Assembly: GCA_903899655.1 (NCBI GenBank)
Contig: CAIUKF010000008.1
Span: 1 to 64,000 of the forward strand
Source: an uncultured bacterium
GTDB taxonomy: Bacteria > Patescibacteriota > Saccharimonadia > Saccharimonadales > Saccharimonadaceae
Direction: 5' to 3'
DNA length: 64,000 nucleotides
The notes under the pieces are model-generated. The model did not search any database and was not told where the DNA came from. It worked only from the letters and a program-made list of their open reading frames with translations. Position 1 is the stretch's first letter; every line of letters starts with the position of its first letter. Shown piece after piece: positions 1-64,000 of the stretch. The position numbers were made by a program, and so were the translations under genes.

Positions 1-81
1 ATGTTTATGTTATAATTATTACATAATATATAAACTAATTCGTTAGTATTAGGTTATGATAAATAGCAAAGGGTAAATATT

Positions 82-921
82 ATGTCAGAACAACCGTCGA
101 ACAAATTAGTAATTTTTCAAGACAAAAAGATTCGTCGCGTTTGGCATAATGATGAATGGTATTTTTCGATTATTGATGTAATTGAATCTTTGACGGACTC
201 ATCAAATCCAACTGATTATCTTAAAAAACTTCGAAAACGAGATTCAATACTAGGTAGCTACCTAGGGACAAATTGTCCCCATGTAAACATTACAACAATT
301 ACTGGCAAAAAAAGAAAAACCATTGTAGGCAATGCCGAACATCTGTTTCGTATTATTCAGTCAGTGCCAAGTCCCAAGGCGGAGCCGTTCAAGATGTGGT
401 TGGCACGTGTTGGCTATGAACGTGTTCAAGAGATTGAAAACCCTGAATTAGCTCAGGACAGAATGAAACAGATTTATGAGCAAAAAGGTTATTCCAAAGA
501 TTGGATAGATAAGCGGTTACGTGGCATAGCTATTCGACAAAACTTGACTGACGAGTGGAATAATCGTGGTGTAACAGATCAAAATGATTATGCGATTTTA
601 ACCGCCGAAATATCCAAAGCAACCTTTGGAATGACGCCAAGTGAATATCGTAAATTCAAAAGTATACCAGTCAAATCAAAATCAAATTTGCGTGATAATA
701 TGACTGATTTAGAGTTAATCTTTACGATGTTAGGCGAAAAAGTAACGACCGAGATATCTGTTAACGAAAAACCTCAAGGCATGCCAGCCAATAAGCGTGT
801 TGCAGGTCGTGGCGGTTCGGTTGCAGGCAAAGCCCGCATCGAAACTGAAAAAGAATTAGGCCGAAGTGTGATATCTGATCAAAATTATTTGCAATCGAAA
901 CAAAACAAGAAACTTAATTAG
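82..921 (+). CDS. Bro-N / DinD-like protein
   Basis: 279 aa. The first ~110 residues resemble the Bro-N domain of phage antirepressors and of DNA-damage-inducible protein D (conserved W and F/Y positions, then a basic GKKRKT stretch). The C-terminus has the DinD-type ending with RGGSVAGKAR followed by an acidic E/K run and a terminal SDQNYL. An AAAGGG ribosome-binding site lies 8 nt before the ATG. The family is often phage-linked or damage-responsive, but the molecular role is unknown. No phage genes flank it. Assignment is by motif recall only. Confidence 0.75.
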   Translation: MSEQPSNKLVIFQDKKIRRVWHNDEWYFSIIDVIESLTDSSNPTDYLKKLRKRDSILGSYLGTNCPHVNITTITGKKRKTIVGNAEHLFRIIQSVPSPKAEPFKMWLARVGYERVQEIENPELAQDRMKQIYEQKGYSKDWIDKRLRGIAIRQNLTDEWNNRGVTDQNDYAILTAEISKATFGMTPSEYRKFKSIPVKSKSNLRDNMTDLELIFTMLGEKVTTEISVNEKPQGMPANKRVAGRGGSVAGKARIETEKELGRSVISDQNYLQSKQNKKLN

Positions 922-990
922 CGAATCGGTTGCGCCAAACTGTATTCTGTGCTATTATTATTACAACTGATCGCATCTCGTATATAAATT

Positions 991-1614
991 ATGGTAGATA
1001 ATAAACAGATACTTCTTGAACAAATTAAGGCAGATATTGTCAACAATAATATCTGTCCAAATTTGGCCAAGCAGGCCACGAATCTTGTGATGGGCGACGG
1101 TAATATTAACGCGGACATCGTGTTAATTGGCGAAGCACCAGGCAAGAAAGAGGACGAAACAGGATTGCCATTTATTGGCGCAGCCGGTAAGTTTTTGAAC
1201 GAAATGCTAGCCAGTGCGGGCATGGTACGAAGCGACGTTTATATCACAAATATTGTGAAATACCGTCCACCCGAAAACCGTGACCCCAAACCCGAGGAAA
1301 AAGAAGCCTTTTGGCCATATTTGGTGCGTCAGCTGGATGTCATTCAACCACAAATCGTTGTGACATTAGGCCGACACAGCATGGAATATTTCCTACCTGG
1401 GTTCAAGATTAGTGAAATTCATGGACAACCAAAACGCAAGACGTTTGGTGATACCAAAATAGTGGTTGTGCCACTGTATCATCCAGCAGCAGCCCTATAT
1501 AACGGCAGTATGCGGGCCACACTAATCGAAGATTTTAATAAGTTACCAAAAATAATAGATATTCTAAAAAACGAAAAGGAGAATACAAACTATGGGTCAA
1601 CAAAGACTCGCTAA
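991..1614 (+). CDS. Uracil-DNA glycosylase, family-4-like, Fe-S ligands lost
   Basis: 207 aa. Removes uracil from DNA in base excision repair if active. Motif A (GEAPGKKED, residues 47-55), the GLPFIGAAG loop, the NRDP segment and motif B (YHPAAAL) are intact, so the fold and active site look preserved. Canonical family 4 enzymes carry four cysteines holding a [4Fe-4S] cluster. Here the equivalent positions are N19, C22, Y91 and F107, and C22 is the only cysteine in the protein. The 3' end overlaps the RNase J start by 23 nt, suggesting co-transcription. It could be a cluster-free functional enzyme or one with altered specificity. Confidence 0.9.
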   Translation: MVDNKQILLEQIKADIVNNNICPNLAKQATNLVMGDGNINADIVLIGEAPGKKEDETGLPFIGAAGKFLNEMLASAGMVRSDVYITNIVKYRPPENRDPKPEEKEAFWPYLVRQLDVIQPQIVVTLGRHSMEYFLPGFKISEIHGQPKRKTFGDTKIVVVPLYHPAAALYNGSMRATLIEDFNKLPKIIDILKNEKENTNYGSTKTR

Positions 1615-3733
1615 TGTGCAAGGGGACGACCAATCAAAACGTCCAAACCAACCACAAAGGCAAAAATCAAACAACACGGTGTTAAATAACACCACCACTC
1701 GCAAGGGTGAAGCTTACCGCGCGCAACGTCGCACCAGCGAGAATGTTAATATTCGCGCTAGTCAGCACGTTATTAACGTGCCGGTAAACAAATCAATTTA
1801 CAACGGTTATCAGGGCCGACAATTTAGCCCAGCTGACCAAAGGAATCAGCCAAAATCGAACGGTCCCAAGATTAAGATCATCCCAATCGGTGGTTTAGGC
1901 GAAATGGGTATCGGCAAAAACATGATGGCGATTGAATATGATAATGACATTATCGTAATTGACGCCGGATTCTTGTTTCCAGGGGCTGATTATCCCGGTA
2001 TTAACTACATTACGCCTGATATCACATACCTTGAGGAAAATAAGCACAAAATTCGGGCTCATATCTTTACGCACGGACACCTTGACCACATTGGCGCCTT
2101 TCGTCATATGGCTCACAAAATTCCAGCGCCAGTTTACAGCACCAAGTTTACAATTGGTATGTTGCAAAAGACGATGGAAGAGGCGACTAGCGGTTACGAA
2201 CCTGAATATATCGAAATGAATCCCGATACACACGAACGTGTTCAAATCGGTGATAATTTTAATATCGAACTTGTCCGCATGGACCACTCGATTCCTGATT
2301 CAGCCGGCATTATTATCCGTACACCACTTGGCGTCTTGATTCACACTGGTGACTGGCGTTACGAAAGCGCACCAATCGACGGCAAAAAAGTCGACATGGA
2401 ACGTTTGACTGAAGTTGCTGCCAAAGAAGGCATTTTAATGCTGATGAACGAATCAACCAACTGTGAATCAGATGGTACACACGAACACAGTGAATTTGAT
2501 ATCCAGGAAAGCATTGGTCAGGTTATGACTAAATATCCAGCCAGCCGATTAATCTTAAGCTGTTTTTCTAGCCAGATTCACCGTATGCAATTAATTTTGG
2601 ACGAAGCCAAACAGCACGATCGCAAAGTTGCTTTTGCTGGTTACAGCATGATTCAAAATCTTGAAGTTGCCTTGCGCACAGGTGTTATTAAAGTTCCCAA
2701 AGACGTTGTCGTCAAAATGGAAGACATTGTTAAAATGGCTGACAGCAAAGTTACTATCGTTTGTACTGGTTCACAGGGCGAGTTTAACGCTGTCCTTAAC
2801 CGTATGGCCAGCGGTAGTCACAAGTTTATCAAAATCAAAAACTCTGACGTTATCGTTTTCAGCTCAAACCCAATTCCAGGTAATGAAAAATATGTCACTA
2901 GGACAGTTGATGGTTTGATGCGCGAGGGTAGTGATGTGATTCAAAACGGCCGAACTCACTTGACCGGAATTGGTCCATTACACCTTTCAGGCCACGCTTA
3001 TCATGACGATCACGTTATGATGATTAATGCCTTGAATCCTAAATTTTACATGCCAATTCACGGCGAATACCACATGCTAGTTCACAATGCTGAAATTGCT
3101 GAGCAAAAAGCTGGCGTCAAACGCGAAAATATATTTGTTTGTGATAGTGGTGACGTTATCGAAATTAGTCACGAAGGCGCCAAAAAAGCTGGTCGTGTAC
3201 CAGTTGGCGGCATTATGTACGATGACAGCGGTGCGATTGTGTCCGAAGTTGTTTTGAAGGACCGTATTCACATGGCGTCCGAAGGTATGTTTGTAGTCGT
3301 TCTAACTATCCAACGTGGTAGCGGACGTCTGATGACCAGCCCTGACATTATCAGCCGTGGATTTATTTATCTACGCGATAGTGAAGAGTTGATGGGTATG
3401 ATTAGGCAATATCTAAAGCAGAAAGTTGCTCGCGCTTTTGCTGGCAAACACGTTGATTTGGATGTTATCAAAAAAGAATTGCGTGATGAGATTACGCACA
3501 TTTTGTATGACCAAACTCGCCGCACGCCAATCGTTATACCTGTGATTAACGAAATCGGTGGTGGTGGCAACAGTGGCCAACAGAATCAAAATCGTCAAAA
3601 TCAACCAGGCGAACAACCTAGACAAACTCCTGGACATTTTGTTCGACCAATGCCTAAAAAGTTTCCCGCACCACAAGTGCCAGACACCGAAGCAACCGAA
3701 CCACGAAACCGCGTAGACAACCGCGCTTACTAA
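1592..3733 (+). CDS. rnj: Ribonuclease J
   Basis: 713 aa. A metallo-beta-lactamase/beta-CASP ribonuclease with endonuclease and 5'-3' exonuclease activity in mRNA decay and rRNA maturation. The THGHLDH metal motif sits near residue 160, with downstream beta-CASP and C-terminal domains. It carries an unusual ~90-residue N-terminal extension rich in Q, N and R, plus a Q/N/P-rich tail after about residue 650, both probably disordered. The ATG at 1592 has AAGGAG upstream and overlaps the UDG gene. The absence of RNase E in this window fits RNase J as the main decay enzyme, but that cannot be shown here. Confidence 0.95.
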   Translation: MGQQRLANVQGDDQSKRPNQPQRQKSNNTVLNNTTTRKGEAYRAQRRTSENVNIRASQHVINVPVNKSIYNGYQGRQFSPADQRNQPKSNGPKIKIIPIGGLGEMGIGKNMMAIEYDNDIIVIDAGFLFPGADYPGINYITPDITYLEENKHKIRAHIFTHGHLDHIGAFRHMAHKIPAPVYSTKFTIGMLQKTMEEATSGYEPEYIEMNPDTHERVQIGDNFNIELVRMDHSIPDSAGIIIRTPLGVLIHTGDWRYESAPIDGKKVDMERLTEVAAKEGILMLMNESTNCESDGTHEHSEFDIQESIGQVMTKYPASRLILSCFSSQIHRMQLILDEAKQHDRKVAFAGYSMIQNLEVALRTGVIKVPKDVVVKMEDIVKMADSKVTIVCTGSQGEFNAVLNRMASGSHKFIKIKNSDVIVFSSNPIPGNEKYVTRTVDGLMREGSDVIQNGRTHLTGIGPLHLSGHAYHDDHVMMINALNPKFYMPIHGEYHMLVHNAEIAEQKAGVKRENIFVCDSGDVIEISHEGAKKAGRVPVGGIMYDDSGAIVSEVVLKDRIHMASEGMFVVVLTIQRGSGRLMTSPDIISRGFIYLRDSEELMGMIRQYLKQKVARAFAGKHVDLDVIKKELRDEITHILYDQTRRTPIVIPVINEIGGGGNSGQQNQNRQNQPGEQPRQTPGHFVRPMPKKFPAPQVPDTEATEPRNRVDNRAY

Positions 3734-3745
3734 CCATAAGCGCCC

Positions 3746-3774
3746 TTGCAAAATGATGTAATTTTTGATATAAT
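3746..3774 (+). promoter_or_regulatory. Promoter for ftsK
   Basis: A -35 TTGCAA (3746-3751) and -10 TATAAT (3769-3774) are separated by exactly 17 bp. A second TATAAT at 3803-3808 lies 10 nt before the ftsK ATG and may give a very short leader. Confidence 0.75.
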
Positions 3775-3818
3775 ATCTCTATAAATTAACGCCCAAAGCG
3801 CTTATAATAGAAGATATT

Positions 3819-6071
3819 ATGTCAAAAAAGAAAAAGTCATCACGCAAAAAAAAGTCAGACCACTCAGCGCCAAAGCACAGCTTGCCAGCCGGTTTTTGGG
3901 CTCAAGTTGGCGCATTATTTTTGATTGCGATATCAATACTACTAGTGACGGCGTGGTTTAATGCTGGTGGACCAGTGTTGGAATGGATGCACAAGGCAGC
4001 TTTGGATAGTATCGGTTATGCCGTTTTTGTTGTGCCGGCTTTGTTCGTCTATGTAGCAGTTGAAGTTTTCAGGGCCGAGGATAATCGTTTGCCGTTTGTC
4101 ATGAAGTTTGCGACGGCATCGGCTATATTGTGGTTTGCGGCCTTATTTGGTTTGTTTAAAAATGATCAAGGCTTAACTACTGGTGGCTTTGTTGGCGATT
4201 TGATTAACAAAGGCATGTTGATGCTAGTTAATTCAACTGTGGCTGTATTTTTGTATATATTATTGATATTTATAACCTTGTTGTTCATTATCCGCGTCTC
4301 ACCATTTACGATTATTAAAAAAATCTGGGATATGAGCCGTCGTGATACAACCGAATACGAGGCTAACGTTAAAGTTATGCGTAATGCAGCCGCGATTGAT
4401 GAGCCAAAATCATCAGGTATCGGCAGTTTCAAATTGAATGTTGGTGCCGCAGCAACAGATGTCGATTCGCCAGAATCAGGCAAAAAACAATCAGGACTGT
4501 CAAATTTGCGCGGTGGCTTTGTTCGCGATAAAGTCGCCGAAGAACAAGCGGCCTTAGTGACAGTTAGTGACCCAGATTGGCAGATGCCAAGTTTGGATTT
4601 GCTAGAAAAAAAGCAATCGCCAGCCGATCCAGGTGACGTGCAACAGAATGCTGCAATTATTAAAAATACTTTGGATGAGTTTGATATTGATGTCAAAATG
4701 GAAGGTGCTAATATTGGACCCCGTGTGACCCAATACACCCTTAGTCCACCTAGTGGTGTTAAATTAACCCGTATCACGGCACTGGAAACTAATATCGCCC
4801 TTAATCTGGCGGCTCAAAGTTTGCGTATCGAAGCGCCAATCCCTGGTCAAAAGGTAGTTGGTATCGAAGTGCCAAACCGCAAAGCAGCCGACGTCCGAAT
4901 TCACTCGGTCCTAACTAGCCGTCAATGGAAGTCGTGTACCGAACCATTAGCGTTTGCTATCGGTAAAGATATTTCTGGCGAAGCGGTGATTGGCGAACTT
5001 AACAAGATGCCACACTTACTGATTGCTGGTCAAACCGGCGCTGGTAAGTCAGTCATGATTAACACGATTTTGGCCAGTCTGTTGTACCACAACAGTCCCA
5101 GCGAAATGAAGTTGATTTTAGTCGACCCTAAACAGGTTGAAATGGCGTTGTACGAAGATATTCCACATTTGTTGACGCCAGTCATATCTGAACCTGACAA
5201 GACCATTAGCGCTCTTAAATGGGCTGTTAACGAGATGCAACGACGCTATACCTTGTTTGCTGAACATAAGGTCAAAGACATCAAATCGTACAACCAAAAA
5301 ATTCGTTCGGGCGGCACTAAAATTACCGTGTCTGACGACTTTGGCATTCCTCAAGAACACGAAACAGGTGCGATGCCATACATTGTGATTGTGATTGATG
5401 AGTTGGCTGACATGATGATGGTCGCGGCTCGTGATGCCGAGCTTCTCATTGTTCGTTTGGCTCAAAAAGCTCGTGCCGTTGGTATTCACTTGGTACTGGC
5501 AACGCAGCGTCCATCGGTTAACGTTATTACTGGTCTGATCAAGGCCAACGTGCCAGCCCGAATTGCATTTACGGTGGCTTCACAAATGGAAAGTCGAATT
5601 ATTTTGGACCAAGCTGGTGCCGAGAAGTTGCTGGGTCAAGGTGATATGTTATTGCTGACACCAAGTATGAGCAAGCCAAAACGTATTCAGGGTGCATGGG
5701 TAACAGATGAAGAATTGAACAAAATTGTGGCTCATTTGCACATGCAATCACCACCACAATATAACGACGAAGTTGTCAGCCAGCCAGTTCATTTGAACGG
5801 TAAGGGCGGCGTTGTGATGGACTTTGACGACAATAATAACGAAGATGATATGTACAAAGACGCTGTTCGATTAGTGATTGAAACCAACAAGGCTAGTACC
5901 AGCTTTTTGCAGATGCGCCTTCGTGTCGGTTATGCTCGGGCGGCTCGAATTATTCAGACGATGGAAGAGCAGGGTATTATTGGGCCAGCCGATGGCGCCC
6001 GACCACGTGAAGTACTGATTGACAGCTTGGACAGCCTTGGCGGCAATGGCGATCAATCTGACGAAATTTAG
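3819..6071 (+). CDS. ftsK: DNA translocase FtsK/SpoIIIE
   Basis: 750 aa. A septal DNA pump for chromosome segregation. The Lys-rich N-terminus is followed by about four membrane segments (residues ~25-170), a short linker, the alpha/beta motor with Walker A GQTGAGKS and Walker B VIVIDELADMM, and a C-terminal gamma winged-helix domain (~680-740) that in relatives reads KOPS/SRS orientation sites. The length is typical of compact SpoIIIE-type proteins. A 111-bp hairpin plus T-run follows and probably terminates transcription. Confidence 0.96.
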   Translation: MSKKKKSSRKKKSDHSAPKHSLPAGFWAQVGALFLIAISILLVTAWFNAGGPVLEWMHKAALDSIGYAVFVVPALFVYVAVEVFRAEDNRLPFVMKFATASAILWFAALFGLFKNDQGLTTGGFVGDLINKGMLMLVNSTVAVFLYILLIFITLLFIIRVSPFTIIKKIWDMSRRDTTEYEANVKVMRNAAAIDEPKSSGIGSFKLNVGAAATDVDSPESGKKQSGLSNLRGGFVRDKVAEEQAALVTVSDPDWQMPSLDLLEKKQSPADPGDVQQNAAIIKNTLDEFDIDVKMEGANIGPRVTQYTLSPPSGVKLTRITALETNIALNLAAQSLRIEAPIPGQKVVGIEVPNRKAADVRIHSVLTSRQWKSCTEPLAFAIGKDISGEAVIGELNKMPHLLIAGQTGAGKSVMINTILASLLYHNSPSEMKLILVDPKQVEMALYEDIPHLLTPVISEPDKTISALKWAVNEMQRRYTLFAEHKVKDIKSYNQKIRSGGTKITVSDDFGIPQEHETGAMPYIVIVIDELADMMMVAARDAELLIVRLAQKARAVGIHLVLATQRPSVNVITGLIKANVPARIAFTVASQMESRIILDQAGAEKLLGQGDMLLLTPSMSKPKRIQGAWVTDEELNKIVAHLHMQSPPQYNDEVVSQPVHLNGKGGVVMDFDDNNNEDDMYKDAVRLVIETNKASTSFLQMRLRVGYARAARIIQTMEEQGIIGPADGARPREVLIDSLDSLGGNGDQSDEI

Positions 6072-6082
6072 TAGTTGTATAT

Positions 6083-6193
6083 AAACCCCCTCGGGTCCTG
6101 CCGTCCGGTCCGCCCCTGATTTATAAAAAACTGATTACAGTTTTTGTAGTAAATCGGGGCCACCCCGCCGAACGTCACCCGCGGAATGGGTTT
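6083..6193 (+). repeat. Dispersed ~110-bp structured hairpin, copy 1 (likely also ftsK terminator)
   Basis: The sequence folds into one long imperfect hairpin. An inner stem (CCCC-GATTTA… with …TAAATC-GGGG, then ACTG-ATTA-CAGT at the tip) is closed by a GC-rich outer stem ending in AAACCC/GGGTTT. A T-run follows at once, so it probably works as the ftsK terminator. A close inverted copy lies at 32251-32359. At least four differences between the copies are paired changes that keep base pairing. Confidence 0.85.
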
Positions 6194-6312
6194 ATTTTTT
6201 TATCATACCAGGTCTAGATTTATCTTAAATATTATGTTACAATCAACCTGTTATTAACTCGGCTTGCACGTGCTGCAAGCATCCAAAAGGATTCCAGAGG
6301 AGGAAATCTAAA

Positions 6313-6663
6313 ATGAAAGAATATGAACTAATTGTTCTTGTTCATCCCGACCTAGAGGTCGACATCGAAGCGCCACTTAAAAAAGTACGCACACTTGTCA
6401 CATCAAATGGCGGAACTATTATCAAAGAAGATAGTTGGGGTAAAAAGAAACTAGCTTACCGATTGAAAAATCAGGATTTTGCTGTGTATGTCTATTTTGA
6501 CCTATCGCTACCTGCTGACGCATTGCTGAAAATCAGTAACACGCTAAACATTTCAGACGACGTATTGCGTTATTTGCTTGTAACCGCTGATATCAAAGGC
6601 CGCAAAGCTCTTGAAGAAGCCAAAGCAAGTGAATCAACTGATAAACCTGACATTAAGGAGTAA
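6313..6663 (+). CDS. rpsF: 30S ribosomal protein bS6
   Basis: 116 aa. Small-subunit protein that binds 16S rRNA together with S18. The MKEYELIVLVHPDLE opening and the central KKKLAYRLKNQ segment are typical of S6. The GAGGAGG Shine-Dalgarno is strong. It starts the conserved rpsF-ssb-rpsR cluster; ssb begins 6 nt after the stop. Confidence 0.96.
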   Translation: MKEYELIVLVHPDLEVDIEAPLKKVRTLVTSNGGTIIKEDSWGKKKLAYRLKNQDFAVYVYFDLSLPADALLKISNTLNISDDVLRYLLVTADIKGRKALEEAKASESTDKPDIKE

Positions 6664-6669
6664 AAACTC

Positions 6670-7107
6670 ATGGCAAAAAGCATCAACCAAGTCATTCTGA
6701 TGGGACGATTGACTCGTGACCCAGAACAACGTACAACTACAACTGGCAAATTAATCGTTAGCTTTAGTCTTGCTGTTGATCGTGGCGGTCAAGATGACGG
6801 TGCGGACTTTTTCGATGTTACAGCTTGGGAAAAACTAGGTGAACTAGTTGCCAAATATTTATCTAAGGGCCGTCGCGTACTTGTCCAAGGACGATTGCGC
6901 CAAGACAGCTGGGATGATAAAGAAACTGGCAAAAAGCGAAGCAAAATTGAGGTTACTGCAACTGACGTTACTTTCTTGGATGGTCCAAGTGATGGCGCCG
7001 GTGCTAGCCAATCAGGTGCTGCATACAGCGCACCTAAAAAAAGTGAAGATGTCGTTATCGAAGATATCGACGACAAACCAATTGATTTAAGTGAAATACC
7101 TTTCTAG
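6670..7107 (+). CDS. ssb: Single-stranded DNA-binding protein
   Basis: 145 aa. An N-terminal OB fold (residues 1-105, opening NQVILMGRLTRDPE) binds ssDNA. A short flexible acidic linker leads to the C-terminal tip SEIPF, which in relatives recruits repair and replication partners. It lies between rpsF and rpsR as in most bacteria. An AAGGAG Shine-Dalgarno overlaps the rpsF stop. Confidence 0.96.
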   Translation: MAKSINQVILMGRLTRDPEQRTTTTGKLIVSFSLAVDRGGQDDGADFFDVTAWEKLGELVAKYLSKGRRVLVQGRLRQDSWDDKETGKKRSKIEVTATDVTFLDGPSDGAGASQSGAAYSAPKKSEDVVIEDIDDKPIDLSEIPF

Positions 7108-7116
7108 GAGAAAATT

Positions 7117-7332
7117 ATGGATAAAAATTCTACAACTAAACGATTCAAAAAAGACACACCAGTATTCTTTGATTACAAAGATGTTAAAACTTTGCAACGA
7201 TTTATTGATATTTATGGTCAAATCAAATCAATCAGCAAAACTGGACTAAGTGCTAAACAACAACGTCAACTAGCCGTCGCTATCAAACGCGCTCGCCACT
7301 TGGCACTATTACCATTTACAATTCAAGGATAA
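7117..7332 (+). CDS. rpsR: 30S ribosomal protein bS18
   Basis: 71 aa. The [13 protein letters not shown] and [19 protein letters not shown] segments are the S18 signature. It is basic and has no cysteine Zn ribbon (C-minus form). It has an AGGAG ribosome-binding site and ends 4 nt before efp, so the run is probably one operon. Confidence 0.95.
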
Positions 7333-7336
7333 TATC

Positions 7337-7903
7337 GTGGCTTATTCACCAACCGAACTAAAAAAAGGTGTTGTCATCGAAGTCGATGGCAAGCCATTCA
7401 AAGTGCTTGATTACAACCAAAAAGTTGTTGGTCGTGGCGGTAGTATTGTCAACGTCAAGATTAAAAACTTGATTGACGGTCGCGTTATTGCCAAGACTTT
7501 CAAAGGTCAAGAAAAAATAGAATCGGCTGAAGTAACTAACCAAACCGTTCAATATTTATATAATGATGGTACTGATTATTATTTTATGGATCCTGAAAAT
7601 TTTGAGCAATTTCAATTGCCAGCCGATATCGTTGGTGATACTTCAGACTACCTAAAAGAAGGCGAAAGCCTTGTTTTACAGGCTTTTAACGGTAATATTA
7701 TTAACGTTGAGTTGCCTAAAAACGTCTATCTGGAAGTTAAATACAGCGAAGACGTCGTCAAAGGCGACACCAGTAGTAGCGTGTTAAAAGATGCGACACT
7801 GGAAACTGGTTTAGTTGTTAAAGTTCCGGCTTTTATTAAAGTTGGTGATATTATTTCAGTCGATACTGCGACTGGTGAATATCGCGAACGCAAAAAGGCG
7901 TAA
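7337..7903 (+). CDS. efp: Translation elongation factor P
   Basis: 188 aa with a GTG start. Relieves ribosome stalling at proline runs. All three beta-barrel domains are present. The domain I loop that reaches the peptidyl-transferase centre reads VVGRGGS, so Arg33 occupies the tip where E. coli has Lys34. Arg-tip EF-Ps in some bacteria are rhamnosylated by EarP; no earP is seen here. It lies directly after rpsR and before tlyA. Confidence 0.95.
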   Translation: MAYSPTELKKGVVIEVDGKPFKVLDYNQKVVGRGGSIVNVKIKNLIDGRVIAKTFKGQEKIESAEVTNQTVQYLYNDGTDYYFMDPENFEQFQLPADIVGDTSDYLKEGESLVLQAFNGNIINVELPKNVYLEVKYSEDVVKGDTSSSVLKDATLETGLVVKVPAFIKVGDIISVDTATGEYRERKKA

Positions 7904-7911
7904 AACAGTTT

Positions 7912-8679
7912 ATGACCAAAGGACGGCTTGATATATCGCTGGTTCAGCGCAAATTGACGTCAAGTCGTTCGCAAGCCGAAAGTTGGATTAAATTAGGCAA
8001 AGTTACAGTTGATGGTCGGGTTGTTTTAAAACCCGGCCATTTTGTGTCTGAAAATTCGGTCGTAAAGTTATTAGCCGAGTCTCAATATGTCAGTCGGGCT
8101 GGACTGAAATTGGCGTCAGTGGCTGATATTTTTAAATTGGATTTTCGTGGCAAAATTGTGTTGGATGTTGGCAGTAGTACTGGCGGATTCACTGATTATG
8201 CGCTGCGTCATGGCGCTGTTAAAGTCTATGCGGTTGACGTTGGTACTGACCAATTGCATCCAAGTTTGCGTGGCGATAAACGAATTGTACTTAGTGAAAA
8301 AACCGATATCCGAAATGTTTACACAGTTAAACCTGACGAACTTCCATCTGTTAATTACAAAATAATTCGTGATATCCCTGATATTATCGTTATGGACGTG
8401 TCGTTTATTAGTTTACGCGAAATTTTGCCACATTTAGTTAACGAGCTGTCGAGTCCGCAGACTCAATTAGTGGCAATGGTGAAACCGCAGTTTGAAGCCG
8501 GTAAAGACCAAACCAATAAAGGTATTATCAAAAACGACGCTGTCCGTCGCCAGATTTTGAAGGATTTTGAAGATTGGTCACGCCAATATTTTGTGATTCA
8601 AAACAAACGCGACAGCGACGTCGCCGGCGCCAAAGGCAATCAAGAGCGATTTTATTTGCTGCAGCCAATTCGTAAATAG
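7912..8679 (+). CDS. tlyA: TlyA-family rRNA 2'-O-methyltransferase
   Basis: 255 aa. An N-terminal S4 RNA-binding domain (residues ~3-65, RLDISLVQRKL…SRSQAESWIKLGKV) is joined to an FtsJ-like SAM methyltransferase with the motif LDVGSSTGGFTDY. Relatives methylate 16S/23S rRNA cytidines; a haemolysin role for the family is doubtful. It starts 8 nt after efp and closes the operon, and is followed by a long hairpin. Confidence 0.92.
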   Translation: MTKGRLDISLVQRKLTSSRSQAESWIKLGKVTVDGRVVLKPGHFVSENSVVKLLAESQYVSRAGLKLASVADIFKLDFRGKIVLDVGSSTGGFTDYALRHGAVKVYAVDVGTDQLHPSLRGDKRIVLSEKTDIRNVYTVKPDELPSVNYKIIRDIPDIIVMDVSFISLREILPHLVNELSSPQTQLVAMVKPQFEAGKDQTNKGIIKNDAVRRQILKDFEDWSRQYFVIQNKRDSDVAGAKGNQERFYLLQPIRK

Positions 8680-8699
8680 CATCATTTAGCTTTTCTGCC

Positions 8700-8820
8700 G
8701 TCCATCACCACTATATTCATACAAATGGCCACTTTACGTGTGACCCTTTCGGGTCAGCACGTGGCGCTTGGCCTCCGCTACCACTTCGCATCCATCTGTA
8801 TGAACATAGTGGAGCTGGAC
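8700..8820. repeat. 121-bp nested hairpin, terminator-like or REP-like
   Basis: Outer arms 8708-8728 and 8792-8812 are 21-bp inverted repeats with about two mismatches, extended by GTCCA/TGGAC at 8700 and 8816. Inside lies a second hairpin, ACGTG-TGACCC-tttc-GGGTCA-G-CACGT. It is in the 233-bp gap between tlyA and the convergent gene at 8913. There is no long T-run, so it may be a structural element rather than a terminator. The rest of the gap shows nothing recognisable. Confidence 0.7.
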
Positions 8821-8912
8821 TTAATTGCGCTTAGATTGAAAACTTGAATATTTCTCAATGTAAAGTAAAACCCAAAACTGTTATCCAGGTTTCGACCTTG
8901 AATGATGAATAG

Positions 8913-9218
8913 TTATTTATTAAAGTATTTCAATTTTTTAGATGCGGCGCTGTAGACCATTATTCTGGATAAGTTGGTGACCGCACGAATGGCAGTAACT
9001 AATATTCCAACAAGGCATATCATTTGTACCCATGATAAATAACTTGGAATATCACAGGTATCTCCGCACGGATAGTTACTGTAAATCATACTGACAATTA
9101 CGATAAAAACGTTAGACAATACTACATTTATAACTAATAAAATTATATTTCTTTTGATTTGTTGCTTGTAGATGGCGATTTGATTATCGTTTTGGTTTGG
9201 AAGTGTTACTGTTGTCAT
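8913..9218 (-). CDS. Small membrane protein, unknown
   Basis: 101 aa from the ATG at 9218. Two hydrophobic helices (about residues 20-45 and 60-85) are separated by a short loop with two cysteines (CGDTC), so it is probably an integral membrane protein. The 9218 start is preferred to an upstream ATG (9233) because TATAAT (9225-9230) lies 6 nt before it and overlaps the longer reading, implying a leaderless mRNA. It starts 15 bp after the ychF stop. No family recognised. Confidence 0.65.
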   Translation of the reverse strand: MTTVTLPNQNDNQIAIYKQQIKRNIILLVINVVLSNVFIVIVSMIYSNYPCGDTCDIPSYLSWVQMICLVGILVTAIRAVTNLSRIMVYSAASKKLKYFNK

Positions 9219-9232
9219 GTTTTGATTATACA

Positions 9233-10315
9233 TTATCGATTGACGTTGAATCTAAATTCGACGATGTCGTCGGGGCGCATGACGTATTCACGGCCTTCGG
9301 TGCGCATTTTGCCGGCACTGCGAGCGGCTGACTCACTGCCAGCGGCGATTAGGTCGTGGTAATCGACGACTTGGGCGGCGATGAAGCCTTTTTCAAAGTC
9401 GGTGTGAATAACGCCGGCGGCCTGTGGGGCAGTATCGCCCTTGTGAATTGTCCAAGCGTGTATTTCTTTGGGGCCAGCAGTTAGGTAACTTTGTAGTCCT
9501 AAAATGTCATAAGCAGCGTGAATTAATTGCATCAAACCTGTTTCTTTAACACCGTAGCTGTCCAGTAATTCGACTGAATCGGCTAGTGATAAACCTTTTA
9601 ATTCTTCCTCGAGTTTTGCGCATACAAAAATTGTTCGGGCAGGGGCGACTAGGGCGGACAGGTCGGCTTTTTTGGCGTCGCTAACCAGGGTGTCTTCGTC
9701 GACGTTAAAGGCATAAATTACAGGTTTGGCGGTCAATAAATTGATATCGGCGATTAATTCTAGGTCTAAATCGTCGACAGCAGACAGGGGAATACCAGAT
9801 TTTAATTTGTCCATCAAGGTTTCTAAATATTCAGCAACTGATTTTAATTTAGGGTTGGCTTTGGATTCTTTGGCCAGTTTTGGTAAGCGATTTTCGATAG
9901 TTTGGATATCGGCCAAGATTAGTTCGGTGTTGATAATGTCGATGTCATCGCGGGGATTAACACGTTCAGATACGTGAATGACGTTGTCGTCATGAAAAGC
10001 GCGGACGATGTGGACGATAGCTTCGCATTGACGAATATTAGCCAAAAATTTATTGCCCAAACCTTCGCCCTTGCTGGCACCAGCGACTAGACCAGCGATA
10101 TCAACAAAAGTGACGGTGGCGGGCATTAATTTGGTTGATCCGTATAACTTAGCCAGTTCGGCCAGACGTTCGTCAGGCACGGCCACAATACCAGTATTTG
10201 GTTCGATAGTAGCGAATGGGTAATTAGCTGCCAAAATATTATTATTTGTCAGGGCATTAAACAGGGTAGACTTGCCAACATTTGGTAGACCAACGATTCC
10301 GATTGATAAACTCAT
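9233..10315 (-). CDS. ychF: Redox-regulated ATPase/GTPase YchF (OLA1 family)
   Basis: 360 aa. Obg-related P-loop protein that binds ribosomes and prefers ATP. It shows G1 GLPNVGKSTLFN, DIAGLVAGASKGEG as G3, a coiled-coil insert (~residues 130-200) and the C-terminal TGS-like domain (AWTIHKGDTAPQAAG). TATAAT (10322-10327) preceded by TGT ends 6 nt before the ATG, so the transcript is probably leaderless. Confidence 0.95.
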   Translation of the reverse strand: MSLSIGIVGLPNVGKSTLFNALTNNNILAANYPFATIEPNTGIVAVPDERLAELAKLYGSTKLMPATVTFVDIAGLVAGASKGEGLGNKFLANIRQCEAIVHIVRAFHDDNVIHVSERVNPRDDIDIINTELILADIQTIENRLPKLAKESKANPKLKSVAEYLETLMDKLKSGIPLSAVDDLDLELIADINLLTAKPVIYAFNVDEDTLVSDAKKADLSALVAPARTIFVCAKLEEELKGLSLADSVELLDSYGVKETGLMQLIHAAYDILGLQSYLTAGPKEIHAWTIHKGDTAPQAAGVIHTDFEKGFIAAQVVDYHDLIAAGSESAARSAGKMRTEGREYVMRPDDIVEFRFNVNR

Positions 10316-10424
10316 TACATTATTATAACAGAGGTGATTAAAAAACTATACACAATGATGTCCTCGTTGTTTTTTAAACAAATGTGCTATTATTATGAGT
10401 GAATAAGCGTAAGGAATATTGTTC

Positions 10425-10997
10425 GTGAGTAAGAATAAAGAACATCAAAAAGAGGCTAAAAAATTACGGAAACGTCTTTCAAAAAGGAAGAAGTTAATTA
10501 TTGGTGCTGTCGTTGTCGTATTGATTGTAGCTGTTGGGTTTACGGCATGGTATTTTTATCAAAAAAATAAATCAATATCAATTCCTACGCCAACAATAAT
10601 GAGTATGGACACATTAAACCAAACGATGAGCGACGCACAGGCTTTGGCGGATAATGGGGACTTTAGCGGTGCCAAGGCAGCGTATGATATAGCTTTGACT
10701 CAGACTAATGATTCTTTTCAAAAAAGTATGTTGTTGTCGAGTGAAGCAACGATCTATTTTAACGATAGTAATTACAATCAAGCTTTAGTAATCGCTCTGC
10801 AGGCTGAAGCGGCAAACGAAAATCGAACAATCACTGATTTTATTGCACAAATATATGCCGCCAAAGGTGATAAACAAAAAGCAATCGAGTATTATCAAAA
10901 AACAATCAAGTTGGTAAATGATTCAAATGAACCTTTTGATGGAACACAGCATTATCAAGACATGATAGACGAACTTAATAATGGAACTACGAATTAA
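10425..10997 (+). CDS. Membrane-anchored TPR protein at head of pilus locus
   Basis: About 190 aa. The very basic cytoplasmic N-terminus is followed by one membrane helix (~25-45) and an extracytoplasmic alpha-helical region with TPR-like repeats (ADNGDFSGAKAAYDIAL, then YAAKGDKQKAIEYYQKTI). The GTG at 10425 is chosen because AAGGA lies 9 nt upstream; a TTG at 10419 is too close. It probably scaffolds the pilus or the surface protein encoded next. Its exact function is unknown. Confidence 0.7.
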   Translation: MSKNKEHQKEAKKLRKRLSKRKKLIIGAVVVVLIVAVGFTAWYFYQKNKSISIPTPTIMSMDTLNQTMSDAQALADNGDFSGAKAAYDIALTQTNDSFQKSMLLSSEATIYFNDSNYNQALVIALQAEAANENRTITDFIAQIYAAKGDKQKAIEYYQKTIKLVNDSNEPFDGTQHYQDMIDELNNGTTN

Positions 10998-10998
10998 G

Positions 10999-13410
10999 AT
11001 GAACTTTACTAATCTTAAAATTTCAAAAGTAGTAATTCTCGGACTGATTGTTATCGTTTTAGGATCAGTTGGGTTTTATGTTTCGGTGCAGGCGAAGACT
11101 TTTGGTTTGAAAGACGGCGTTGGATATTTTAAGGGCCACACTATGTGTATATCTAAAAACGGGTCGCCTGATAAAAGTGGCAATCAGACGTGCGTAAAAG
11201 GCGATAGTTCAAGTAGTGATTTTTATGTACTGCCAATAGAAAGTAGTAAAATGGCAATTCCAACCTCTATTAAATCTGCAGATGCGCTATATAGCTTATT
11301 GTATGATTCAAATAAGTCAAATAAGGCGCAAAAGAATACAGGCTCGGCTTTTATTGTGAATACAATGCTCGGTCGTAATGCATCGGGAAAGGGTAAGGAT
11401 GTTAGCGATGGCGACTGGGCAGACATAAAGGCACGTCTAGATAGTCTTGACGCTAAAAAACAGATTAAGTGGTCTGGTAATGAGAACGTTTGTACGAATA
11501 GTTATTATACGGATGCTTATTATAAAAACGGTAGCAAAAAGACCAATGAGGACGACGCTTTTTATACTGGCAAAAGCTCATGTAGAAATGAATCCATGAT
11601 TCGGTTTTATAATGACTCTGGCAAATTAGTATACGTACTGGATCGTTATTGTGCGAATCCAATGGGTGATAGTATAGGTGAGTTACCTAAAGCTCCTGAA
11701 TGGGATTTATCAACTAGCAGCAGCTCCAGTGTTGCTTCAACTTCACCTGGTTATACTATCACTTGGACACATACAGTCAAGAATAATGGACCTGATGCAA
11801 CTGATAGAACCATAAAATATCATTATCAAAATCGTGACGGCCTTGGTAATGGTTCGGGATCGAATAATACAGTTTCGTCAGGGTTGGATAATGGAAAATC
11901 TAAGAGTTTTACATCGACTTATGATATAACTCAAAATGACGTCGGTAATAATTTATGTCGTTCGACGGTTGCCAGTCCAAAAGCTTGGGATAATAACGGT
12001 TCGACTGAATCGTCAACGTCCTGTGTTTATATCCCTTATAATTATGTATTTACGCCAAATATTAGTGCTGACGTTGGAGCCGTTGAAACTGGTACCCCAT
12101 TCAACGTAACACCGTCAATTACACCAAATAATGATCCAAAACGCACAAAAAGCCAAGATACTCAGTGGCGCATAACTCAAATAGTTGTCGCCCCAGGAAA
12201 AACAGTACCAAACCCAGCTGGCGGCATATCTGGCGGTGAGCCATGCGGAACGTTCTTTAAAGCTTTGCCTGACGCATCATGTTCGTATATTAACAGTGGT
12301 ACGAGTGTATTTAATGAAAACGGTGGTTGGCAAAGTGGCGCAATGGTCGCCGCCAACAACGTCATTACAGGTGACTTTACAGCCGGTACTCATGTTTGCT
12401 ATGCATTCTCAATTCAACCACGAGCTAGCAGCGATGGCCAATGGGCACACTCGGTACCGGTTTGTTTAGTTATTGGTAAAAAACCAAAAGTCCAGATTAC
12501 GGGTGGTGATCTTTGGGTAAAAGGATTAATTAAAACCAGTACATCAGATAAAAATCTGGCTGGCGTTAATCGCAGATTTGGCAGTTGGGACGAATATAGC
12601 GTATCGGCAGCTGGATTAGTTACAGGCTTTGCATCTGGTTCAGCTTTTGCGGGCTCTGGGTTAATCTTTGACCCAATTAATGGCGACGCCTGTATATATA
12701 GCCAAATTATTTTTACAAATGCTGGTAATTCGTCATGTACTCGTACGAGTGTGATTGGAAATTACATATCATCGCATAAAATACCTGATGTCGCTGCAAG
12801 TTTTGTAGTCAACACTAATGATGCAACACATAATTTAGGCGATAGCCCAACAATTGATTTAAGTGCTAATAATTTGTTAGGTTCGTATCGAGCAATAGGC
12901 AATATTACCGTAACTGGCGGTGGAGCAGGCAAGGTAATTAATAAAGGTCAATGGATTGTTGTTAATGCGCCAACGGCGAATGTCACGATATCGGGCGACA
13001 TCAATTATACGAGCGAAGTATTGAAATCAATCACGGACATTCCACAGGTTATAATAATCGCTCGAACAATCAGTGTCTCAAAAGATGTAAAAAACATCGA
13101 TGCTTGGTTGATAGCTTTAAGTGATGGCACTCTTGGATCTGGAGAAGTAAATACCTGTAGTGCAGTCGCCAAAGATGTAAATATAGATATTAATACCTGT
13201 GAACAGCCATTAGTCGTTAACGGCCCAGTCATGGCAGATAAATTATATCTGCGTCGTACGGCTGGATCGGGCACAGGTACAGACCACAGTGGAGATCCGG
13301 CTGAAGTCTTTAATCTACGCGCTGATGTCTATCTTTGGGCGTTGTCACGAGCTGATAGCGGCAGTCATGTCCAAACAGTACATACGACTGAATTACCACC
13401 ACGATTTTAA
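10999..13410 (+). CDS. Large Cys-rich surface protein, putative pilus-associated adhesin
   Basis: About 803 aa. One N-terminal membrane helix (signal anchor) is followed by a Ser/Thr/Asn-rich ectodomain with about 15 cysteines. Residues ~245-370 look like an Ig-like DUF11/CARDB repeat (YTITWTHTVKNNGPDATDR). The C-terminal half has beta-rich segments without a recognised family. The ATG at 10999 is preferred to 10981, which overlaps the previous gene. Its position directly before pilM suggests a pilus-linked tip or adhesin role, comparable in position to PilY1 but not homologous by eye. No sortase signal is seen. Confidence 0.65.
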   Translation: MNFTNLKISKVVILGLIVIVLGSVGFYVSVQAKTFGLKDGVGYFKGHTMCISKNGSPDKSGNQTCVKGDSSSSDFYVLPIESSKMAIPTSIKSADALYSLLYDSNKSNKAQKNTGSAFIVNTMLGRNASGKGKDVSDGDWADIKARLDSLDAKKQIKWSGNENVCTNSYYTDAYYKNGSKKTNEDDAFYTGKSSCRNESMIRFYNDSGKLVYVLDRYCANPMGDSIGELPKAPEWDLSTSSSSSVASTSPGYTITWTHTVKNNGPDATDRTIKYHYQNRDGLGNGSGSNNTVSSGLDNGKSKSFTSTYDITQNDVGNNLCRSTVASPKAWDNNGSTESSTSCVYIPYNYVFTPNISADVGAVETGTPFNVTPSITPNNDPKRTKSQDTQWRITQIVVAPGKTVPNPAGGISGGEPCGTFFKALPDASCSYINSGTSVFNENGGWQSGAMVAANNVITGDFTAGTHVCYAFSIQPRASSDGQWAHSVPVCLVIGKKPKVQITGGDLWVKGLIKTSTSDKNLAGVNRRFGSWDEYSVSAAGLVTGFASGSAFAGSGLIFDPINGDACIYSQIIFTNAGNSSCTRTSVIGNYISSHKIPDVAASFVVNTNDATHNLGDSPTIDLSANNLLGSYRAIGNITVTGGGAGKVINKGQWIVVNAPTANVTISGDINYTSEVLKSITDIPQVIIIARTISVSKDVKNIDAWLIALSDGTLGSGEVNTCSAVAKDVNIDINTCEQPLVVNGPVMADKLYLRRTAGSGTGTDHSGDPAEVFNLRADVYLWALSRADSGSHVQTVHTTELPPRF

Positions 13411-13424
13411 TATTCAATAATCGC

Positions 13425-13454
13425 TTGCTTTTAAAGCTCATGCTTCTGTATAAT
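13425..13454 (+). promoter_or_regulatory. Promoter for the pilM operon
   Basis: TTGCTT (13425-13430), 18-bp spacer, TATAAT (13449-13454), followed 10 nt later by the pilM ATG with AAAGG between. It suggests pilM onward can be transcribed separately from the adhesin gene. Confidence 0.6.
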
Positions 13455-13464
13455 AAAAGGTAAT

Positions 13465-14511
13465 ATGGCAATATTAAAGGGATTGGGCGACTTCTTTGCT
13501 CTGGACATTGGGACTAATGCCGTACGAGTTGTACAGCTTTCTCAATCAGGTCCCGATAATTGGACCTTACAACACTATGGTTATGCACCCGTTGATGAAA
13601 AGATTACCGCAAATGATTCAGCCGAAGGCTTACGGCGTTTAGGTGAAGTAATCATGACAGCTGTTGGCCAAAGTGGTATCAAAGAGAAGAATGTTGTCAT
13701 TGGCCTACCATCTGGTAAAACTTTTACAACCGTTGTTGATGTGCCGATGATGAGTGAGGCCGAGCTGAAAAGTACGATTAAATACCAAATTGATCAGTAT
13801 ATTCCAATGGCAATTGACGAGACTAAAGTCGACTGGGCATTACTAGGCCAATCATTACATGATCCAAAACAACAAGAAGTGCTATTAGCTAGTACGTCGA
13901 ATGCTTATACCGAAGAGCGTTTGGAATTTATTGAAAGTTTAGGTTTTAATGTGATTGCGTCTGAACCCGATCCAATTGCGATGGTTCGTTCGTTGTTGCC
14001 TCTGGGTGTCAAAGATGCCAGGTTAATTATTGATGTCGGCGAAAGGTCAACTGATTTGGCGATTACATTTGGCGATACACCACGCCTGGTTCGTACGATT
14101 CCAACTGGCTTAAGGACGCTTATTAAGGCCGCTGTTCAAAATTTGAATGTTCAAGATGATCAAGCTCGACAGTTTATCTTAAAGTTTGGTTTGGCACCAG
14201 ATAGACTAGAAGGTCAGGTTTATCGTTCAATTGAAAGTACGCTTGATAACTTTGCAACCGAATTAATTAAATCGATTAAATTTTTCCAGACTCGTTATCC
14301 AAATACTCCAGTAGGAGGCATATTATTGTCAGGTTTTGCAGCGATTGTGCCTCGATTTGGTGAATATTTGACGGCCAAAACAGGTGTAGCATCAAGCGTC
14401 GCTAATCCTTGGCAGCGTGTCCACGTTGCGCAGGCTGATCAACAGCAACTTAGTACAATTGCCAGTGAATTCGCGACAGTTATCGGATTAGCTCAGAGGA
14501 ACAACAAATGA
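13465..14511 (+). CDS. pilM: Type IV pilus assembly protein PilM
   Basis: 348 aa. Actin-like (FtsA/HSP70 fold) cytoplasmic protein that binds the PilN N-terminus in the alignment complex. Phosphate-binding motif FALDIGTNAVRVVQ (residues ~10-23), a second LIIDVGERSTDLAI near 190 and a C-terminal GGILLSGFAA all fit. It ends in TGA overlapping the pilN start (ATGATG). Confidence 0.93.
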   Translation: MAILKGLGDFFALDIGTNAVRVVQLSQSGPDNWTLQHYGYAPVDEKITANDSAEGLRRLGEVIMTAVGQSGIKEKNVVIGLPSGKTFTTVVDVPMMSEAELKSTIKYQIDQYIPMAIDETKVDWALLGQSLHDPKQQEVLLASTSNAYTEERLEFIESLGFNVIASEPDPIAMVRSLLPLGVKDARLIIDVGERSTDLAITFGDTPRLVRTIPTGLRTLIKAAVQNLNVQDDQARQFILKFGLAPDRLEGQVYRSIESTLDNFATELIKSIKFFQTRYPNTPVGGILLSGFAAIVPRFGEYLTAKTGVASSVANPWQRVHVAQADQQQLSTIASEFATVIGLAQRNNK

Positions 14512-15233
14512 TGATTGAGATTAACCTTGTTCCTGACATCAAACAAGAACTCATCAAGGCTCAGCGAATTCGTGCTAAAGTCATACTTGGTTCAATCCTT
14601 GTAGGTATAGTTTCGATTGCTACTGTAGTTTTGTTAGCCGTTTATATATATGGTTTTCAAGCGCTTAGCAACACTAATGCTGATAATACCATTACAGAAC
14701 AAAATGATAAGTTGAAATCCGTTACTGATTTGTCAAAAACATTAACTATTCAAAATCAGTTAATGCTGATATCTCAACTTAATGGTAATAGGCATATAGA
14801 TTCACGAATTTTTGATCTAATGAAGGCAATTAATCCGCCAGCTCCTAATGATGTAATTGTATCCAGTGTAACAGTCGATTCAAGCACCAAGACGATTGTC
14901 GTCGAGGGCCAAGCCTTAAATAGCTATGCTGCAGTTGAGGTCTATAAAAAGACAATCGAAGGCGCAAGGTTGAAATTTACTCCTGATGGCAGCACGACTC
15001 AACAAACAGTGACTATCGCCACTAATGTTAATTCAAACGGAACGACGCATGGCGAAGATACATCAGGCAAGACAGTATCTAGATTCACGATAAGCTTTAC
15101 CTATGCCGACGAATTATTATCGTTAAATTCGAAAAATGCGTCGATTATCATTACAACTAATCCAACCGGTAACGTCACAGACTCATACTTGGGTATTCCG
15201 CTAGATATTTTTGATACGACAGGGGGCAAATAA
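14508..15233 (+). CDS. pilN: Type IV pilus assembly protein PilN
   Basis: 241 aa. It opens with the cytoplasmic INLVP motif that binds PilM, then one membrane helix (~25-48) and a periplasm-type ferredoxin-like domain. Either of two adjacent ATGs could be used. It sits between pilM and pilO, with the usual ATGA-type overlap with pilM. Confidence 0.9.
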   Translation: MMIEINLVPDIKQELIKAQRIRAKVILGSILVGIVSIATVVLLAVYIYGFQALSNTNADNTITEQNDKLKSVTDLSKTLTIQNQLMLISQLNGNRHIDSRIFDLMKAINPPAPNDVIVSSVTVDSSTKTIVVEGQALNSYAAVEVYKKTIEGARLKFTPDGSTTQQTVTIATNVNSNGTTHGEDTSGKTVSRFTISFTYADELLSLNSKNASIIITTNPTGNVTDSYLGIPLDIFDTTGGK

Positions 15234-15234
15234 T

Positions 15235-15894
15235 ATGCAGTCAAAAAATGCCGCATTTCGTAAAAGAACTCAGATAGCTATTGCAAATCGAATAATGTTT
15301 TTATGGGTTGCTGGCGTATCGGTTATCTTTGGATTTGCTCTGGTTGCGATAATATTTTTGTCACAGATGCTGATGTTTAATCAACGTGTTATACATGAAA
15401 AAGAGACCACAGTTGCTACGCTAAAGGCCAATAACGAGAATATCAAATCAGTCCAATCCCAAGTCCGTGTTCTTGATACCAACAGTGCTTTGATGAGCGC
15501 AAAAGCTTCACCTGACGATAAAACTTTGCAGGTTATTCTGGACTCTCTACCTGCAGAACCAAATTCACTTGCGCTTTGTGCATCACTTGAGAAAAAGTTG
15601 CTAAATGGGGTTACAATCAACGCACTTCAACCCGATGATATTAGTATATATGGTAGTAATGTTGCGACTGGGGCATACTCGTCAATCGGCGTACATTTTA
15701 TTGTGACTGGCAGCGAGATTGCTTTGAAAGAGGCTTTACACAAGATTGAGATTTCAACTAGAACAATCGAGGTATTATCTATGAAGCTCGAGCTGAGTGC
15801 AGGTAGTGGTAAGGGTACGTTGACAGTTAGAGCAAGAGCATTTTACGCACCATCTAAGGTTGTAGAATTAACAAAGAAGACGGTAAAATCATGA
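15235..15894 (+). CDS. pilO: Type IV pilus assembly protein PilO-like
   Basis: 219 aa from the ATG at 15235, 1 nt after the pilN stop. One membrane helix (~22-45), a coiled-coil stretch (~50-85) and a C-terminal alpha/beta domain match PilO by architecture and synteny more than by sequence. The 3' end overlaps the next gene by ATGA. Confidence 0.8.
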   Translation: MQSKNAAFRKRTQIAIANRIMFLWVAGVSVIFGFALVAIIFLSQMLMFNQRVIHEKETTVATLKANNENIKSVQSQVRVLDTNSALMSAKASPDDKTLQVILDSLPAEPNSLALCASLEKKLLNGVTINALQPDDISIYGSNVATGAYSSIGVHFIVTGSEIALKEALHKIEISTRTIEVLSMKLELSAGSGKGTLTVRARAFYAPSKVVELTKKTVKS

Positions 15895-16112
15895 AAAAAA
15901 CAGATATTGCAATGATAATCTTGATAATTTCGGTAAGTGTTTTAGTGGCGTACTTTGGTGCACGGGCTGCTTTTCCTAAAGCTTATAGCGGCAGCACTAA
16001 AGTTTATACGATTGATAAGATATCAACCACAGTTGATCAGCCAAATCCTAGTATTTTTAATAAAGATGCTATTAATCCTGCCGTCAAAGTTGAAATTAAA
16101 GGCACAGAGTAG
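15891..16112 (+). CDS. Small single-pass membrane protein in pil operon
   Basis: 73 aa. One N-terminal membrane helix (residues ~5-25) and a short polar tail rich in K, T and P. It occupies the place of pilP but is far shorter and has no lipobox. It is likely part of the alignment complex; function unknown. Confidence 0.7.
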   Translation: MKKTDIAMIILIISVSVLVAYFGARAAFPKAYSGSTKVYTIDKISTTVDQPNPSIFNKDAINPAVKVEIKGTE

Positions 16113-16121
16113 GCTTCATCG

Positions 16122-17885
16122 ATGGCGTTACTAACTGGTGATATTCAGGGCAAGCTTGTTAGCCTGTTGGTCAGTGAAGGTTTAGTTAGCGAAAGCGTAC
16201 TAAATGACGCTAAAGATATGGCCGCTAAAACTGGCCAGCCATTACTAAGTTTGTTGACTGAGCAGGATATCGTCGACGATGAGCTATTAACTCATGCCAT
16301 CGCCCAAGTTTCTGGCGTGCCTTATGTTAATTTGACGAATAGTTTAATTGATCAAAGTATTTTGGGCTTGTTGCCAGAGGATATTGCTGAACGATTTATG
16401 GCTGTGCCACTGGCTGAGGTCCAAAATCGCTTGGCTGTAGCTATGATTGACGCTAATAACGTTCAGGCAGTTGATTACTTGGCAAGTCGTATAGAGCGCC
16501 CCTTAAAAGTCTTTATGGCCTCAGAGGCTGGTGTTCGCCATGTCTTGGATCAGTACAAAACTGACCTTTCTAGTGTCGGTGAAGCAGCTGAAGCCAGTCA
16601 AGTCGAGGCAATTCAGGACTCTAACAAAGAAGTTAAAACTATTGTTCAAGATTCGCCGATCAGCAAGGCATTAAGTACTATTTTGGAATATGCACTGAAG
16701 ACTCGTTCGAGCGATGTTCATATCGAACCTTTGGAAGGGTCACTCAAGATTCGTTGTCGCGTTGATGGTATGTTGCGTGAGATTATGCAGTTGCCAAAAA
16801 GTATCGAACCAGCGTTAGTCAGCCGTATAAAGATTTTGTCCAATCTGAAAATTGACGAACATCGCATGCCTCAAGATGGACAATTTACAGTCAAGATTGC
16901 TGGTAAAGAAGTCGATCTTCGTATTGCAATTAGTCCGGTTATTTGGGGTGAGCAAGTCGTGATTCGTTTGCTAGATAAATCAGGTAACACTTTTGATATT
17001 GAAGAAATGGGTTATGCTGGTCGAGCTTTGCGCGCAATTCGCAAGGGAATTAAGCGTCCCAACGGTATGGTGTTGACGTCTGGTCCAACCGGAAGTGGCA
17101 AAACGACCAGTCTTTATGCGTTAATCAAAGAAATCAAGAACGAAGCGGTTAATATTGTGACTCTGGAAGACCCAGTCGAATACAAAATGAGTGGCGTTAA
17201 TCAAATTCAGGTCAACAGTGATGTTGGTCTAACATTTGCAAGTGGTTTGCGTTCGATTTTGCGTCAAGACCCTGATGTTATCATGGTCGGTGAGGTTCGC
17301 GATAGTGAAACGGCAAATTTGGCTGTTCAAGCGGCTTTGACTGGTCACTTAGTCTTTAGTACTCTACACACCAACAGTGCTGCTGGTGTTTTGCCGCGCT
17401 TGCTTGATATGGGGATTGAACCATTTTTGATTGCCAGCACAGTCAATACGATTATTGGTCAACGTTTGGTGCGTCGTGTAGCCGAAAAACACACAACGTA
17501 TCAGTCAAATCCGATTGAAACTCAAAATATTATTGCTACGATTGGTCATATTTTGCCCAAGACAGCCGAAGATGTCGCTAGAGTTTCTCAAGATTTAGGC
17601 TATAAAGACTTGCCCTTAGCAGGCCAAAGCGCTTATACTTTAGTTAAGGGAATCGATAGCCCTCAGTCTCCACGAGGTTATAGTGGTCGAGCTGGAATCT
17701 ATGAAGTGATGGATGTCAACGAGAGTATCCAAAATTTGATTGTAGCTCGGGCTACCAGTTCCGAAATACAGCGCAAAGCTCAGCAGCAGGGGATGATAAC
17801 TATGCGACAAGATGGTTATCTGAAAGCCTTGCAGGGAATAACTACTATTGAAGAAGTAAATCGCGTGACGTCAGATACGGTATAG
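16122..17885 (+). CDS. pilB: Type IV pilus extension ATPase PilB/GspE
   Basis: 587 aa. Hexameric ATPase powering pilus polymerisation. An N-terminal GspE-N/MshEN domain (~1-150) is followed by the Asp box, Walker A GPTGSGKTT near 325, Walker B and the His box LTGHLVFSTLHTN. The Zn-binding tetracysteine cluster found in many PilB/GspE proteins is absent: the protein has only one Cys (in KIRCRVDGM). pilT follows after 15 nt. Confidence 0.94.
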   Translation: MALLTGDIQGKLVSLLVSEGLVSESVLNDAKDMAAKTGQPLLSLLTEQDIVDDELLTHAIAQVSGVPYVNLTNSLIDQSILGLLPEDIAERFMAVPLAEVQNRLAVAMIDANNVQAVDYLASRIERPLKVFMASEAGVRHVLDQYKTDLSSVGEAAEASQVEAIQDSNKEVKTIVQDSPISKALSTILEYALKTRSSDVHIEPLEGSLKIRCRVDGMLREIMQLPKSIEPALVSRIKILSNLKIDEHRMPQDGQFTVKIAGKEVDLRIAISPVIWGEQVVIRLLDKSGNTFDIEEMGYAGRALRAIRKGIKRPNGMVLTSGPTGSGKTTSLYALIKEIKNEAVNIVTLEDPVEYKMSGVNQIQVNSDVGLTFASGLRSILRQDPDVIMVGEVRDSETANLAVQAALTGHLVFSTLHTNSAAGVLPRLLDMGIEPFLIASTVNTIIGQRLVRRVAEKHTTYQSNPIETQNIIATIGHILPKTAEDVARVSQDLGYKDLPLAGQSAYTLVKGIDSPQSPRGYSGRAGIYEVMDVNESIQNLIVARATSSEIQRKAQQQGMITMRQDGYLKALQGITTIEEVNRVTSDTV

Positions 17886-17900
17886 AAGGGGTGGAATAAA

Positions 17901-18971
17901 ATGAACAACCAAGAGCTAAGAATCGAAATATTATTAGAGGAAGTAGTCCGCAAAAAAGCATCGGACTTACACCTTCAAGTTGGTTTACCGCCGCTACTAC
18001 GTATTGATGGTTCATTAGTGCCAATTATTGGCTATAACCCACTCGATGAACAGGTTGTTGAAGCTCTAATTTTTGCGATTTTGGACCAAGACCAGCGTCA
18101 GATATTATTAAAAGACAAAGAATTCGACTTTAGCTTTGCCTTTGGTACGCTTGGTCGTTTTCGTGTTAACGCCTACCATGAGCGTGGTAATTTGGCGGCC
18201 GCTTTACGTTTGATCCCTAATGAAATCAAGACAGTTACCGAACTTGGTATGCCAAATGTAGTCATGGGCTTTGCTGATTATCCACGCGGCCTAGTATTAA
18301 TTACTGGCCCAACTGGTAGTGGTAAATCAACCACCTTGGCTGCCTTGGTCGACAAGATTAACACCGAGCGCGCTCAACATATTATTACAATCGAAGACCC
18401 AATTGAGTTTACCCATAAATCTAAAAAGTCAGCCGTCGTGCAACGTGAAGTCCACTATGATACCTACAGCTTTAGCGCGGCTTTGCGTTCTAGTTTGCGT
18501 CAAGACCCCGATGTTGTCTTGATTGGTGAGATGCGTGACCTTGAGACTATTAGTGCCGCTATTACTATCGCTGAGACAGGACACTTGGTCTTTGCGACAC
18601 TACACACCAACAGTGCCTCACAATCGATTGATCGTATAATCGACGTTTTCCCTCCACACCAACAGCCACAAATTCGCACTCAGTTATCAAATATTTTGAT
18701 GGCTATCTGTTCGCAGCGCTTGATTCCTGCTATTGGCGGTGGGCGAGTAGTGGCCGCCGAAGTTTTGGTCACTAACCCAGCAGTACGAAATATTATTCGC
18801 GAAGGTAAAGCTCACCAATTGGACGCCGTTATTCAAACCGGCTCTGACCAAGGTATGCAAACCATGGACCGTACGCTAGTTGGTTTAGTCCAAAGTGGCA
18901 CAGTTACTTATGACAGCGCTCGTGAAGTTGCAGTTGATTTGGCTGAGTTTGAAAGGTTAATGAGAGGCTAG
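17901..18971 (+). CDS. pilT: Type IV pilus retraction ATPase PilT
   Basis: 356 aa. Walker A GPTGSGKSTTLAA, the His box ETGHLVFATLHTNSA and the C-terminal AVRNIIREGK motif (PilT AIRNLIRE signature) identify a retraction motor, so the pilus is probably dynamic (twitching, DNA uptake or host contact). A GGGGTGG ribosome-binding site precedes it. pilC begins 1 nt after the stop. Confidence 0.95.
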   Translation: MNNQELRIEILLEEVVRKKASDLHLQVGLPPLLRIDGSLVPIIGYNPLDEQVVEALIFAILDQDQRQILLKDKEFDFSFAFGTLGRFRVNAYHERGNLAAALRLIPNEIKTVTELGMPNVVMGFADYPRGLVLITGPTGSGKSTTLAALVDKINTERAQHIITIEDPIEFTHKSKKSAVVQREVHYDTYSFSAALRSSLRQDPDVVLIGEMRDLETISAAITIAETGHLVFATLHTNSASQSIDRIIDVFPPHQQPQIRTQLSNILMAICSQRLIPAIGGGRVVAAEVLVTNPAVRNIIREGKAHQLDAVIQTGSDQGMQTMDRTLVGLVQSGTVTYDSAREVAVDLAEFERLMRG

Positions 18972-18972
18972 A

Positions 18973-20184
18973 ATGAAAAAGTTTAGCTATGAAGCGCGCG
19001 ATCAGACTAATAACAAAATTACCAAGGCCACTGTCCAGGCCGATTCTGAAAGCGCAGCCGCTAAACTATTAATTAATCAAGGCTTTACGCCACTAAGTAT
19101 TAAAGAGCTCAGTGAAACAGAGAGTTTTTTCGAGCGTCTAAGTGGTCGTATTACAACCAAAGACCGAATTGTCTTTACCCGACAGTTGTCGACATTGATT
19201 GGTGCTGGTTTGCCATTAGCTCAGAGTTTTAATACGGTACTCGAACAAACCGAAAATAAAAAACTACAATCGATTGTCCAAGATATTACAGCTTCAATTG
19301 AGGGCGGAAAATCGCTGTCTGAGTCTTTCGCAAAGTATCCAGCCGTTTTTGATGCGGTTTTTTTGGCATTAGTTGGTGCTGGTGAAATGTCAGGTACACT
19401 TGATTCATCTTTGCAACGAATAGCTGACCAGCAAGAAAAAGATGCCGCCATCAGTAGTAAAATTAAAGGCGCGTTAACATATCCAATTATTGTTTTGGTT
19501 GTTATCTTTGGCGTTATCGCTTTTATGTTATTCACGGTCGTTCCGCAAGTTCAAAAGTTGTATCACGACCTAAAAAGACAGTTGCCATTTTTGACGCAAG
19601 TAATGGTTGATGCCGCTAACTTCGCAGTCAGTTATTGGTGGCTAACTTTGTTGGTTACCGGTGCAATTATATACTTTATAATACAGTATCTTAAAACTGA
19701 TTCAGGTATTCGGGCGACTGATAAATTTAAATTAAATGTGCCAGTATTTGGTAAAATGTTTCAAAAGCTATATATGGCGCGATTTAATCGTACAGGCCAA
19801 ACGCTATTAAGTACCGGTGTCAGTATGTTGGATATGTTAAAGTTGACATCTGTTGCAGTTAACAACACAGTTATTCGGGACAGTATTTTAAATGCTATTG
19901 AAAAAGTCAAAGGCGGTAAGGCCTTATCAGTTGCATTAGCTCCCGAAGATTATATTTTATCATTAGTGCCTCAAATGATTAAGATTGGTGAACAATCAGG
20001 TCGTATTGATGAGATGATGGGCAAGACAGCCCAAGTTTATGAAGACGAACTTGATGAGCAAATTCGTACAATTTCGACTGCTATCGAACCAGTATTAATG
20101 GTTGTTCTAGCGGTAGTAGCTGGTAGCATGGTGGCTGCAATTTTGTTGCCAATATATAGTTTAGTAAATAGTGCGGGTGTCTAG
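18973..20184 (+). CDS. pilC: Type IV pilus inner-membrane platform protein PilC
   Basis: 403 aa. Two GspF domains (~65-190 and ~265-390), each ending in hydrophobic helices, form the platform that couples PilB/PilT to the pilin fibre. Signature FTRQLSTLIGAGLPLAQS is near residue 60. Confidence 0.95.
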   Translation: MKKFSYEARDQTNNKITKATVQADSESAAAKLLINQGFTPLSIKELSETESFFERLSGRITTKDRIVFTRQLSTLIGAGLPLAQSFNTVLEQTENKKLQSIVQDITASIEGGKSLSESFAKYPAVFDAVFLALVGAGEMSGTLDSSLQRIADQQEKDAAISSKIKGALTYPIIVLVVIFGVIAFMLFTVVPQVQKLYHDLKRQLPFLTQVMVDAANFAVSYWWLTLLVTGAIIYFIIQYLKTDSGIRATDKFKLNVPVFGKMFQKLYMARFNRTGQTLLSTGVSMLDMLKLTSVAVNNTVIRDSILNAIEKVKGGKALSVALAPEDYILSLVPQMIKIGEQSGRIDEMMGKTAQVYEDELDEQIRTISTAIEPVLMVVLAVVAGSMVAAILLPIYSLVNSAGV

Positions 20185-20269
20185 ACACAATATGCGACGT
20201 GTAGTAATATAAACACAAGCGTTTAACGCACGTACAAAAAACGGTTCGTAAGAAAGGGTGGGACAGATC

Positions 20270-20764
20270 GTGAATAATAAAAAGAAACAAAATGGCTTTA
20301 CGATTATCGAGGTCGTATTAGTGTTGGCTATTGCTGGTTTGATATTCATGATGGTCTTTATCGCTTTGCCAGCTTTGCAACGCAGTCAGCGTGATATGCA
20401 ACGCAAAAACGACCTTAGTCGTTTTGAGGTAGCCTTGGCAAGTTACCAAACAAATAACAGTGGTGCCTTACCAAGCGGTATGGATTCCTCTGCAAGTACA
20501 TCATGGTCAAGCTTTTTAAGTCGATATGTCATAGTTGGCGGCGATAAGTTTACAGACCCATCTGGTACTGATTATATGCTCAAGGATACTGGTGGTGTTA
20601 ACTCAACAGCTAATATTCCAAACTTTGATGCGTCATCTCCATATGTCTACATTACAACTGGGGCAACATGTAATGGTGAAGATTTGACTATGGGCCAGGG
20701 TTCACGAAAAGTATCTTTTCAAATGAAGCTAGAAGGCAACGGCATCGCTTGCGCTCACAATTAG
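20270..20764 (+). CDS. Major type IV prepilin candidate
   Basis: About 164 aa with a GTG start. The short basic leader ending NG is followed by FTIIEVVLVLAIAGLIF, the class III prepilin signal with Glu5. The globular domain has two cysteines near the C-terminus (TTGATCNGE…GIACAHN), a typical pilin disulphide loop. It is placed after pilC in an ~85-bp leader and followed by a strong terminator, consistent with high separate expression. Confidence 0.88.
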   Translation: MNNKKKQNGFTIIEVVLVLAIAGLIFMMVFIALPALQRSQRDMQRKNDLSRFEVALASYQTNNSGALPSGMDSSASTSWSSFLSRYVIVGGDKFTDPSGTDYMLKDTGGVNSTANIPNFDASSPYVYITTGATCNGEDLTMGQGSRKVSFQMKLEGNGIACAHN

Positions 20765-20789
20765 TCTAGTGTAATCAAATTTGATACTA

Positions 20790-20824
20790 AAAACCTCGGC
20801 CTTCAGTGTCGAGGTTTTTGTTTT
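20790..20824 (+). terminator. Intrinsic terminator after prepilin
   Basis: Stem AAAACCTCG/CGAGGTTTT with a ~11-nt loop, followed by TTTTTGTTTT. Confidence 0.85.
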
Positions 20825-20851
20825 AACGCTAATTAATGTATGATAGTGCTT

Positions 20852-21730
20852 ATGGAACAATCTATTATTTATTTAGCTTTGATTTTAACAGGCCTTTGTT
20901 TCGGCAGCTTTGCGGGTGCGTCAGTTTGGCGCCTACGGGCTCGCCAATTAGTCGAGGATCAGGCAGACGGTGAGCCAGTTGACGCAGCTGAACTAAAAAG
21001 TCTTAAGAAACTAACGAAAACTTCAATATCAAATGATCGTTCGCAATGTCTACACTGCTCTTATACGTTAAAATGGTATGACTTGATACCACTTTTTAGT
21101 TGGCTGTCTCTGGGTGGCAAATGCCGTAAATGCCGTAAGCCGATAGGCTATATGGAACCATTAATTGAGTTAGGAGTGGCGGCGTTTTTTGTGTTATCTT
21201 ATGCTTATTGGCCGTATCCATTAACAAGCGGTATCGATATTGCTCGTTTAGTGTTGTGGTTAATTGCTGGGATAGCTTTGGCGATTTTGTTTGTCTATGA
21301 TATCAGATGGTTTTTATTGCCGAATAATATTAACTTTACTGTAATTGGTGTTGGTGTTATTAATGCGGCGCTTGTTATTATCAGTGCCAGCGATAAACCA
21401 AATGCCATTATTGATATAGCTGGATCAATCTTTATCTTAAGTGGCCTTTATTGGATTCTATATATTGTATCGAAAGGCAAATGGATTGGGTTTGGTGATA
21501 TCAAATTAGGACTAGGATTAGCGCTTTTGGCATCAAGTTGGAAATTAGCATTTATTACATTATTTGCGGCTAATCTGATTGGCTGTATCGTTGTGATACC
21601 GGCTATGATTACGGGCAAGTTAAAACGAACCTCCCATGTGCCTTTTGGCCCTTTGCTAATTATAGGTTTATTCGTTGCAGTTTTGGCTGGTAGCTATCTG
21701 TTGAACGCCTACGTAAATTATCTGCCGTAG
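20852..21730 (+). CDS. pilD: Prepilin peptidase / N-methyltransferase
   Basis: About 292 aa. Polytopic aspartic protease that cleaves prepilins before FTIIE and methylates the new N-terminus. It has two CxxC pairs (QCLHC, KCRKC) in the cytosolic loop, the first catalytic Asp in FVYDIRWFLLPN and the second in FGDIKLGLGL. A ~30-residue basic/acidic insert follows the first helix. TATGAT (20839-20844) lies 7 nt before the 20852 ATG, so this start and a leaderless mRNA are preferred over ATG 20840. Confidence 0.93.
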   Translation: MEQSIIYLALILTGLCFGSFAGASVWRLRARQLVEDQADGEPVDAAELKSLKKLTKTSISNDRSQCLHCSYTLKWYDLIPLFSWLSLGGKCRKCRKPIGYMEPLIELGVAAFFVLSYAYWPYPLTSGIDIARLVLWLIAGIALAILFVYDIRWFLLPNNINFTVIGVGVINAALVIISASDKPNAIIDIAGSIFILSGLYWILYIVSKGKWIGFGDIKLGLGLALLASSWKLAFITLFAANLIGCIVVIPAMITGKLKRTSHVPFGPLLIIGLFVAVLAGSYLLNAYVNYLP

Positions 21731-21769
21731 TCTTATCAGATAAACTTGCTTATGCTATAATTATGGCAA

Positions 21770-22531
21770 ATGAAACCCTTCAATAATGCTGGTTTTACAA
21801 TAATTGAAACGATGCTTTTTTTGGGTATCACAGGGTTGCTGGTAGTCGGTGTTTTAGCTGGGGCTGGCACGTCAATTAATGTTCAACGTTATCGCGATAG
21901 CGTAACATCACTGCAATCTATCTTGCAACAACAATACTCAGACGTGATGAATGTCAGCAATGATAGCCCTATTAATAGTTGTAACGCAGCTACGAATATT
22001 GCCCGCGGACAATCAGGTTGTGTCGTACTTGGTAGATATATCACCACTTTGAACAGTCGTCGATTAATTATGAAAAACGTCATCGGTGTCATTCCTGCCT
22101 CAGAGGATGCGACAGCCACACTAAATGACATTAGTGTTTTTTTAGGTAGTGCGGATGGTGCTCAGCCAGGCTATAACATTCAAGTAATAGACACCAACAG
22201 TCAAGTATACGACGTCGAATGGGGTTCATCGCTTGTTGATACGGCAATTAACAAGAATGTACCGTTAAAATTTTCGATGTTAATTTTACGCTCGCCAGTC
22301 AGTGGTGCAGTACGCACTTTTGTGGCTCCTAATGCAACTAATCAAGAAGCTGTCATAGCCGATAAAGATATAGCAACGTTGGTTAATCAAGCGGCGTTAA
22401 AACAAAAAATTAGTGTTTGTGTTGATTCTAATGGATTTTTTATTGGCGGTAAATCAGCAGTGGTTATAACTGCCAATACTACTAGTGCAAGTGGTATTGA
22501 AGCGCTAGGAGAGGTGACGAGCGGATGTTAG
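21770..22531 (+). CDS. Pseudopilin-like protein
   Basis: 253 aa. Prepilin signal NAGFTIIETMLFLGITGLL at the N-terminus (cleavage after G, Glu5 present), then a beta-rich extracellular domain with four cysteines. Probably a minor pilin. TGC-TATAAT (21756-21761) ends 8 nt before the ATG. The 3' end overlaps the next gene by 7 nt. Confidence 0.8.
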   Translation: MKPFNNAGFTIIETMLFLGITGLLVVGVLAGAGTSINVQRYRDSVTSLQSILQQQYSDVMNVSNDSPINSCNAATNIARGQSGCVVLGRYITTLNSRRLIMKNVIGVIPASEDATATLNDISVFLGSADGAQPGYNIQVIDTNSQVYDVEWGSSLVDTAINKNVPLKFSMLILRSPVSGAVRTFVAPNATNQEAVIADKDIATLVNQAALKQKISVCVDSNGFFIGGKSAVVITANTTSASGIEALGEVTSGC

Positions 22532-23202
22532 TACATAAACGACATAACACCAAAGGCGATACACTAATCGAGGCATTGTTTGCGATTACTATATTCAGCT
22601 TAGTAGCAGTTGGCGGTTTAGCGATTATGAATCAAGGAACGGCGACTGCACAACGAGCACTTGAAATCACTTTAGTCCGTAATCAAATTGACGCTCAAGC
22701 TGAAACATTAAGATACTTAAATTCATCTTACATTGCCGCTTATCAGCCCGGCGTTAGCGGCTGTACTGATGATCCATCTAATATTAATCTAGGCAGTCCC
22801 GCCAATCAGTGGCAATTAATGCAATGCTATATTGCAAACCATTCAGCTAAACCATCGTCAATCGAATTTAGCGATACGTCTTGTCCACAAAATCAATCAG
22901 GCTACAATCCAAGTGATGACGGTTGGTTTATTTTGAATACTAAAAAAGCGTCTTTCGTTGCTCCTGCTGGTCAATTCACTACTGCTCAGACATATTCACA
23001 AGTTCGTTATAATGCTGGTGATCAAGTTACTACGGCTGATGGAATTTGGATAGTTCCAATCCGAGCTGCTACTGTTGCAGGGAATAATCAAGATAATGCG
23101 GGCTACATCGATTTTTATATTCGCGCTTGTTGGGATAGCCCCGGTCAATCAGTTCCAGTGACCATAGGTACGATAGTGAGGTTATATGAACCACGTGGCT
23201 AA
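22525..23202 (+). CDS. Minor pilin-like protein (PilV-type)
   Basis: 225 aa. N-terminal TKGDTLIEALFAITIFSLV is a prepilin-like signal with Gly before DTLIE, resembling PilV/GspI. The ectodomain has cysteines near residues 73, 92, 115 and the C-terminus. It overlaps genes on both sides, so it is co-translated with the other minor pilins. Confidence 0.78.
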   Translation: MLVHKRHNTKGDTLIEALFAITIFSLVAVGGLAIMNQGTATAQRALEITLVRNQIDAQAETLRYLNSSYIAAYQPGVSGCTDDPSNINLGSPANQWQLMQCYIANHSAKPSSIEFSDTSCPQNQSGYNPSDDGWFILNTKKASFVAPAGQFTTAQTYSQVRYNAGDQVTTADGIWIVPIRAATVAGNNQDNAGYIDFYIRACWDSPGQSVPVTIGTIVRLYEPRG

Positions 23203-23932
23203 AAAACAAGGCTTTACGATCATTGAATTAATGCTAGCCATGGCTTTTGTGTCGGCACTTCTTATTGCAATTGCTATGACGGTTATTCAAATTGGTAATA
23301 TCTATAATAAAGGGATAACATACAAAGACGTTAATCAAGCTGGACGTTCAATAGCCAGCGAGTTGCAACGTAGTATAGCCGAGAGCGCCTCTTTCAGTAT
23401 TGATGCGGCGGATAATCACTACGTGATTCAAAAAGGTGACAATGATGAGACTTTAGGTGGTCGTTTATGTCTAGGACAATACAGTTATATTTGGAATTAT
23501 GGTAAGTATATACAATCTGGTGATTCACGTATTAATACGTATGTCGATGCTGATTCGTCGACGTCTCCAATACGTTTCGTCAAAGTACTTGATCCTAATA
23601 CTAGCTATTGTGTAGCCAACTCTGGCGTTTATCCCAAGATAAATAAAGCGAATGCTGTTGAGTTGTTAGTGGTAGGTCAGGGTTCAGGTTCTAACCAACA
23701 TGACTTGGCGCTTCATAGTTTTACGATTAGCTCTAATCCGCCTCAGGATTCAAAAACCGGACAAGGATTGTATAGTATCGAATTTTTGCTTGGAACAAAT
23801 GAACAAACTGCGCTAATGGGTGATTCGGCTGGCACTGAGTGTCGACCGCCAAATGATCCGTTATCTGATGTGTCATATTGTTCAGTCAATAAATTTAACG
23901 TAGTCGCTCGCGCCGGTAATACGGTAAAATAA
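23186..23932 (+). CDS. Minor pilin-like protein (PilW-type)
   Basis: 248 aa. Prepilin signal KQGFTIIELMLAMAFVSALL near residue 8, then an extracellular domain with several cysteines. Position after the PilV-like gene and before the PilX-like gene matches minor-pilin operons that prime pilus assembly. Confidence 0.8.
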   Translation: MNHVAKKQGFTIIELMLAMAFVSALLIAIAMTVIQIGNIYNKGITYKDVNQAGRSIASELQRSIAESASFSIDAADNHYVIQKGDNDETLGGRLCLGQYSYIWNYGKYIQSGDSRINTYVDADSSTSPIRFVKVLDPNTSYCVANSGVYPKINKANAVELLVVGQGSGSNQHDLALHSFTISSNPPQDSKTGQGLYSIEFLLGTNEQTALMGDSAGTECRPPNDPLSDVSYCSVNKFNVVARAGNTVK

Positions 23933-23947
23933 TATAAGGAGAATAAA

Positions 23948-25147
23948 GTGAATAGCAAGAACAATAAACAAAAGGGTGCCGTATCATTGTTTGTAGTTGT
24001 CTTTGCAGCTTTATTAATTACTGTTGTCACAGTTAGCTTCATTCGAATTATGGTTCAGGACCAGCAACAGGCAACAACAACCGATTTATCACAAAGTGCC
24101 TATGACTCAGCCCAGGCTGGAGTTGAGGATGCTAAACGTGCGCTAATACGCTATCAAAACATTTGCGACAGCGGTGCAGATTGTTCTTCGACCTCAGCTG
24201 ACTATAAAACAATTACTTCATCAAATTGTAATGATGCAGTTAAGGTACTAAAGGACGTATCAGCAGATAGTAGCGAAGTAAAAATAAAAACAGGCGCTAC
24301 TGAAAATAGTCTTGATCAAGCCTATACTTGCGTCAAGATTAGTCTTGATACGATTGATTACCTTGGAACGCTAACTGCGAATGAATCAAATTTTATACCG
24401 CTTAAAAGTGTGACACCGTTTGATACAGTTCAAGTCCAATGGTTTAGTGCTGACGATATTAGTTCTGATAAAAATTACGTAGTTGATTTGCAACCAGTGG
24501 GATCGACGCCGCTTCTAGCTCAGACATCTTGGGCGTCAAATAGGCCGCCAATTTTAAGAACACAGTTTGTTCAATTCAGCGACGCTGGATTTAAGTTAAG
24601 TGATTTTGATAATACAGCTGCAGGACAAAGTAATGCTAATACATTATTTTTATACCCGTATGGATTAACTGGCAACGCTGCGATTCCAAGCATCCAGACA
24701 AATATATTGATAAATCGTGATATTCGTAAAACTCCAACTGGCGCACCGTTGCCAATAGAGTGTGCTGGTAATTTGACGGCTGGTGGATACTCATGTACAA
24801 CAAAAATACAGTTACCAAGTCCAATCGGTGGTGGCAATCGTGTATCTTTCTTGCGCTTGAGTACAATATATAATAAAGCCAACTACCGAGTAACTTTAAT
24901 TGATAGTGCTGCCGCTCCATGTACGACATCAGCTGATCCAAGTTGTGTTAAATTTAGCGCTGTTCAGCCTGAAATTGATTCAACTGGTCGAGCAAATAGT
25001 TTGTTCAGACGGGTTTCTACCAGAGTAGAATTAACAGATACTAACTTCCCGTATCCTCAAGCGGCGGTTGATTTGACCGGTAATTTATGTAAAGATTTTA
25101 GAATTACAGACAACGTAGCTGACTACCAAAACAACTGTACTCCATAA
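23948..25147 (+). CDS. PilX-like pilus protein
   Basis: 399 aa. The N-terminus KQKGAVSLFVVVFAALLIT fits the PilX opening, one hydrophobic helix without the Glu5 motif. It continues AQAGVEDAKRALIRY, typical of PilX. The large ectodomain has eight or more cysteines. AAGGAG precedes the start. The stop directly abuts the convergent xer stop. Confidence 0.75.
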   Translation: MNSKNNKQKGAVSLFVVVFAALLITVVTVSFIRIMVQDQQQATTTDLSQSAYDSAQAGVEDAKRALIRYQNICDSGADCSSTSADYKTITSSNCNDAVKVLKDVSADSSEVKIKTGATENSLDQAYTCVKISLDTIDYLGTLTANESNFIPLKSVTPFDTVQVQWFSADDISSDKNYVVDLQPVGSTPLLAQTSWASNRPPILRTQFVQFSDAGFKLSDFDNTAAGQSNANTLFLYPYGLTGNAAIPSIQTNILINRDIRKTPTGAPLPIECAGNLTAGGYSCTTKIQLPSPIGGGNRVSFLRLSTIYNKANYRVTLIDSAAAPCTTSADPSCVKFSAVQPEIDSTGRANSLFRRVSTRVELTDTNFPYPQAAVDLTGNLCKDFRITDNVADYQNNCTP

Positions 25148-26065
25148 TTATTCAGAAGTATCACTATGAAACTTTTCGTGAACTTCACGAAGATGTTCAT
25201 CGGTGACGTGTGTGTAGACTTGAGTTGTGCTGATGCTACTATGTCCTAGCATTACCTGAACACTACGAATATCAGCGCCGTTCATTAGCAGGTCGGTTGC
25301 AAAACTATGACGCATTGTATGTGGGCTAACGTGCTTGGTGATACCAGCCATCCGGGTGTATTTATTAATTATTCTTTGGATACTTCTGGCGCCTAATCGA
25401 CGGTAATTGCCGCTGGTTGTTGGCTGATTGTTGCGGCTATAACTAATAAATAAAGGCGGGAAATTATCAGTTCGTGATTGCAAATAATTGGTTACATGTA
25501 AACCGGCGCTTTCGCTGATAAAGACTGGCCGATCTTTTTGGCCTTTGCCGCGGACCATAAATTCACGCCTAATAGTATTTACGTGTTCACGGTCTAAATT
25601 TACTAGTTCAGATACACGTAGACCGCTGGAAAAAAGTAGTTCAATAATAGCTCGGTCGCGTAGTCCAGTTTCAGTTGATGTTTCGATTTGCGATACCAGT
25701 CGTTCTATCTCGTCGTAATGTAAAAAGGTGACTTGTCGACGGGATATCTTTGGCAGTTCGATTTTTTCAGGCGACAAACTTGGAATATCTCGTTTTGATA
25801 AATATCCCAAAAAGCCACGCAGGGCAATTAGGTGATAACTTTGGGTTATTGTGGCTAATTCGTCATCATTGTTATTTTTGTAACGGTTCAGCCAAAGGCG
25901 ATATTTACGAACGATTTCAGATGTAATTTTATCGACAGTTATATCATTAGTAAATTCAATAAAACGCTCTAAATATAATGTGTAATTCTCGGCTGTATGC
26001 GCCGAACGACCACCTTCAACTTCAAGGTGTTCAATGTAATCAAGCAATAGTTCTGACATGTACAT
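25148..26065 (-). CDS. xerC: Tyrosine recombinase Xer (single)
   Basis: About 305 aa. N-terminal SAM-like core-binding domain (~5-90) and catalytic domain with Arg in SSGLRVSELV, HTMRHSFAT, LGHSSISTTQVYTHV supplying the R-H-R-H-Y set. Probably resolves chromosome dimers at dif together with FtsK, or integrates elements; only one Xer is visible here. The start could be 26065 or 26059; the longer TTG reading (26083) is unlikely. Confidence 0.9.
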   Translation of the reverse strand: MYMSELLLDYIEHLEVEGGRSAHTAENYTLYLERFIEFTNDITVDKITSEIVRKYRLWLNRYKNNNDDELATITQSYHLIALRGFLGYLSKRDIPSLSPEKIELPKISRRQVTFLHYDEIERLVSQIETSTETGLRDRAIIELLFSSGLRVSELVNLDREHVNTIRREFMVRGKGQKDRPVFISESAGLHVTNYLQSRTDNFPPLFISYSRNNQPTTSGNYRRLGARSIQRIINKYTRMAGITKHVSPHTMRHSFATDLLMNGADIRSVQVMLGHSSISTTQVYTHVTDEHLREVHEKFHSDTSE

Positions 26066-26185
26066 GTAACAAGCATAGCCCAAAACTCAACGAAGCGCAC
26101 GTATTTATCTAAACAGCCGCGGTAAAATTAATAAAGCTTTGCTATAATGGAAAGAATATAAATTCAATAAACATAAGGAGCTATT

Positions 26186-26719
26186 ATGTCAGGAATTGAA
26201 CGAACACTCATAATCTTGAAACCAGATACGATTCAGCGAGGTCTTGTTGGTGAGATTATCTCGCGATTTGAGCGAGCAGGTCTAAAGATTATAGCTATGA
26301 AGATGGTAGCACCAGATGAAGCTCATTTTCACAAGCATTACGAAGGCATCAGTAATCTAATTAGTCGTTGGGGCGAGGAAATCTATAATGTTACATTGGC
26401 CCAGATGACTGAAACACCAGTTGTTGTTTTTGTTTTGGAAGGTATTGAATCAGTATCGTATGTTCGTAAATTAGTCGGTACAACTGATCCAAAAGAGTCT
26501 GCCCCAGGTACAATTCGAGGTGATTATACTCATATCACTAGGGGATACACAAATCCAATTGGTGCGACTTTGCCAAATATTTTGCATGCATCAGGTAATG
26601 TCGAAGAAGCCGTTCAAGAAATTAAACTTTGGTTTAATGATTCCGAGATTTATGACAACTACGACACAGCTCATGGGCCAGTCGTACGTGGTCATATTCC
26701 AAAGCCAAAGAAAAAGTAA
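26186..26719 (+). CDS. ndk: Nucleoside diphosphate kinase
   Basis: 177 aa, longer than the usual ~140-150. Balances NTP pools by phosphotransfer through His in NILHASG. The RTLIILKPDTIQRGLVGEI opening and the GTIRGDY motif are canonical. The extra length is in the middle and in a C-terminal basic tail (IPKPKKK). AAGGAG ribosome-binding site. Confidence 0.95.
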   Translation: MSGIERTLIILKPDTIQRGLVGEIISRFERAGLKIIAMKMVAPDEAHFHKHYEGISNLISRWGEEIYNVTLAQMTETPVVVFVLEGIESVSYVRKLVGTTDPKESAPGTIRGDYTHITRGYTNPIGATLPNILHASGNVEEAVQEIKLWFNDSEIYDNYDTAHGPVVRGHIPKPKKK

Positions 26720-26754
26720 CCAAAAGCTCACTATATCGGTATAATGGTGTATAG

Positions 26755-26831
26755 GCCTCGGTAGCTCAACTGGATAGAGTAGATCCGTCCTAAGGATAAG
26801 GTTGCAGGTTCAACTCCTGCCCGGGGCACCA
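26755..26831 (+). tRNA. tRNA-Arg(CCT)
   Basis: 77 nt with encoded CCA. Acceptor GCCTCGG/CCGGGGC, anticodon loop GTCCTAA, T-arm GCAGG-TTCAACT-CCTGC. TATAAT at 26740-26745 is a likely -10 box. The next gene starts 22 nt downstream and may be co-transcribed. Confidence 0.95.
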
Positions 26832-26853
26832 TTTACTGACAAAAGGAAGCAAT

Positions 26854-27393
26854 ATGTCAAAAAAATCAGCAGCCAACAAACCTCAACTTGATTTTGAAGG
26901 TCAACGTCCTAACGAAAAACTATTATTCGTGTTTCGTCGTCATATTATTGCAATGCGCAAAGGTTTTTATATGTTAGTTATTCCTTTGGTGATAACGGCT
27001 ATCCCCCCACTTATTTGGCAATATAACCTTGAACTATTTCTATTGCCGGTTGCGGGTTTTGGGCTTGGCTTGATACTATTTTCGTATCAGTTTATACTTT
27101 GGTATTTTACGATTTATATTGTTACAGATCAGCGCATCAGGCAAGTTACCCAAAGAGGTTTTTTTGGTAAAGATGTAATCGAGCTGCGTCTGTCCAAGGT
27201 TCAAAACATAAGCTATAATATACCAGGGTTCAGTGGTGAAGTATTTAAATTCGGCACAATTGTAATTCAGACTTTTGTGGGTGATTTGGTTATTCATAAA
27301 GTAGAACATCCCGATGAAATCTATAACAAACTTCAAGACGCCGTAAACAATGTGATTGAACACCAAGGAGAACATGAAGAAATTGCTGCATAA
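26854..27393 (+). CDS. Membrane protein with bacterial PH-like (bPH2) domain
   Basis: 179 aa. Two membrane helices (~38-85) are followed by a PH-like beta domain (IVTDQRIRQVTQRGFFGKDVIELRLSK is partly the family hallmark). Related to YdbT/YdbS proteins; the role is unknown. The C-terminus overlaps the next gene, which suggests joint translation. Confidence 0.8.
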   Translation: MSKKSAANKPQLDFEGQRPNEKLLFVFRRHIIAMRKGFYMLVIPLVITAIPPLIWQYNLELFLLPVAGFGLGLILFSYQFILWYFTIYIVTDQRIRQVTQRGFFGKDVIELRLSKVQNISYNIPGFSGEVFKFGTIVIQTFVGDLVIHKVEHPDEIYNKLQDAVNNVIEHQGEHEEIAA

Positions 27394-28420
27394 ATTTCGT
27401 AAGCCAGAAGAGGTTCAACCCTCATCTCGCATTACCAGTGAAACTGTCGCTCATCATCGTGAGCGTATTCTTGCTGGCGGTCGTCGTTTCAAGTATCCAA
27501 TTCAATATGCTCGTCATAAACTAGTCATAAACGCGATCATCATTAGCATCGCAGCGATTGTTTTAGTAGTAACTGTTGGTTGGTGGCAGTTATATCCATC
27601 TCAGAATACCAGCGAATTTATGTATCGTATTACAAAAGTTTTGCCTTTGCCAGTTGCAACTGTTGATGGTCAGCCTGTTCTATATAGCGATTATTTAATG
27701 ATATATCTTAGCTCGATTCATTACTTGGAAACAAAAGAGCAAGTTAATCTGAAAACTGATGACGGTAAACGACAAATAAACTACATCAAGCAAGAATCAA
27801 TCAAGCATGCAATTGCTGATGCCTATGCGCAAAAGATGGCCAAGAGCCTAAATTTGTCGGTTAGTGAAAGTGATATCCAAGCTTTATATAAAATTCAACG
27901 CCAAACAATTAGTGGCGAAATGACCGAAAGAGCATTTGATGCAAATAACTTAGATAATTTTGGCTGGAATGCTGCTGATTATCACCACATAACCGAGCTA
28001 ACGTTACTTCGACAGAAAGTTACTTATGCAATGGATAAAGATGCTTTAAGTACGGCTGATAGTGTATCTGTTACTCTTAAAAACGATCCATCGACCGATT
28101 TGAAGGCTTTAGCGGCTGCGTTATCTGATCAAAAATCAATTAAAGTTAGTTATAGCATTTCAGGTATGGTGTTAAAAACTAACAGTGACGGTGGACTTGC
28201 AGCCGAGGCTGCAAAATTGACTAAAGGTCAGGTGTCATTGGCATTTAAGCCAACCTTGGGGGACGGCTATTATTTCGTTAAGCTAATCGATAGTAACGAT
28301 ACGCAGGTAAATTATGAATATATTAAAGTTCCATTGACGGCATTTGATAATGCACTAAACGCTTTGATAAAAAACGGCAAAGTAAATAAGTATATATCTA
28401 TACCAGATTCAACAAAATAA
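27374..28420 (+). CDS. Membrane-anchored SurA/PPIase-like chaperone
   Basis: About 348 aa from the ATG at 27374 (AAGGAG just upstream). Basic cytoplasmic head, one membrane helix (~55-75), then a SurA-N-like helical region and a degenerate parvulin-like C-terminal part (LTKGQVSLAFKPTLGDGYYFVKL). Probably an extracytoplasmic foldase. Parvulin catalytic residues are not clearly recognisable, so activity is uncertain. Confidence 0.7.
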   Translation: MKKLLHKFRKPEEVQPSSRITSETVAHHRERILAGGRRFKYPIQYARHKLVINAIIISIAAIVLVVTVGWWQLYPSQNTSEFMYRITKVLPLPVATVDGQPVLYSDYLMIYLSSIHYLETKEQVNLKTDDGKRQINYIKQESIKHAIADAYAQKMAKSLNLSVSESDIQALYKIQRQTISGEMTERAFDANNLDNFGWNAADYHHITELTLLRQKVTYAMDKDALSTADSVSVTLKNDPSTDLKALAAALSDQKSIKVSYSISGMVLKTNSDGGLAAEAAKLTKGQVSLAFKPTLGDGYYFVKLIDSNDTQVNYEYIKVPLTAFDNALNALIKNGKVNKYISIPDSTK

Positions 28421-28453
28421 GTTAGCTGGGGTAGCTATTAATAAGGAGAAAAA

Positions 28454-29059
28454 ATGTTTGAATTACCAAGTCTAAGTTATGGTTATGATTCGCTTCGTGG
28501 CTTTGTAGGTGAAGAGTTGATGAAATTTCATCACGATAAACACCATCAGACTTATGTCGATAAACTAAATGCTGTAGTCGATGCGAACCCTGAATTGAAG
28601 GGCCGATTAGTTGAGGATTTGCTAGTGAATATTAATGGTCTGCCGATTTCAGCTCAAGTTGGTATCCGTAATCATGGTGGTGGACATTACAACCACAGTT
28701 TATTTTGGCAATGTTTATCACCTAAAGGTGGGGGCCAGCCAACAGGTGAGTTACTAAATTTGATCACTAATAAGTATGGCAGTTTTCAGGGTTTTGTAGA
28801 TGAATTCACAACAAAATCACTTGGGGTGTTCGGAAGTGGTTGGGTATGGTTGCAGCCAAATGGAGAAATAATTACAACAGCAAATCAGGACACTCCAATC
28901 GCACAAGGACTTGATGCGCCACTGTTATGTTTAGATGTTTGGGAACATGCGTATTATTTGGATTACAAAAATAAACGCGATGACTATGTTCGGGCATGGT
29001 GGAGTGTTGTTGACTGGGAAAATGCCGCAAAGCGTTATCAAACATTTCTTGATAAATAA
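28454..29059 (+). CDS. sodA: Superoxide dismutase (Fe/Mn)
   Basis: 201 aa. Metal ligands are visible as His in KFHHDKHH, His in NHGGGHYNHSLFW, Asp in LDVWEH and the following His. Detoxifies superoxide; useful for an epibiont exposed to oxygen. AAGGAG ribosome-binding site. The stop lies 1 nt from the convergent alr stop, with no terminator in between. Confidence 0.95.
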   Translation: MFELPSLSYGYDSLRGFVGEELMKFHHDKHHQTYVDKLNAVVDANPELKGRLVEDLLVNINGLPISAQVGIRNHGGGHYNHSLFWQCLSPKGGGQPTGELLNLITNKYGSFQGFVDEFTTKSLGVFGSGWVWLQPNGEIITTANQDTPIAQGLDAPLLCLDVWEHAYYLDYKNKRDDYVRAWWSVVDWENAAKRYQTFLDK

Positions 29060-29060
29060 A

Positions 29061-30221
29061 TTACTCGACAATAGTTCGACGAATATTTTGGTTTAAACCA
29101 ACTAGTAGCTCGTAGTTAAATAGATTATATTTTAAACAAATATTATTGAGGCTCAGCTGGTCTCGAGCATCATTACTTATAACGACAACTTCGTCGTTTT
29201 TCTTGGCGTTGCAGTTCGTAATATCTATCATCGTATGGTTCATGCAAACGCGACCAGTAATTGGCAGGTATTTATTACGCCATTTTACTTGTCCGACATT
29301 ACTTAAGGCCCTAGGAATACCCTCGTAGTAACCCGATGGTAATATTCCGATTCGGCTACTACGTTTGGCAATAAATGTGCACCCATAACTGACACTTTCA
29401 CCACAGTTAATTTCTAAAACTTTATCAATTGTACTAGTAAGCTTAAGAGCTGGTTGTAGATTTTGCAGTTTGTTCGCCAAATTATCACTTTTTTCAAGTG
29501 GTGTGATGCCATATAGCGCAATACCGATTCGCAGAGTGTTAGCATATTTCGATTTCACTTTAACGCTGCCAGCTGATTGTGCAATGTGAATATATTTTGG
29601 GCTAAAGCCGGCATCGATTATCATTTTAACTCCGATGTCGAATCGGCTTGTTTGTAAATTAACATGTTTAACTGACTTGGGGTTATCAGCGTCAGCCAAA
29701 TGAGTCATGACTCCTTCAACTGATATATTTTTATATTTTTTAATCTCGTTTAGTAGGCTATCCAGTTTATCGATTCTGACACCATGTCGTCCCATGCCAG
29801 TTTCCAAATCGATATGAACCAAAAATGTTTTTTTTGTTTGCCCAATTGCTTTGATTGAATCAATGTCATGTACTACAAAGGCATAGCCACGGGGTTTGAT
29901 ATTTGCGTAATTGCTATTTTTTATGGCGCCCATGACCAGGACTGGTTGCTGCGAAATTTCGTGGATTTTCAATCCCTCAAAATATCCGTCGACGGCGATA
30001 TACGGAAAGCGCCGGGCTTTTAAAATTTCAGTAATCTGTTCTAGTCCATGACCGTAGGCATTTGATTTTAATACTGGAATGACGAATCCACCAGGTGATA
30101 ATTGAGTGAATAAATCAAAATTATTTAATATTGCCGAACGCGAAATATAAATATTATTATAAACATCAAAAACCTTTTCAAAGCTTTTGATTTTTTTCGA
30201 AAGTGATGATCGAAATGACAT
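29061..30221 (-). CDS. alr: Alanine racemase
   Basis: 386 aa. PLP-dependent L/D-Ala racemase for peptidoglycan. PLP lysine in LKSNAYGHGLEQI (~residue 52), catalytic Tyr in GESVSYGCTF, and the MGRHGVR motif are present. TGT-TATTAT ends 6 nt before the ATG, so the mRNA is probably leaderless. Confidence 0.93.
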   Translation of the reverse strand: MSFRSSLSKKIKSFEKVFDVYNNIYISRSAILNNFDLFTQLSPGGFVIPVLKSNAYGHGLEQITEILKARRFPYIAVDGYFEGLKIHEISQQPVLVMGAIKNSNYANIKPRGYAFVVHDIDSIKAIGQTKKTFLVHIDLETGMGRHGVRIDKLDSLLNEIKKYKNISVEGVMTHLADADNPKSVKHVNLQTSRFDIGVKMIIDAGFSPKYIHIAQSAGSVKVKSKYANTLRIGIALYGITPLEKSDNLANKLQNLQPALKLTSTIDKVLEINCGESVSYGCTFIAKRSSRIGILPSGYYEGIPRALSNVGQVKWRNKYLPITGRVCMNHTMIDITNCNAKKNDEVVVISNDARDQLSLNNICLKYNLFNYELLVGLNQNIRRTIVE

Positions 30222-30243
30222 GTATTAATAATAACAAAGATAA

Positions 30244-31533
<1,290 letters not shown>

Positions 31534-31535
31534 TT

Positions 31536-32159
31536 CTAGACGTTCACGGTCTCAACTACTCTTTGTTCGCTGTAGCTAAATTTGCCATTATTGTACTCAA
31601 AAGCTAATGAATTATGTGATCCATTCGGGAGTTTATTTAATGGCTTGAACGTATCTAAATGAACGTCCTTACCCCCATTAATTAAATTAGCCAACGTTGT
31701 TAGGTCGTTAACTTTTTTATCATTCTGATGGCCTTCAGGCACAAATATAAGTGTTTGGGAGCCATCTATAATTTCTGGTAGTGCCTGTATTTGTTTATCT
31801 AAATCACGGATGCTTTTTCCATCTTCGGTTTCTGCATCACTGTTACGTTGGACATAAATTATTTTATCGCCTTCAGTCTTTATTTCAGTGACGATAATAA
31901 TATCACTATTTTTGAGTTCGGGTATAACAAAACGTCTTTCTGGGTTTTTCGAGTTTTCTTCGATTGTATCCTTAGACCATTCGTTCACACCAATAATATC
32001 CGTCTTATTAGTTTTGCTAGTACTATTAATCTCAGGGTGGGCAGAATTTATACCACCATCCATTGAATTGAGTACATGTTTACCAGATTTACGAGCAACA
32101 CGTTTTTTATTAACGTCTTTATCATTTTCTGGCGTAATTCTACCTTGTTCTACTGTCAT
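31536..32159 (-). CDS. Hypothetical soluble protein
   Basis: 207 aa. Polar, Asn/Lys/Glu-rich, with a disordered N-terminal third and a compact C-terminal part. No signal peptide, membrane helix or recognised motif. TGC-TATAAA (32167-32172) ends 7 nt before the ATG, supporting a real, leaderless gene. It converges with tgt. Confidence 0.6.
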   Translation of the reverse strand: MTVEQGRITPENDKDVNKKRVARKSGKHVLNSMDGGINSAHPEINSTSKTNKTDIIGVNEWSKDTIEENSKNPERRFVIPELKNSDIIIVTEIKTEGDKIIYVQRNSDAETEDGKSIRDLDKQIQALPEIIDGSQTLIFVPEGHQNDKKVNDLTTLANLINGGKDVHLDTFKPLNKLPNGSHNSLAFEYNNGKFSYSEQRVVETVNV

Positions 32160-32250
32160 ACTATTATTTATAGCATAAGTATGATAAAAAGTCTATAGCG
32201 ATTATGAAATGGGCCGATTGATGTGTCAAATATGGCAAATCTGAACCTCA

Positions 32251-32359
32251 AAACCCATTCCGCGGGTGACGTTCGTCGGGGTGGCCCCAATTTACTACAA
32301 AATGGTAATCCATTTTTATAAATTAGGGGCGGAACGGACGGCAGGACCCGAGGGGGTTT
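32251..32359 (-). repeat. Dispersed ~110-bp structured hairpin, copy 2
   Basis: Reverse-oriented copy of the 6083-6193 element. GC-rich blocks are almost identical, while stem positions differ in compensating pairs (G-C to A-T, C-G to T-A, T-A to G-C, G-C to T-A). It lies between the tRNA-Asp terminator and the gene at 31536. Nothing else is recognisable between 32160 and 32250. Confidence 0.85.
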
Positions 32360-32540
32360 AAATTTAGATCAGGTAAAATTGGGGTATTTTTTGGCCGGAC
32401 TATCGGCCTTTGGCCTCCTTCGCTCATTCGCGAAAAAATGTAAACACTTTTTCGCTTCATTCGCTACGCGACCCGGTGATTTACTCGCTGCGCTCGCTAT
32501 CACTGGCTCGAGTCCGAACCGAACTCGCTAGATATGAATA
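32360..32540. other. Palindrome-rich gene-free stretch
   Basis: Contains several short inverted repeats, including CGAAAAA/TTTTTCG (32431-32437 with 32448-32454) and GGCC-rich and GCTCGC-rich repeats around 32405-32415 and 32485-32510. No ORF or known RNA is recognised. Confidence 0.5.
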
Positions 32541-32543
32541 TAA

Positions 32544-32568
32544 AAAATACCCCTGAAGGGGGTATTTT
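32544..32568 (-). terminator. Terminator downstream of tRNA-Asp
   Basis: Stem AAAATACCCC/GGGGTATTTT with a 5-nt loop. It lies 11 bp past the tRNA-Asp 3' end on the minus strand, with A/T runs on both sides. Confidence 0.85.
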
Positions 32569-32578
32569 AATATTCATT

Positions 32579-32654
32579 TGGCGGGCCCGGCCGGACTTGA
32601 ACCGGTGATCTCCTCCGTGACAGGGAGGCGTGATAACCACTACACTACGAGCCC
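32579..32654 (-). tRNA. tRNA-Asp(GTC)
   Basis: 76 nt with encoded CCA. Acceptor GGGCTCG/CGGGCCC, anticodon loop CTGTCAC, discriminator G73 as expected for Asp. Confidence 0.95.
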
Positions 32655-32765
32655 ATATGTGCAGATAACTTAAATATAATAGCAGTTTATCTCTTTGGAC
32701 GCAACAGGTTAGTGGCGTTTATTTTGAGGCTTGGTGATGATATAATGGACAATGTTCAACCGAGT

Positions 32766-32841
32766 GCCGCTGTAGCTCAGCTGGTAGAGCGGCGCTTTCG
32801 TAAAGCGTAGGTCTCCGGTTCAATTCCGGACAGCGGCTCCA
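32766..32841 (+). tRNA. tRNA-Thr(CGT)
   Basis: 76 nt. Acceptor GCCGCTG/CAGCGGC, anticodon loop TTCGTAA. The encoded 3' end is TCCA, so discriminator U73 matches the UGGA of the thrS T-box at 35517. TATAAT at 32741-32746 is the probable -10. The next ORF starts 17 nt downstream. Confidence 0.95.
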
Positions 32842-32857
32842 GATATATTTAATTAGT

Positions 32858-33235
32858 ATGAAAACAATTATATTAAAATCACTCAAAGAATTAGTAACTG
32901 ACAGATATTTGTTGGTCTTGTTATCTGTGCTGATACTTTTAGCTTTAAGTTTTGCTATCACTATTGGCTTATCGATTCATCCTAGCTATACGCAACAGAT
33001 ATCACACTACTCAGCATTTGGAATTACAAATTACTATATTGATCAATGGTATTATATTTTTGTTTTTGTGGCGTTTGGGATTGTTGCGGCTATTTTGCAT
33101 GTAATTATCTCGGTAAAACTGTTAATAGTCAAAGGGCACTCACTGGCTGTGATGTTTGCGTGGATTGGTATAGGTGTGATTATAATCGGCTGGGTAACAG
33201 CGTTAACTCTATTAAATTTACGGACGATGTTGTAA
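32858..33235 (+). CDS. Small polytopic membrane protein
   Basis: 125 aa, three hydrophobic helices (about 20-40, 65-90, 95-118) with little loop sequence. It is 4 nt before the glycosyltransferase and probably shares a transcript with tRNA-Thr. It may assist the glycosyltransferase; no family recognised. Confidence 0.65.
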   Translation: MKTIILKSLKELVTDRYLLVLLSVLILLALSFAITIGLSIHPSYTQQISHYSAFGITNYYIDQWYYIFVFVAFGIVAAILHVIISVKLLIVKGHSLAVMFAWIGIGVIIIGWVTALTLLNLRTML

Positions 33236-33239
33236 TTGT

Positions 33240-34895
33240 ATGACAGACCTAGAGCTACCTTTAGGCAAAAGAACGTTAAAATATAGGCTTTTTGAGATGT
33301 TGCCAGCTGTTTTGAGTTATGGAGCTTTAGGCTTATTAGTTATATTGTCGTTAGTTAGTCCGACTTTAGCGGCGATATATTTGCTTTTAGTGATTGTTAC
33401 ACTGTTAGTTAAGTCTATTGGCATAGCAATTCACACCATTCAAGGTAGTAGAAAACTAGAGGCAGCTAAAAAAGTTGATTGGCACCAAAGGTTAGCGGAT
33501 CTGGAAAATCCAAAAGAATCATACAATAAATCTAGGCCAGCTAGACTAAAAGGTTTTGATGCCTATGCGCATGTTGATAACTTACGATTAATGTCAGCTG
33601 ATCCTGATGTATTCCCAAAACCATCGCAATTATTTAATGCGGTTATAATTGCTACTTACAACGAGACTTATGATGTGTTGGCGCCAACTATACAATCTGT
33701 TATCGACAATACATATGACAATAACAAAATTATATTCACTTTAGCCTATGAAGAAAGAGGTGGTGAGGCAATAAAAAGTACAGCGCTACGGTTGAAAAAA
33801 GAGTTTGGCGATAAGTTTTACGTGTTCCATTTAGTAGAACACCCAAAAGATTTGCCTGATGAAGTAGTTGGTAAAGGTGCAAATATCACCTACGCTGGAC
33901 GATATTTGAAAAAGTGGTTAATTAAAGAGGGGATTGCATCAAAAAATGTCATAATGACGACTTTGGATTCTGATAATAGGCCACACCACACTTATCTTGA
34001 CTATGTAACTTACGAATATATTGTTCATGAGGATCGTAAGCATTTATCTTTCCAGCCAATATCGTTGTTTATGAGTAATATTTGGGATGCTCCAGCGCCA
34101 ATGCGCGTGATTGCGACTGGTAACTCATTTTGGAATATTATTAGTTCAATGCGCCCCCATACTTTGCGTAATTTTGCATCACACTCGCAACCAATGGATG
34201 CGTTGGAAGAAATGGATTTTTGGAGCGTTCGAACGATTGTTGAGGATGGTCATCAGTATTGGCGTAGTTATTTCTATTTTGGCGGCAACTACTCAGTACT
34301 ACCTATTTTTGTTCCAATTTATCAAGACGCGGTGCTGTCTGATACGTATCTAAAGACACTAAAGGCGCAATTTGTGCAATTAAGGCGCTGGGCATACGGC
34401 GCATCTGATGTACCGTACGTTGCTACTAGGTTATTTGCGCGTGATCGTAATGTTCCGTTACTAGGAGGCACTGCCAGATTATTGAGGTTGATTGATGGGC
34501 ACGTAACATTGGCCAGTGTGTCGCTGTTGGTGGCTTTTGGTGGTTGGGTGCCTTTATTTATTAATAGTGAAGCTACAAGAAGTATACCAGCGCACCAGCT
34601 ACCCGAAGTGGTTAGCATGATACAGCAAGTAGCATTGGTGGGACTTTTTATCACCGTGTTCTTTTCTTTCAAGATGCTACCTCCTCGACCCGAGAGGTAT
34701 AAAAAACGTCGGAATTTCTTTATGGTCGCTCAATGGATATTAATGCCGGTCACAGCAATTCTATATAGCGCCGTATCAGCTTTGTATTCACAAGGACGAC
34801 TGTTTGCTGGTAATTATCTTGATAAATTTGATGTAACCGATAAAGCAATCCATAAATCAATTGCTACTGTTAAAATTACATCTAGTACAAAGTAA
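33240..34895 (+). CDS. Membrane glycosyltransferase, family 2
   Basis: 551 aa. Two N-terminal membrane helices, a GT-A domain (VIIATYNETYDVLAPTIQS near 140, DSD metal site in TTLDSDNRPH near 245, QLRRWAYG near 380) and three C-terminal helices, as in processive cellulose-synthase-like enzymes. The (Q/R)xxRW motif suggests polymer or glycolipid synthesis; the sugar is unknown. Confidence 0.85.
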   Translation: MTDLELPLGKRTLKYRLFEMLPAVLSYGALGLLVILSLVSPTLAAIYLLLVIVTLLVKSIGIAIHTIQGSRKLEAAKKVDWHQRLADLENPKESYNKSRPARLKGFDAYAHVDNLRLMSADPDVFPKPSQLFNAVIIATYNETYDVLAPTIQSVIDNTYDNNKIIFTLAYEERGGEAIKSTALRLKKEFGDKFYVFHLVEHPKDLPDEVVGKGANITYAGRYLKKWLIKEGIASKNVIMTTLDSDNRPHHTYLDYVTYEYIVHEDRKHLSFQPISLFMSNIWDAPAPMRVIATGNSFWNIISSMRPHTLRNFASHSQPMDALEEMDFWSVRTIVEDGHQYWRSYFYFGGNYSVLPIFVPIYQDAVLSDTYLKTLKAQFVQLRRWAYGASDVPYVATRLFARDRNVPLLGGTARLLRLIDGHVTLASVSLLVAFGGWVPLFINSEATRSIPAHQLPEVVSMIQQVALVGLFITVFFSFKMLPPRPERYKKRRNFFMVAQWILMPVTAILYSAVSALYSQGRLFAGNYLDKFDVTDKAIHKSIATVKITSSTK

Positions 34896-34913
34896 CAGAC
34901 ACTAATTAAATAA

Positions 34914-34945
34914 AATAACACCCCTTTTAGGATAGGGGTGTTATT
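34914..34945. terminator. Bidirectional terminator
   Basis: Perfect stem AATAACACCCC/GGGGTGTTATT with a ~10-nt loop. It serves the glycosyltransferase on plus and the 41-aa gene on minus. Confidence 0.85.
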
Positions 34946-34964
34946 GGTAAAAATGAGCTGGTTA

Positions 34965-35090
34965 TTATAATGTACGGAATCGTACGTCGTGTTTGACTTG
35001 CTGCAATGTCTTATCGAATTCAAAACCAAGGTTAAAGCTTGCAAGCTTTGATGGGGATTGTATGGTTTGTATCTGTTGTTTCTGACTCAT
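34965..35090 (-). CDS. 41-aa small protein with consensus promoter
   Basis: Not a chance ORF by context. The minus strand has TTGACA (35120-35125), a 17-bp spacer and TAACAT (35097-35102) with TGC before it, placing the start point at about the ATG at 35090 (leaderless). The terminator at 34914-34945 closes the unit. The peptide is soluble, rich in Q and K at the N-terminus (MSQKQQIQTI), with central LGFEFDKTLQQ. No family recognised. Confidence 0.6.
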   Translation of the reverse strand: MSQKQQIQTIQSPSKLASFNLGFEFDKTLQQVKHDVRFRTL

Positions 35091-35096
35091 GTATTT

Positions 35097-35125
35097 ATGT
35101 TAGCATAAACGTGATAATATGTCAA
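35097..35125 (-). promoter_or_regulatory. Consensus promoter for the 41-aa gene
   Basis: -35 TTGACA, 17-bp spacer, -10 TAACAT with extended TGC, all on the minus strand. One of the best promoters in the window. Confidence 0.75.
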
Positions 35126-35234
35126 TGGAACAGACATGAAGGCATTATGCTATTGATGATATACGAATCTATAAATTGAATTGAAATGCTAGGTGGAAAA
35201 CTTATATTAAATGTGGGTAAAAGACAAAATTAAA

Positions 35235-35258
35235 AGCTCACCACTAAAAGTGGTGAGC
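35235..35258 (-). terminator. Terminator of tRNA-Val
   Basis: Perfect 10-bp stem GCTCACCACT/AGTGGTGAGC followed on the minus strand by TTTTAATTTT. Confidence 0.85.
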
Positions 35259-35270
35259 CGTAATCGAATT

Positions 35271-35347
35271 TGGTGGGTCCTAAAGGATTCGAACCTTTCA
35301 CCTCCACAACGTCAATGTGGCGCTCTAGCCAAATGAGCTAAGAACCC
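35271..35347 (-). tRNA. tRNA-Val(GAC)
   Basis: 77 nt with encoded CCA. Anticodon stem CCACA/TGTGG with loop TTGACGT, acceptor GGGTTCT/AGGACCC, discriminator A. Confidence 0.95.
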
Positions 35348-35409
35348 AGATACCTATATAAGGATACCAAAATAGGGGTGGTCGCGCAAGAATATGTTAC
35401 AATAATATA

Positions 35410-35637
35410 TGAACGTTGACGTGAACTAACTAATCACCGAGTTCCGTGGGAGTGGCAATGTACGAAAACGTTGCTTTATAAGAGCCTAGTGTAAAGATTT
35501 ATATTAGGAAGTCCGGTGGAACCGTCCGCTTCGCTGTACAGCGAAAAGTGGATCCGAGACATGCGATACATAGATTTAAATCATATTTAAATTTAAACAT
35601 CGCATGTTTTTATTTATTTAAAAAAAGGAGTAAAAAA
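35410..35637 (+). promoter_or_regulatory. T-box riboswitch leader of thrS
   Basis: TGT-TACAAT (35398-35403) gives a start near 35410. The antiterminator is clear: GUCCGG (35511-35516), the T-box bulge UGGAACC (35517-35523), GUCCGC (35524-35529), a stable CUUCGCUG hairpin, then GUGGAU and CCG-A-GAC closing the helix (35548-35560). A competing terminator uses AGACATGCGAT (35557-35567) with ATCGCATGTTT (35599-35609) and a T-run. UGGA is complementary to the UCCA end of tRNA-Thr at 32766. The specifier loop is not assigned; ACC at 35436-35438 is one candidate. Confidence 0.85.
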
Positions 35638-37449
35638 ATGAACGAAGAGCAACTACATTTAATGCGACACAGTATGGCTCACATCACAGCGGCCGCTGTT
35701 CAACGATTATGGCCTGATGCTAAATTTGGCATTGGTCCGACAGTTGATAATGGATTCTATTATGATATCGATTTAGGTGATGTTAAAATTTCGGAGGCAA
35801 ACTTTGCCAAAATTGAAAAGGCAATGCGTGGGATTATTGAATATGGCGATAGTTTTGAAAAAATTGAAATGCCAATTGATGAAGCTATCCAGTGGGCTAA
35901 AGACAACAATCAGCCATATAAAGAAGAATTGCTAAATGACTTAAAACGATCTGGCACAACTGTTGCTAAAGACCTAGATATGGATGAAATTGGCGTGGCG
36001 ACTGACGGAAAGTCAGCAGTCGAGACTGTGACTTTTTACAAAAATGGCAAATTCATGGATTTGTGTCGTGGACCACACATTGCGAATACCAAAGAGGCTG
36101 GCGCCTTTAAATTGTTACGTATTGCCGGTGCTTATTGGCGTGGCAAAGAGACTAACCCACAAATGCAACGATTGTATGGTGTGGCGTTTGCAACCCAAAC
36201 TGAACTTGACGAATATCTTGAGCGACTTGAACAAGCAAAATTACGCGATCATCGCAAATTAGGCAAGGAATTAGACTTGTATACCTTATCGCCACTAGTC
36301 GGTGCTGGTTTGCCGTTGTTTACACCTAGAGGAACGGTGCTACGTGAAGTCGTCAGCCAATATTCAAATCAATTGCGCCAAGCGCATGGCTTTCAGAAGG
36401 TTTGGACTCCACATATTACCAAAAAAGATTTATATGAGGCTTCGGGACACTGGGAAAAGTTTGGTGAAGAACTATTTTTAGTTACCAGCCAAGAGACTAG
36501 CGATAGTTTTGTATTAAAGCCAATGAATTGTCCACATCATGGTCAGATTTTCGCTTCACGTTCACGTAGCTATAAAGAAATGCCAGTTCGTTATTTAGAG
36601 ACAACAACTGATTATCGTGATGAAAAGACAGGCGAGTTGGGCGGTTTGAATCGAGTTCGCGCCTTAACCCAAGATGATAGTCACGTATTTTGTACGACTG
36701 AACAGATACAATCCGAGATTAATAATCTGCTAGCCAGTGCTCGTGAATTATATGGATCGTTTAATATGCCACTTCGCGTTAGGTTGTCTTATCGTGATGA
36801 AGGCAATGGATATTTAGGCGAATTATCACTATGGGAGTCAGCACAAGCTCAATTGAAGGCTGCTGTTATCGCTAATGGCTTAGATTATTTTGAAAAGACA
36901 GGTGAAGCAGCTTTTTATGGCCCAAAAATCGACTTTATGGCAACTGATGCTATTGGTCGTGAGCATCAAGTCGCTACGGTTCAATTGGACTTTGTGCAAC
37001 CGGGCAGGTTTGGTTTGGAATATACCGATCACGAAGGTAATGCACAGACGCCAGTTATGATTCACTGTGCTTTGCTAGGTTCAATTGAGCGTTTCTTGAG
37101 CGTATTTATCGAGCACACTAGTGGCTGGTTTCCATTTTGGGCAGCCCCTGAACAAATACGTGTTTTGACTATTAATGACACGGTGGCTGATTATGTATCC
37201 GAGATTACGGCTGTTTTGGACGCTGTGATACTTGATAAGCCGATTAAATACAACGAAATTCGTTATACAGTTGATGATCGCAATGAATCATTAGGCAAGA
37301 AGATTCGTGAAGCGACAAACTGGAAGATTCCAGTACAATTAATCGTAGGACAGAAAGACAAAGAAGCGCGCGAAGTTAGTGTTCGTACGCAGGCGGGCGA
37401 AGAAAAGATTAAATTAAACGATTTATCGGTGTACTTACAAAAACTGTAA
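35638..37449 (+). CDS. thrS: Threonyl-tRNA synthetase, lacking TGS domain
   Basis: 603 aa. Class II synthetase charging tRNA-Thr. It begins directly at the editing domain (HSMAH, then CRGPH around residue 145), so the ~60-aa N-terminal TGS domain of E. coli ThrRS is missing. The catalytic core (motif 2 TTTDYRDEKTGELGGLNRVR, Zn ligand Cys in MNCPHH) and the anticodon-binding domain are intact. The ATG at 35638 follows a strong AAAGGAG; longer upstream readings run through the T-box terminator and are rejected. Confidence 0.95.
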   Translation: MNEEQLHLMRHSMAHITAAAVQRLWPDAKFGIGPTVDNGFYYDIDLGDVKISEANFAKIEKAMRGIIEYGDSFEKIEMPIDEAIQWAKDNNQPYKEELLNDLKRSGTTVAKDLDMDEIGVATDGKSAVETVTFYKNGKFMDLCRGPHIANTKEAGAFKLLRIAGAYWRGKETNPQMQRLYGVAFATQTELDEYLERLEQAKLRDHRKLGKELDLYTLSPLVGAGLPLFTPRGTVLREVVSQYSNQLRQAHGFQKVWTPHITKKDLYEASGHWEKFGEELFLVTSQETSDSFVLKPMNCPHHGQIFASRSRSYKEMPVRYLETTTDYRDEKTGELGGLNRVRALTQDDSHVFCTTEQIQSEINNLLASARELYGSFNMPLRVRLSYRDEGNGYLGELSLWESAQAQLKAAVIANGLDYFEKTGEAAFYGPKIDFMATDAIGREHQVATVQLDFVQPGRFGLEYTDHEGNAQTPVMIHCALLGSIERFLSVFIEHTSGWFPFWAAPEQIRVLTINDTVADYVSEITAVLDAVILDKPIKYNEIRYTVDDRNESLGKKIREATNWKIPVQLIVGQKDKEAREVSVRTQAGEEKIKLNDLSVYLQKL

Positions 37450-37462
37450 TATACAGGCGATC

Positions 37463-38359
37463 ATGAACCCAGAATCATACCATTTACCATCTAATAATTA
37501 TAATCTACCGCTTATTGTGATTGTTGGCCCAACAGCTAGTGGCAAAACGTCGCTGGCTGTTGAGATTGCTAAGAAATATAAGGGTGAGGTAATCTGTGCC
37601 GATTCGCGCAGTATATATAAAGGCATGGATATCGGCACTACCAAGCCTAGCATGATTGAGCAATCGGGCGTACCGCATTGGGGACTTGATTTGGTTAATC
37701 CAAATGAGTATTTTTCGGCTGCTGATTTTAAAAAATATACTATGCAAAAAATTGATGAGGTACGTAGCCGAGGGCATATTCCGATGTTAGTCGGTGGCAC
37801 TGGTTTGTATATCGATTCGGTTATATTTGATTATCAATTTGGCGATTTAGCTGATAAAAATCGACGAGAAATGTTAAATAATATGACGTTAGTACAACTA
37901 CAAGAATATTGTGTAAGTAACAACATACCTTTACCTGAGAATAGTCAAAACAAACGCTATGTTATACGTAATATTGAGCGAAACGGTCTTAATGACTCGA
38001 GGCGAGCGAAACCAGTCGATAACGTTATTATTGTAGGAATCGCAACAGAAAAAACTGTTTTACGGTCCAGAATTACACAAAGAATTGAACAACTATTTGA
38101 CGATGGTGTTGTGGATGAAGCAAAAAAGTTGGGCAAAATTTATGGTTGGGAGGGTGAGGCTTTCAAAGGCAATGTGTACCCACTTGCGCATCAATATCTA
38201 TTAGGACAGATGACTTTGGATGAAGTAAAAACAAAATTAGCTGTATTGGATTGGCGTCTGGCAAAGCGCCAATTGACTTGGCTAAAAAGAAATTCGTATA
38301 TTCAGTGGGGAACAGCAAAGGAAATACAAAATTACATTAATATACAACTCGCCAAGTGA
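37463..38359 (+). CDS. miaA: tRNA dimethylallyltransferase
   Basis: 298 aa. Adds the isopentenyl group to A37 of UNN-reading tRNAs. P-loop GPTASGKTSLA, the DSRSIYKGMDIGTTKPS motif and LVGGTGLYIDSV are canonical. It starts 13 nt after thrS with a weak ribosome-binding site, so the two may be coupled. Confidence 0.94.
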   Translation: MNPESYHLPSNNYNLPLIVIVGPTASGKTSLAVEIAKKYKGEVICADSRSIYKGMDIGTTKPSMIEQSGVPHWGLDLVNPNEYFSAADFKKYTMQKIDEVRSRGHIPMLVGGTGLYIDSVIFDYQFGDLADKNRREMLNNMTLVQLQEYCVSNNIPLPENSQNKRYVIRNIERNGLNDSRRAKPVDNVIIVGIATEKTVLRSRITQRIEQLFDDGVVDEAKKLGKIYGWEGEAFKGNVYPLAHQYLLGQMTLDEVKTKLAVLDWRLAKRQLTWLKRNSYIQWGTAKEIQNYINIQLAK

Positions 38360-38407
38360 CGCTGGGCATGTTATTATAGAACACGAAAGTTATCCGGGGA
38401 AAATAAA

Positions 38408-39010
38408 ATGATTGACGCACTATTTGGTTCAAAAACTAGGGTAAAGTTACTGTACTTATTCCTGAATAATCCAGGACAGCCTTTTTACGTTCGTGAAATC
38501 ACCCGAAAAATTGGTGAGCAAATTAATTCCGTTAGACGAGAATTGTCTAATATGATTAATGTCGGCATAATCACAAGCGATAGTGCGGATAACAAGTTAT
38601 ATTATCAAGTTAATCAACGCTATGAATATTATGTGGCGCTTCGGTCAATCTTTGGTAGCAATAACGCTGACGTATTAGTTGCTAATAAAGTCTCTGATAG
38701 CACTACGGCTGAAGACTACATTGCGATGCTAAAAGGTATTGCCGGAATTCGGTTAGCAATACTAGCTGGAATTTTAGTTGAGGGCTCGACGACATCTGTT
38801 GACGTATTATTGGTTGGCGATATCGCGGCTGCAAAAGTTAAGTCGTTTATCAAAGATGTTGAAAAACAAGAAGGCCGAGAGATTAATTACAGCGTGTTGT
38901 CGTATGACGAGTTTTATTATCGATTGAGTGTACGTGATAAATTTATTACCGAAATCATGAATAGTAAACATAATGTAGTTATCGATAAAGATAAAGTTCT
39001 GAATAAGTAA
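38408..39010 (+). CDS. Winged-helix protein with degenerate nucleotidyltransferase-like domain
   Basis: 200 aa. An N-terminal wHTH (residues 1-75, FGSKTRVKLLYLFLNNP… REITRKIGEQINSVRREL) is followed by a region resembling a minimal nucleotidyltransferase. The catalytic GSxxxGxxxxxSDxDL motif has decayed to LVEGSTTSVDVLLVGD. Probably a DNA-binding regulator. It is followed after 11 nt by the MBL-fold gene. Confidence 0.7.
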   Translation: MIDALFGSKTRVKLLYLFLNNPGQPFYVREITRKIGEQINSVRRELSNMINVGIITSDSADNKLYYQVNQRYEYYVALRSIFGSNNADVLVANKVSDSTTAEDYIAMLKGIAGIRLAILAGILVEGSTTSVDVLLVGDIAAAKVKSFIKDVEKQEGREINYSVLSYDEFYYRLSVRDKFITEIMNSKHNVVIDKDKVLNK

Positions 39011-39021
39011 GGGAGTATAAA

Positions 39022-39657
39022 ATGTTTGAAATTGAATATAAAGGTGCTAATTGTGTAATTATCAGTACAAAAAAGGCAAAATTAGTTATTGATCCAAAAT
39101 TGTCGATTGTTGGGTTGAAAGATATTTCAACAAAGGGAGCTGTTGAGCTAGCTACCGAAGAACGATTCAATACGGCTGATCCTGATGCTATTTTGTCGAT
39201 TGAAAGCCCAGGAGAATACGGTGTTGCTGGATTTGATATCCGTGGTATTGCTGCTCGTCGTCATATCGATAGTGAAACTGAAGGTATGCTATCGACTATT
39301 TATCGCGTTGATATTGGTGATTCACGCATTGGAGTTATTGGTAATATTGATCGCAAGCTTTCTGATGAACAATTAGAAGAATTAGGTATAGTTGATATAT
39401 TAATTTTACCAGTTGGCGGCAGCGGGTATACACTTGATGCAACTGATGCAGCCAGTTTGGTGCGTGCAATTGACCCAAAAGTTGTTATTCCAGTTCATTA
39501 TGCTGATAAGTCATTAAAATATGAAGTACCGCAAGACGAATTGAGTTTATTCATCACCGAATTGGGCGTTCCGGTTGAAACGTTGGCAAAATACAAGCAA
39601 AAACAAGGTGTTGCTGTTCCGGCTACATTGTCAGTTGTTGAGATTACTCGTAGCTAG
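39022..39657 (+). CDS. MBL-fold protein without the HxHxDH metal motif
   Basis: 211 aa. The pattern resembles UlaG/YtnP-type Lactamase_B_3 proteins (LVIDP near residue 20, ESPGEYGVAGFDIRG, VVIPVHY near 160). The region where THxHxDH should lie reads ATEERFNTADPD, so the main metal ligands are absent. It may be structural or regulatory. GGGAG ribosome-binding site; ends before a near-perfect terminator. Confidence 0.75.
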   Translation: MFEIEYKGANCVIISTKKAKLVIDPKLSIVGLKDISTKGAVELATEERFNTADPDAILSIESPGEYGVAGFDIRGIAARRHIDSETEGMLSTIYRVDIGDSRIGVIGNIDRKLSDEQLEELGIVDILILPVGGSGYTLDATDAASLVRAIDPKVVIPVHYADKSLKYEVPQDELSLFITELGVPVETLAKYKQKQGVAVPATLSVVEITRS

Positions 39658-39672
39658 ATAGGTAAGTGTATG

Positions 39673-39713
39673 ATAATTAAATACCCCTCTGATTCAGAGG
39701 GGTATTTAATTAT
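39673..39713. terminator. Near-perfect bidirectional terminator
   Basis: A 41-bp almost complete palindrome built from ATAATTAAATACCCCTCTGA and its complement. It separates the MBL gene from convergent rpmB. Confidence 0.9.
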
Positions 39714-39726
39714 CTACTGAGGTAAA

Positions 39727-39921
39727 TTAAGCTATAATGCCTTTTTTCTTTAGGGTGCGGATAGCTTGGGTAGAAAGTACCATCGTTATCTTTTGGCCAT
39801 CAAGATCAAAAGTTTTCTTTTGAAGATTTGGTTTAAAGACACGATTTGTGCGACGTAAAGAAAAGCTCACATTGTGGCCAAATTGTTTACCTTTTCCAGT
39901 TAATTCACAGCGTGCTGCCAT
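39727..39921 (-). CDS. rpmB: 50S ribosomal protein bL28
   Basis: 64 aa. CELTGKGKQFGHNVSFS and RRTNRVFKPNLQ are the L28 signature. The single Cys near the N-terminus has no Zn-ribbon partner, so this is the C-minus form. Confidence 0.95.
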   Translation of the reverse strand: MAARCELTGKGKQFGHNVSFSLRRTNRVFKPNLQKKTFDLDGQKITMVLSTQAIRTLKKKGIIA

Positions 39922-40022
39922 ATATTATTTTCCAATTATTTTTAACAATCTTTAACAGTATAGTGCTTTTTACCCTGTAAGTCAAGAAGATGTAGGATGA
40001 ATTAACTGGTATAATAGAACGA

Positions 40023-40661
40023 ATGGATATCAATACATTAGTTTATATAGGAATAGTAATAACAGTCATTTTAATTTCGATGACTCTGCACGAGGCAATG
40101 CATGCTTATGCAGGCTACTGGTTAGGTGATGACACGGCAAAATTACAGGGAAGATTGACGCTTAACCCAATTAAGCATATTGATCCATTTATGACTCTAT
40201 TGTTACCGCTGATGTTAGCGCTTGTCGGTGCACCGATATTCGGTGGGGCCAAACCTGTGCCGTTTAACCCCCGTAATGTACGTTGGGGTGAATGGGGCGC
40301 GGCACTTATCGCCTTGGCTGGCCCACTGACAAACTTTCTAATTGCATTTATATTTTTTGGCGTTTGGGTGCTAGCTGGGACCTCAGATACAAGTTTATTA
40401 AGTCAAATATTTAGTATTATTGTATCTGTTAACCTAGGTTTTTTTGTCTTTAATATGATACCGATTCCGCCACTTGATGGGTCGCGAATTATGTATGCTT
40501 TGGCGCCAGATTTCGTTAGGAAGGGCATGGAAGTTATGGAGCGTTACGGTATCGTAGTTGTCTTCGCCATAATACTTGTCGGTGGTAATTATATTGGTGT
40601 GTTTATGTCATCTTCAATTAGCTTCTTTTTTGACGTTTTTAACAATATCTTTATCCACTAA
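40023..40661 (+). CDS. Site-2 protease-like M50 family membrane peptidase
   Basis: 212 aa. HEAMHAYAGY (~residue 22) gives the HExxH zinc site inside a membrane helix, and PPLDGSRIMYAL near 150 supplies the second-half motif. About four or five membrane helices. Similar to YwhC-type rhomboid-size S2P enzymes, with unknown substrate. TGG-TATAAT (40010-40015) is 7 nt before the ATG (leaderless). Confidence 0.9.
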   Translation: MDINTLVYIGIVITVILISMTLHEAMHAYAGYWLGDDTAKLQGRLTLNPIKHIDPFMTLLLPLMLALVGAPIFGGAKPVPFNPRNVRWGEWGAALIALAGPLTNFLIAFIFFGVWVLAGTSDTSLLSQIFSIIVSVNLGFFVFNMIPIPPLDGSRIMYALAPDFVRKGMEVMERYGIVVVFAIILVGGNYIGVFMSSSISFFFDVFNNIFIH

Positions 40662-40678
40662 ATGTTATAATAGATATG

Positions 40679-40828
40679 TCCCAGGGTAAGCCTAGGCGCA
40701 TATGATTTTCCTGAATATCATATGATAGGGAGCTCTAATGATTCGTTTCCTTGGAAACGTTTTGCGAGCACCCACCTTGTCCATAAGGCAGGGAATATCA
40801 AGCGCCGATAGTGAACCTTGGGATTTTT
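40679..40828 (+). ncRNA. 6S-like structured RNA (candidate ssrS)
   Basis: A TGT-TATAAT extended -10 (40666-40671) predicts a start at ~40679, exactly where the terminal stem UCCCAGGGU/ACCUUGGGA begins; the 3' arm is followed by TTTTT. Further stems GGCGC/GCGCC, GAUUUUCCU/AGGGAAUAUC, GGG-A-GCUC/GAGC-A-CCC and apical CGUUUCC/GGAAACG leave a central bubble whose 3' side holds a small CCUU…AAGG hairpin. This is the 6S RNA plan, at ~150 nt shorter than usual. Sequence identity to 6S is not claimed. Confidence 0.5.
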
Positions 40829-40846
40829 GGTGCTATAATTATATTC

Positions 40847-41190
40847 GGTAGTTCATTAGGTGATCGCTTGGTGCCTTAAAAACACTAAGAGGAAAGTCCG
40901 GACAGTGTAGAGTATGACAGTCGCTAACGGCGACCGGAGGTAACTCTAGGGAAAGTGCCACAGAAACGAAACTACCAGAGGAGAAATCCTTTGGAAAAGA
41001 TGAAACGAGTGGGGTAAGAGCCCACAGCATGCCATGGTGACATGGTGCGAAGGTAAACCCTGTCAACTGCAAGGAGATCTGCATACAAGGGCTTCTCGTC
41101 CGCAGGTCGATACCCGCTTGATTTAACGGGCAACCGTTAGACTAGATAGATGATCGCCCACGACAGAACCCGGCTTATCGATGGACTGCC
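40847..41190 (+). ncRNA. rnpB: RNase P RNA
   Basis: Bacterial class A features: GAGGAAAGTCCGGAC, ACAGAAA, GGTAAACCC, and the 3' core ending CGACAGAACCCGGCTTA. P1 pairs GGUAGUUCAU (5') with AUGGACUGCC (3'). TATAAT at 40834-40839 is the -10 box. Catalyses tRNA 5' maturation. Confidence 0.95.
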
Positions 41191-41194
41191 AATC

Positions 41195-41229
41195 AAAAAA
41201 CCACCTCTTATAAAGAAGTGGTTTTTTGA
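41195..41229. terminator. Bidirectional terminator between rnpB and rplT
   Basis: Stem AAAAAACCACTTC-type arm with GAAGTGGTTTTTT around a TATAA loop. It serves rnpB on plus and rplT on minus. Confidence 0.85.
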
Positions 41230-41241
41230 TTTTTAGACTAG

Positions 41242-41583
41242 TTACTTAGCTTCTTTGACAATTTCAGCAAAAGCAGTAGGTTCGCTGACGGCTAGTTCGG
41301 CCAAAACTTTGCGGTCGATTTGAATGTCGGCTTTTTTAAGACCAGCAATCAATTTGCCGTAAGTCGTACCAAGTTCGCGGGCAGCAGCGTTAATGCGTGT
41401 AATCCAAAGACCACGTAAGTCACGCTTTTTGTTGCGGCGGTCACGGTAAGCGTATTGTAGGGCTTTGATAACACCTTGTTTAGCAAGGCGGTATGACCTA
41501 GTTCGGCCGTGTTGCATGCCTTTAGCTAGTTTTAATATCTTTTTGTGCTTGGCTGTGGCGGTGACGCCTCGTTTTACTCGCAT
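41242..41583 (-). CDS. rplT: 50S ribosomal protein bL20
   Basis: 113 aa. [22 protein letters not shown] and [16 protein letters not shown] are canonical L20. It binds 23S rRNA early in assembly and is last in the infC-rpmI-rplT operon, where L20 often autoregulates. Confidence 0.96.
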
Positions 41584-41595
41584 AGTTATTCTCCT

Positions 41596-41790
41596 TTAGA
41601 TTCCTAGGGCTCGTTTAACATTTTTGGCCATTGATCCACTGACAACAGCTGAAGTATTGATATTACGTTTGCGGCTTTTGCTTTTTTTGGAAAGCATGTG
41701 GTTACCGAATGCGCGTTCGCGTGTCAATTTACCAGTGCTGGTAATCTTGATGCGCTTGGCAGTTCCTTTGTGGGTTTTCATTTTTGGCAT
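41596..41790 (-). CDS. rpmI: 50S ribosomal protein bL35
   Basis: 64 aa. MPKMKTHKGTAKRIK and HMLSKKSKSRKRN are canonical. Start and infC stop overlap as TAATG, with the GGAG ribosome-binding site inside infC. Confidence 0.96.
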   Translation of the reverse strand: MPKMKTHKGTAKRIKITSTGKLTRERAFGNHMLSKKSKSRKRNINTSAVVSGSMAKNVKRALGI

Positions 41791-42296
41791 TATTTACTCC
41801 TTACTACTATGCTCAGATTACGTCCTGCCATCTGAGGTTTTTGTTCTAATATTGCATCGTTTTCTAACATCGTGATGATTCGGTTAATCATCTCGTATCC
41901 TAGTTCTTGGTGAGCCATTTCTCTTCCGCGGAAGAAAATAAATATTTTTACTTTATGCCCAACGCCTAGGAATTCTCGAATCTTACGAAGCTTGATTTCA
42001 AGATCATTTGCTCCGATTTTGAGACCCATACGCATTTGCTTTAATTCAACTGTCTTAGCGTTCTTGCGACTTTTTTGCTGTTCTTTCATCTTTTGGTACT
42101 GGAACTTTCCCCAATCGACGACTTTTGCAACAGGCGGGTTAGCGCTTGGTGAGATTTCAATAAGATCGACACCTGCTTCTTCAGCGATTTTCAGCGCTTC
42201 CGATAGGCTCATAATACCTAATTGTTCACCAGCCGGTCCGATAACACGTAGCTTCTCGGCCCGAATTTCTTGGTTGATACGAATAGATTTACTGAT
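41790..42296 (-). CDS. infC: Translation initiation factor IF-3, AUC start
   Basis: 168 aa if translation begins at the ATC at 42296-42294, 10 nt after AAGGAG (42312-42307). The first 28 residues from this start (ISKSIRINQEIRAEKLRVIG…) are the expected IF-3 N-terminus, whereas the first ATG (42212) would remove the core RINxxI segment. No ATG, GTG or TTG fits in between. In E. coli infC uses AUU for autoregulation, since IF-3 rejects rare starts. The C-terminal domain is intact. Confidence 0.9.
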   Translation of the reverse strand: MSKSIRINQEIRAEKLRVIGPAGEQLGIMSLSEALKIAEEAGVDLIEISPSANPPVAKVVDWGKFQYQKMKEQQKSRKNAKTVELKQMRMGLKIGANDLEIKLRKIREFLGVGHKVKIFIFFRGREMAHQELGYEMINRIITMLENDAILEQKPQMAGRNLSIVVRSK

Positions 42297-42351
42297 CTTA
42301 GTTAGTCTCCTTAGTTGAACTGCTTGACAGCTGAGTTAATACTCGGTAGCT

Positions 42352-42380
42352 ATTTTATCAGATATGATGTCTTAATTCAA
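42352..42380 (-). promoter_or_regulatory. Promoter for infC-rpmI-rplT
   Basis: On the minus strand: TTGAAT (42380-42375), 17-bp spacer, TAAAAT (42357-42352). It leaves a ~40-nt leader before infC. Confidence 0.65.
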
Positions 42381-42385
42381 GTGCA

Positions 42386-43894
42386 TTACTTGCGGTATTG
42401 AAGGGCTTCGCTGATGTGTCCTGTTGAAATATCTTTTTCGCCAGCTAAGTCGGCAATTGTTCGGGCGATTTTGATTATTTTGAAATAGCTACGAGCACTC
42501 AATTTTAGGCTGTCGGCGGCTTTTAAAAGTAGGGATTTAGCGTCGTCAGAAAGTGGTGCATACTTTTTTATATCGCTATTCGAAAGCGATGCGTTGTATA
42601 TAATACTGCTTTTGTACCTTTCTTTTTGAGCTATAAATGCACGTTTTATTGAATCCGAAGCAGTTAAATGTTGATTATTTATCAACGAATCTGCAACCAG
42701 TAAGGCCTCATTTGGAACTCGCGAAACATTAACGATTAAATCAATTCTATCCATCAATGGCCCGGATAATCTTTTTTGGTAGGCGATTATTTGATTACTT
42801 GTGCATGAGCATTCCTTGGTTTTATCGCCGAAATAGCCACAGGGGCATGGATTCATAGTGGCAACCAGCATAAAATCAGCCGGGTAGGTAACGTGAGAAT
42901 TGGCGCGACTAACATCAATTTTTTTATCTTCCAATGGCTGCCGCAGCGTTTCGAGTGTCGATCTGGGGTATTCAGGGAATTCGTCTAGGAATAAGACGCC
43001 AGTATGAGCCAAACTGATTTCGCCTGGTTTGGGGTGTATGCCGCCGCCGACGATGGCGATTGGGCTGGTTGTATGGTGTGGCGAACGAAATGGACGTTTT
43101 TGAATAATCTCGCCATCAATTTTGCCCGCTAAACTGTATATTTTTGTGACAGCTATTTGTTCAGATGGTGTAAGGTCCGGCAACAGATTAGCAAGGGCCT
43201 TGGCCAGCATAGTTTTACCGGCACCAGGAGTGCCCGCCAGCAAGATATTGTGATGACCGGCGGCTGCAATCACTAAAGCTCGCTTGGCTTGCTCTTGGCC
43301 CTTGATGTCGTCTAGGATAGGGTGGTTTAACTTGTCGGCAGGCTTATCAATTGTTGGGTCGGGGCTGTAGGCTTCAAGAATTGATTCTTTTTTGAGGTGA
43401 AGAAACAACTGTTTTACAGATGATACTCCAAATATCTCAATGCCGTCGATTAGGCTGGCTTGTTGGACGTTAGATAATGGTAAGAATATCCTTTTATATC
43501 CAGCTTGTTTGGCCAGTTGGGTTATGTTAATGGCGCCTTTTATGGGTCTTAGGCTGCCGTCTAGAGCTAGTTCGCCGGCAAATACCGCGCCATCAAGCTC
43601 TTTTTGGTGCAACTGACCACTAATACATAGTATTGCCATAGCTATAGGTAAATCATAATGGGCGCCATCTTTAGGCAGTTCCGCCGGGGCTAGGTTAATG
43701 GTTATTCGTTTTTTGGGGAATTCCAGTAGGGAATTTGTGATGGCACTACGGACGCGTTCTTTGGCTTCATCAATAGCCTTATTACCTAGTCCTACAATCT
43801 GTAAAGAGGGCAAAGATTTAGATGCGTCACTTTCAACTTCGACCATAAATCCGTCGAATCCGATTGGTGCAACTGTTATAACTCTGGCTACCAT
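42386..43894 (-). CDS. comM: ComM/YifB-family Mg-chelatase-like AAA+ ATPase
   Basis: 502 aa. An N-terminal Lon-protease-like fold (IVGLGNKAIDEAKERVRSAI) is followed by an AAA+ domain with Walker A AGTPGAGKTMLAKA, Walker B VLFLDEFPE and a C4-type insert (CPCGYFG…CSC). In competent bacteria ComM promotes branch migration during transformation, which fits the pilus locus. TGC-TTAAAT lies 7 nt before the ATG. Confidence 0.93.
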   Translation of the reverse strand: MVARVITVAPIGFDGFMVEVESDASKSLPSLQIVGLGNKAIDEAKERVRSAITNSLLEFPKKRITINLAPAELPKDGAHYDLPIAMAILCISGQLHQKELDGAVFAGELALDGSLRPIKGAINITQLAKQAGYKRIFLPLSNVQQASLIDGIEIFGVSSVKQLFLHLKKESILEAYSPDPTIDKPADKLNHPILDDIKGQEQAKRALVIAAAGHHNILLAGTPGAGKTMLAKALANLLPDLTPSEQIAVTKIYSLAGKIDGEIIQKRPFRSPHHTTSPIAIVGGGIHPKPGEISLAHTGVLFLDEFPEYPRSTLETLRQPLEDKKIDVSRANSHVTYPADFMLVATMNPCPCGYFGDKTKECSCTSNQIIAYQKRLSGPLMDRIDLIVNVSRVPNEALLVADSLINNQHLTASDSIKRAFIAQKERYKSSIIYNASLSNSDIKKYAPLSDDAKSLLLKAADSLKLSARSYFKIIKIARTIADLAGEKDISTGHISEALQYRK

Positions 43895-43957
43895 AAGCTT
43901 AATTTAAGCATGACTGGTAATAATATGCAATCTATGATACAATTAACAGGTTACGTT

Positions 43958-44359
43958 GGGGCTGACTTAGCTTTCGACGAAGGGATTTTAACAGATTATT
44001 TTGCAAGTCGAATGTACACGTTACGTACAAACTTTAACTGCAAACTTTATTGCAAAAGCAAAAAGCTTCGTAGCTGAATTGGCAACTGCCTTCCAGCCAC
44101 AAGTTCTAGCAACAGCTCGGGTTTAACCTGGGCCATCGCACTATCCAGGCGACATAGAGATGGTGTCGGTGTTATAAGTATGTCGATTACCGCCTAATGG
44201 GGAGCAACGTTAGGATGGAAAGCAATATTGCGCGACGGATCAAAACTTTTTTGTTTGACTTTTAGTTAGACGAGTCGTTAAAAATTAAGGCAAACTATAC
44301 TTGTAGACGAATAATTTGTTACCTTTCGGACCGGGGTGCGATTCCCCGCAGCTCCACCA
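43958..44359 (+). ncRNA. ssrA: tmRNA
   Basis: 402 nt. The tRNA-like ends are GGGGCUG…CAGCUCC-ACCA with the T-arm CGGACCGGGGTGCGATTCCCC. The most likely tag frame starts at GCA 44040 and runs 28 codons to TAA 44124-44126, which sits in the loop of the GCUCGGG/CCUGGGC stem as usual. It begins ANFIAKAKSFVAEL and ends LATARV. The resume codon is inferred, not proven. Rescues stalled ribosomes. Confidence 0.93.
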
Positions 44360-44377
44360 ATGTGATTATTAATTTAT

Positions 44378-44408
44378 AAAATACCCGCTACATAAAGCGG
44401 GTATTTTT
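44378..44408 (+). terminator. ssrA terminator
   Basis: Stem AAAATACCCGC/GCGGGTATTTT with TTTT run. Confidence 0.88.
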
Positions 44409-44444
44409 AATTCAAAACGCTATACGCTGGTAAAAATTGCCAAT

Positions 44445-44478
44445 AAAAAACAACCGCCTGCGAGGAACGGTTGTTTTT
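44445..44478. terminator. Second bidirectional terminator
   Basis: AAAAAACAACCG/CGGTTGTTTTT with an 11-nt loop. It follows the ssrA terminator by 36 bp and shields the gene-free stretch. Confidence 0.75.
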
Positions 44479-45400
44479 GTGGAGTTTTTTGAATTTCTGT
44501 TTGTTTTGGGCTTCTGTATAAGTTTTTTATTCAGAAGCTACCCCTATAATATCGTGTCAAAACGCTTGTGTCAATGATAATTTATAAAATAGTCTAGTAA
44601 AAAATACTACGTGTGGATAAGCTGTTTTTATAAGGTAAATAACACCTACAGCAATATATTTATGAAAATGAATAGACTCCAAGGTAAATATTCTGACAAA
44701 CAATAAAGTTTTAATGGGGGATTGATGCCGATGTAATTTGATGCCAGTTTTTAAATAGATGATCGATTGGACGGCTAGAATTAATTGCGAATGTGCAGCC
44801 AAAACATAGCATAGAGTTAGTTATGTATGGTAAGTGAGTGAAGTTATGTTAAAAATAGTAAATTTGGATTGTCTAAAATTTAATATGCTGCATTAAACCG
44901 CAAAAAAATATTTTAGCAATTTGTATTAAAATTAAATATAAATTAACACGTGACATAAAAATACAAATCGTAATATGCCATGTTTATATTTATTAATATT
45001 TTTGTAATGACTTCTTTATTAATATATTAAAGCGATTTGAATATTCTAAAATGCAATTTCTAAATTTAACGTAAAATTTATACGTAAGTTTTCTTGGCGT
45101 ATTTTGTATAAAAAGGCAGCGAATATAGTGACTGGTATTAGGATTGTTAAATACCTGAATTAATAAATGAGCCAAGTTGTATTTGAGTGGACAGTCATGT
45201 CATTCTAGCCGAAGTTGATTGATTGCATGTAAAATATCTAACCAAACTAAAGCGTAGTAAAATGTGCATATGCAATTATGATGTAGAAATAGGTAATCAT
45301 TACAATGTTGTAAATATGTATAATCGATGTATTCAATCTGGTGATTGTAGGCAATTTTGCCAATATTGTAAATAATACATTGAATAAGTTAATACATATT
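44479..45400. other. AT-rich gene-free region
   Basis: About 920 bp, markedly more AT-rich than neighbours, without a credible gene; the two longest open frames (44557-44802 and 44993-45175, minus) lack a ribosome-binding site or protein-like composition. One exact DnaA-box complement TGTGGATAA is at 44612-44620, but no cluster is seen. It could hold degenerated genes, a replication or segregation site, or protein-binding DNA. Confidence 0.5.
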
Positions 45401-45401
45401 A

Positions 45402-45430
45402 TTGACCAAACATGTTGGTTATGCTATTAT
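45402..45430 (+). promoter_or_regulatory. Strong promoter for candidate ncRNA
   Basis: TTGACC (45402-45407), 17-bp spacer, TATTAT (45425-45430) with the extended TGC. Predicted start ~45437. Confidence 0.75.
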
Positions 45431-45436
45431 CTGGAC

Positions 45437-45811
45437 AGGTTTTATCAACAAAAACAAACAACAAAAACCTATCTATACCTTAACAATTTATATAACGACT
45501 GACTGTCATTTGACGGTAATTCGGTGACGGCACCAATCACTTTTTTAGTATTGTAGTTGGCGTCGCCGATGCTCCGCCAAATGGCGTGATGCTACCATGT
45601 TTAGTACGGAAGTGCTTTTACACGCAGATAAAATGCTAATATCTGTCTGCATATAAAAGCACTTCATGGAAACACATGAAGTGGCTATACCCGGTTATAC
45701 CGGGCGGTCAGACTCCTGCAGCGGCAGGTGTCTATTGGCTCTCACGCCCAAATTTTATTATTGGCGTATGTAGCAGCCTAGACATAAGCCTGTCGCTCAG
45801 GAAAATTTTTC
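45437..45811 (+). ncRNA. Candidate structured non-coding RNA, ~375 nt
   Basis: No ORF, but dense hairpins. These include AGGTTTT/AAAACCT around an A-rich 20-nt loop; TTGGCG/CGCCAA; GAAGTGCTTTTA with TAAAAGCACTTC enclosing GCAGATA/TATCTG; CACTTCATG/CATGAAGTG; CCCGG/CCGGG; GAC-CCTGC-agcg-GCAGG-GTC; and ACGCC-AA/TTGGCGT. The third and fourth share CACTTC (45660-45665), so they are mutually exclusive, like a switch. It ends near CCTG-tcgct-CAGG plus TTTTT. No match to rnpB, ssrA, SRP or known riboswitch motifs by eye. Confidence 0.55.
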
Positions 45812-45843
45812 TCATTTAAGCTTAAATGATATAGTTATGTAAT

Positions 45844-46230
45844 ATGTTAAAAATCATCATATCGATCACAACACTAGTCAGCCTCTGCTTTCTAATTATG
45901 TTGTTGAACACTACAACGCCAGCTACTGCTGGTCCTTTTGGTATTCTGGCGATTTTTATCTTTGCGTATATGTTGTCGATTGGTATTGTAACTTACTTAT
46001 TGTCTTACGGAAGTCGTTTGGCATCGCGTGTATCAATAGCGTTAAGAGCCAGAAGACCATTTGAGATCTTAACATTCAAACATTCGTATTATTATTCATC
46101 TGTTTTGGCGCTGTTCCCAATACTAATTATTGGTCTTCAGTCAGTGGGCGCTGTTGGATTTTATGAATTATTATTGGTGTTTATCTTTGTGATTATAGGT
46201 ACATTATATGTTTCGAAACGAGTTCATTAA
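45844..46230 (+). CDS. Small polytopic membrane protein
   Basis: 128 aa with about four membrane helices and a basic loop (RLASRVSIALRARRP) between the second and third. TGA-TATAGT (45830-45835) is 8 nt before the ATG. It may be a membrane partner of the ATPase encoded downstream. No family recognised. Confidence 0.65.
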   Translation: MLKIIISITTLVSLCFLIMLLNTTTPATAGPFGILAIFIFAYMLSIGIVTYLLSYGSRLASRVSIALRARRPFEILTFKHSYYYSSVLALFPILIIGLQSVGAVGFYELLLVFIFVIIGTLYVSKRVH

Positions 46231-46274
46231 AAATATTGTCATAAGCACGTTGTTGACGTGATATAATTACAGAT

Positions 46275-46688
46275 ATGAAACCAGAAGCGCCAACGCCTCG
46301 TTTAAGTCCGGAATTGCCATCTGTTCAATATGGTCCAAATCTTGAGCATGTGCCTATTTTGAATAGTCCGGAAACAGGCGTAGAAAAAAGCGCTGAGCGC
46401 TATGAACAATCAGCTGAAACAAGTGCGATATTATCTGACATCGGCTTGACGACTGTTATACCGGCCCCTGTTGTTAATGACACACCTGTAGCTCAAGTTA
46501 CAACGATTAGTGATAACCCAATGACAGCAAATGATGATGATTTGATTGAAAAAGAATGGGTGAATAAAGCAAAAAAAATTGTTGCCGAAACACGCGACAA
46601 TCCACATAAACGTGAGCAGGCTGTCAATAAACTGCAGATTGATTATTTGAAAAAGCGTTATGGGAGGGAGCTGGGCGCCGCTGAATAA
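46275..46688 (+). CDS. Small soluble protein upstream of VirD4-like ATPase
   Basis: 137 aa. The N-terminal two thirds are Pro/Glu/Thr-rich and probably disordered; the C-terminus is helical (EKEWVNKAKKIVAETRDNPHKREQAVNKLQ). TGA-TATAAT ends 7 nt before the ATG (leaderless). A conserved-looking neighbour of the ATPase; function unknown. Confidence 0.65.
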   Translation: MKPEAPTPRLSPELPSVQYGPNLEHVPILNSPETGVEKSAERYEQSAETSAILSDIGLTTVIPAPVVNDTPVAQVTTISDNPMTANDDDLIEKEWVNKAKKIVAETRDNPHKREQAVNKLQIDYLKKRYGRELGAAE

Positions 46689-46715
46689 GCCGTTGTTTTG
46701 GTCAATATACATAAT

Positions 46716-49529
46716 ATGATAGGCTTTCTGGTTACAATCTTTGTCGTTATTATAGTCGGTACATCGGTCGCTTTTTTTGTCTATGCTCAGTACAAGAAGA
46801 TGTGGCGAGAGGCGAAGAATTATGAACGTGGACTTAAGATGGTGCCAATGTATATCCACATACCGCCATCAAGTGATGATTTAGAGACGGGTGGTCGTGA
46901 TGAGCGGGATATAACTGAAGAAGTGCTTTCGCAAGCACAAGTTATGTACAACATCATCTCGAGCACTGCAACCAAGGGTTTTAAAAGTCGAGTGTATGGT
47001 CAACGTCATATATCGTTTGAGATCGTTGCTAGGGATGGCTTAGTACATTATTACACTGTAGTTCCGACTGTGCTGGTTGATATTGTTAGGCAGGCAGTAT
47101 CAGCGGCTTATCCATCAGCCAGATTGGAAGAAGTCGAGGAACATAACATATTTAGCGAAGCTGGCAGGATAAGCGGAACTATTGGTGGAGAGTTTACGTT
47201 AAAAAAGAACTACGTCTATCCAATCGCGACCTATCAGGAGTCAAAGCGCGATGCCGCTAGGGCACTGCTAAATGCCTTGTCGACTGTTAATCGTGATGAT
47301 GGCATCGGTGTGCAACTATTGCTAAGGCCAGCTGGTAATAGTTGGACGAAAAATTCTATTTTTGCTGCCAATAAGATAAAAAAAGACAAGGGAGCCAAAA
47401 AATCAGCCATTGGTGGTATAAATATTATGCAGGCGCTTTGGAAGCCGATTGAAGCCAAAGAAATCAAACCAGAGGATAAGCAACTTTCATCACTTGAGCA
47501 GGGATTGGTTGATGCGATTGAAGAGAAAACTCGTCATCCGGGTTATGAAGTATTAATACGTGTCGTTGTATCATCTAATACGGCAGCAAGATCGCAGGCA
47601 TTACTGTCGAATATTATTGCCGCCTTTTCATTATTTGATTCGCCAACAAATAATGGCTTCAAGTTTAGCGTATCAAAAGATATCGAAGAGTTGGTAACGG
47701 CCTATATCTTTAGGTTCTTCCCTCAAGCTGTAAAACAGAGCATATTAAATAGCGTTGAGTTGGCAACGATATTCCACTTGCCAGACCAACATAGTATCCC
47801 GACCTCGCAGGTCCAGCGTCAAATGGCCAAGCAAGTTGATGGTCCAACCCAAGTTATGGAAGAGGGATTTTTGTTAGGCTACAACGAATTCCGTGGTACT
47901 AAAAAACAGATACGTTTAAGTACTAACGATCGTCGTCGACACACATATATGATTGGACAGACCGGTACTGGTAAGTCTGGTTTGCTGGAAAACCTAGCTT
48001 TTCAGGATATGATGGATGGTCGAGGTTTTGCCTTTATTGACCCACATGGTGACTCGGCTGAAAAATTGTTGGGCATGGTACCAAGGGAACGAGTCGAGGA
48101 TGTTATTTATTTTAGCCCAGGTGATATGGACAATCCGATTGGGCTTAACTTATTTGAGTTTGATACTCAAGACCAGCGCGATTTCTTGATTCAAGAGGCG
48201 ATTGCCATGTTGTACAGACTGTATGACCCAGGACACACCGGTATTATCGGGCCAAGGTACGAACATTGGTTCCGTAATGCGTCGCTAACTATTATGAGTG
48301 ATCCTAATGGGTCGACCTTTATTGATATCCCACAAGTCTTTAACGACCAAGCCTTTACTGATGAGAAACTAAAACATGTGACTGACCGTACGGTGCTTGA
48401 TTTTTGGAATAAAGAGATGGCACAAACCAGCGACGCTAATAAGTCAGAGGTTTTGGGTTGGTTTGTCAGTAAGTTTGGCGCCTTTTTGTCTAATGAGATG
48501 ATGCGTAACATCCTTGGTCAAACTAAAAGTGGATTTAGTCTGCGCGATATTATGGATAACAAAAAAATATTGTTGGTTAACCTATCAAAGGGCCGTACTG
48601 GTGAATTAAACTCGCAACTTTTGGGTATGATATTCGTCATGAAGTTTCAGGCAGCTGCCATGGGCCGAGCTAGCGTGCCTGAAGACCAGCGTGAAGACTT
48701 TGCGCTGTATGTCGATGAGTTTCAAAACTTTGCCACCGATAGTTTCCAGACGATTTTGTCTGAGGCTCGAAAATATCGCTTAAACCTAGTTCTGGCTAAC
48801 CAGTTCATGACGCAATTAACAGATAATATTCGTGAAGCAATTATTGGTAATATCGGAACCGTTATTAGTGGACGTATAGGTATAACTGATGCAGAGATAT
48901 TGCAAAAGAAGTTTGCACCGACGTTTGATGCTGAAGATTTAACTAAGTTACCAAACTTCCAAACGATATCATCGGTCATGATTAATGGTGTGCCATCAGC
49001 TGCGTTTAGTATGTCACTGGTGCCACCGATGGGGCAGTCAAATCCTCAACTGCGAGATGCGTTAAAGAAGCTGTCAGCAGCGAAGTATGGCCGGCCACGA
49101 GCTCAGGTTGAAAAAGAGATTTTTGCTCGTCTGGGTGCTGGTGATGCGGCTAAAAAGGCAAAGTTGGATGCTATCAAGCAGGCGCAACAAGAGCGAATGG
49201 ATAGAGCGTCAATGGCAGGACAACCTGTAGCTCCAGTAGCTAGTAGCAATGGCGGATCGTCGTTCTTGGATGACTGGTTAATAAAACGACAACAGATAGC
49301 TGCTAGTCAAGCGCCTTCAGCTGAACCTGTTGCAGTATCAGCGCTAGCGCCAGTACCTGCAGCACCAATACCAGCATCAGAATCAGCGCCTGCGCCTGTT
49401 CAGATGGTTGATTTTAGCCAAACGCCAACTGTTAATAATGGCACTTTTGTTCAGCCAATATCTCAAAGTGATGAGTTGCATATTCGCGAGAATGCAGCTG
49501 ATAGTGAAGTTTCAATCAAACTCCGCTAA
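46716..49529 (+). CDS. VirD4/TraG-like membrane ATPase
   Basis: About 937 aa. One N-terminal membrane helix, an N-terminal domain (~30-400) of unknown type, then a P-loop motor with Walker A GQTGTGKSGLLE (~residue 417), Walker B FALYVDEFQNF and a QFMTQL segment, as in type IV secretion coupling proteins/TraM-recognition ATPases. The C-terminal 100 residues are Ala/Pro-rich. The ATG at 46716 is preferred to TTG 46698. Probably moves DNA or protein across the envelope; no other T4SS genes are nearby. Confidence 0.85.
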   Translation: MIGFLVTIFVVIIVGTSVAFFVYAQYKKMWREAKNYERGLKMVPMYIHIPPSSDDLETGGRDERDITEEVLSQAQVMYNIISSTATKGFKSRVYGQRHISFEIVARDGLVHYYTVVPTVLVDIVRQAVSAAYPSARLEEVEEHNIFSEAGRISGTIGGEFTLKKNYVYPIATYQESKRDAARALLNALSTVNRDDGIGVQLLLRPAGNSWTKNSIFAANKIKKDKGAKKSAIGGINIMQALWKPIEAKEIKPEDKQLSSLEQGLVDAIEEKTRHPGYEVLIRVVVSSNTAARSQALLSNIIAAFSLFDSPTNNGFKFSVSKDIEELVTAYIFRFFPQAVKQSILNSVELATIFHLPDQHSIPTSQVQRQMAKQVDGPTQVMEEGFLLGYNEFRGTKKQIRLSTNDRRRHTYMIGQTGTGKSGLLENLAFQDMMDGRGFAFIDPHGDSAEKLLGMVPRERVEDVIYFSPGDMDNPIGLNLFEFDTQDQRDFLIQEAIAMLYRLYDPGHTGIIGPRYEHWFRNASLTIMSDPNGSTFIDIPQVFNDQAFTDEKLKHVTDRTVLDFWNKEMAQTSDANKSEVLGWFVSKFGAFLSNEMMRNILGQTKSGFSLRDIMDNKKILLVNLSKGRTGELNSQLLGMIFVMKFQAAAMGRASVPEDQREDFALYVDEFQNFATDSFQTILSEARKYRLNLVLANQFMTQLTDNIREAIIGNIGTVISGRIGITDAEILQKKFAPTFDAEDLTKLPNFQTISSVMINGVPSAAFSMSLVPPMGQSNPQLRDALKKLSAAKYGRPRAQVEKEIFARLGAGDAAKKAKLDAIKQAQQERMDRASMAGQPVAPVASSNGGSSFLDDWLIKRQQIAASQAPSAEPVAVSALAPVPAAPIPASESAPAPVQMVDFSQTPTVNNGTFVQPISQSDELHIRENAADSEVSIKLR

Positions 49530-50090
49530 TTATTGTGAATTTTTACCTTTAATTAGTAGTTTGAAATAATCGTATATATTTCCTAGTACCCAACCAATCA
49601 CAAAAGACCCTATTGTTTCAAAGCCTGACATTTTATAGCCGATTGTTTTTGAAATCGAGTATACAAATAATGTTAATACGAATGCAAAGATAGAGCCGAT
49701 TAATATTGCATTTGGTCTTGCAACTGTTGTTCCTAGGGCATCACTTATTGTTTCGACTATTCTAATGTGAATAAATTTACTAAATGCTCGCCCTGGTTGT
49801 TGTATCTCACTATGAACTCTCTCCATAGTTCGGTTATAGCTAATGTCGCGCTGTTTGTGATTTAATACACTACGTCTTAGTGCAGGTTGGTGCAATTTGC
49901 TAGTTTCGATTTCTCTTTCGCTCATCACTGTCTTTGTTGCAATGTCGATATTTTTTTTGATTTCGAGTTGTTTTCTCTCGGCTTGCGCTTCAATGTCTCT
50001 TGGCGATAGCTCTACGGTAGTTTTTATTTCGTCCGTTAGCTTATCTGTGTTGCTTTGTTGTTTTTGCGAGATATCTATATTGTTAGGCAT
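49530..50090 (-). CDS. Membrane protein with long cytoplasmic coiled-coil-like head
   Basis: 186 aa. Charged Gln/Glu/Lys-rich N-terminal ~100 residues, then two membrane helices (about 125-145 and 150-170) and a short basic tail. It lies 3 nt after the stop of the gene at 50094 and is likely co-transcribed with it. Unknown function. Confidence 0.65.
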   Translation of the reverse strand: MPNNIDISQKQQSNTDKLTDEIKTTVELSPRDIEAQAERKQLEIKKNIDIATKTVMSEREIETSKLHQPALRRSVLNHKQRDISYNRTMERVHSEIQQPGRAFSKFIHIRIVETISDALGTTVARPNAILIGSIFAFVLTLFVYSISKTIGYKMSGFETIGSFVIGWVLGNIYDYFKLLIKGKNSQ

Positions 50091-50093
50091 ATA

Positions 50094-50888
50094 CTAAATA
50101 GTTCCTGTTCGTGAGTCTTTACGTATTAGTCGAATTTCTTTTCGTAGCTGAAATGATCGGATATAGAAGTAAACAGCAACCAGTAATGTAATAGACGTGA
50201 ACGTCAACCCGATTGACGAGCTAGTGCTGGGAAGTTTTGATATTATTCTTTCAATTATTTTTTGATCAGGACAGTCAATTTTAATATCGATTGAATTACC
50301 AAAAGTGCTGGATAGTACACAATCGAACGATTGTTTATTGTTTGCGCCTTGTGCAGTTGCAGGCGTGGTATCGAATAACTCTGCAACAAAAGTTCTCGTT
50401 TGACTGGTATTTGGTGTCAAATTGACACTAGGCCATGACATCAAGCCGGTAGCTGTATCAACTGTGCCACCTCCGCTGTCAATAATTGTTGCGTAATCTA
50501 ATATGTCTGCGACAGATATCTCAAGGTTCGTCCTGTATGGTGAGCTGCTGTTATTTGTAGCTTTGGCGGTATAACTGATTTGATTGCTAGGGTGGGCAGT
50601 GACAGTAGCCGCATCTACGAAGCCTTGAGAAGCGTTGCTGGCGGTTAATGATCGATTAATACTGTTGTTGTCGGGTGTACTGTTGCTGTGACTTGTCTTT
50701 ATGGCTGATGAATTAGCTGATTCAGATGGCTGTAGTATGACTATTAGTTGGATTATCAAGGCAAGCACCAAGAAAAATAGGCCGAGACGTCGAATTCTTT
50801 CTTCTTTGTTTAATTCTTTAGAATATAGTCCAAGTTGCCCGACAAGGGCAGGGCTAAAGGGCAAATTAGATACTATCTTTCTAAACAT
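50094..50888 (-). CDS. DUF11-type membrane-anchored surface protein
   Basis: 264 aa. A membrane helix near residue 35-50, an extracytoplasmic Ser/Thr/Asn-rich region with a DUF11-like Ig repeat (ISYTAKATNNSSSPYRTNL … LMSWPSVNLTPNTSQTRTF), and a second membrane helix at ~225-245 with a basic cytoplasmic tail. Two cysteines (FDCVLS, IDCPDQ) may pair. Possibly displayed on the cell surface. Confidence 0.7.
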   Translation of the reverse strand: MFRKIVSNLPFSPALVGQLGLYSKELNKEERIRRLGLFFLVLALIIQLIVILQPSESANSSAIKTSHSNSTPDNNSINRSLTASNASQGFVDAATVTAHPSNQISYTAKATNNSSSPYRTNLEISVADILDYATIIDSGGGTVDTATGLMSWPSVNLTPNTSQTRTFVAELFDTTPATAQGANNKQSFDCVLSSTFGNSIDIKIDCPDQKIIERIISKLPSTSSSIGLTFTSITLLVAVYFYIRSFQLRKEIRLIRKDSRTGTI

Positions 50889-50991
50889 AATTTTTTGTAT
50901 TAATTTTTCAATTTACCTCTTATGAAACACTTTAGCATAAGAAATATGTTCAAGGCAATAGATGAGGTGTTATATATAAATTAGGTATTGC

Positions 50992-51020
50992 TTGAGTGAA
51001 CACAATTTATCCGTTATAAT
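50992..51020 (+). promoter_or_regulatory. gyrB promoter
   Basis: TTGAGT (50992-50997), 17-bp spacer, TATAAT (51015-51020), followed by a ~44-nt leader. The gap 50889-50991 holds nothing else recognised. Confidence 0.75.
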
Positions 51021-51055
51021 GGTAATATTGTAAATAGCAGAGTAGTCTGGAATAG

Positions 51056-53050
<1,995 letters not shown>

Positions 53051-53052
53051 TT

Positions 53053-55575
53053 ATGGATGATGAAATTATTACATCAGTAGAAGGTGAAGTTGTAGAAAAC
53101 GCAACACACTCACGTGTTGTTGAAAAGTTAACAGTTGAAGATGTAATGGAAGATAACTTCTTACGTTACTCGATGAGCGTCATTATTGATCGTGCTTTGC
53201 CTGACGTTCGTGACGGTCTAAAGCCAGTTCACCGTCGTATTCTGTTTTCAATGGGTGAACAAGGTATGCGACCAGGCGGTAGGTTTACAAAATCAGCTCG
53301 TATCGTTGGTGACGTTATGGGTAAATATCATCCACATGGTGATAGTGCTATCTATGACTCAATGGTTCGTTTAGCCCAAGATTGGACAATGCGTTATACG
53401 CTAGTCAACGGCCAAGGTAACTTTGGTTCGATGGATGGCGACCCAGCGGCTGCTTCTAGGTATACCGAGGCCCGTTTGGACAAAGCTGGTAATGAGCTAC
53501 TAGTTGATTTGGATAAAGAAACTGTCGACTTCCGTGATAACTATGATGGGTCTGAACGCGAACCTGTTGTCTTACCAGCAAAACTACCAAACTTACTGTT
53601 AAATGGTCAAATTGGTATTGCGGTTGGTATGGCGACAAGTATTCCGCCACACAATCTAAGTGAACTAGTTGATGCGATTATTCATATGATTGATAATCCC
53701 GAGACTACAACTTTGGATGACTTACTAAAGCACGTTAAAGGTCCTGATTTTCCAACTGGTGCCGTAGTCTATGGTGGTGCGCCAATGCGTCAGGCTTATC
53801 AAACTGGACGTGGTAGTGTCGTTATTCGTGCGGTTGCTAATATCGAAGAGACCAAAAAAGGTCGCAGCCAAATTATCGTGACTGAAATGCCGTTTGCTGT
53901 AAATAAAGCAACATTGATTGAAAAGATTGCTGAACTAGTTAAGGATAAGAAGATTACAGCGATTAGTGACTTACGTGACGAAAGTGCGCGCGGAACAGTC
54001 CGGGTTGTGATTGAACTGAAAAAGGATGCATATCCTAAAAAAGTCTTGAATCAATTGTTTAAGATGACATCTTTGCAGACCAGTTTCCACTTTAATATGT
54101 TGGCCCTGATTGATGGTATTCAACCACGTATTTTAGGACTACAAGAAATTTTGAGTGAGTTTATCAAACACCGTCAACACGTTGTTCGACGTCGAACCGA
54201 GTTTGAACTGCGCAAAGCCAAAGAGCGTGCTCATATTTTGGAGGGTTTCAAGATTGCTTTGGATCACATCGATGAAGTGATTAAGACAATTCGTGCCAGC
54301 CGTACCAGCGAAGATGCCGAGGCTGCCTTAATCGAGAAATTCAGTTTGTCGTCAATTCAAGCCAAAGCAATCTTGGCAATGCAGTTGCGCCGACTAACTG
54401 GGCTAGAGCGCGAAGCGATTGAGAATGAATTGAAGGAACTATTAGCCCTAATTACTAAACTTGAGGCAATTTTGGGTGACGAAAAAGAAATCTTGCGCAT
54501 CATCAAAGAAGAATTGATCGAGATGAAAGAGAAATACGGTGATTATAGGCGCAGCAAGATGATTAATCATGAACTTGGTAAGTTTAGCGATGAGGAATTA
54601 ATCCCTGAAGAAGACAGCGTTATCTTGTTAACCAGCGAAAACTACATTAAACGTACATTGTTGAGTGAATATCACCGCCAAAATCGAGGTGGCAAAGGTA
54701 AGCGTGGTATGACAACCAAAGAAGAGGATATTATTAATCAATTAGTGCCAGCCAGCACACATGATTATTTATTGTTCTTTACTAACCGTGGCCGCATTTT
54801 CCGCTTGAAGGCTTATGAAGTGCCAGCTGCTGGACTAGCAGCCAAGGGCGTCGCTGCAGTTAACTTGTTGCAACTGCAACCAGAAGAAAAAATTACGTCT
54901 ATTATTCGTCACGAAAAAGACGCCAAAAGCGATGGATATTTGTTTATGGCAACCATCAAAGGTACTGTCAAAAAGACGCCGTTTGAAGAATATGCCAATA
55001 TTCGCACTAATGGTTTAATTGCGATTAAGCTGGATGATGGCGATGAATTGCGTTGGATACAAAAAACGACAGGTGTAAATGATGTAATCATATCAACATC
55101 TGCTGGACAAGCGATTCGATTTAACGAAAAAGATGCTCGTCCAATGGGACGTTCAGCCCGTGGTGTTCGTGGTGTTAGATTGCGTCCAAATGACCAAGTC
55201 GTTGGTATGGATGTCGTTGACGATGACAACCGCAAATTGTTGGTTATTAGTGAAAATGGTTACGGCAAGGCAACTAAAGTTTCGAACTTCCCATCACACA
55301 AACGTGGCGGCGTAGGTATCAAGGCTGCAGTTGTAACTGCCAAGACTGGTCCGATTATTGCTGTTCATACACTGGAATTGGATATTACCGAAGTCTTGTT
55401 GATTTCGACTGGTGGTCAAGCTATTCGGGTCAGCATCAAGGATATTCCAACTTTGGGCCGCACAACTCAGGGTGTACGCATTATGCGTATGCGTGAAGGT
55501 GACAAAGTTGCATCCCTAGGACTAATGCCAGAACACAGTGACGATAGTACCGAAGAGAAAGAAGAAGAGGCTTAG
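53053..55575 (+). CDS. gyrA: DNA gyrase subunit A
   Basis: 840 aa. Catalytic Tyr in [10 protein letters not shown]; the quinolone region [11 protein letters not shown] has the wild-type Ser and Asp. The GyrA-box reads QNRGGKG instead of QRRGGKG, and the C-terminal beta-pinwheel that wraps DNA is complete. The acidic tail ends EEKEEEA. Introduces negative supercoils with GyrB. Confidence 0.94.
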
Positions 55576-55577
55576 CG

Positions 55578-56015
55578 GTGGGCGCTGAACTGATTTCGCC
55601 ATATCTAGTTACAATAGTTATCGCGTGGTTCGGCGCTCATGTCATTAAATATATCGTTGGTCACGTAAAAGGCGATCGATATGGATTTAGGACTCATTTG
55701 TTTACCTCTGGCGGTATGCCAAGCTCACACAGTACGACTGTTATGGCACTGGCGACTTTTATTGGGCTAAAAGATGGCATCAATTCAAGCATCTTTAGTA
55801 TCGCCGCGTTGTTTGCATTAATAGTCATGTATGACGCCATGAAGGTCCGTCGATCGTCGGGTGAGCAAGGAATTGCGATTCAACAGCTAATTAAAGAGCA
55901 AAAAAGCAAGATTAAATTACCACGCGCCGCCCAAGGCCACACCCCTGTTGAGGTGGCAATTGGAGCCGTATTAGGAGCCGTAATCGGGGCAGTTGTCTTT
56001 TTATCAACAATTTAA
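55578..56015 (+). CDS. DUF212 (YuiD-like, PAP2-related) membrane protein
   Basis: 145 aa, GTG start 2 nt after gyrA. GGMPSSHSTTVMALAT resembles the phosphatase SxxxH motif. About three or four membrane helices. Related to acid-phosphatase/haloperoxidase-like DUF212; enzymatic role untested. Confidence 0.88.
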   Translation: MGAELISPYLVTIVIAWFGAHVIKYIVGHVKGDRYGFRTHLFTSGGMPSSHSTTVMALATFIGLKDGINSSIFSIAALFALIVMYDAMKVRRSSGEQGIAIQQLIKEQKSKIKLPRAAQGHTPVEVAIGAVLGAVIGAVVFLSTI

Positions 56016-56028
56016 ATTGTAATTACCC

Positions 56029-56058
56029 TTGACTACTGTGCAGATAGTAGGGTATGAT
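56029..56058 (+). promoter_or_regulatory. 16S rRNA promoter
   Basis: TTGACT (56029-56034), 18-bp spacer, TATGAT (56053-56058). The ~135-nt leader contains the 5' half of the 16S processing stem (56132-56153). Confidence 0.65.
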
Positions 56059-56200
56059 TGATAACATTCTGGTCGCACAAGTGTGTGCGCAACAACGTGG
56101 AGTTGTAACAGATGAAAAGAACTTTGACAATTTAGTTGTGCAAATCATCGTCAGTTTATTATGAGTTATGTACTATTTATCGATTTATCGATAAATAGTT

Positions 56201-57679
<1,479 letters not shown>

Positions 57680-57856
57680 AGGGAGAGTTATGCCAGTAGT
57701 TCGCGAAAGCAACTGCTGAAGCTAGGTCGGTCTTGTTGTTGTGTTGAGCTTACATAATAACGCAGTTCTTGATTTATCAAGGACAAGACTAAGTTCGAAA
57801 AAAATCTCGACGTAGACTTGACGATGATTGCACAACTAAGTTGTTAATAAACAGAG

Positions 57857-57885
57857 TACCTCTGGCGAAAGCTAGGGGTATTTTT
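57857..57885 (+). terminator. Terminator of the 16S unit
   Basis: Ten-base-pair stem TACCTCTGGC/GCTAGGGGTA with a GAAA tetraloop and TTTTT. Confidence 0.88.
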
Positions 57886-57928
57886 GTTTGTTCACAAATG
57901 CTTAATATAAAAAACTACGATGTCAGTA

Positions 57929-57957
57929 TTGCGATACAAGACGTTTTACGGTAGAAT
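57929..57957 (+). promoter_or_regulatory. tRNA-Ala/Ile promoter
   Basis: TTGCGA (57929-57934), 17-bp spacer, TAGAAT (57952-57957), downstream of the 16S terminator. Confidence 0.7.
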
Positions 57958-57977
57958 AGTTTAAGTTCGTGGCATAT

Positions 57978-58054
57978 GGGGATATAGCTCAGTTGGCTAG
58001 AGCACCTGCTTTGCAAGCAGGGGGTCCAGGGTTCGAGTCCCTGTATCTCCACCA
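57978..58054 (+). tRNA. tRNA-Ala(TGC)
   Basis: 77 nt with CCA. Anticodon loop TTTGCAA, acceptor GGGGATA/TATCTCC (one G·U-type pair). Confidence 0.95.
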
Positions 58055-58125
58055 TATATGAATAGTAATAGGCGAAAGTCTAAACTGTTCCACCACGAAT
58101 TGATTCGGCACATCTCCGAACGTAT

Positions 58126-58202
58126 GGGCGGCTAGCTCAGCTGGTTAGAGCGCGTCACTGATAATGACGAGGTCGGAGGTTCAAGTCCCTCGTCGCCCAC
58201 CA
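58126..58202 (+). tRNA. tRNA-Ile(GAT)
   Basis: 77 nt with CCA. Anticodon GAT in loop CTGATAA, acceptor GGGCGGC/GTCGCCC. Its 3' half is copied in the downstream inverted repeats. Confidence 0.95.
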
Positions 58203-58272
58203 AATAAAAATCCCATCCTTGCGATGGGTTTTTTATTTGGTGAACGTTCGGGACCTGAAACTCCGACCTCGG
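58168..58272. repeat. Giant hairpin 1, one arm is the tRNA-Ile 3' half
   Basis: 58168-58220 (tRNA 3' half plus trailer AAATAAAAATCCCATC) pairs with the degenerate inverted copy 58223-58272. About 80% of ~50 positions match, including CACCAAATAAAAA and CGAGGTCGGAG. The inner ATCCCATC/GATGGGTTTTTT acts as the tRNA terminator. Confidence 0.85.
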
Positions 58273-58383
58273 AGGGAGGAGGTGAGCAGTGCAAGTCTGC
58301 ACTGCGCAAGGCCGGAAGCCGGATGACGAACGTCACCGACTGAGGCGGGGTAGCGGAAATTTGCAAAGCAAATTATCCGTGAC
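58273..58383. other. Hairpin cluster between the two giant hairpins
   Basis: Short stems in succession: GCAGTGCA/TGCACTGC, GGCCGG/CCGG-type, TGACG/CGTCA and CGGAAATTTGC/GCAAATTATCCG. No ORF or RNA family recognised. Confidence 0.5.
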
Positions 58384-58475
58384 CAAGTCCCTCGTCGCCC
58401 ACCAAAGAAAAACACCCTCATTCGAGGGTGTTTTTCTTTGGTGAATATCCTGGACTTGAAACTCCGACCTCGCGA
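58384..58475. repeat. Giant hairpin 2, second tRNA-Ile-derived copy
   Basis: The left arm begins with the tRNA 3' end (CAAGTCCCTCGTCGCCCACC, 58384-58403), a direct repeat of 58181-58200, then AAAGAAAAACACCCTC. The right arm (58422-58475) is its inverted complement and continues into the tRNA T-arm-like GAAACTCCGACCTCG. The 24-bp direct repeat including CCA resembles an att site. Confidence 0.8.
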
Positions 58476-58492
58476 GGTCAGAGGTAAGCAAG

Positions 58493-59178
58493 GGGACGGT
58501 TCCCCTATGGCTAAAATATTATTGCTTATATAATACTTATGTTAAACTTAATGTATCGATAATTAACATATTACGAGGTAATGAAATGCCACGATTAGCC
58601 AGACAAAAAAGCCCTACAGGAATTTATCACGTTATGGTTCGTGGCATAAATAGGGATTATATATTCAGCACAGAAGAAGAAAAGAAGAATTATCTAAAGA
58701 TATTAGGTGATATAAAAGCTGATTCAAATTTTGAATTATATGCTTATATGATAATGGGTAATCATGTTCATTTATTAATCAAAGAGCAATCGGATGATAT
58801 TGGTAATATAATGAAACGAATTGGTGTTAGATATGCTGCATGGTACAACAAACTTCACAATAGAGTTGGTCATTTATTCCAAGATAGGTATAAAAGTGAA
58901 GCTATACTTGATGAAAAACAATTTTTAGCGACACTAAGATATATATTACAGAATCCAGTTAAGGCAAAACTATGTAAGACTCCAGACGGTTATAAATGGG
59001 GTAGTTGGAATGACTATATCTTTAGAAGTGGACTAACAGATATTGATCTTGCTTGTCAGATGTTATCAATTGATACAAATAGGCAAATTGATCAATTCAA
59101 AAAGTTTGTCAGTATCGAGACAGATGAAGAGTGTTTGGATTTTGATTAGTTATAGATTTAAGGAACCGTCCCCAAAAG
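58493..59178 (+). mobile_element. RAYT-type transposase unit with REP-like ends
   Basis: The transposase gene is flanked by inverted GGGGACGGTTCC (58494-58505) and GGAACCGTCCCC (59161-59172), each beside a short palindrome (GGGGA…TCCCC; CCCC…GGGG). This matches REP-associated or IS200-like elements. No target duplication identified. Confidence 0.75.
58586..59149 (+). CDS. REP-associated tyrosine transposase (Y1/IS200-like)
   Basis: 187 aa. HUH single-strand endonuclease: MGNHVHLLIK gives the HxH metal site, and YAAWYNKLHNRVGHLFQDRYK with the downstream alpha-helical part fits the RAYT family. Length is intact. It probably nicks REP hairpin ends via a Tyr. GAGGTAA ribosome-binding site. Confidence 0.9.
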   Translation: MPRLARQKSPTGIYHVMVRGINRDYIFSTEEEKKNYLKILGDIKADSNFELYAYMIMGNHVHLLIKEQSDDIGNIMKRIGVRYAAWYNKLHNRVGHLFQDRYKSEAILDEKQFLATLRYILQNPVKAKLCKTPDGYKWGSWNDYIFRSGLTDIDLACQMLSIDTNRQIDQFKKFVSIETDEECLDFD

Positions 59179-59205
59179 GGGGTTGAAATTTGTTACAATA
59201 GAAAA

Positions 59206-59589
59206 ATGAATAAAAAAGTACTAAGTCTTGATTTTGATGGGGTTTGTAATTTGTATACCAGCGGTTGGCAAGGGGCTGATGTTATATCTGATGATGCGGT
59301 GCCAGGGTTGTTTGAGTTTTTAGAAAAGGCGACGGCGCAATTTGACGTTCAAATCTATTCATCGCGGACTAATATCGATGGTGGTAAAGAGGCGATGGAG
59401 AACTGGTTTGTTCAGCAGCGCAAAAAATGGCTGGATGCCGGCGGACAGGGACGTGAAAATTTGGATATTTCGTTTCCAACCAAAAAACCAGCTGCTTTCA
59501 TCGGTTTGGACGATCGTGTGCTGACATTTGATGGTACTTTTCCTGATATTGAAACGATGGTGAATTTTCGCCCTTGGAATAAGAAGTAG
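59206..59589 (+). CDS. HAD-like phosphatase/kinase-type protein
   Basis: 127 aa. VLSLDFDGVCNLY carries the DxD motif I of HAD hydrolases, with YSSRTN as motif II and FIGLDDRVLTFDG as the later Asp pair. Nearest plausible family is small phage or bacterial 5'-phosphatase-like HADs; the substrate is unknown. TGT-TACAAT is 6 nt before the ATG. Its final ~85 bp recur downstream at 60421 and 62302. Confidence 0.75.
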   Translation: MNKKVLSLDFDGVCNLYTSGWQGADVISDDAVPGLFEFLEKATAQFDVQIYSSRTNIDGGKEAMENWFVQQRKKWLDAGGQGRENLDISFPTKKPAAFIGLDDRVLTFDGTFPDIETMVNFRPWNKK

Positions 59590-59642
59590 TTGGCAAGTAA
59601 TCTGCACTAAGTTTTTTCCAAATAATTTGGTATAATATAGAT

Positions 59643-59819
59643 ATGAGTTTAACTATAAAAAATAGAAAAAAAGCGGTTAAACAAGCTGTTGCTAATGAAA
59701 AGCTTGAAGGTTTGAAGGTATCTGTTGAAGCCCGTAAGATTGCTGATAATTATATTACTGGCAAGGTTTCGGCAAAATCAGCTGCTGCAAAGATTCGAGC
59801 CCGTTACGGAAATTTGTAA
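59643..59819 (+). CDS. VbhA-like antitoxin of Fic
   Basis: 58 aa. AVANEKLEGLKVSVEARKI resembles VbhA-family inhibitory helices; the (S/T)xxxE(G/N) motif appears as NEKLEG, with Asn for Ser. The ending IRARYGNL is typical. TGG-TATAAT lies 6 nt before the ATG, and its stop overlaps the Fic start (TAATG), so the pair is co-translated. Confidence 0.85.
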   Translation: MSLTIKNRKKAVKQAVANEKLEGLKVSVEARKIADNYITGKVSAKSAAAKIRARYGNL

Positions 59820-60415
59820 TGGTCTTTGTCGACCCATATTTTGATAAAAATATTGGCGACCTAAAAAATCTGTTGGGCGTCAAGTCATCTGAAGAGTTGA
59901 AAAAGGTTGAACCACAGATTGTTTTTGCAAATGAACTTGAACTTGCGTCTGTTGATATCCCACGAACAAATGATTTTAATGAATTATTGCTTATTCATAA
60001 GCAGTTGTTTAAAGGAGTTTATGATTGGGCGGGTCAAATTAGAATTATTGATATCAAGAAAAATAATGCAGATGCGGAGTTCTTTTTGATTGTTGGCAAG
60101 ATTAATACTGCCTCCGATTATGTTTTTGCTGAACTGGATAAAGAGAGAAACTTACAGGGTTTACCGAAAGATGAATTTATTAATCGTCTGGCGTATTTTT
60201 ATGATCAGCTGAATTACATACACCCATTTCGTGAAGGTAACGGTCGTGCGCAACGGGTATTTTGGACTCGACTAGCCAAAGATGCAAATTACGAAATAGA
60301 TTGGAGTCTTGTTGTCGGTGATGAAAACGACGAGGCTTCACGAATCGCAGCGGAAACGATGGACTTGTCAAAATTGGAAGTGATGTTCGCTAAAATTGTC
60401 AAAGCGTTGGAATAA
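59819..60415 (+). CDS. fic: Fic-domain AMPylase toxin
   Basis: 198 aa. The catalytic HPFREGNGRAQR (HxFx(D/E)GNGRxxR, ~residues 137-148) is intact, so it could transfer AMP to target proteins such as topoisomerases. The inhibitory helix is supplied by the separate antitoxin (class I arrangement). No secretion signal is seen. Confidence 0.93.
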   Translation: MVFVDPYFDKNIGDLKNLLGVKSSEELKKVEPQIVFANELELASVDIPRTNDFNELLLIHKQLFKGVYDWAGQIRIIDIKKNNADAEFFLIVGKINTASDYVFAELDKERNLQGLPKDEFINRLAYFYDQLNYIHPFREGNGRAQRVFWTRLAKDANYEIDWSLVVGDENDEASRIAAETMDLSKLEVMFAKIVKALE

Positions 60416-60420
60416 CTAGC

Positions 60421-60504
60421 CTAAATGCCCGTGTACTGACATTTGATGGCACTTTATATGATATTGAAACGATGGTTAATTTTCGACCTTGGAATAAAAA
60501 GTAG
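60421..60504 (+). pseudogene. HAD-gene 3' tail, duplicate copy
   Basis: Twenty-seven codons reading ARVLTFDGTLYDIETMVNF and ending WNKK-stop, roughly 85-90% identical in DNA to the last ~85 bp of 59206-59589, with no HAD N-terminus. It sits right after fic. Confidence 0.85.
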
Positions 60505-60663
60505 GCAATTTATAAACTGACACAAAATAACACCTATAGAGGAACGTCCTCTGGTACGCTTAATAGGAGCCGTCCTCGAAAGTCTTACGGTAACACTCGT
60601 AATGGTGGTCTCTTTGAAATTAATATTTACTTTAATGTCATTAAGTAGATTATAATAAACGAT
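60505..60663. other. Non-coding spacer with REP-like palindromes
   Basis: GAGGAACGTCCTC (60539-60551) and GGAGCCGTCCTC (60566-60577) resemble the transposase-flanking GGAACCGTCC. TATAAT at 60651-60656 is 7 nt before the next ATG. Confidence 0.6.
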
Positions 60664-61134
60664 ATGGAAAGAATGTTCACAAATATAATTATGATGGCTA
60701 AAGAAAAATGGTGGGTTATATTAATAGTCGCTATTATAGCGATATTAATGTTGATTCCAGCACAAGTAGGATTACCGAGTGATAAATATAGGGGCTGTGA
60801 TAATGATGACCCTAAATATATATCTTATTGCCAGTATGGTGAAATTAAAAGTATTACAGAGAAATCAGACGGCACTGTAATTATAACTGTGCCAGTAAAA
60901 TTTAGTGACGGCACAAAAGATACTATTTTCTACTTATCGAAAGGGCATAGTAAATTCTCTATTGGTAGTACTGTTTTAGTCAATTATGCGTCTTGGGAAA
61001 ATAAGTTTATCTTATTTATCAATAGTGACAGTAATCTACTGATGAGCCTTGTATTAAAAAGCGATATTGTAAGCATAGGTTCAACGGCAGTTATCGATGC
61101 AACGAGTATGACGGAGATCAAGTCAACTCCATAG
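60664..61134 (+). CDS. Single-pass membrane protein, orphan
   Basis: 156 aa. A membrane helix (~15-32) is followed by an extracytoplasmic beta-rich domain with two Cys (YRGCDNDD, YCQYGE) and a hydrophobic tail (~115-135). Probably leaderless. No family recognised. Confidence 0.6.
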   Translation: MERMFTNIIMMAKEKWWVILIVAIIAILMLIPAQVGLPSDKYRGCDNDDPKYISYCQYGEIKSITEKSDGTVIITVPVKFSDGTKDTIFYLSKGHSKFSIGSTVLVNYASWENKFILFINSDSNLLMSLVLKSDIVSIGSTAVIDATSMTEIKSTP

Positions 61135-61199
61135 ATGTTTTAAGGTGGCTGACGTTACTTATTATAAGGTAGAGTACAATGGGGATAAGGATTAATCAT

Positions 61200-62216
61200 A
61201 TGAGTAAATTACAGGTTAGTATATCAAGTAGTAATCACAAAGATTCGCTAATTAAAAAACAGCAGGTGGCTGTAAATAGGCTACATAATACTCAGATTGC
61301 TATTGAGATTATTCTTATATTATTTGTGCTGACGTTTCTTACAATTAATATATCATCAGTTTGGCCTATTTATGGCGCTATTGATTTCATTTTTATAGGA
61401 CTACTGGCATTGTCATTGTTTATTATGGGGATATATCTCACAATTAGTGTTTTTAGACTTAAGAAGTGGGGAGAGCCAATAGAATTAAGAATTACTGGTT
61501 TAATGAATTGGCTGATAATGACGTGGTGCTGGTTCCTGGTTGTTGTTGCGACTATAGTTCTTGCTAGCACTATTGCCGTCAATGCATTTGGTGTCGTCAA
61601 AGTTATTACTATCAGTACTGCTGTATTTTGTTTTTTCGTTACTATGATAGTCGTCTTGATAACAACTCATTTATTATGGAAACGCTTTCATGAAGAGAAG
61701 CGCTTCCCAATCCGACCAATTCTATATTCTGTTTTTGGTTTGGTTATGATATTGGTAGTTATTTTTGGTACATATACAACCACTGATAGTATAAAATATA
61801 ATTCTACAACGGTTAGTGATGGAAATCTTGAACTTGGTCAGTCTGAAGTTAAGCAGGTTGGTAAAGACGGTCAAAAACAAATAACTTATAATCTTATTTT
61901 TGGGTTCACAACATCGACGAGCCAAACTGATACTGTAGACCAAATTACCGCCAAGGGTACTAGGCGATACCAATATATGTATTGTTCGGACGGTAGTTAT
62001 AGGTATTACAACGCTGAACAGTTTAAAGATATAAACGTCGGTTTTACTCATCAGAGTGAAGACTTTTGCGCTAAGAATAGTGAGGGTATTGAAACGACTA
62101 TAGCCGATACACCACCAGCTAAAACCGTTGTTCAACAAACCGTCGTGAAGCAATCTCCTAGTAGTTTTAATTGCTATAGTTTATATTCTGGTAGTGTAAG
62201 TTGCTATGGTTACTAA
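61200..62216 (+). CDS. Polytopic membrane protein, orphan
   Basis: About 338 aa. Around five membrane helices (first ~235 residues, alternating with basic loops) then a Ser/Thr-rich tail with five cysteines (YMYCSDGSYRYYN, NCYSLYSGSVSCYGY). An AAGGA ahead of ATG 61200 makes it preferable to ATG 61179. No family recognised. Confidence 0.6.
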   Translation: MSKLQVSISSSNHKDSLIKKQQVAVNRLHNTQIAIEIILILFVLTFLTINISSVWPIYGAIDFIFIGLLALSLFIMGIYLTISVFRLKKWGEPIELRITGLMNWLIMTWCWFLVVVATIVLASTIAVNAFGVVKVITISTAVFCFFVTMIVVLITTHLLWKRFHEEKRFPIRPILYSVFGLVMILVVIFGTYTTTDSIKYNSTTVSDGNLELGQSEVKQVGKDGQKQITYNLIFGFTTSTSQTDTVDQITAKGTRRYQYMYCSDGSYRYYNAEQFKDINVGFTHQSEDFCAKNSEGIETTIADTPPAKTVVQQTVVKQSPSSFNCYSLYSGSVSCYGY

Positions 62217-62232
62217 ATAATAAATCATATTG

Positions 62233-62262
62233 GGATGGTTTTTATGGACATAGGAACCATCC
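62233..62262. repeat. REP-like hairpin after the 61200 gene
   Basis: GGATGGTT (62233-62240) pairs with AACCATCC (62255-62262), and is followed by TTTTTTG. It resembles the transposase-end GGAACCGTCC. It could also terminate the upstream gene. Confidence 0.6.
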
Positions 62263-62301
62263 TTGAAGTTTTTTGTTTTAGAGAGACGTTCTTCTAAGGT
62301 C

Positions 62302-62349
62302 TATGATATTGATATGATGATTAATTTTATGCTTTGGGATAAGAAGTAA
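62302..62349 (+). pseudogene. HAD-gene 3' tail, short degenerate copy
   Basis: Fifteen codons YDIDMMINFMLWDKK plus stop, similar to the parental YDIETMVNFRPWNKK tail of the copy at 60421 and about 75% identical in DNA. The start is degraded. Confidence 0.75.
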
Positions 62350-62438
62350 TAAATAGATAAACTAGCAGAATACCCCCATGCTTTATATTGGCTAGTGTTA
62401 TGTCGTATACTTATATCAAATATATGAAGGAGTAGTAT

Positions 62439-62747
62439 ATGAGTGGTGATCTATCGAATGCAAGTAACATTAAATCCTCGGATAAAACAATCGCTGAATT
62501 GCGCGCTAGTTTAAAGATTATTAAAGATAAAAATTCAGGATTTGATGAAGATAGTTATAAAGATCTAATTATAAAATATGAAAAAGCTATGGAGATTATA
62601 GAAGAGCAGCGTATTATGCTTGATGAATACCGCCGCAATAAGTTACCATCCAAGGATGAAGTAGATACCATTTCATCTATGTTAGATTTGATTAATAAAT
62701 TAGATGATAATACTCTTGATAAGATCAGCAAGTTGAATAAAAAATAA
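62439..62747 (+). CDS. Small coiled-coil protein, orphan
   Basis: 102 aa, charged and helical throughout (EKAMEIIEEQRIMLDEY region), likely coiled coil, with no membrane helix. GAAGGAG ribosome-binding site. TAATG overlap with the next gene. Confidence 0.65.
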   Translation: MSGDLSNASNIKSSDKTIAELRASLKIIKDKNSGFDEDSYKDLIIKYEKAMEIIEEQRIMLDEYRRNKLPSKDEVDTISSMLDLINKLDDNTLDKISKLNKK

Positions 62748-63406
62748 TGAAAGAGTTTACGGATTTTATTAATTCAAATTCATTTCAAACTTTTGTGACG
62801 CTCTTTGTTGGTTTAATTGCATATATTGTATATATTCGTCAGAAAAAAGATCATAAACGGGATTCCGCAACGTCGTTGCTACTTGAAATACAACATGCGG
62901 AACGATCAATTGAGCGCGCTAAAGATCATGTTAGAAGTGGTAATCTGGATGTAGATTTAGAAATTTTACAAGTCAATAGCTGGCCTACACACAAACATCT
63001 ATTTTCTCGTGATTTCGATAAAGATGAGTGGGACGCAATTACTTCTTTTTATAATAAAGCACAGCTACTTGATAACGCCATTCGTTATAATGGACTTGGC
63101 TTTGCAAGTGACATAGAACATATACGAGCAAACAAACAGAGAATTCTAGCTGATATAACCAAAGAAACGCTTGATGCCATGGGTTCACCAGAGTCTACTT
63201 CAACCGAGAGTGTTCTTCAATATTATAATACACGTACGGAACTGTTCGACAAGCTTTATATGGAAAAACAATCTCAATATATGTATAGTCCGAATAAGCC
63301 AATAAATGACGCGAAAAAATATCTTGAAGATTTAATCCAGTTGAGCACAACGAGCGTTGGGACAAAATTAAAAAAAATTACAGAATCTAAGTGGTATAAG
63401 CTATAA
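62747..63406 (+). CDS. Membrane-anchored helical protein, orphan
   Basis: 219 aa. One membrane helix near the N-terminus (~12-28), then a basic segment and a long alpha-helical cytoplasmic domain. Translationally coupled to the coiled-coil gene, so the two may form a complex. No family recognised. Confidence 0.65.
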   Translation: MKEFTDFINSNSFQTFVTLFVGLIAYIVYIRQKKDHKRDSATSLLLEIQHAERSIERAKDHVRSGNLDVDLEILQVNSWPTHKHLFSRDFDKDEWDAITSFYNKAQLLDNAIRYNGLGFASDIEHIRANKQRILADITKETLDAMGSPESTSTESVLQYYNTRTELFDKLYMEKQSQYMYSPNKPINDAKKYLEDLIQLSTTSVGTKLKKITESKWYKL

Positions 63407-63549
63407 AATATTTATAACTTTCTTGTTCAAAATATTGCTAATGAGCTTTAGCGTGCCGGGGTTTCTTGAGTGCTTTTTTATATAAAGCCATCATCTTAAA
63501 ATGATTTTCGCAAACTTAGTCTATTATTTAAAGACTTTTTGATAGTGAT

Positions 63550-64000
63550 TTAAATCACTTTGATATATCCTAGTTTTATCAACTCATCTATAGTAACTAT
63601 TTTTAAATCATTTGTCTTATTTTGAAAACATACACCATCAATCACTAGGTCGCGAATTTGAGAAATTAGAGATATAACAAAGTAATTACTGTCTGATCCG
63701 CTAGAATTAAGTCCAATAACACCTTTTGCGGACGGAGTAAACACTGGTCCACCGCTAGATCCACCTTTATTTGTCATATCCGCTACCAATACTTTTCCTT
63801 TTACTATTCCAAAACCTTTGGGCTCACTCTGTATTACGGTGCCATGAATATTATTTGCTATAACTTTTACATTTGTAGTGTCTGTATCAATATCTTTATT
63901 TACTAATGTGTGAGGAAAAGCATACGTACTAAGAAGTTCACCTTCGCTAGGCTCATAGTTGGACAGAGCTAGTTGTTCTTTTGAAATTATTTTATTAATG
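63550..64000 (-). CDS. Trypsin-like serine protease, partial
   Basis: At least 150 residues, open to the window end. KGGSSGGPVFTP is the catalytic Ser motif of S1/HtrA-type proteases, preceded by beta-strand repeats including ELLSTYAFP. The His and Asp of the triad would lie beyond the edge. A shorter start inside is only an artefact of the frame. Confidence 0.8.
   Translation of the reverse strand, partial: INKIISKEQLALSNYEPSEGELLSTYAFPHTLVNKDIDTDTTNVKVIANNIHGTVIQSEPKGFGIVKGKVLVADMTNKGGSSGGPVFTPSAKGVIGLNSSGSDSNYFVISLISQIRDLVIDGVCFQNKTNDLKIVTIDELIKLGYIKVI

Follow-up and report, generated by a model that had tools for sequence, protein, structure and literature searches.

The two hairpin repeats at 6083-6193 and 32251-32359 of the window (the whole 64,000-nucleotide stretch of Saccharimonadaceae DNA analyzed here) are probably members of a family of mobile palindromic DNA elements, non-autonomous and conserved in structure, that lie mostly just downstream of genes and are tolerated in frame inside them. 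This last property, seen where related genomes carry the element in frame within housekeeping genes, is the main point and is invisible from the window alone.

Structure of the window copies and of the family

An earlier note, made from the window sequence, had described a pair of hairpins, one inverted relative to the other, and both are present at these positions. Copy 1 (6083-6193, plus strand) is 111 bp long with an outer AAACCC/GGGTTT stem, a trait of the subfamily to which the window copies belong, and copy 2 (32251-32359, minus strand) is 109 bp long. When aligned in one orientation, the two are imperfect palindromes with 91% identity over their full 111/109 bp, and their similarity is far beyond chance (E = 1e-37 in a DNA search of copy 1 against copy 2). 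A single long interrupted hairpin is predicted for each, with a z score of about -3 to -5 relative to shuffled sequences. The conserved core, which is the part common to the order, spans 6092-6181 in copy 1 (CGGGTCCTGCCG ... CGTCACCCG; plus strand; E = 2.6e-18 with covariance model R1) and 32263-32350 in copy 2 (minus strand; E = 1.4e-18 with the same model). All four compensatory stem changes that the note had listed are found in the alignment of copy 1 with copy 2. The change from G-C to A-T falls at the base of the distal stem, those from C-G to T-A and from T-A to G-C in the apical stem, and that from G-C to T-A in the middle helix.

The genomic contexts had also been read correctly. Copy 1 starts 11 bp past the stop codon of an ftsK-like gene (3819-6071, plus strand; named by the earlier note and by sequence resemblance), whose own C terminus is intact, and is followed by a gene that, judging from its resemblance, is probably rpsF (6313-6663, plus strand). 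Copy 2 lies about 220 bp from a tRNA-Asp gene (32579-32654, minus strand). The flank of copy 2 carries another repeat at 32415-32469 of the window (TCCTTCGCTCATTCGCGAAAAAATG...TTTTTCGC), with matches at several loci in four relatives.

The family as a whole folds as one hairpin. An invariant basal helix, CGGGT/ACCCG, is followed by a 3-nt bulge, and the hairpin also has a conserved pyrimidine mismatch, a covarying helix, and a conserved C-rich asymmetric internal loop, while the distal stem-loop changes freely. In copy 1, the alignment columns place the two halves of the mismatch at C 6101 and T 6175 (plus strand). The core consensus is CGGGTCCTGYCG-nnnnn-TCCGCCCCT-(variable stem-loop)-GGGTGCTGCCCCGC-nnnnn-CGYCACCCG, with one strand pyrimidine-rich and the other purine-rich.

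Among 95 distinct sequences, 93% of the cells in stem columns are paired, compared with 34 to 48% when the partners are slid by 1 to 3 columns, in an alignment that had been fitted to the covariance model; therefore, we additionally ran a tree-aware null, in which substitutions were redistributed among columns along a FastTree tree and pairs were scored by a G-test with APC (our own R-scape-like script, not R-scape). Under this null, 9 of the 22 stem pairs of the model covary (E <= 0.05). In total, ten column pairs reach significance, the tenth being the C.T/T.C mismatch itself (alignment columns 10-109; columns 10/92 in the core alignment), which swaps sides jointly and remains a mismatch. 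Since the mismatch persists though both of its sides change, it suggests recognition of shape, not mere complementarity. Selection on the structure of the element, as the earlier note had proposed, is supported by this significant covariation and by the existence of further copies: the covariance-model search of the genome and its relatives that the note named as a check yielded more than 100 in relatives. A result with no further copies and no significant covariation, which would have refuted the note, did not occur.

Distribution and turnover of the copies

A DNA search of the genome to which the window belongs (924,537 bases, 0.92 Mb, 18 contigs) recovered about 12 copies: six near full-length, one diverged (C14:20578), three with recognizable ends only, and two long forms whose middle has been replaced (C13:42369-42532 and C10:9676-9848). 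According to the covariance model, which covers a core of 88 positions, the family is present in 24 of the 28 genomes of the genus, each carrier having one to 14 copies, and in 62 of the 392 genomes of the order, most of the genomes compared appearing to be draft assemblies. Its distribution is patchy, extending over 17 of 156 genera in several families. The Saccharimonadales element is a dispersed palindromic repeat in the range of about 50 to 150 bp; the core measures 70 to 97 bp and the element up to about 110 bp here, with rare 40-bp mini forms and long forms of 143 to 173 bp. The long copies at L007 (1501-1664) and L008 (1366-1538) have in common a middle made of three short hairpins, whose linkers are conserved (TTCACGATTG, TCGGAA...TTTCCTTGCG) and whose stems differ by paired changes.

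The element has no match in Rfam at gathering or permissive thresholds, nor do further loci bearing it together with neighboring repeats, and it has no match in plasmid and phage collections. A pattern scan of viral contigs gave 70 matches to the left-arm motif, none of them with a right arm within 260 bases; because of this, we regard them as chance matches. Other repeats occur in the same surroundings. Namely, a second dispersed hairpin with the core CTGCAGCCCRAGTTCGACARGGCGCCGGGGCCC...GGAGCGAAGCCG lies at L024 (about 1713), L141 (about 1658), L142 (about 1694), L181/L186 (about 1199), and L214 (about 1855, reverse), some copies having long, locus-specific, near-perfect outer stems; it has no Rfam match and was not found in the window's own genome. 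In addition, the left flank of copy 6 (G000:C14, about 33130-33260) holds a repeat of about 130 bp that has a dozen matches in G007, several of them at contig ends.

Copies of the element have been gained or lost, copied to new sites, and changed in orientation. In two relatives, G016 and G011, the ftsK-rpsF spacer lacks copy 1, and the flanks there align at about 73 to 80%. The same presence and absence between species at a single site is seen for copy 5 (absent in G007) and c10 (absent in G016) at orthologous sites, and for intragenic copies in topA, tlyA, and other genes, of which empty homologs exist. Near-identical copies occupy unrelated sites: the exact 111-bp sequence of copy 1 (100% identical) recurs at a non-orthologous site in G020, where the window's own genome holds a long form that is oppositely oriented (L017 vs L007). 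Opposite orientations at orthologous sites are also found for L172/L178 and L202/L222. Other orthologous sites carry diverged copies in the same orientation with paired changes, for example, L198/L229 and L011/L018; intergenic sites of this kind, common to several species and diverged but conserving structure, are as compatible with a resident function as with a mobile element. No clear target-site duplication was seen in the empty-site alignments, in which homologs are 70 to 90% similar and a duplication of 2 to 3 bp could be missed.

Copies inside protein-coding genes

Of the 23 copies flanked on each side by 70 or more open codons, 22 keep the reading frame and contain no stop. If insertion were frame-blind, the expected chance of an in-frame, open copy would be about 0.13 each, a value guided by the openness of other copies, and the 23 copies are not fully independent owing to orthologous sites. 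None of the copies found in the window's own genome lies inside a gene, and the in-frame evidence comes from relatives. There, the element is inserted in unrelated conserved protein genes. MnmA, cysteine-tRNA ligase CysS (in two species), Der/EngA, TsaD, GltX, and Tgt score above the NCBIfam curated cut-off, and the stretches matched by these equivalog models stop or start at the insert. LepA (at a cut locus), TlyA, and a DusB-like protein fall below the cut-off but are clear, whereas TopA, ArgS, thioredoxin reductase, and the succinyl-CoA synthetase-like and DnaX-like proteins are probable hosts by resemblance only. Two in-frame copies each occur in the ArgS-like gene of L257 (ORF 2-2080) and the TlyA-like gene of L264 (ORF 991-1701).

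Most often, the frame runs antisense to the element as drawn (RVxxGGAAP...GADxxxGPA); some copies use the plus strand (AGPVxxSAP...GAAPxxATR) or other frames instead. The inserts would be translated as about 14 to 30 extra residues. An intron, or bypass of the copies, is less likely, since splicing or bypassing would not require them to be in frame and stop-free. At several loci from other genera (L149, L153, L154, L155, L160, L161, L162, and L163), a second short hairpin (CTCCCGTCGTC...CACGTAGGTCGCTG) is attached to the intragenic element, which makes the in-frame insert about twice as long.

In CysS, an insert of 29 residues separates ...DLLE from MGFPGWHLECS in two members of the genus, while a third species keeps the remnant RVAASG, and most others have no insert, in an alignment that omits five further members. 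CysS homologs in the PDB align on both sides and break at the insertion point. AlphaFold, run on CysS with 18 genus sequences, predicts a folded enzyme (pTM of 0.80) in which residues 218-244 have a pLDDT under 50; the insert, with a pLDDT of about 29, is modeled as a disordered loop. The cysS gene of G024 (L276) has about 30 unrelated residues in the same loop, which may be a hot spot or may hold a copy of another repeat family. Annotators should be aware that the element can be the origin of 30-residue inserts in Saccharibacterial enzymes.

Placement, mobilization, and known systems

Most copies lie between genes, mainly just past gene ends as judged by a simple ORF call, with a median distance from the upstream gene end of 20 bp (co+) or 32 bp (co-), and 30 intergenic copies occupy convergent sites vs 23 at divergent ones. 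The purine-rich minus strand is the commoner one in transcripts (44 vs 23 co-directional and 17 vs 5 intragenic copies; combined p = 0.0006, a value inflated by orthologous sites). Copy 1 is followed by ATTTTTTTA and may, to judge from its sequence, terminate ftsK transcription. The gene-end placement, the strong covariation of the stems, the tract past copy 1, and the recurrence of outer stems adjoining T runs in L198 and L229 all favor a family of structured RNAs or terminators, transcribed at gene ends, kept for termination or 3'-end stability, and spread only incidentally. We consider this rather unlikely: about 20 copies sit in housekeeping ORFs, where a terminator would be harmful; close relatives do without the element in the same ftsK-rpsF spacer; the conserved internal loops and mismatch are unnecessary for termination; and Rfam holds no match. 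The earlier note had left the choice among an RNA, a terminator family, and a REP/MITE-like element. Given the empty sites, the dispersed identical copies, and the copies inside genes, the third comes closest, although the GTAG/CGTC end tags and a consistent transposase partner are missing; only some of the intergenic copies could plausibly serve as terminators.

If the element is mobile, what moves it? Palindromes moved by an IS200/IS605-type Y1 transposase (REP/RAYT) would fit the REP-like location at gene ends, and a Y1_Tnp gene is present in 17 of the 28 genus genomes. The presence of this gene does not track the copy number of the element across the 28 genomes, however. Four of them hold 6 to 8 copies without a Y1_Tnp match (G004 with 8, G011 with 6, G001, and G015; two of these are <90% complete), and G025 and G026 have the transposase without the element. 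The window itself contains an IS200/IS605-type transposase-like gene (58622-58951; Y1_Tnp, PF01797), and none of the copies found in its genome lies near it. Neither a GTAG nor a CGTC tag was found at the termini: the core ends in CGGGT/ACCCG, and an internal CG(T/C)C is non-terminal and variable. The Y1 transposase is thus not a consistent partner, and we regard a REP/RAYT system as unlikely. Still less probable is a MITE of a DDE-type insertion sequence with long terminal inverted repeats. It would account for a dispersed imperfect inverted repeat that is present or absent at orthologous sites, but no target-site duplication is clearly seen, no autonomous relative appeared among the roughly 160 element loci read, and recognition of terminal inverted repeats on duplex DNA does not call for arms with conserved asymmetric loops and covariation. 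Integron attC sites are single hairpins with a constant base and a variable terminal structure. Our element is like them in architecture only, recalling their conserved base, bulges, unpaired spacer, and variable end; movement of an attC-like site, folded from one strand, by an integron-type tyrosine recombinase is nevertheless very improbable. No integron integrase scores above the NCBIfam cut-off in any of the 28 genus genomes, which gave only XerC/D-like matches, and AAC/GTT boxes and cassette arrays, or any cassette context, are absent.

For the non-autonomous palindromic mobile element that we favor, the following scheme can be proposed. The hairpin, as single-stranded DNA, a cruciform, or RNA, would be recognized through its constant loops by a putative enzyme, which would copy or insert the folded form. 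Host selection would then filter the insertions, and copies would persist where they are harmless, either just past gene ends, some perhaps as terminators, or in frame in surface loops of proteins, translated as extra residues. Tentatively, and with less confidence than in the mobility of the family, we suggest that the folded hairpin, with its constant bulge, mismatch, and C-rich loop, may be the substrate of a putative enzyme of ultra-small bacteria, and that the element may multiply, invert at its site, and extend essential proteins by new segments of 14 to 30 residues. If this is true, a selfish DNA hairpin would be a source of new protein loops in Saccharibacteria.

REPs are palindromes of 20 to 40 bp that carry a terminal tag, GTAG or CGTC, and lie for the most part downstream of genes; some tagged REPs sit inside genes (2013 study, PMC3733652). 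The Saccharimonadales element is likewise palindromic, mainly downstream of genes, and occasionally intragenic; unlike REPs, it is longer, has several helices, and lacks the terminal tag. MITEs such as ERIC, QMITE2, and Chunjie are non-autonomous and dispersed and form stable hairpins in transcripts (2024 review, PMC10969869). Our element resembles them in being non-autonomous, dispersed, and hairpin-forming, but neither a target-site duplication nor a parent transposon was seen in the loci read.

The best reading is that the element resembles Rickettsia palindromic elements (RPEs) as a kind; the likeness is one of behavior, and we do not claim descent from RPEs. Wolbachia palindromic elements are a further known system of this type. 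RPEs are repeats of about 150 bp in Rickettsia, often in frame in unrelated genes (PMC10969869), and RPE-4 and RPE-6 have been tied to CGTC-tagged REPs without a transposase (PMC3733652). As with RPEs, small palindromes are scattered through small bacterial genomes, some of them in frame in conserved genes unrelated to one another, where they would add a short peptide, and no dedicated transposase is known. In contrast, the element belongs to an unrelated phylum, measures about 75 to 110 bp rather than about 150 bp, uses several reading frames on both strands, and has conserved internal loops and a covarying mismatch, as demonstrated here. We found no relevant report of palindromic or MITE elements in Saccharibacteria or Patescibacteria among open-licence papers. 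Most known in-frame palindromic elements come from Rickettsia and, for the REP class, from a few other bacteria. The present family lies in a separate phylum whose genomes are very small, and its defined structure, its presence and absence between species, and its decaying CysS copy offer a comparative test system for how such hairpins move and affect proteins. Overall, the kind of element is known but little understood; the family and the phylum that it occupies are new for this kind, and the evidence of structure and in-frame tolerance is unusually clear.

Follow-up and report, generated by a model that had tools for sequence, protein, structure and literature searches.

A probable structured RNA gene shared across the class Saccharimonadia and adjacent to a small membrane protein gene

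Positions 45402–45811 of the window, as we call the whole 64,000-nucleotide stretch of DNA analysed here, very probably hold an uncatalogued gene for a structured noncoding RNA, which is found class-wide in Saccharibacteria and forms an independent unit (the parts of this locus and the genes downstream of it all lie on the forward strand). The locus carries the GAGCGGUCAGU segment, a covarying 3' hairpin, a promoter of its own and, directly downstream, a membrane protein gene, the features by which the family described here is recognised. The account which we consider best, and to which we assign a probability of about one half, is that of a stand-alone, class-wide RNA gene with a trans-acting role in a ribonucleoprotein, the adjacent membrane protein being its likeliest partner. 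Saccharibacteria are tiny bacteria which in culture are attached to other bacteria. Genomes as reduced as these would be unlikely to keep an RNA across a whole class if it were dispensable; the gene gives this lineage a specific RNA together with a candidate protein partner, testable in cultured strains, and the covariance models from this analysis can now be used for annotating it.

The initial annotation had described a structured RNA with many hairpins and no ORF which was distinct from the housekeeping RNAs, and this description held. The predicted fold of 45437–45811 has an energy of −132.5 kcal/mol, whereas dinucleotide shuffles give −89.6 ± 5.7 (z −7.6; 0/100 shuffles as good). The only reading frames listed inside the locus specify 40–53 amino acids, the lengths of the homologues vary freely and the pairing covaries; there is thus no convincing ORF. 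The Rfam scan which had been proposed returned nothing: no Rfam 15 family matched at the gathering score or at E values up to 10, nor, with the limit at E 0.5, did any match a further 20 loci related to it, while RNase P, tmRNA, 16S and tRNAs were recognised in the same window. Matches at relaxed thresholds were sub-threshold microRNA-type and sRNA noise only, and were dismissed. We found no description of a Saccharibacteria-specific structured RNA in the open-licence literature. The tmRNA of the window (43958–44359; Rfam match of 105 bits) was missed by ARAGORN.

The near-consensus extended promoter noted initially is present in the sequence and conserved. It consists of TTGACC (45402–45407), a 17-nt spacer and a TG-extended TATTAT (45425–45430). 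Nearly all homologues in the genus have the same promoter upstream, with a spacer of 17 nt (18 in one locus) and the consensus TTGACC-N17-TAnnnT, TTATGC preceding the −10 element; that of the other families is TTGACA-N17-TAnnnT. Based upon the promoter and the 3' stem, the transcript probably extends from about 45437 to just past 45801. Copies from the window's own family showed no separate terminator hairpin ahead of the next gene; there the P5 stem and its U-rich tail would have to act as terminator. Among the other families, terminator-like hairpins lie between the RNA and the membrane protein gene in 18/29 loci (5/87 shuffles). The next gene has a separate extended −10 element (TGATATAGT, 45827–45835) located 8 nt before its ATG, and a TATAAT-like hexamer occurs within 24 nt of the membrane protein ATG in 59/95 loci, the corresponding share among the remaining ATGs of that DNA being 12.8%. 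Since the hexamer usually lies 6–10 nt from the ATG, the membrane protein mRNA would be nearly leaderless. This separate promoter, together with the terminators found elsewhere, argues for an independent RNA gene rather than a riboswitch leader. In the window at large, 16 of the 58 ORFs of at least 120 amino acids have a TATAAT-like hexamer no more than 24 nt from the first start codon, mostly at 3–10 nt, and this genome may have many leaderless mRNAs.

The RNA presumably begins with a hairpin (45437–45470, its start placed from the promoter) in which AGGUUUU pairs with AAAACCU around an A-rich loop (AACAAAAACAAACAACA). Homologues have an A-rich-loop hairpin at the matching 5' position; in the other families its stem reaches at least five pairs in 62/69 loci and its loop is 60% A. 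Further on, CUGACU (45499–45504) could pair with GGUCAG (45706–45711) to form an optional helix, P1, which would bury GGUCAG; an 8-bp ACUGACYG match exists in about one third of the window's family, many members being without it. P2 (45509–45581) is a long imperfect hairpin, UUUGACGG..UCGGU on one side and GCCGA..CCGCCAAA on the other, which forms the core of the BLAST matches; no other block is as well conserved within the genus. Among 38 sequences of the window's family, 13 of its pairs show compensatory changes (48 cells against 16 ± 3.4 after shuffling). P3 (45609–45665), formed by GAAGUGCUUUUA (45609–45620) and UAAAAGCACUUC (45654–45665), is kept as a helix while its sequence is not: over 31 homologues it scores 23.5 against 14.8 ± 0.57 in species-swap controls, with 0/100 swaps as high.

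The 3' domain is the part most widely shared. The P4 hairpin, CCCGGU/ACCGGG, runs into the GGUCAG segment (45690–45712), whose consensus GAGCGGUCAGU appears in nearly every homologue, and is followed by P5 (45715–45801), a long 3' hairpin of CCUGCAGCGGCAGG (45715–45728) with CCUGUCGCUCAGG (45789–45801), and then by AAAAUUUUUC. In a 76-sequence alignment, which was fitted to the covariance model and so leans towards it, 33/37 pairs of this domain display compensatory changes and 93% of cells pair; the 488 compensatory cells compare with 117 ± 13 after shuffling (0/500 shuffles as high) and 53–80 with the partners slid. RNAalifold on an independent MAFFT alignment gave 37 pairs in the 3' domain, 24 of them with compensatory changes. 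The initial annotation had named homologues lacking conserved pairing as the outcome that would count against it; P2 and the 3' domain, with their compensatory changes, answer that concern. Other families have, for the most part, a compact form of about 150–200 nt, composed of the A-rich-loop 5' hairpin, P4, GGUCAGUCA and P5, and the RNA of the window's family measures about 370–440 nt. The best explanation would be that the latter adds P2 and P3 as extra domains to a compact core.

A riboswitch-like switch had also been proposed, in which CACTTC (45660–45665) pairs with either of two GAAGTG arms, so that two folds exclude one another. Both arms are present as described (45609–45614 and 45678–45683); the mutually exclusive switch is not conserved. 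The alternative stem, CACUUCAUG/CAUGAAGUG (45660–45683), scores 11.3 over the 31 homologues against 11.1 ± 0.36 with species swapped, 88/300 swaps being as high, and is genuine only in the window species and the one nearest to it. Because its score equals that of the species-swap control, whereas P3 far exceeds its own, we rule it out as a conserved switch. The RNA's own promoter, the terminators of other families and the separate downstream promoter likewise argue against a cis riboswitch.

BLASTN against 100 relatives recovered clear copies from most members of the genus to which the window belongs; the nearest homologue (genome G020) is 90% identical over the full length and the rest share short conserved cores. 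A first covariance model (R1), built from 22 sequences of the 3' domain, matched 70/247 genomes of the order. The weak cross-family matches of R1 which were inspected (19 loci, E 1e-2 to 1e-7) all had the same core, and within a few hundred bases downstream a small frame resembling the membrane protein or the second protein of the operon. An improved model (R2, 76 sequences) at E 0.01 under strict filters found the RNA in 253/393 genomes of the class Saccharimonadia, and a permissive re-search of in-class genomes previously unmatched added 20/37, these counts being lower bounds owing to the incompleteness of MAGs and the strict filters. Most genomes have a single copy; G040, G779 and G149 each have two model matches, possibly duplicates. 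Family f39, a member of the class but not of the order, carries a diverged copy, and families f38, f40 and f41 gave no match. A phylum-wide sample of 380 genomes yielded three weak matches outside the class, none of which was confirmed: one (G344) is located inside an open reading frame, another (G454) is without the core context and the third (G305) without the core segment. The exact core pattern was found 73 times in 84,980 species genomes, under titles which all read Saccharibacteria, Saccharimonadales/-monadia/-monas, Patescibacteria or unnamed MAG; as the pattern preselects its own bases, their invariance among these 73 matches is not evidence. Phage records and viral contigs contained no match to the RNA.

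Next to the RNA is a gene (45844–46230) for a small membrane protein of 128 amino acids with four predicted transmembrane helices. All 27 alignable copies of the RNA lie directly upstream of this same gene, and a profile search placed the protein downstream in 69/73 loci chosen by RNA sequence alone. AlphaFold2 predicts four helices (pLDDT 93.6), and the middle loop and C terminus carry basic residues. The protein has no NCBIfam family and no significant PDB sequence match; a Pfam Kei1 match was below threshold (18.9 bits against 25) and was rejected. Foldseek with the model gave no match below E 2.5, and the best Z of VIA-align was 6.8, perhaps an arrangement common among helical bundles, with no clear PDB relative. 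Relatives of the protein exist in other classes of Patescibacteria (L157, L158, L159, L162–L174), mostly directly upstream of pheS, and no RNA was detected at those loci. The protein would therefore do without the RNA in some lineages, and their adjacency could be a gene order passed down from an ancestor. In family f39, RNA, membrane protein and pheS stand together, pheS taking the place of the VirD4-like operon behind the protein, which indicates that RNA and protein stay adjacent when the genes that follow them differ.

The arrangement recalls OLE RNA, which is most often followed immediately downstream by the gene for OapA, a small membrane protein with four predicted transmembrane helices and a basic cytoplasmic side, which binds OLE RNA (PMC12265935). 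Both are long structured RNAs of unsettled biochemical function with the gene of a four-helix membrane protein next downstream. OLE, however, occurs in Bacillota, is described as about 600 nt long (PMC9723947) and has Rfam models, whereas the Saccharimonadia RNA spans about 150–440 nt and matches none; no covariance model placed our locus, or the 20 related loci, in the OLE family. RNA–membrane protein binding has been shown for OLE and OapA, whereas the Saccharimonadia pair is known from gene order and predicted helices. GOLLD, ROOL, HEARO and other large Rfam RNAs are likewise large bacterial noncoding RNAs, mostly of unsettled function; the RNA described here differs from them in having no Rfam 15 match, gathering or relaxed, and none in phage or viral contigs. 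GOLLD and ROOL are much larger and often phage-linked.

As a mechanism we might tentatively suggest, while giving it less than even odds, that the RNA works in trans in a ribonucleoprotein with the membrane protein, which is the most economical arrangement. The RNA would be transcribed from its own promoter, stopping before the membrane protein gene, and would then serve as the RNA part of the particle, making contact through its A-rich loop and the invariant, unpaired GGUCAGU(CA). The adjacent membrane protein would be the likeliest partner and would tether the RNA to the membrane, in the way that OapA tethers OLE RNA. Many membrane proteins have cytoplasmic loops rich in basic residues, which counts against this choice of partner. 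Should the membrane link be real, it would constitute a second natural system of RNA and membrane protein, after OLE/OapA, and one from an unrelated phylum. We consider it quite improbable that the two form a class-defining particle, possibly tied to the epibiont envelope, the secretion machinery or membrane-protein insertion, which, in a class that seems to lack the signal recognition particle (SRP), could form part of whatever has replaced it or makes up for it.

Among the alternatives, the RNA could be a trans-acting regulatory or housekeeping sRNA unrelated to the membrane protein, its neighbour merely reflecting old gene order; it might, for example, base-pair with mRNAs, or bind a translation or transcription factor through the A-rich loop and GGUCAGU. 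We think this rather unlikely. The A-rich loop (CAAAAACAAAAAC) and the invariant single-stranded core would suit such a function, as would the existence of the membrane protein without the RNA in other classes, but RNA and membrane protein stay neighbours even where the genes that follow the protein have changed. (Complements of GGUCAGU in the window are scattered short matches and are not informative.) Unlikely as well is a cis-acting leader of the membrane protein operon, an attenuator or riboswitch in which the operon would be transcribed from the RNA promoter and the structured RNA would control read-through. Like such leaders it is a structured RNA with conserved unpaired segments, resembling aptamers, placed directly upstream of one and the same gene, and the terminator by which many lineages separate the two would also fit an attenuator. 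Unlike them, it is followed by a gene with its own near-leaderless promoter, the pairing named as its switch is not conserved, we noticed no antiterminator pairing that is conserved, and it is mostly present in one copy per genome with one target gene, which sets it apart from most riboswitch classes.

It is very improbable that the locus is a known housekeeping RNA, SRP RNA or 6S RNA, in highly diverged form. An abundant-type promoter and conservation throughout the class would fit a housekeeping role; moreover no SRP RNA was found in the window's own genome (G000) or its relatives (RF00169: none in G000 and one weak match among 30 genomes; RF01854: 0/40 genomes), and the only 6S candidate of that genome is weak (E 0.16) and lies elsewhere. 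But the multi-hairpin architecture lacks the GGAA-loop core of SRP RNA and the single long hairpin with a central bubble typical of 6S, and cmscan gave no match to either family (RF00013, RF00169, RF01854) at the locus even at E 10. The RNA-binding M domain of Ffh (PF02978) was absent from all 30 genomes examined, G000 and 29 relatives, and present in 14/14 controls, so that there would be no SRP protein for such an RNA to serve. From the searches for this domain and for SRP RNA, the signal recognition particle itself seems to be missing from these 30 genomes. Finally, that the locus has folding potential by chance or artefact and no function is hardly credible: none of the 500 shuffles reached the observed covariation and the slid controls fell far below it, while core, promoter and context are conserved class-wide; as far as structure and conservation go, it is already refuted.

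In Saccharimonadales the membrane protein gene is followed by a conserved pair (46275–49529), which we regard as neighbours and do not claim as parts of the RNA system: a 137-amino acid protein ending ..DDDLIEKEWV.. (46275–46688), and a 943-amino acid VirD4/TraG-like ATPase (46698–49529; Pfam T4SS-DNA_transf, 25.6 bits against a cut-off of 20.1). On the other side, several hundred bases upstream of the RNA, five loci from one family of the order (L066, L075, L080, L105 and L106) contain a second conserved intergenic element, TTTTTGTTTTTGAGCACTTAATTT..TTCAAGTGCTACACG and then TGTGCATAAC, the last of which resembles a DnaA box; the element is possibly an origin or another RNA.
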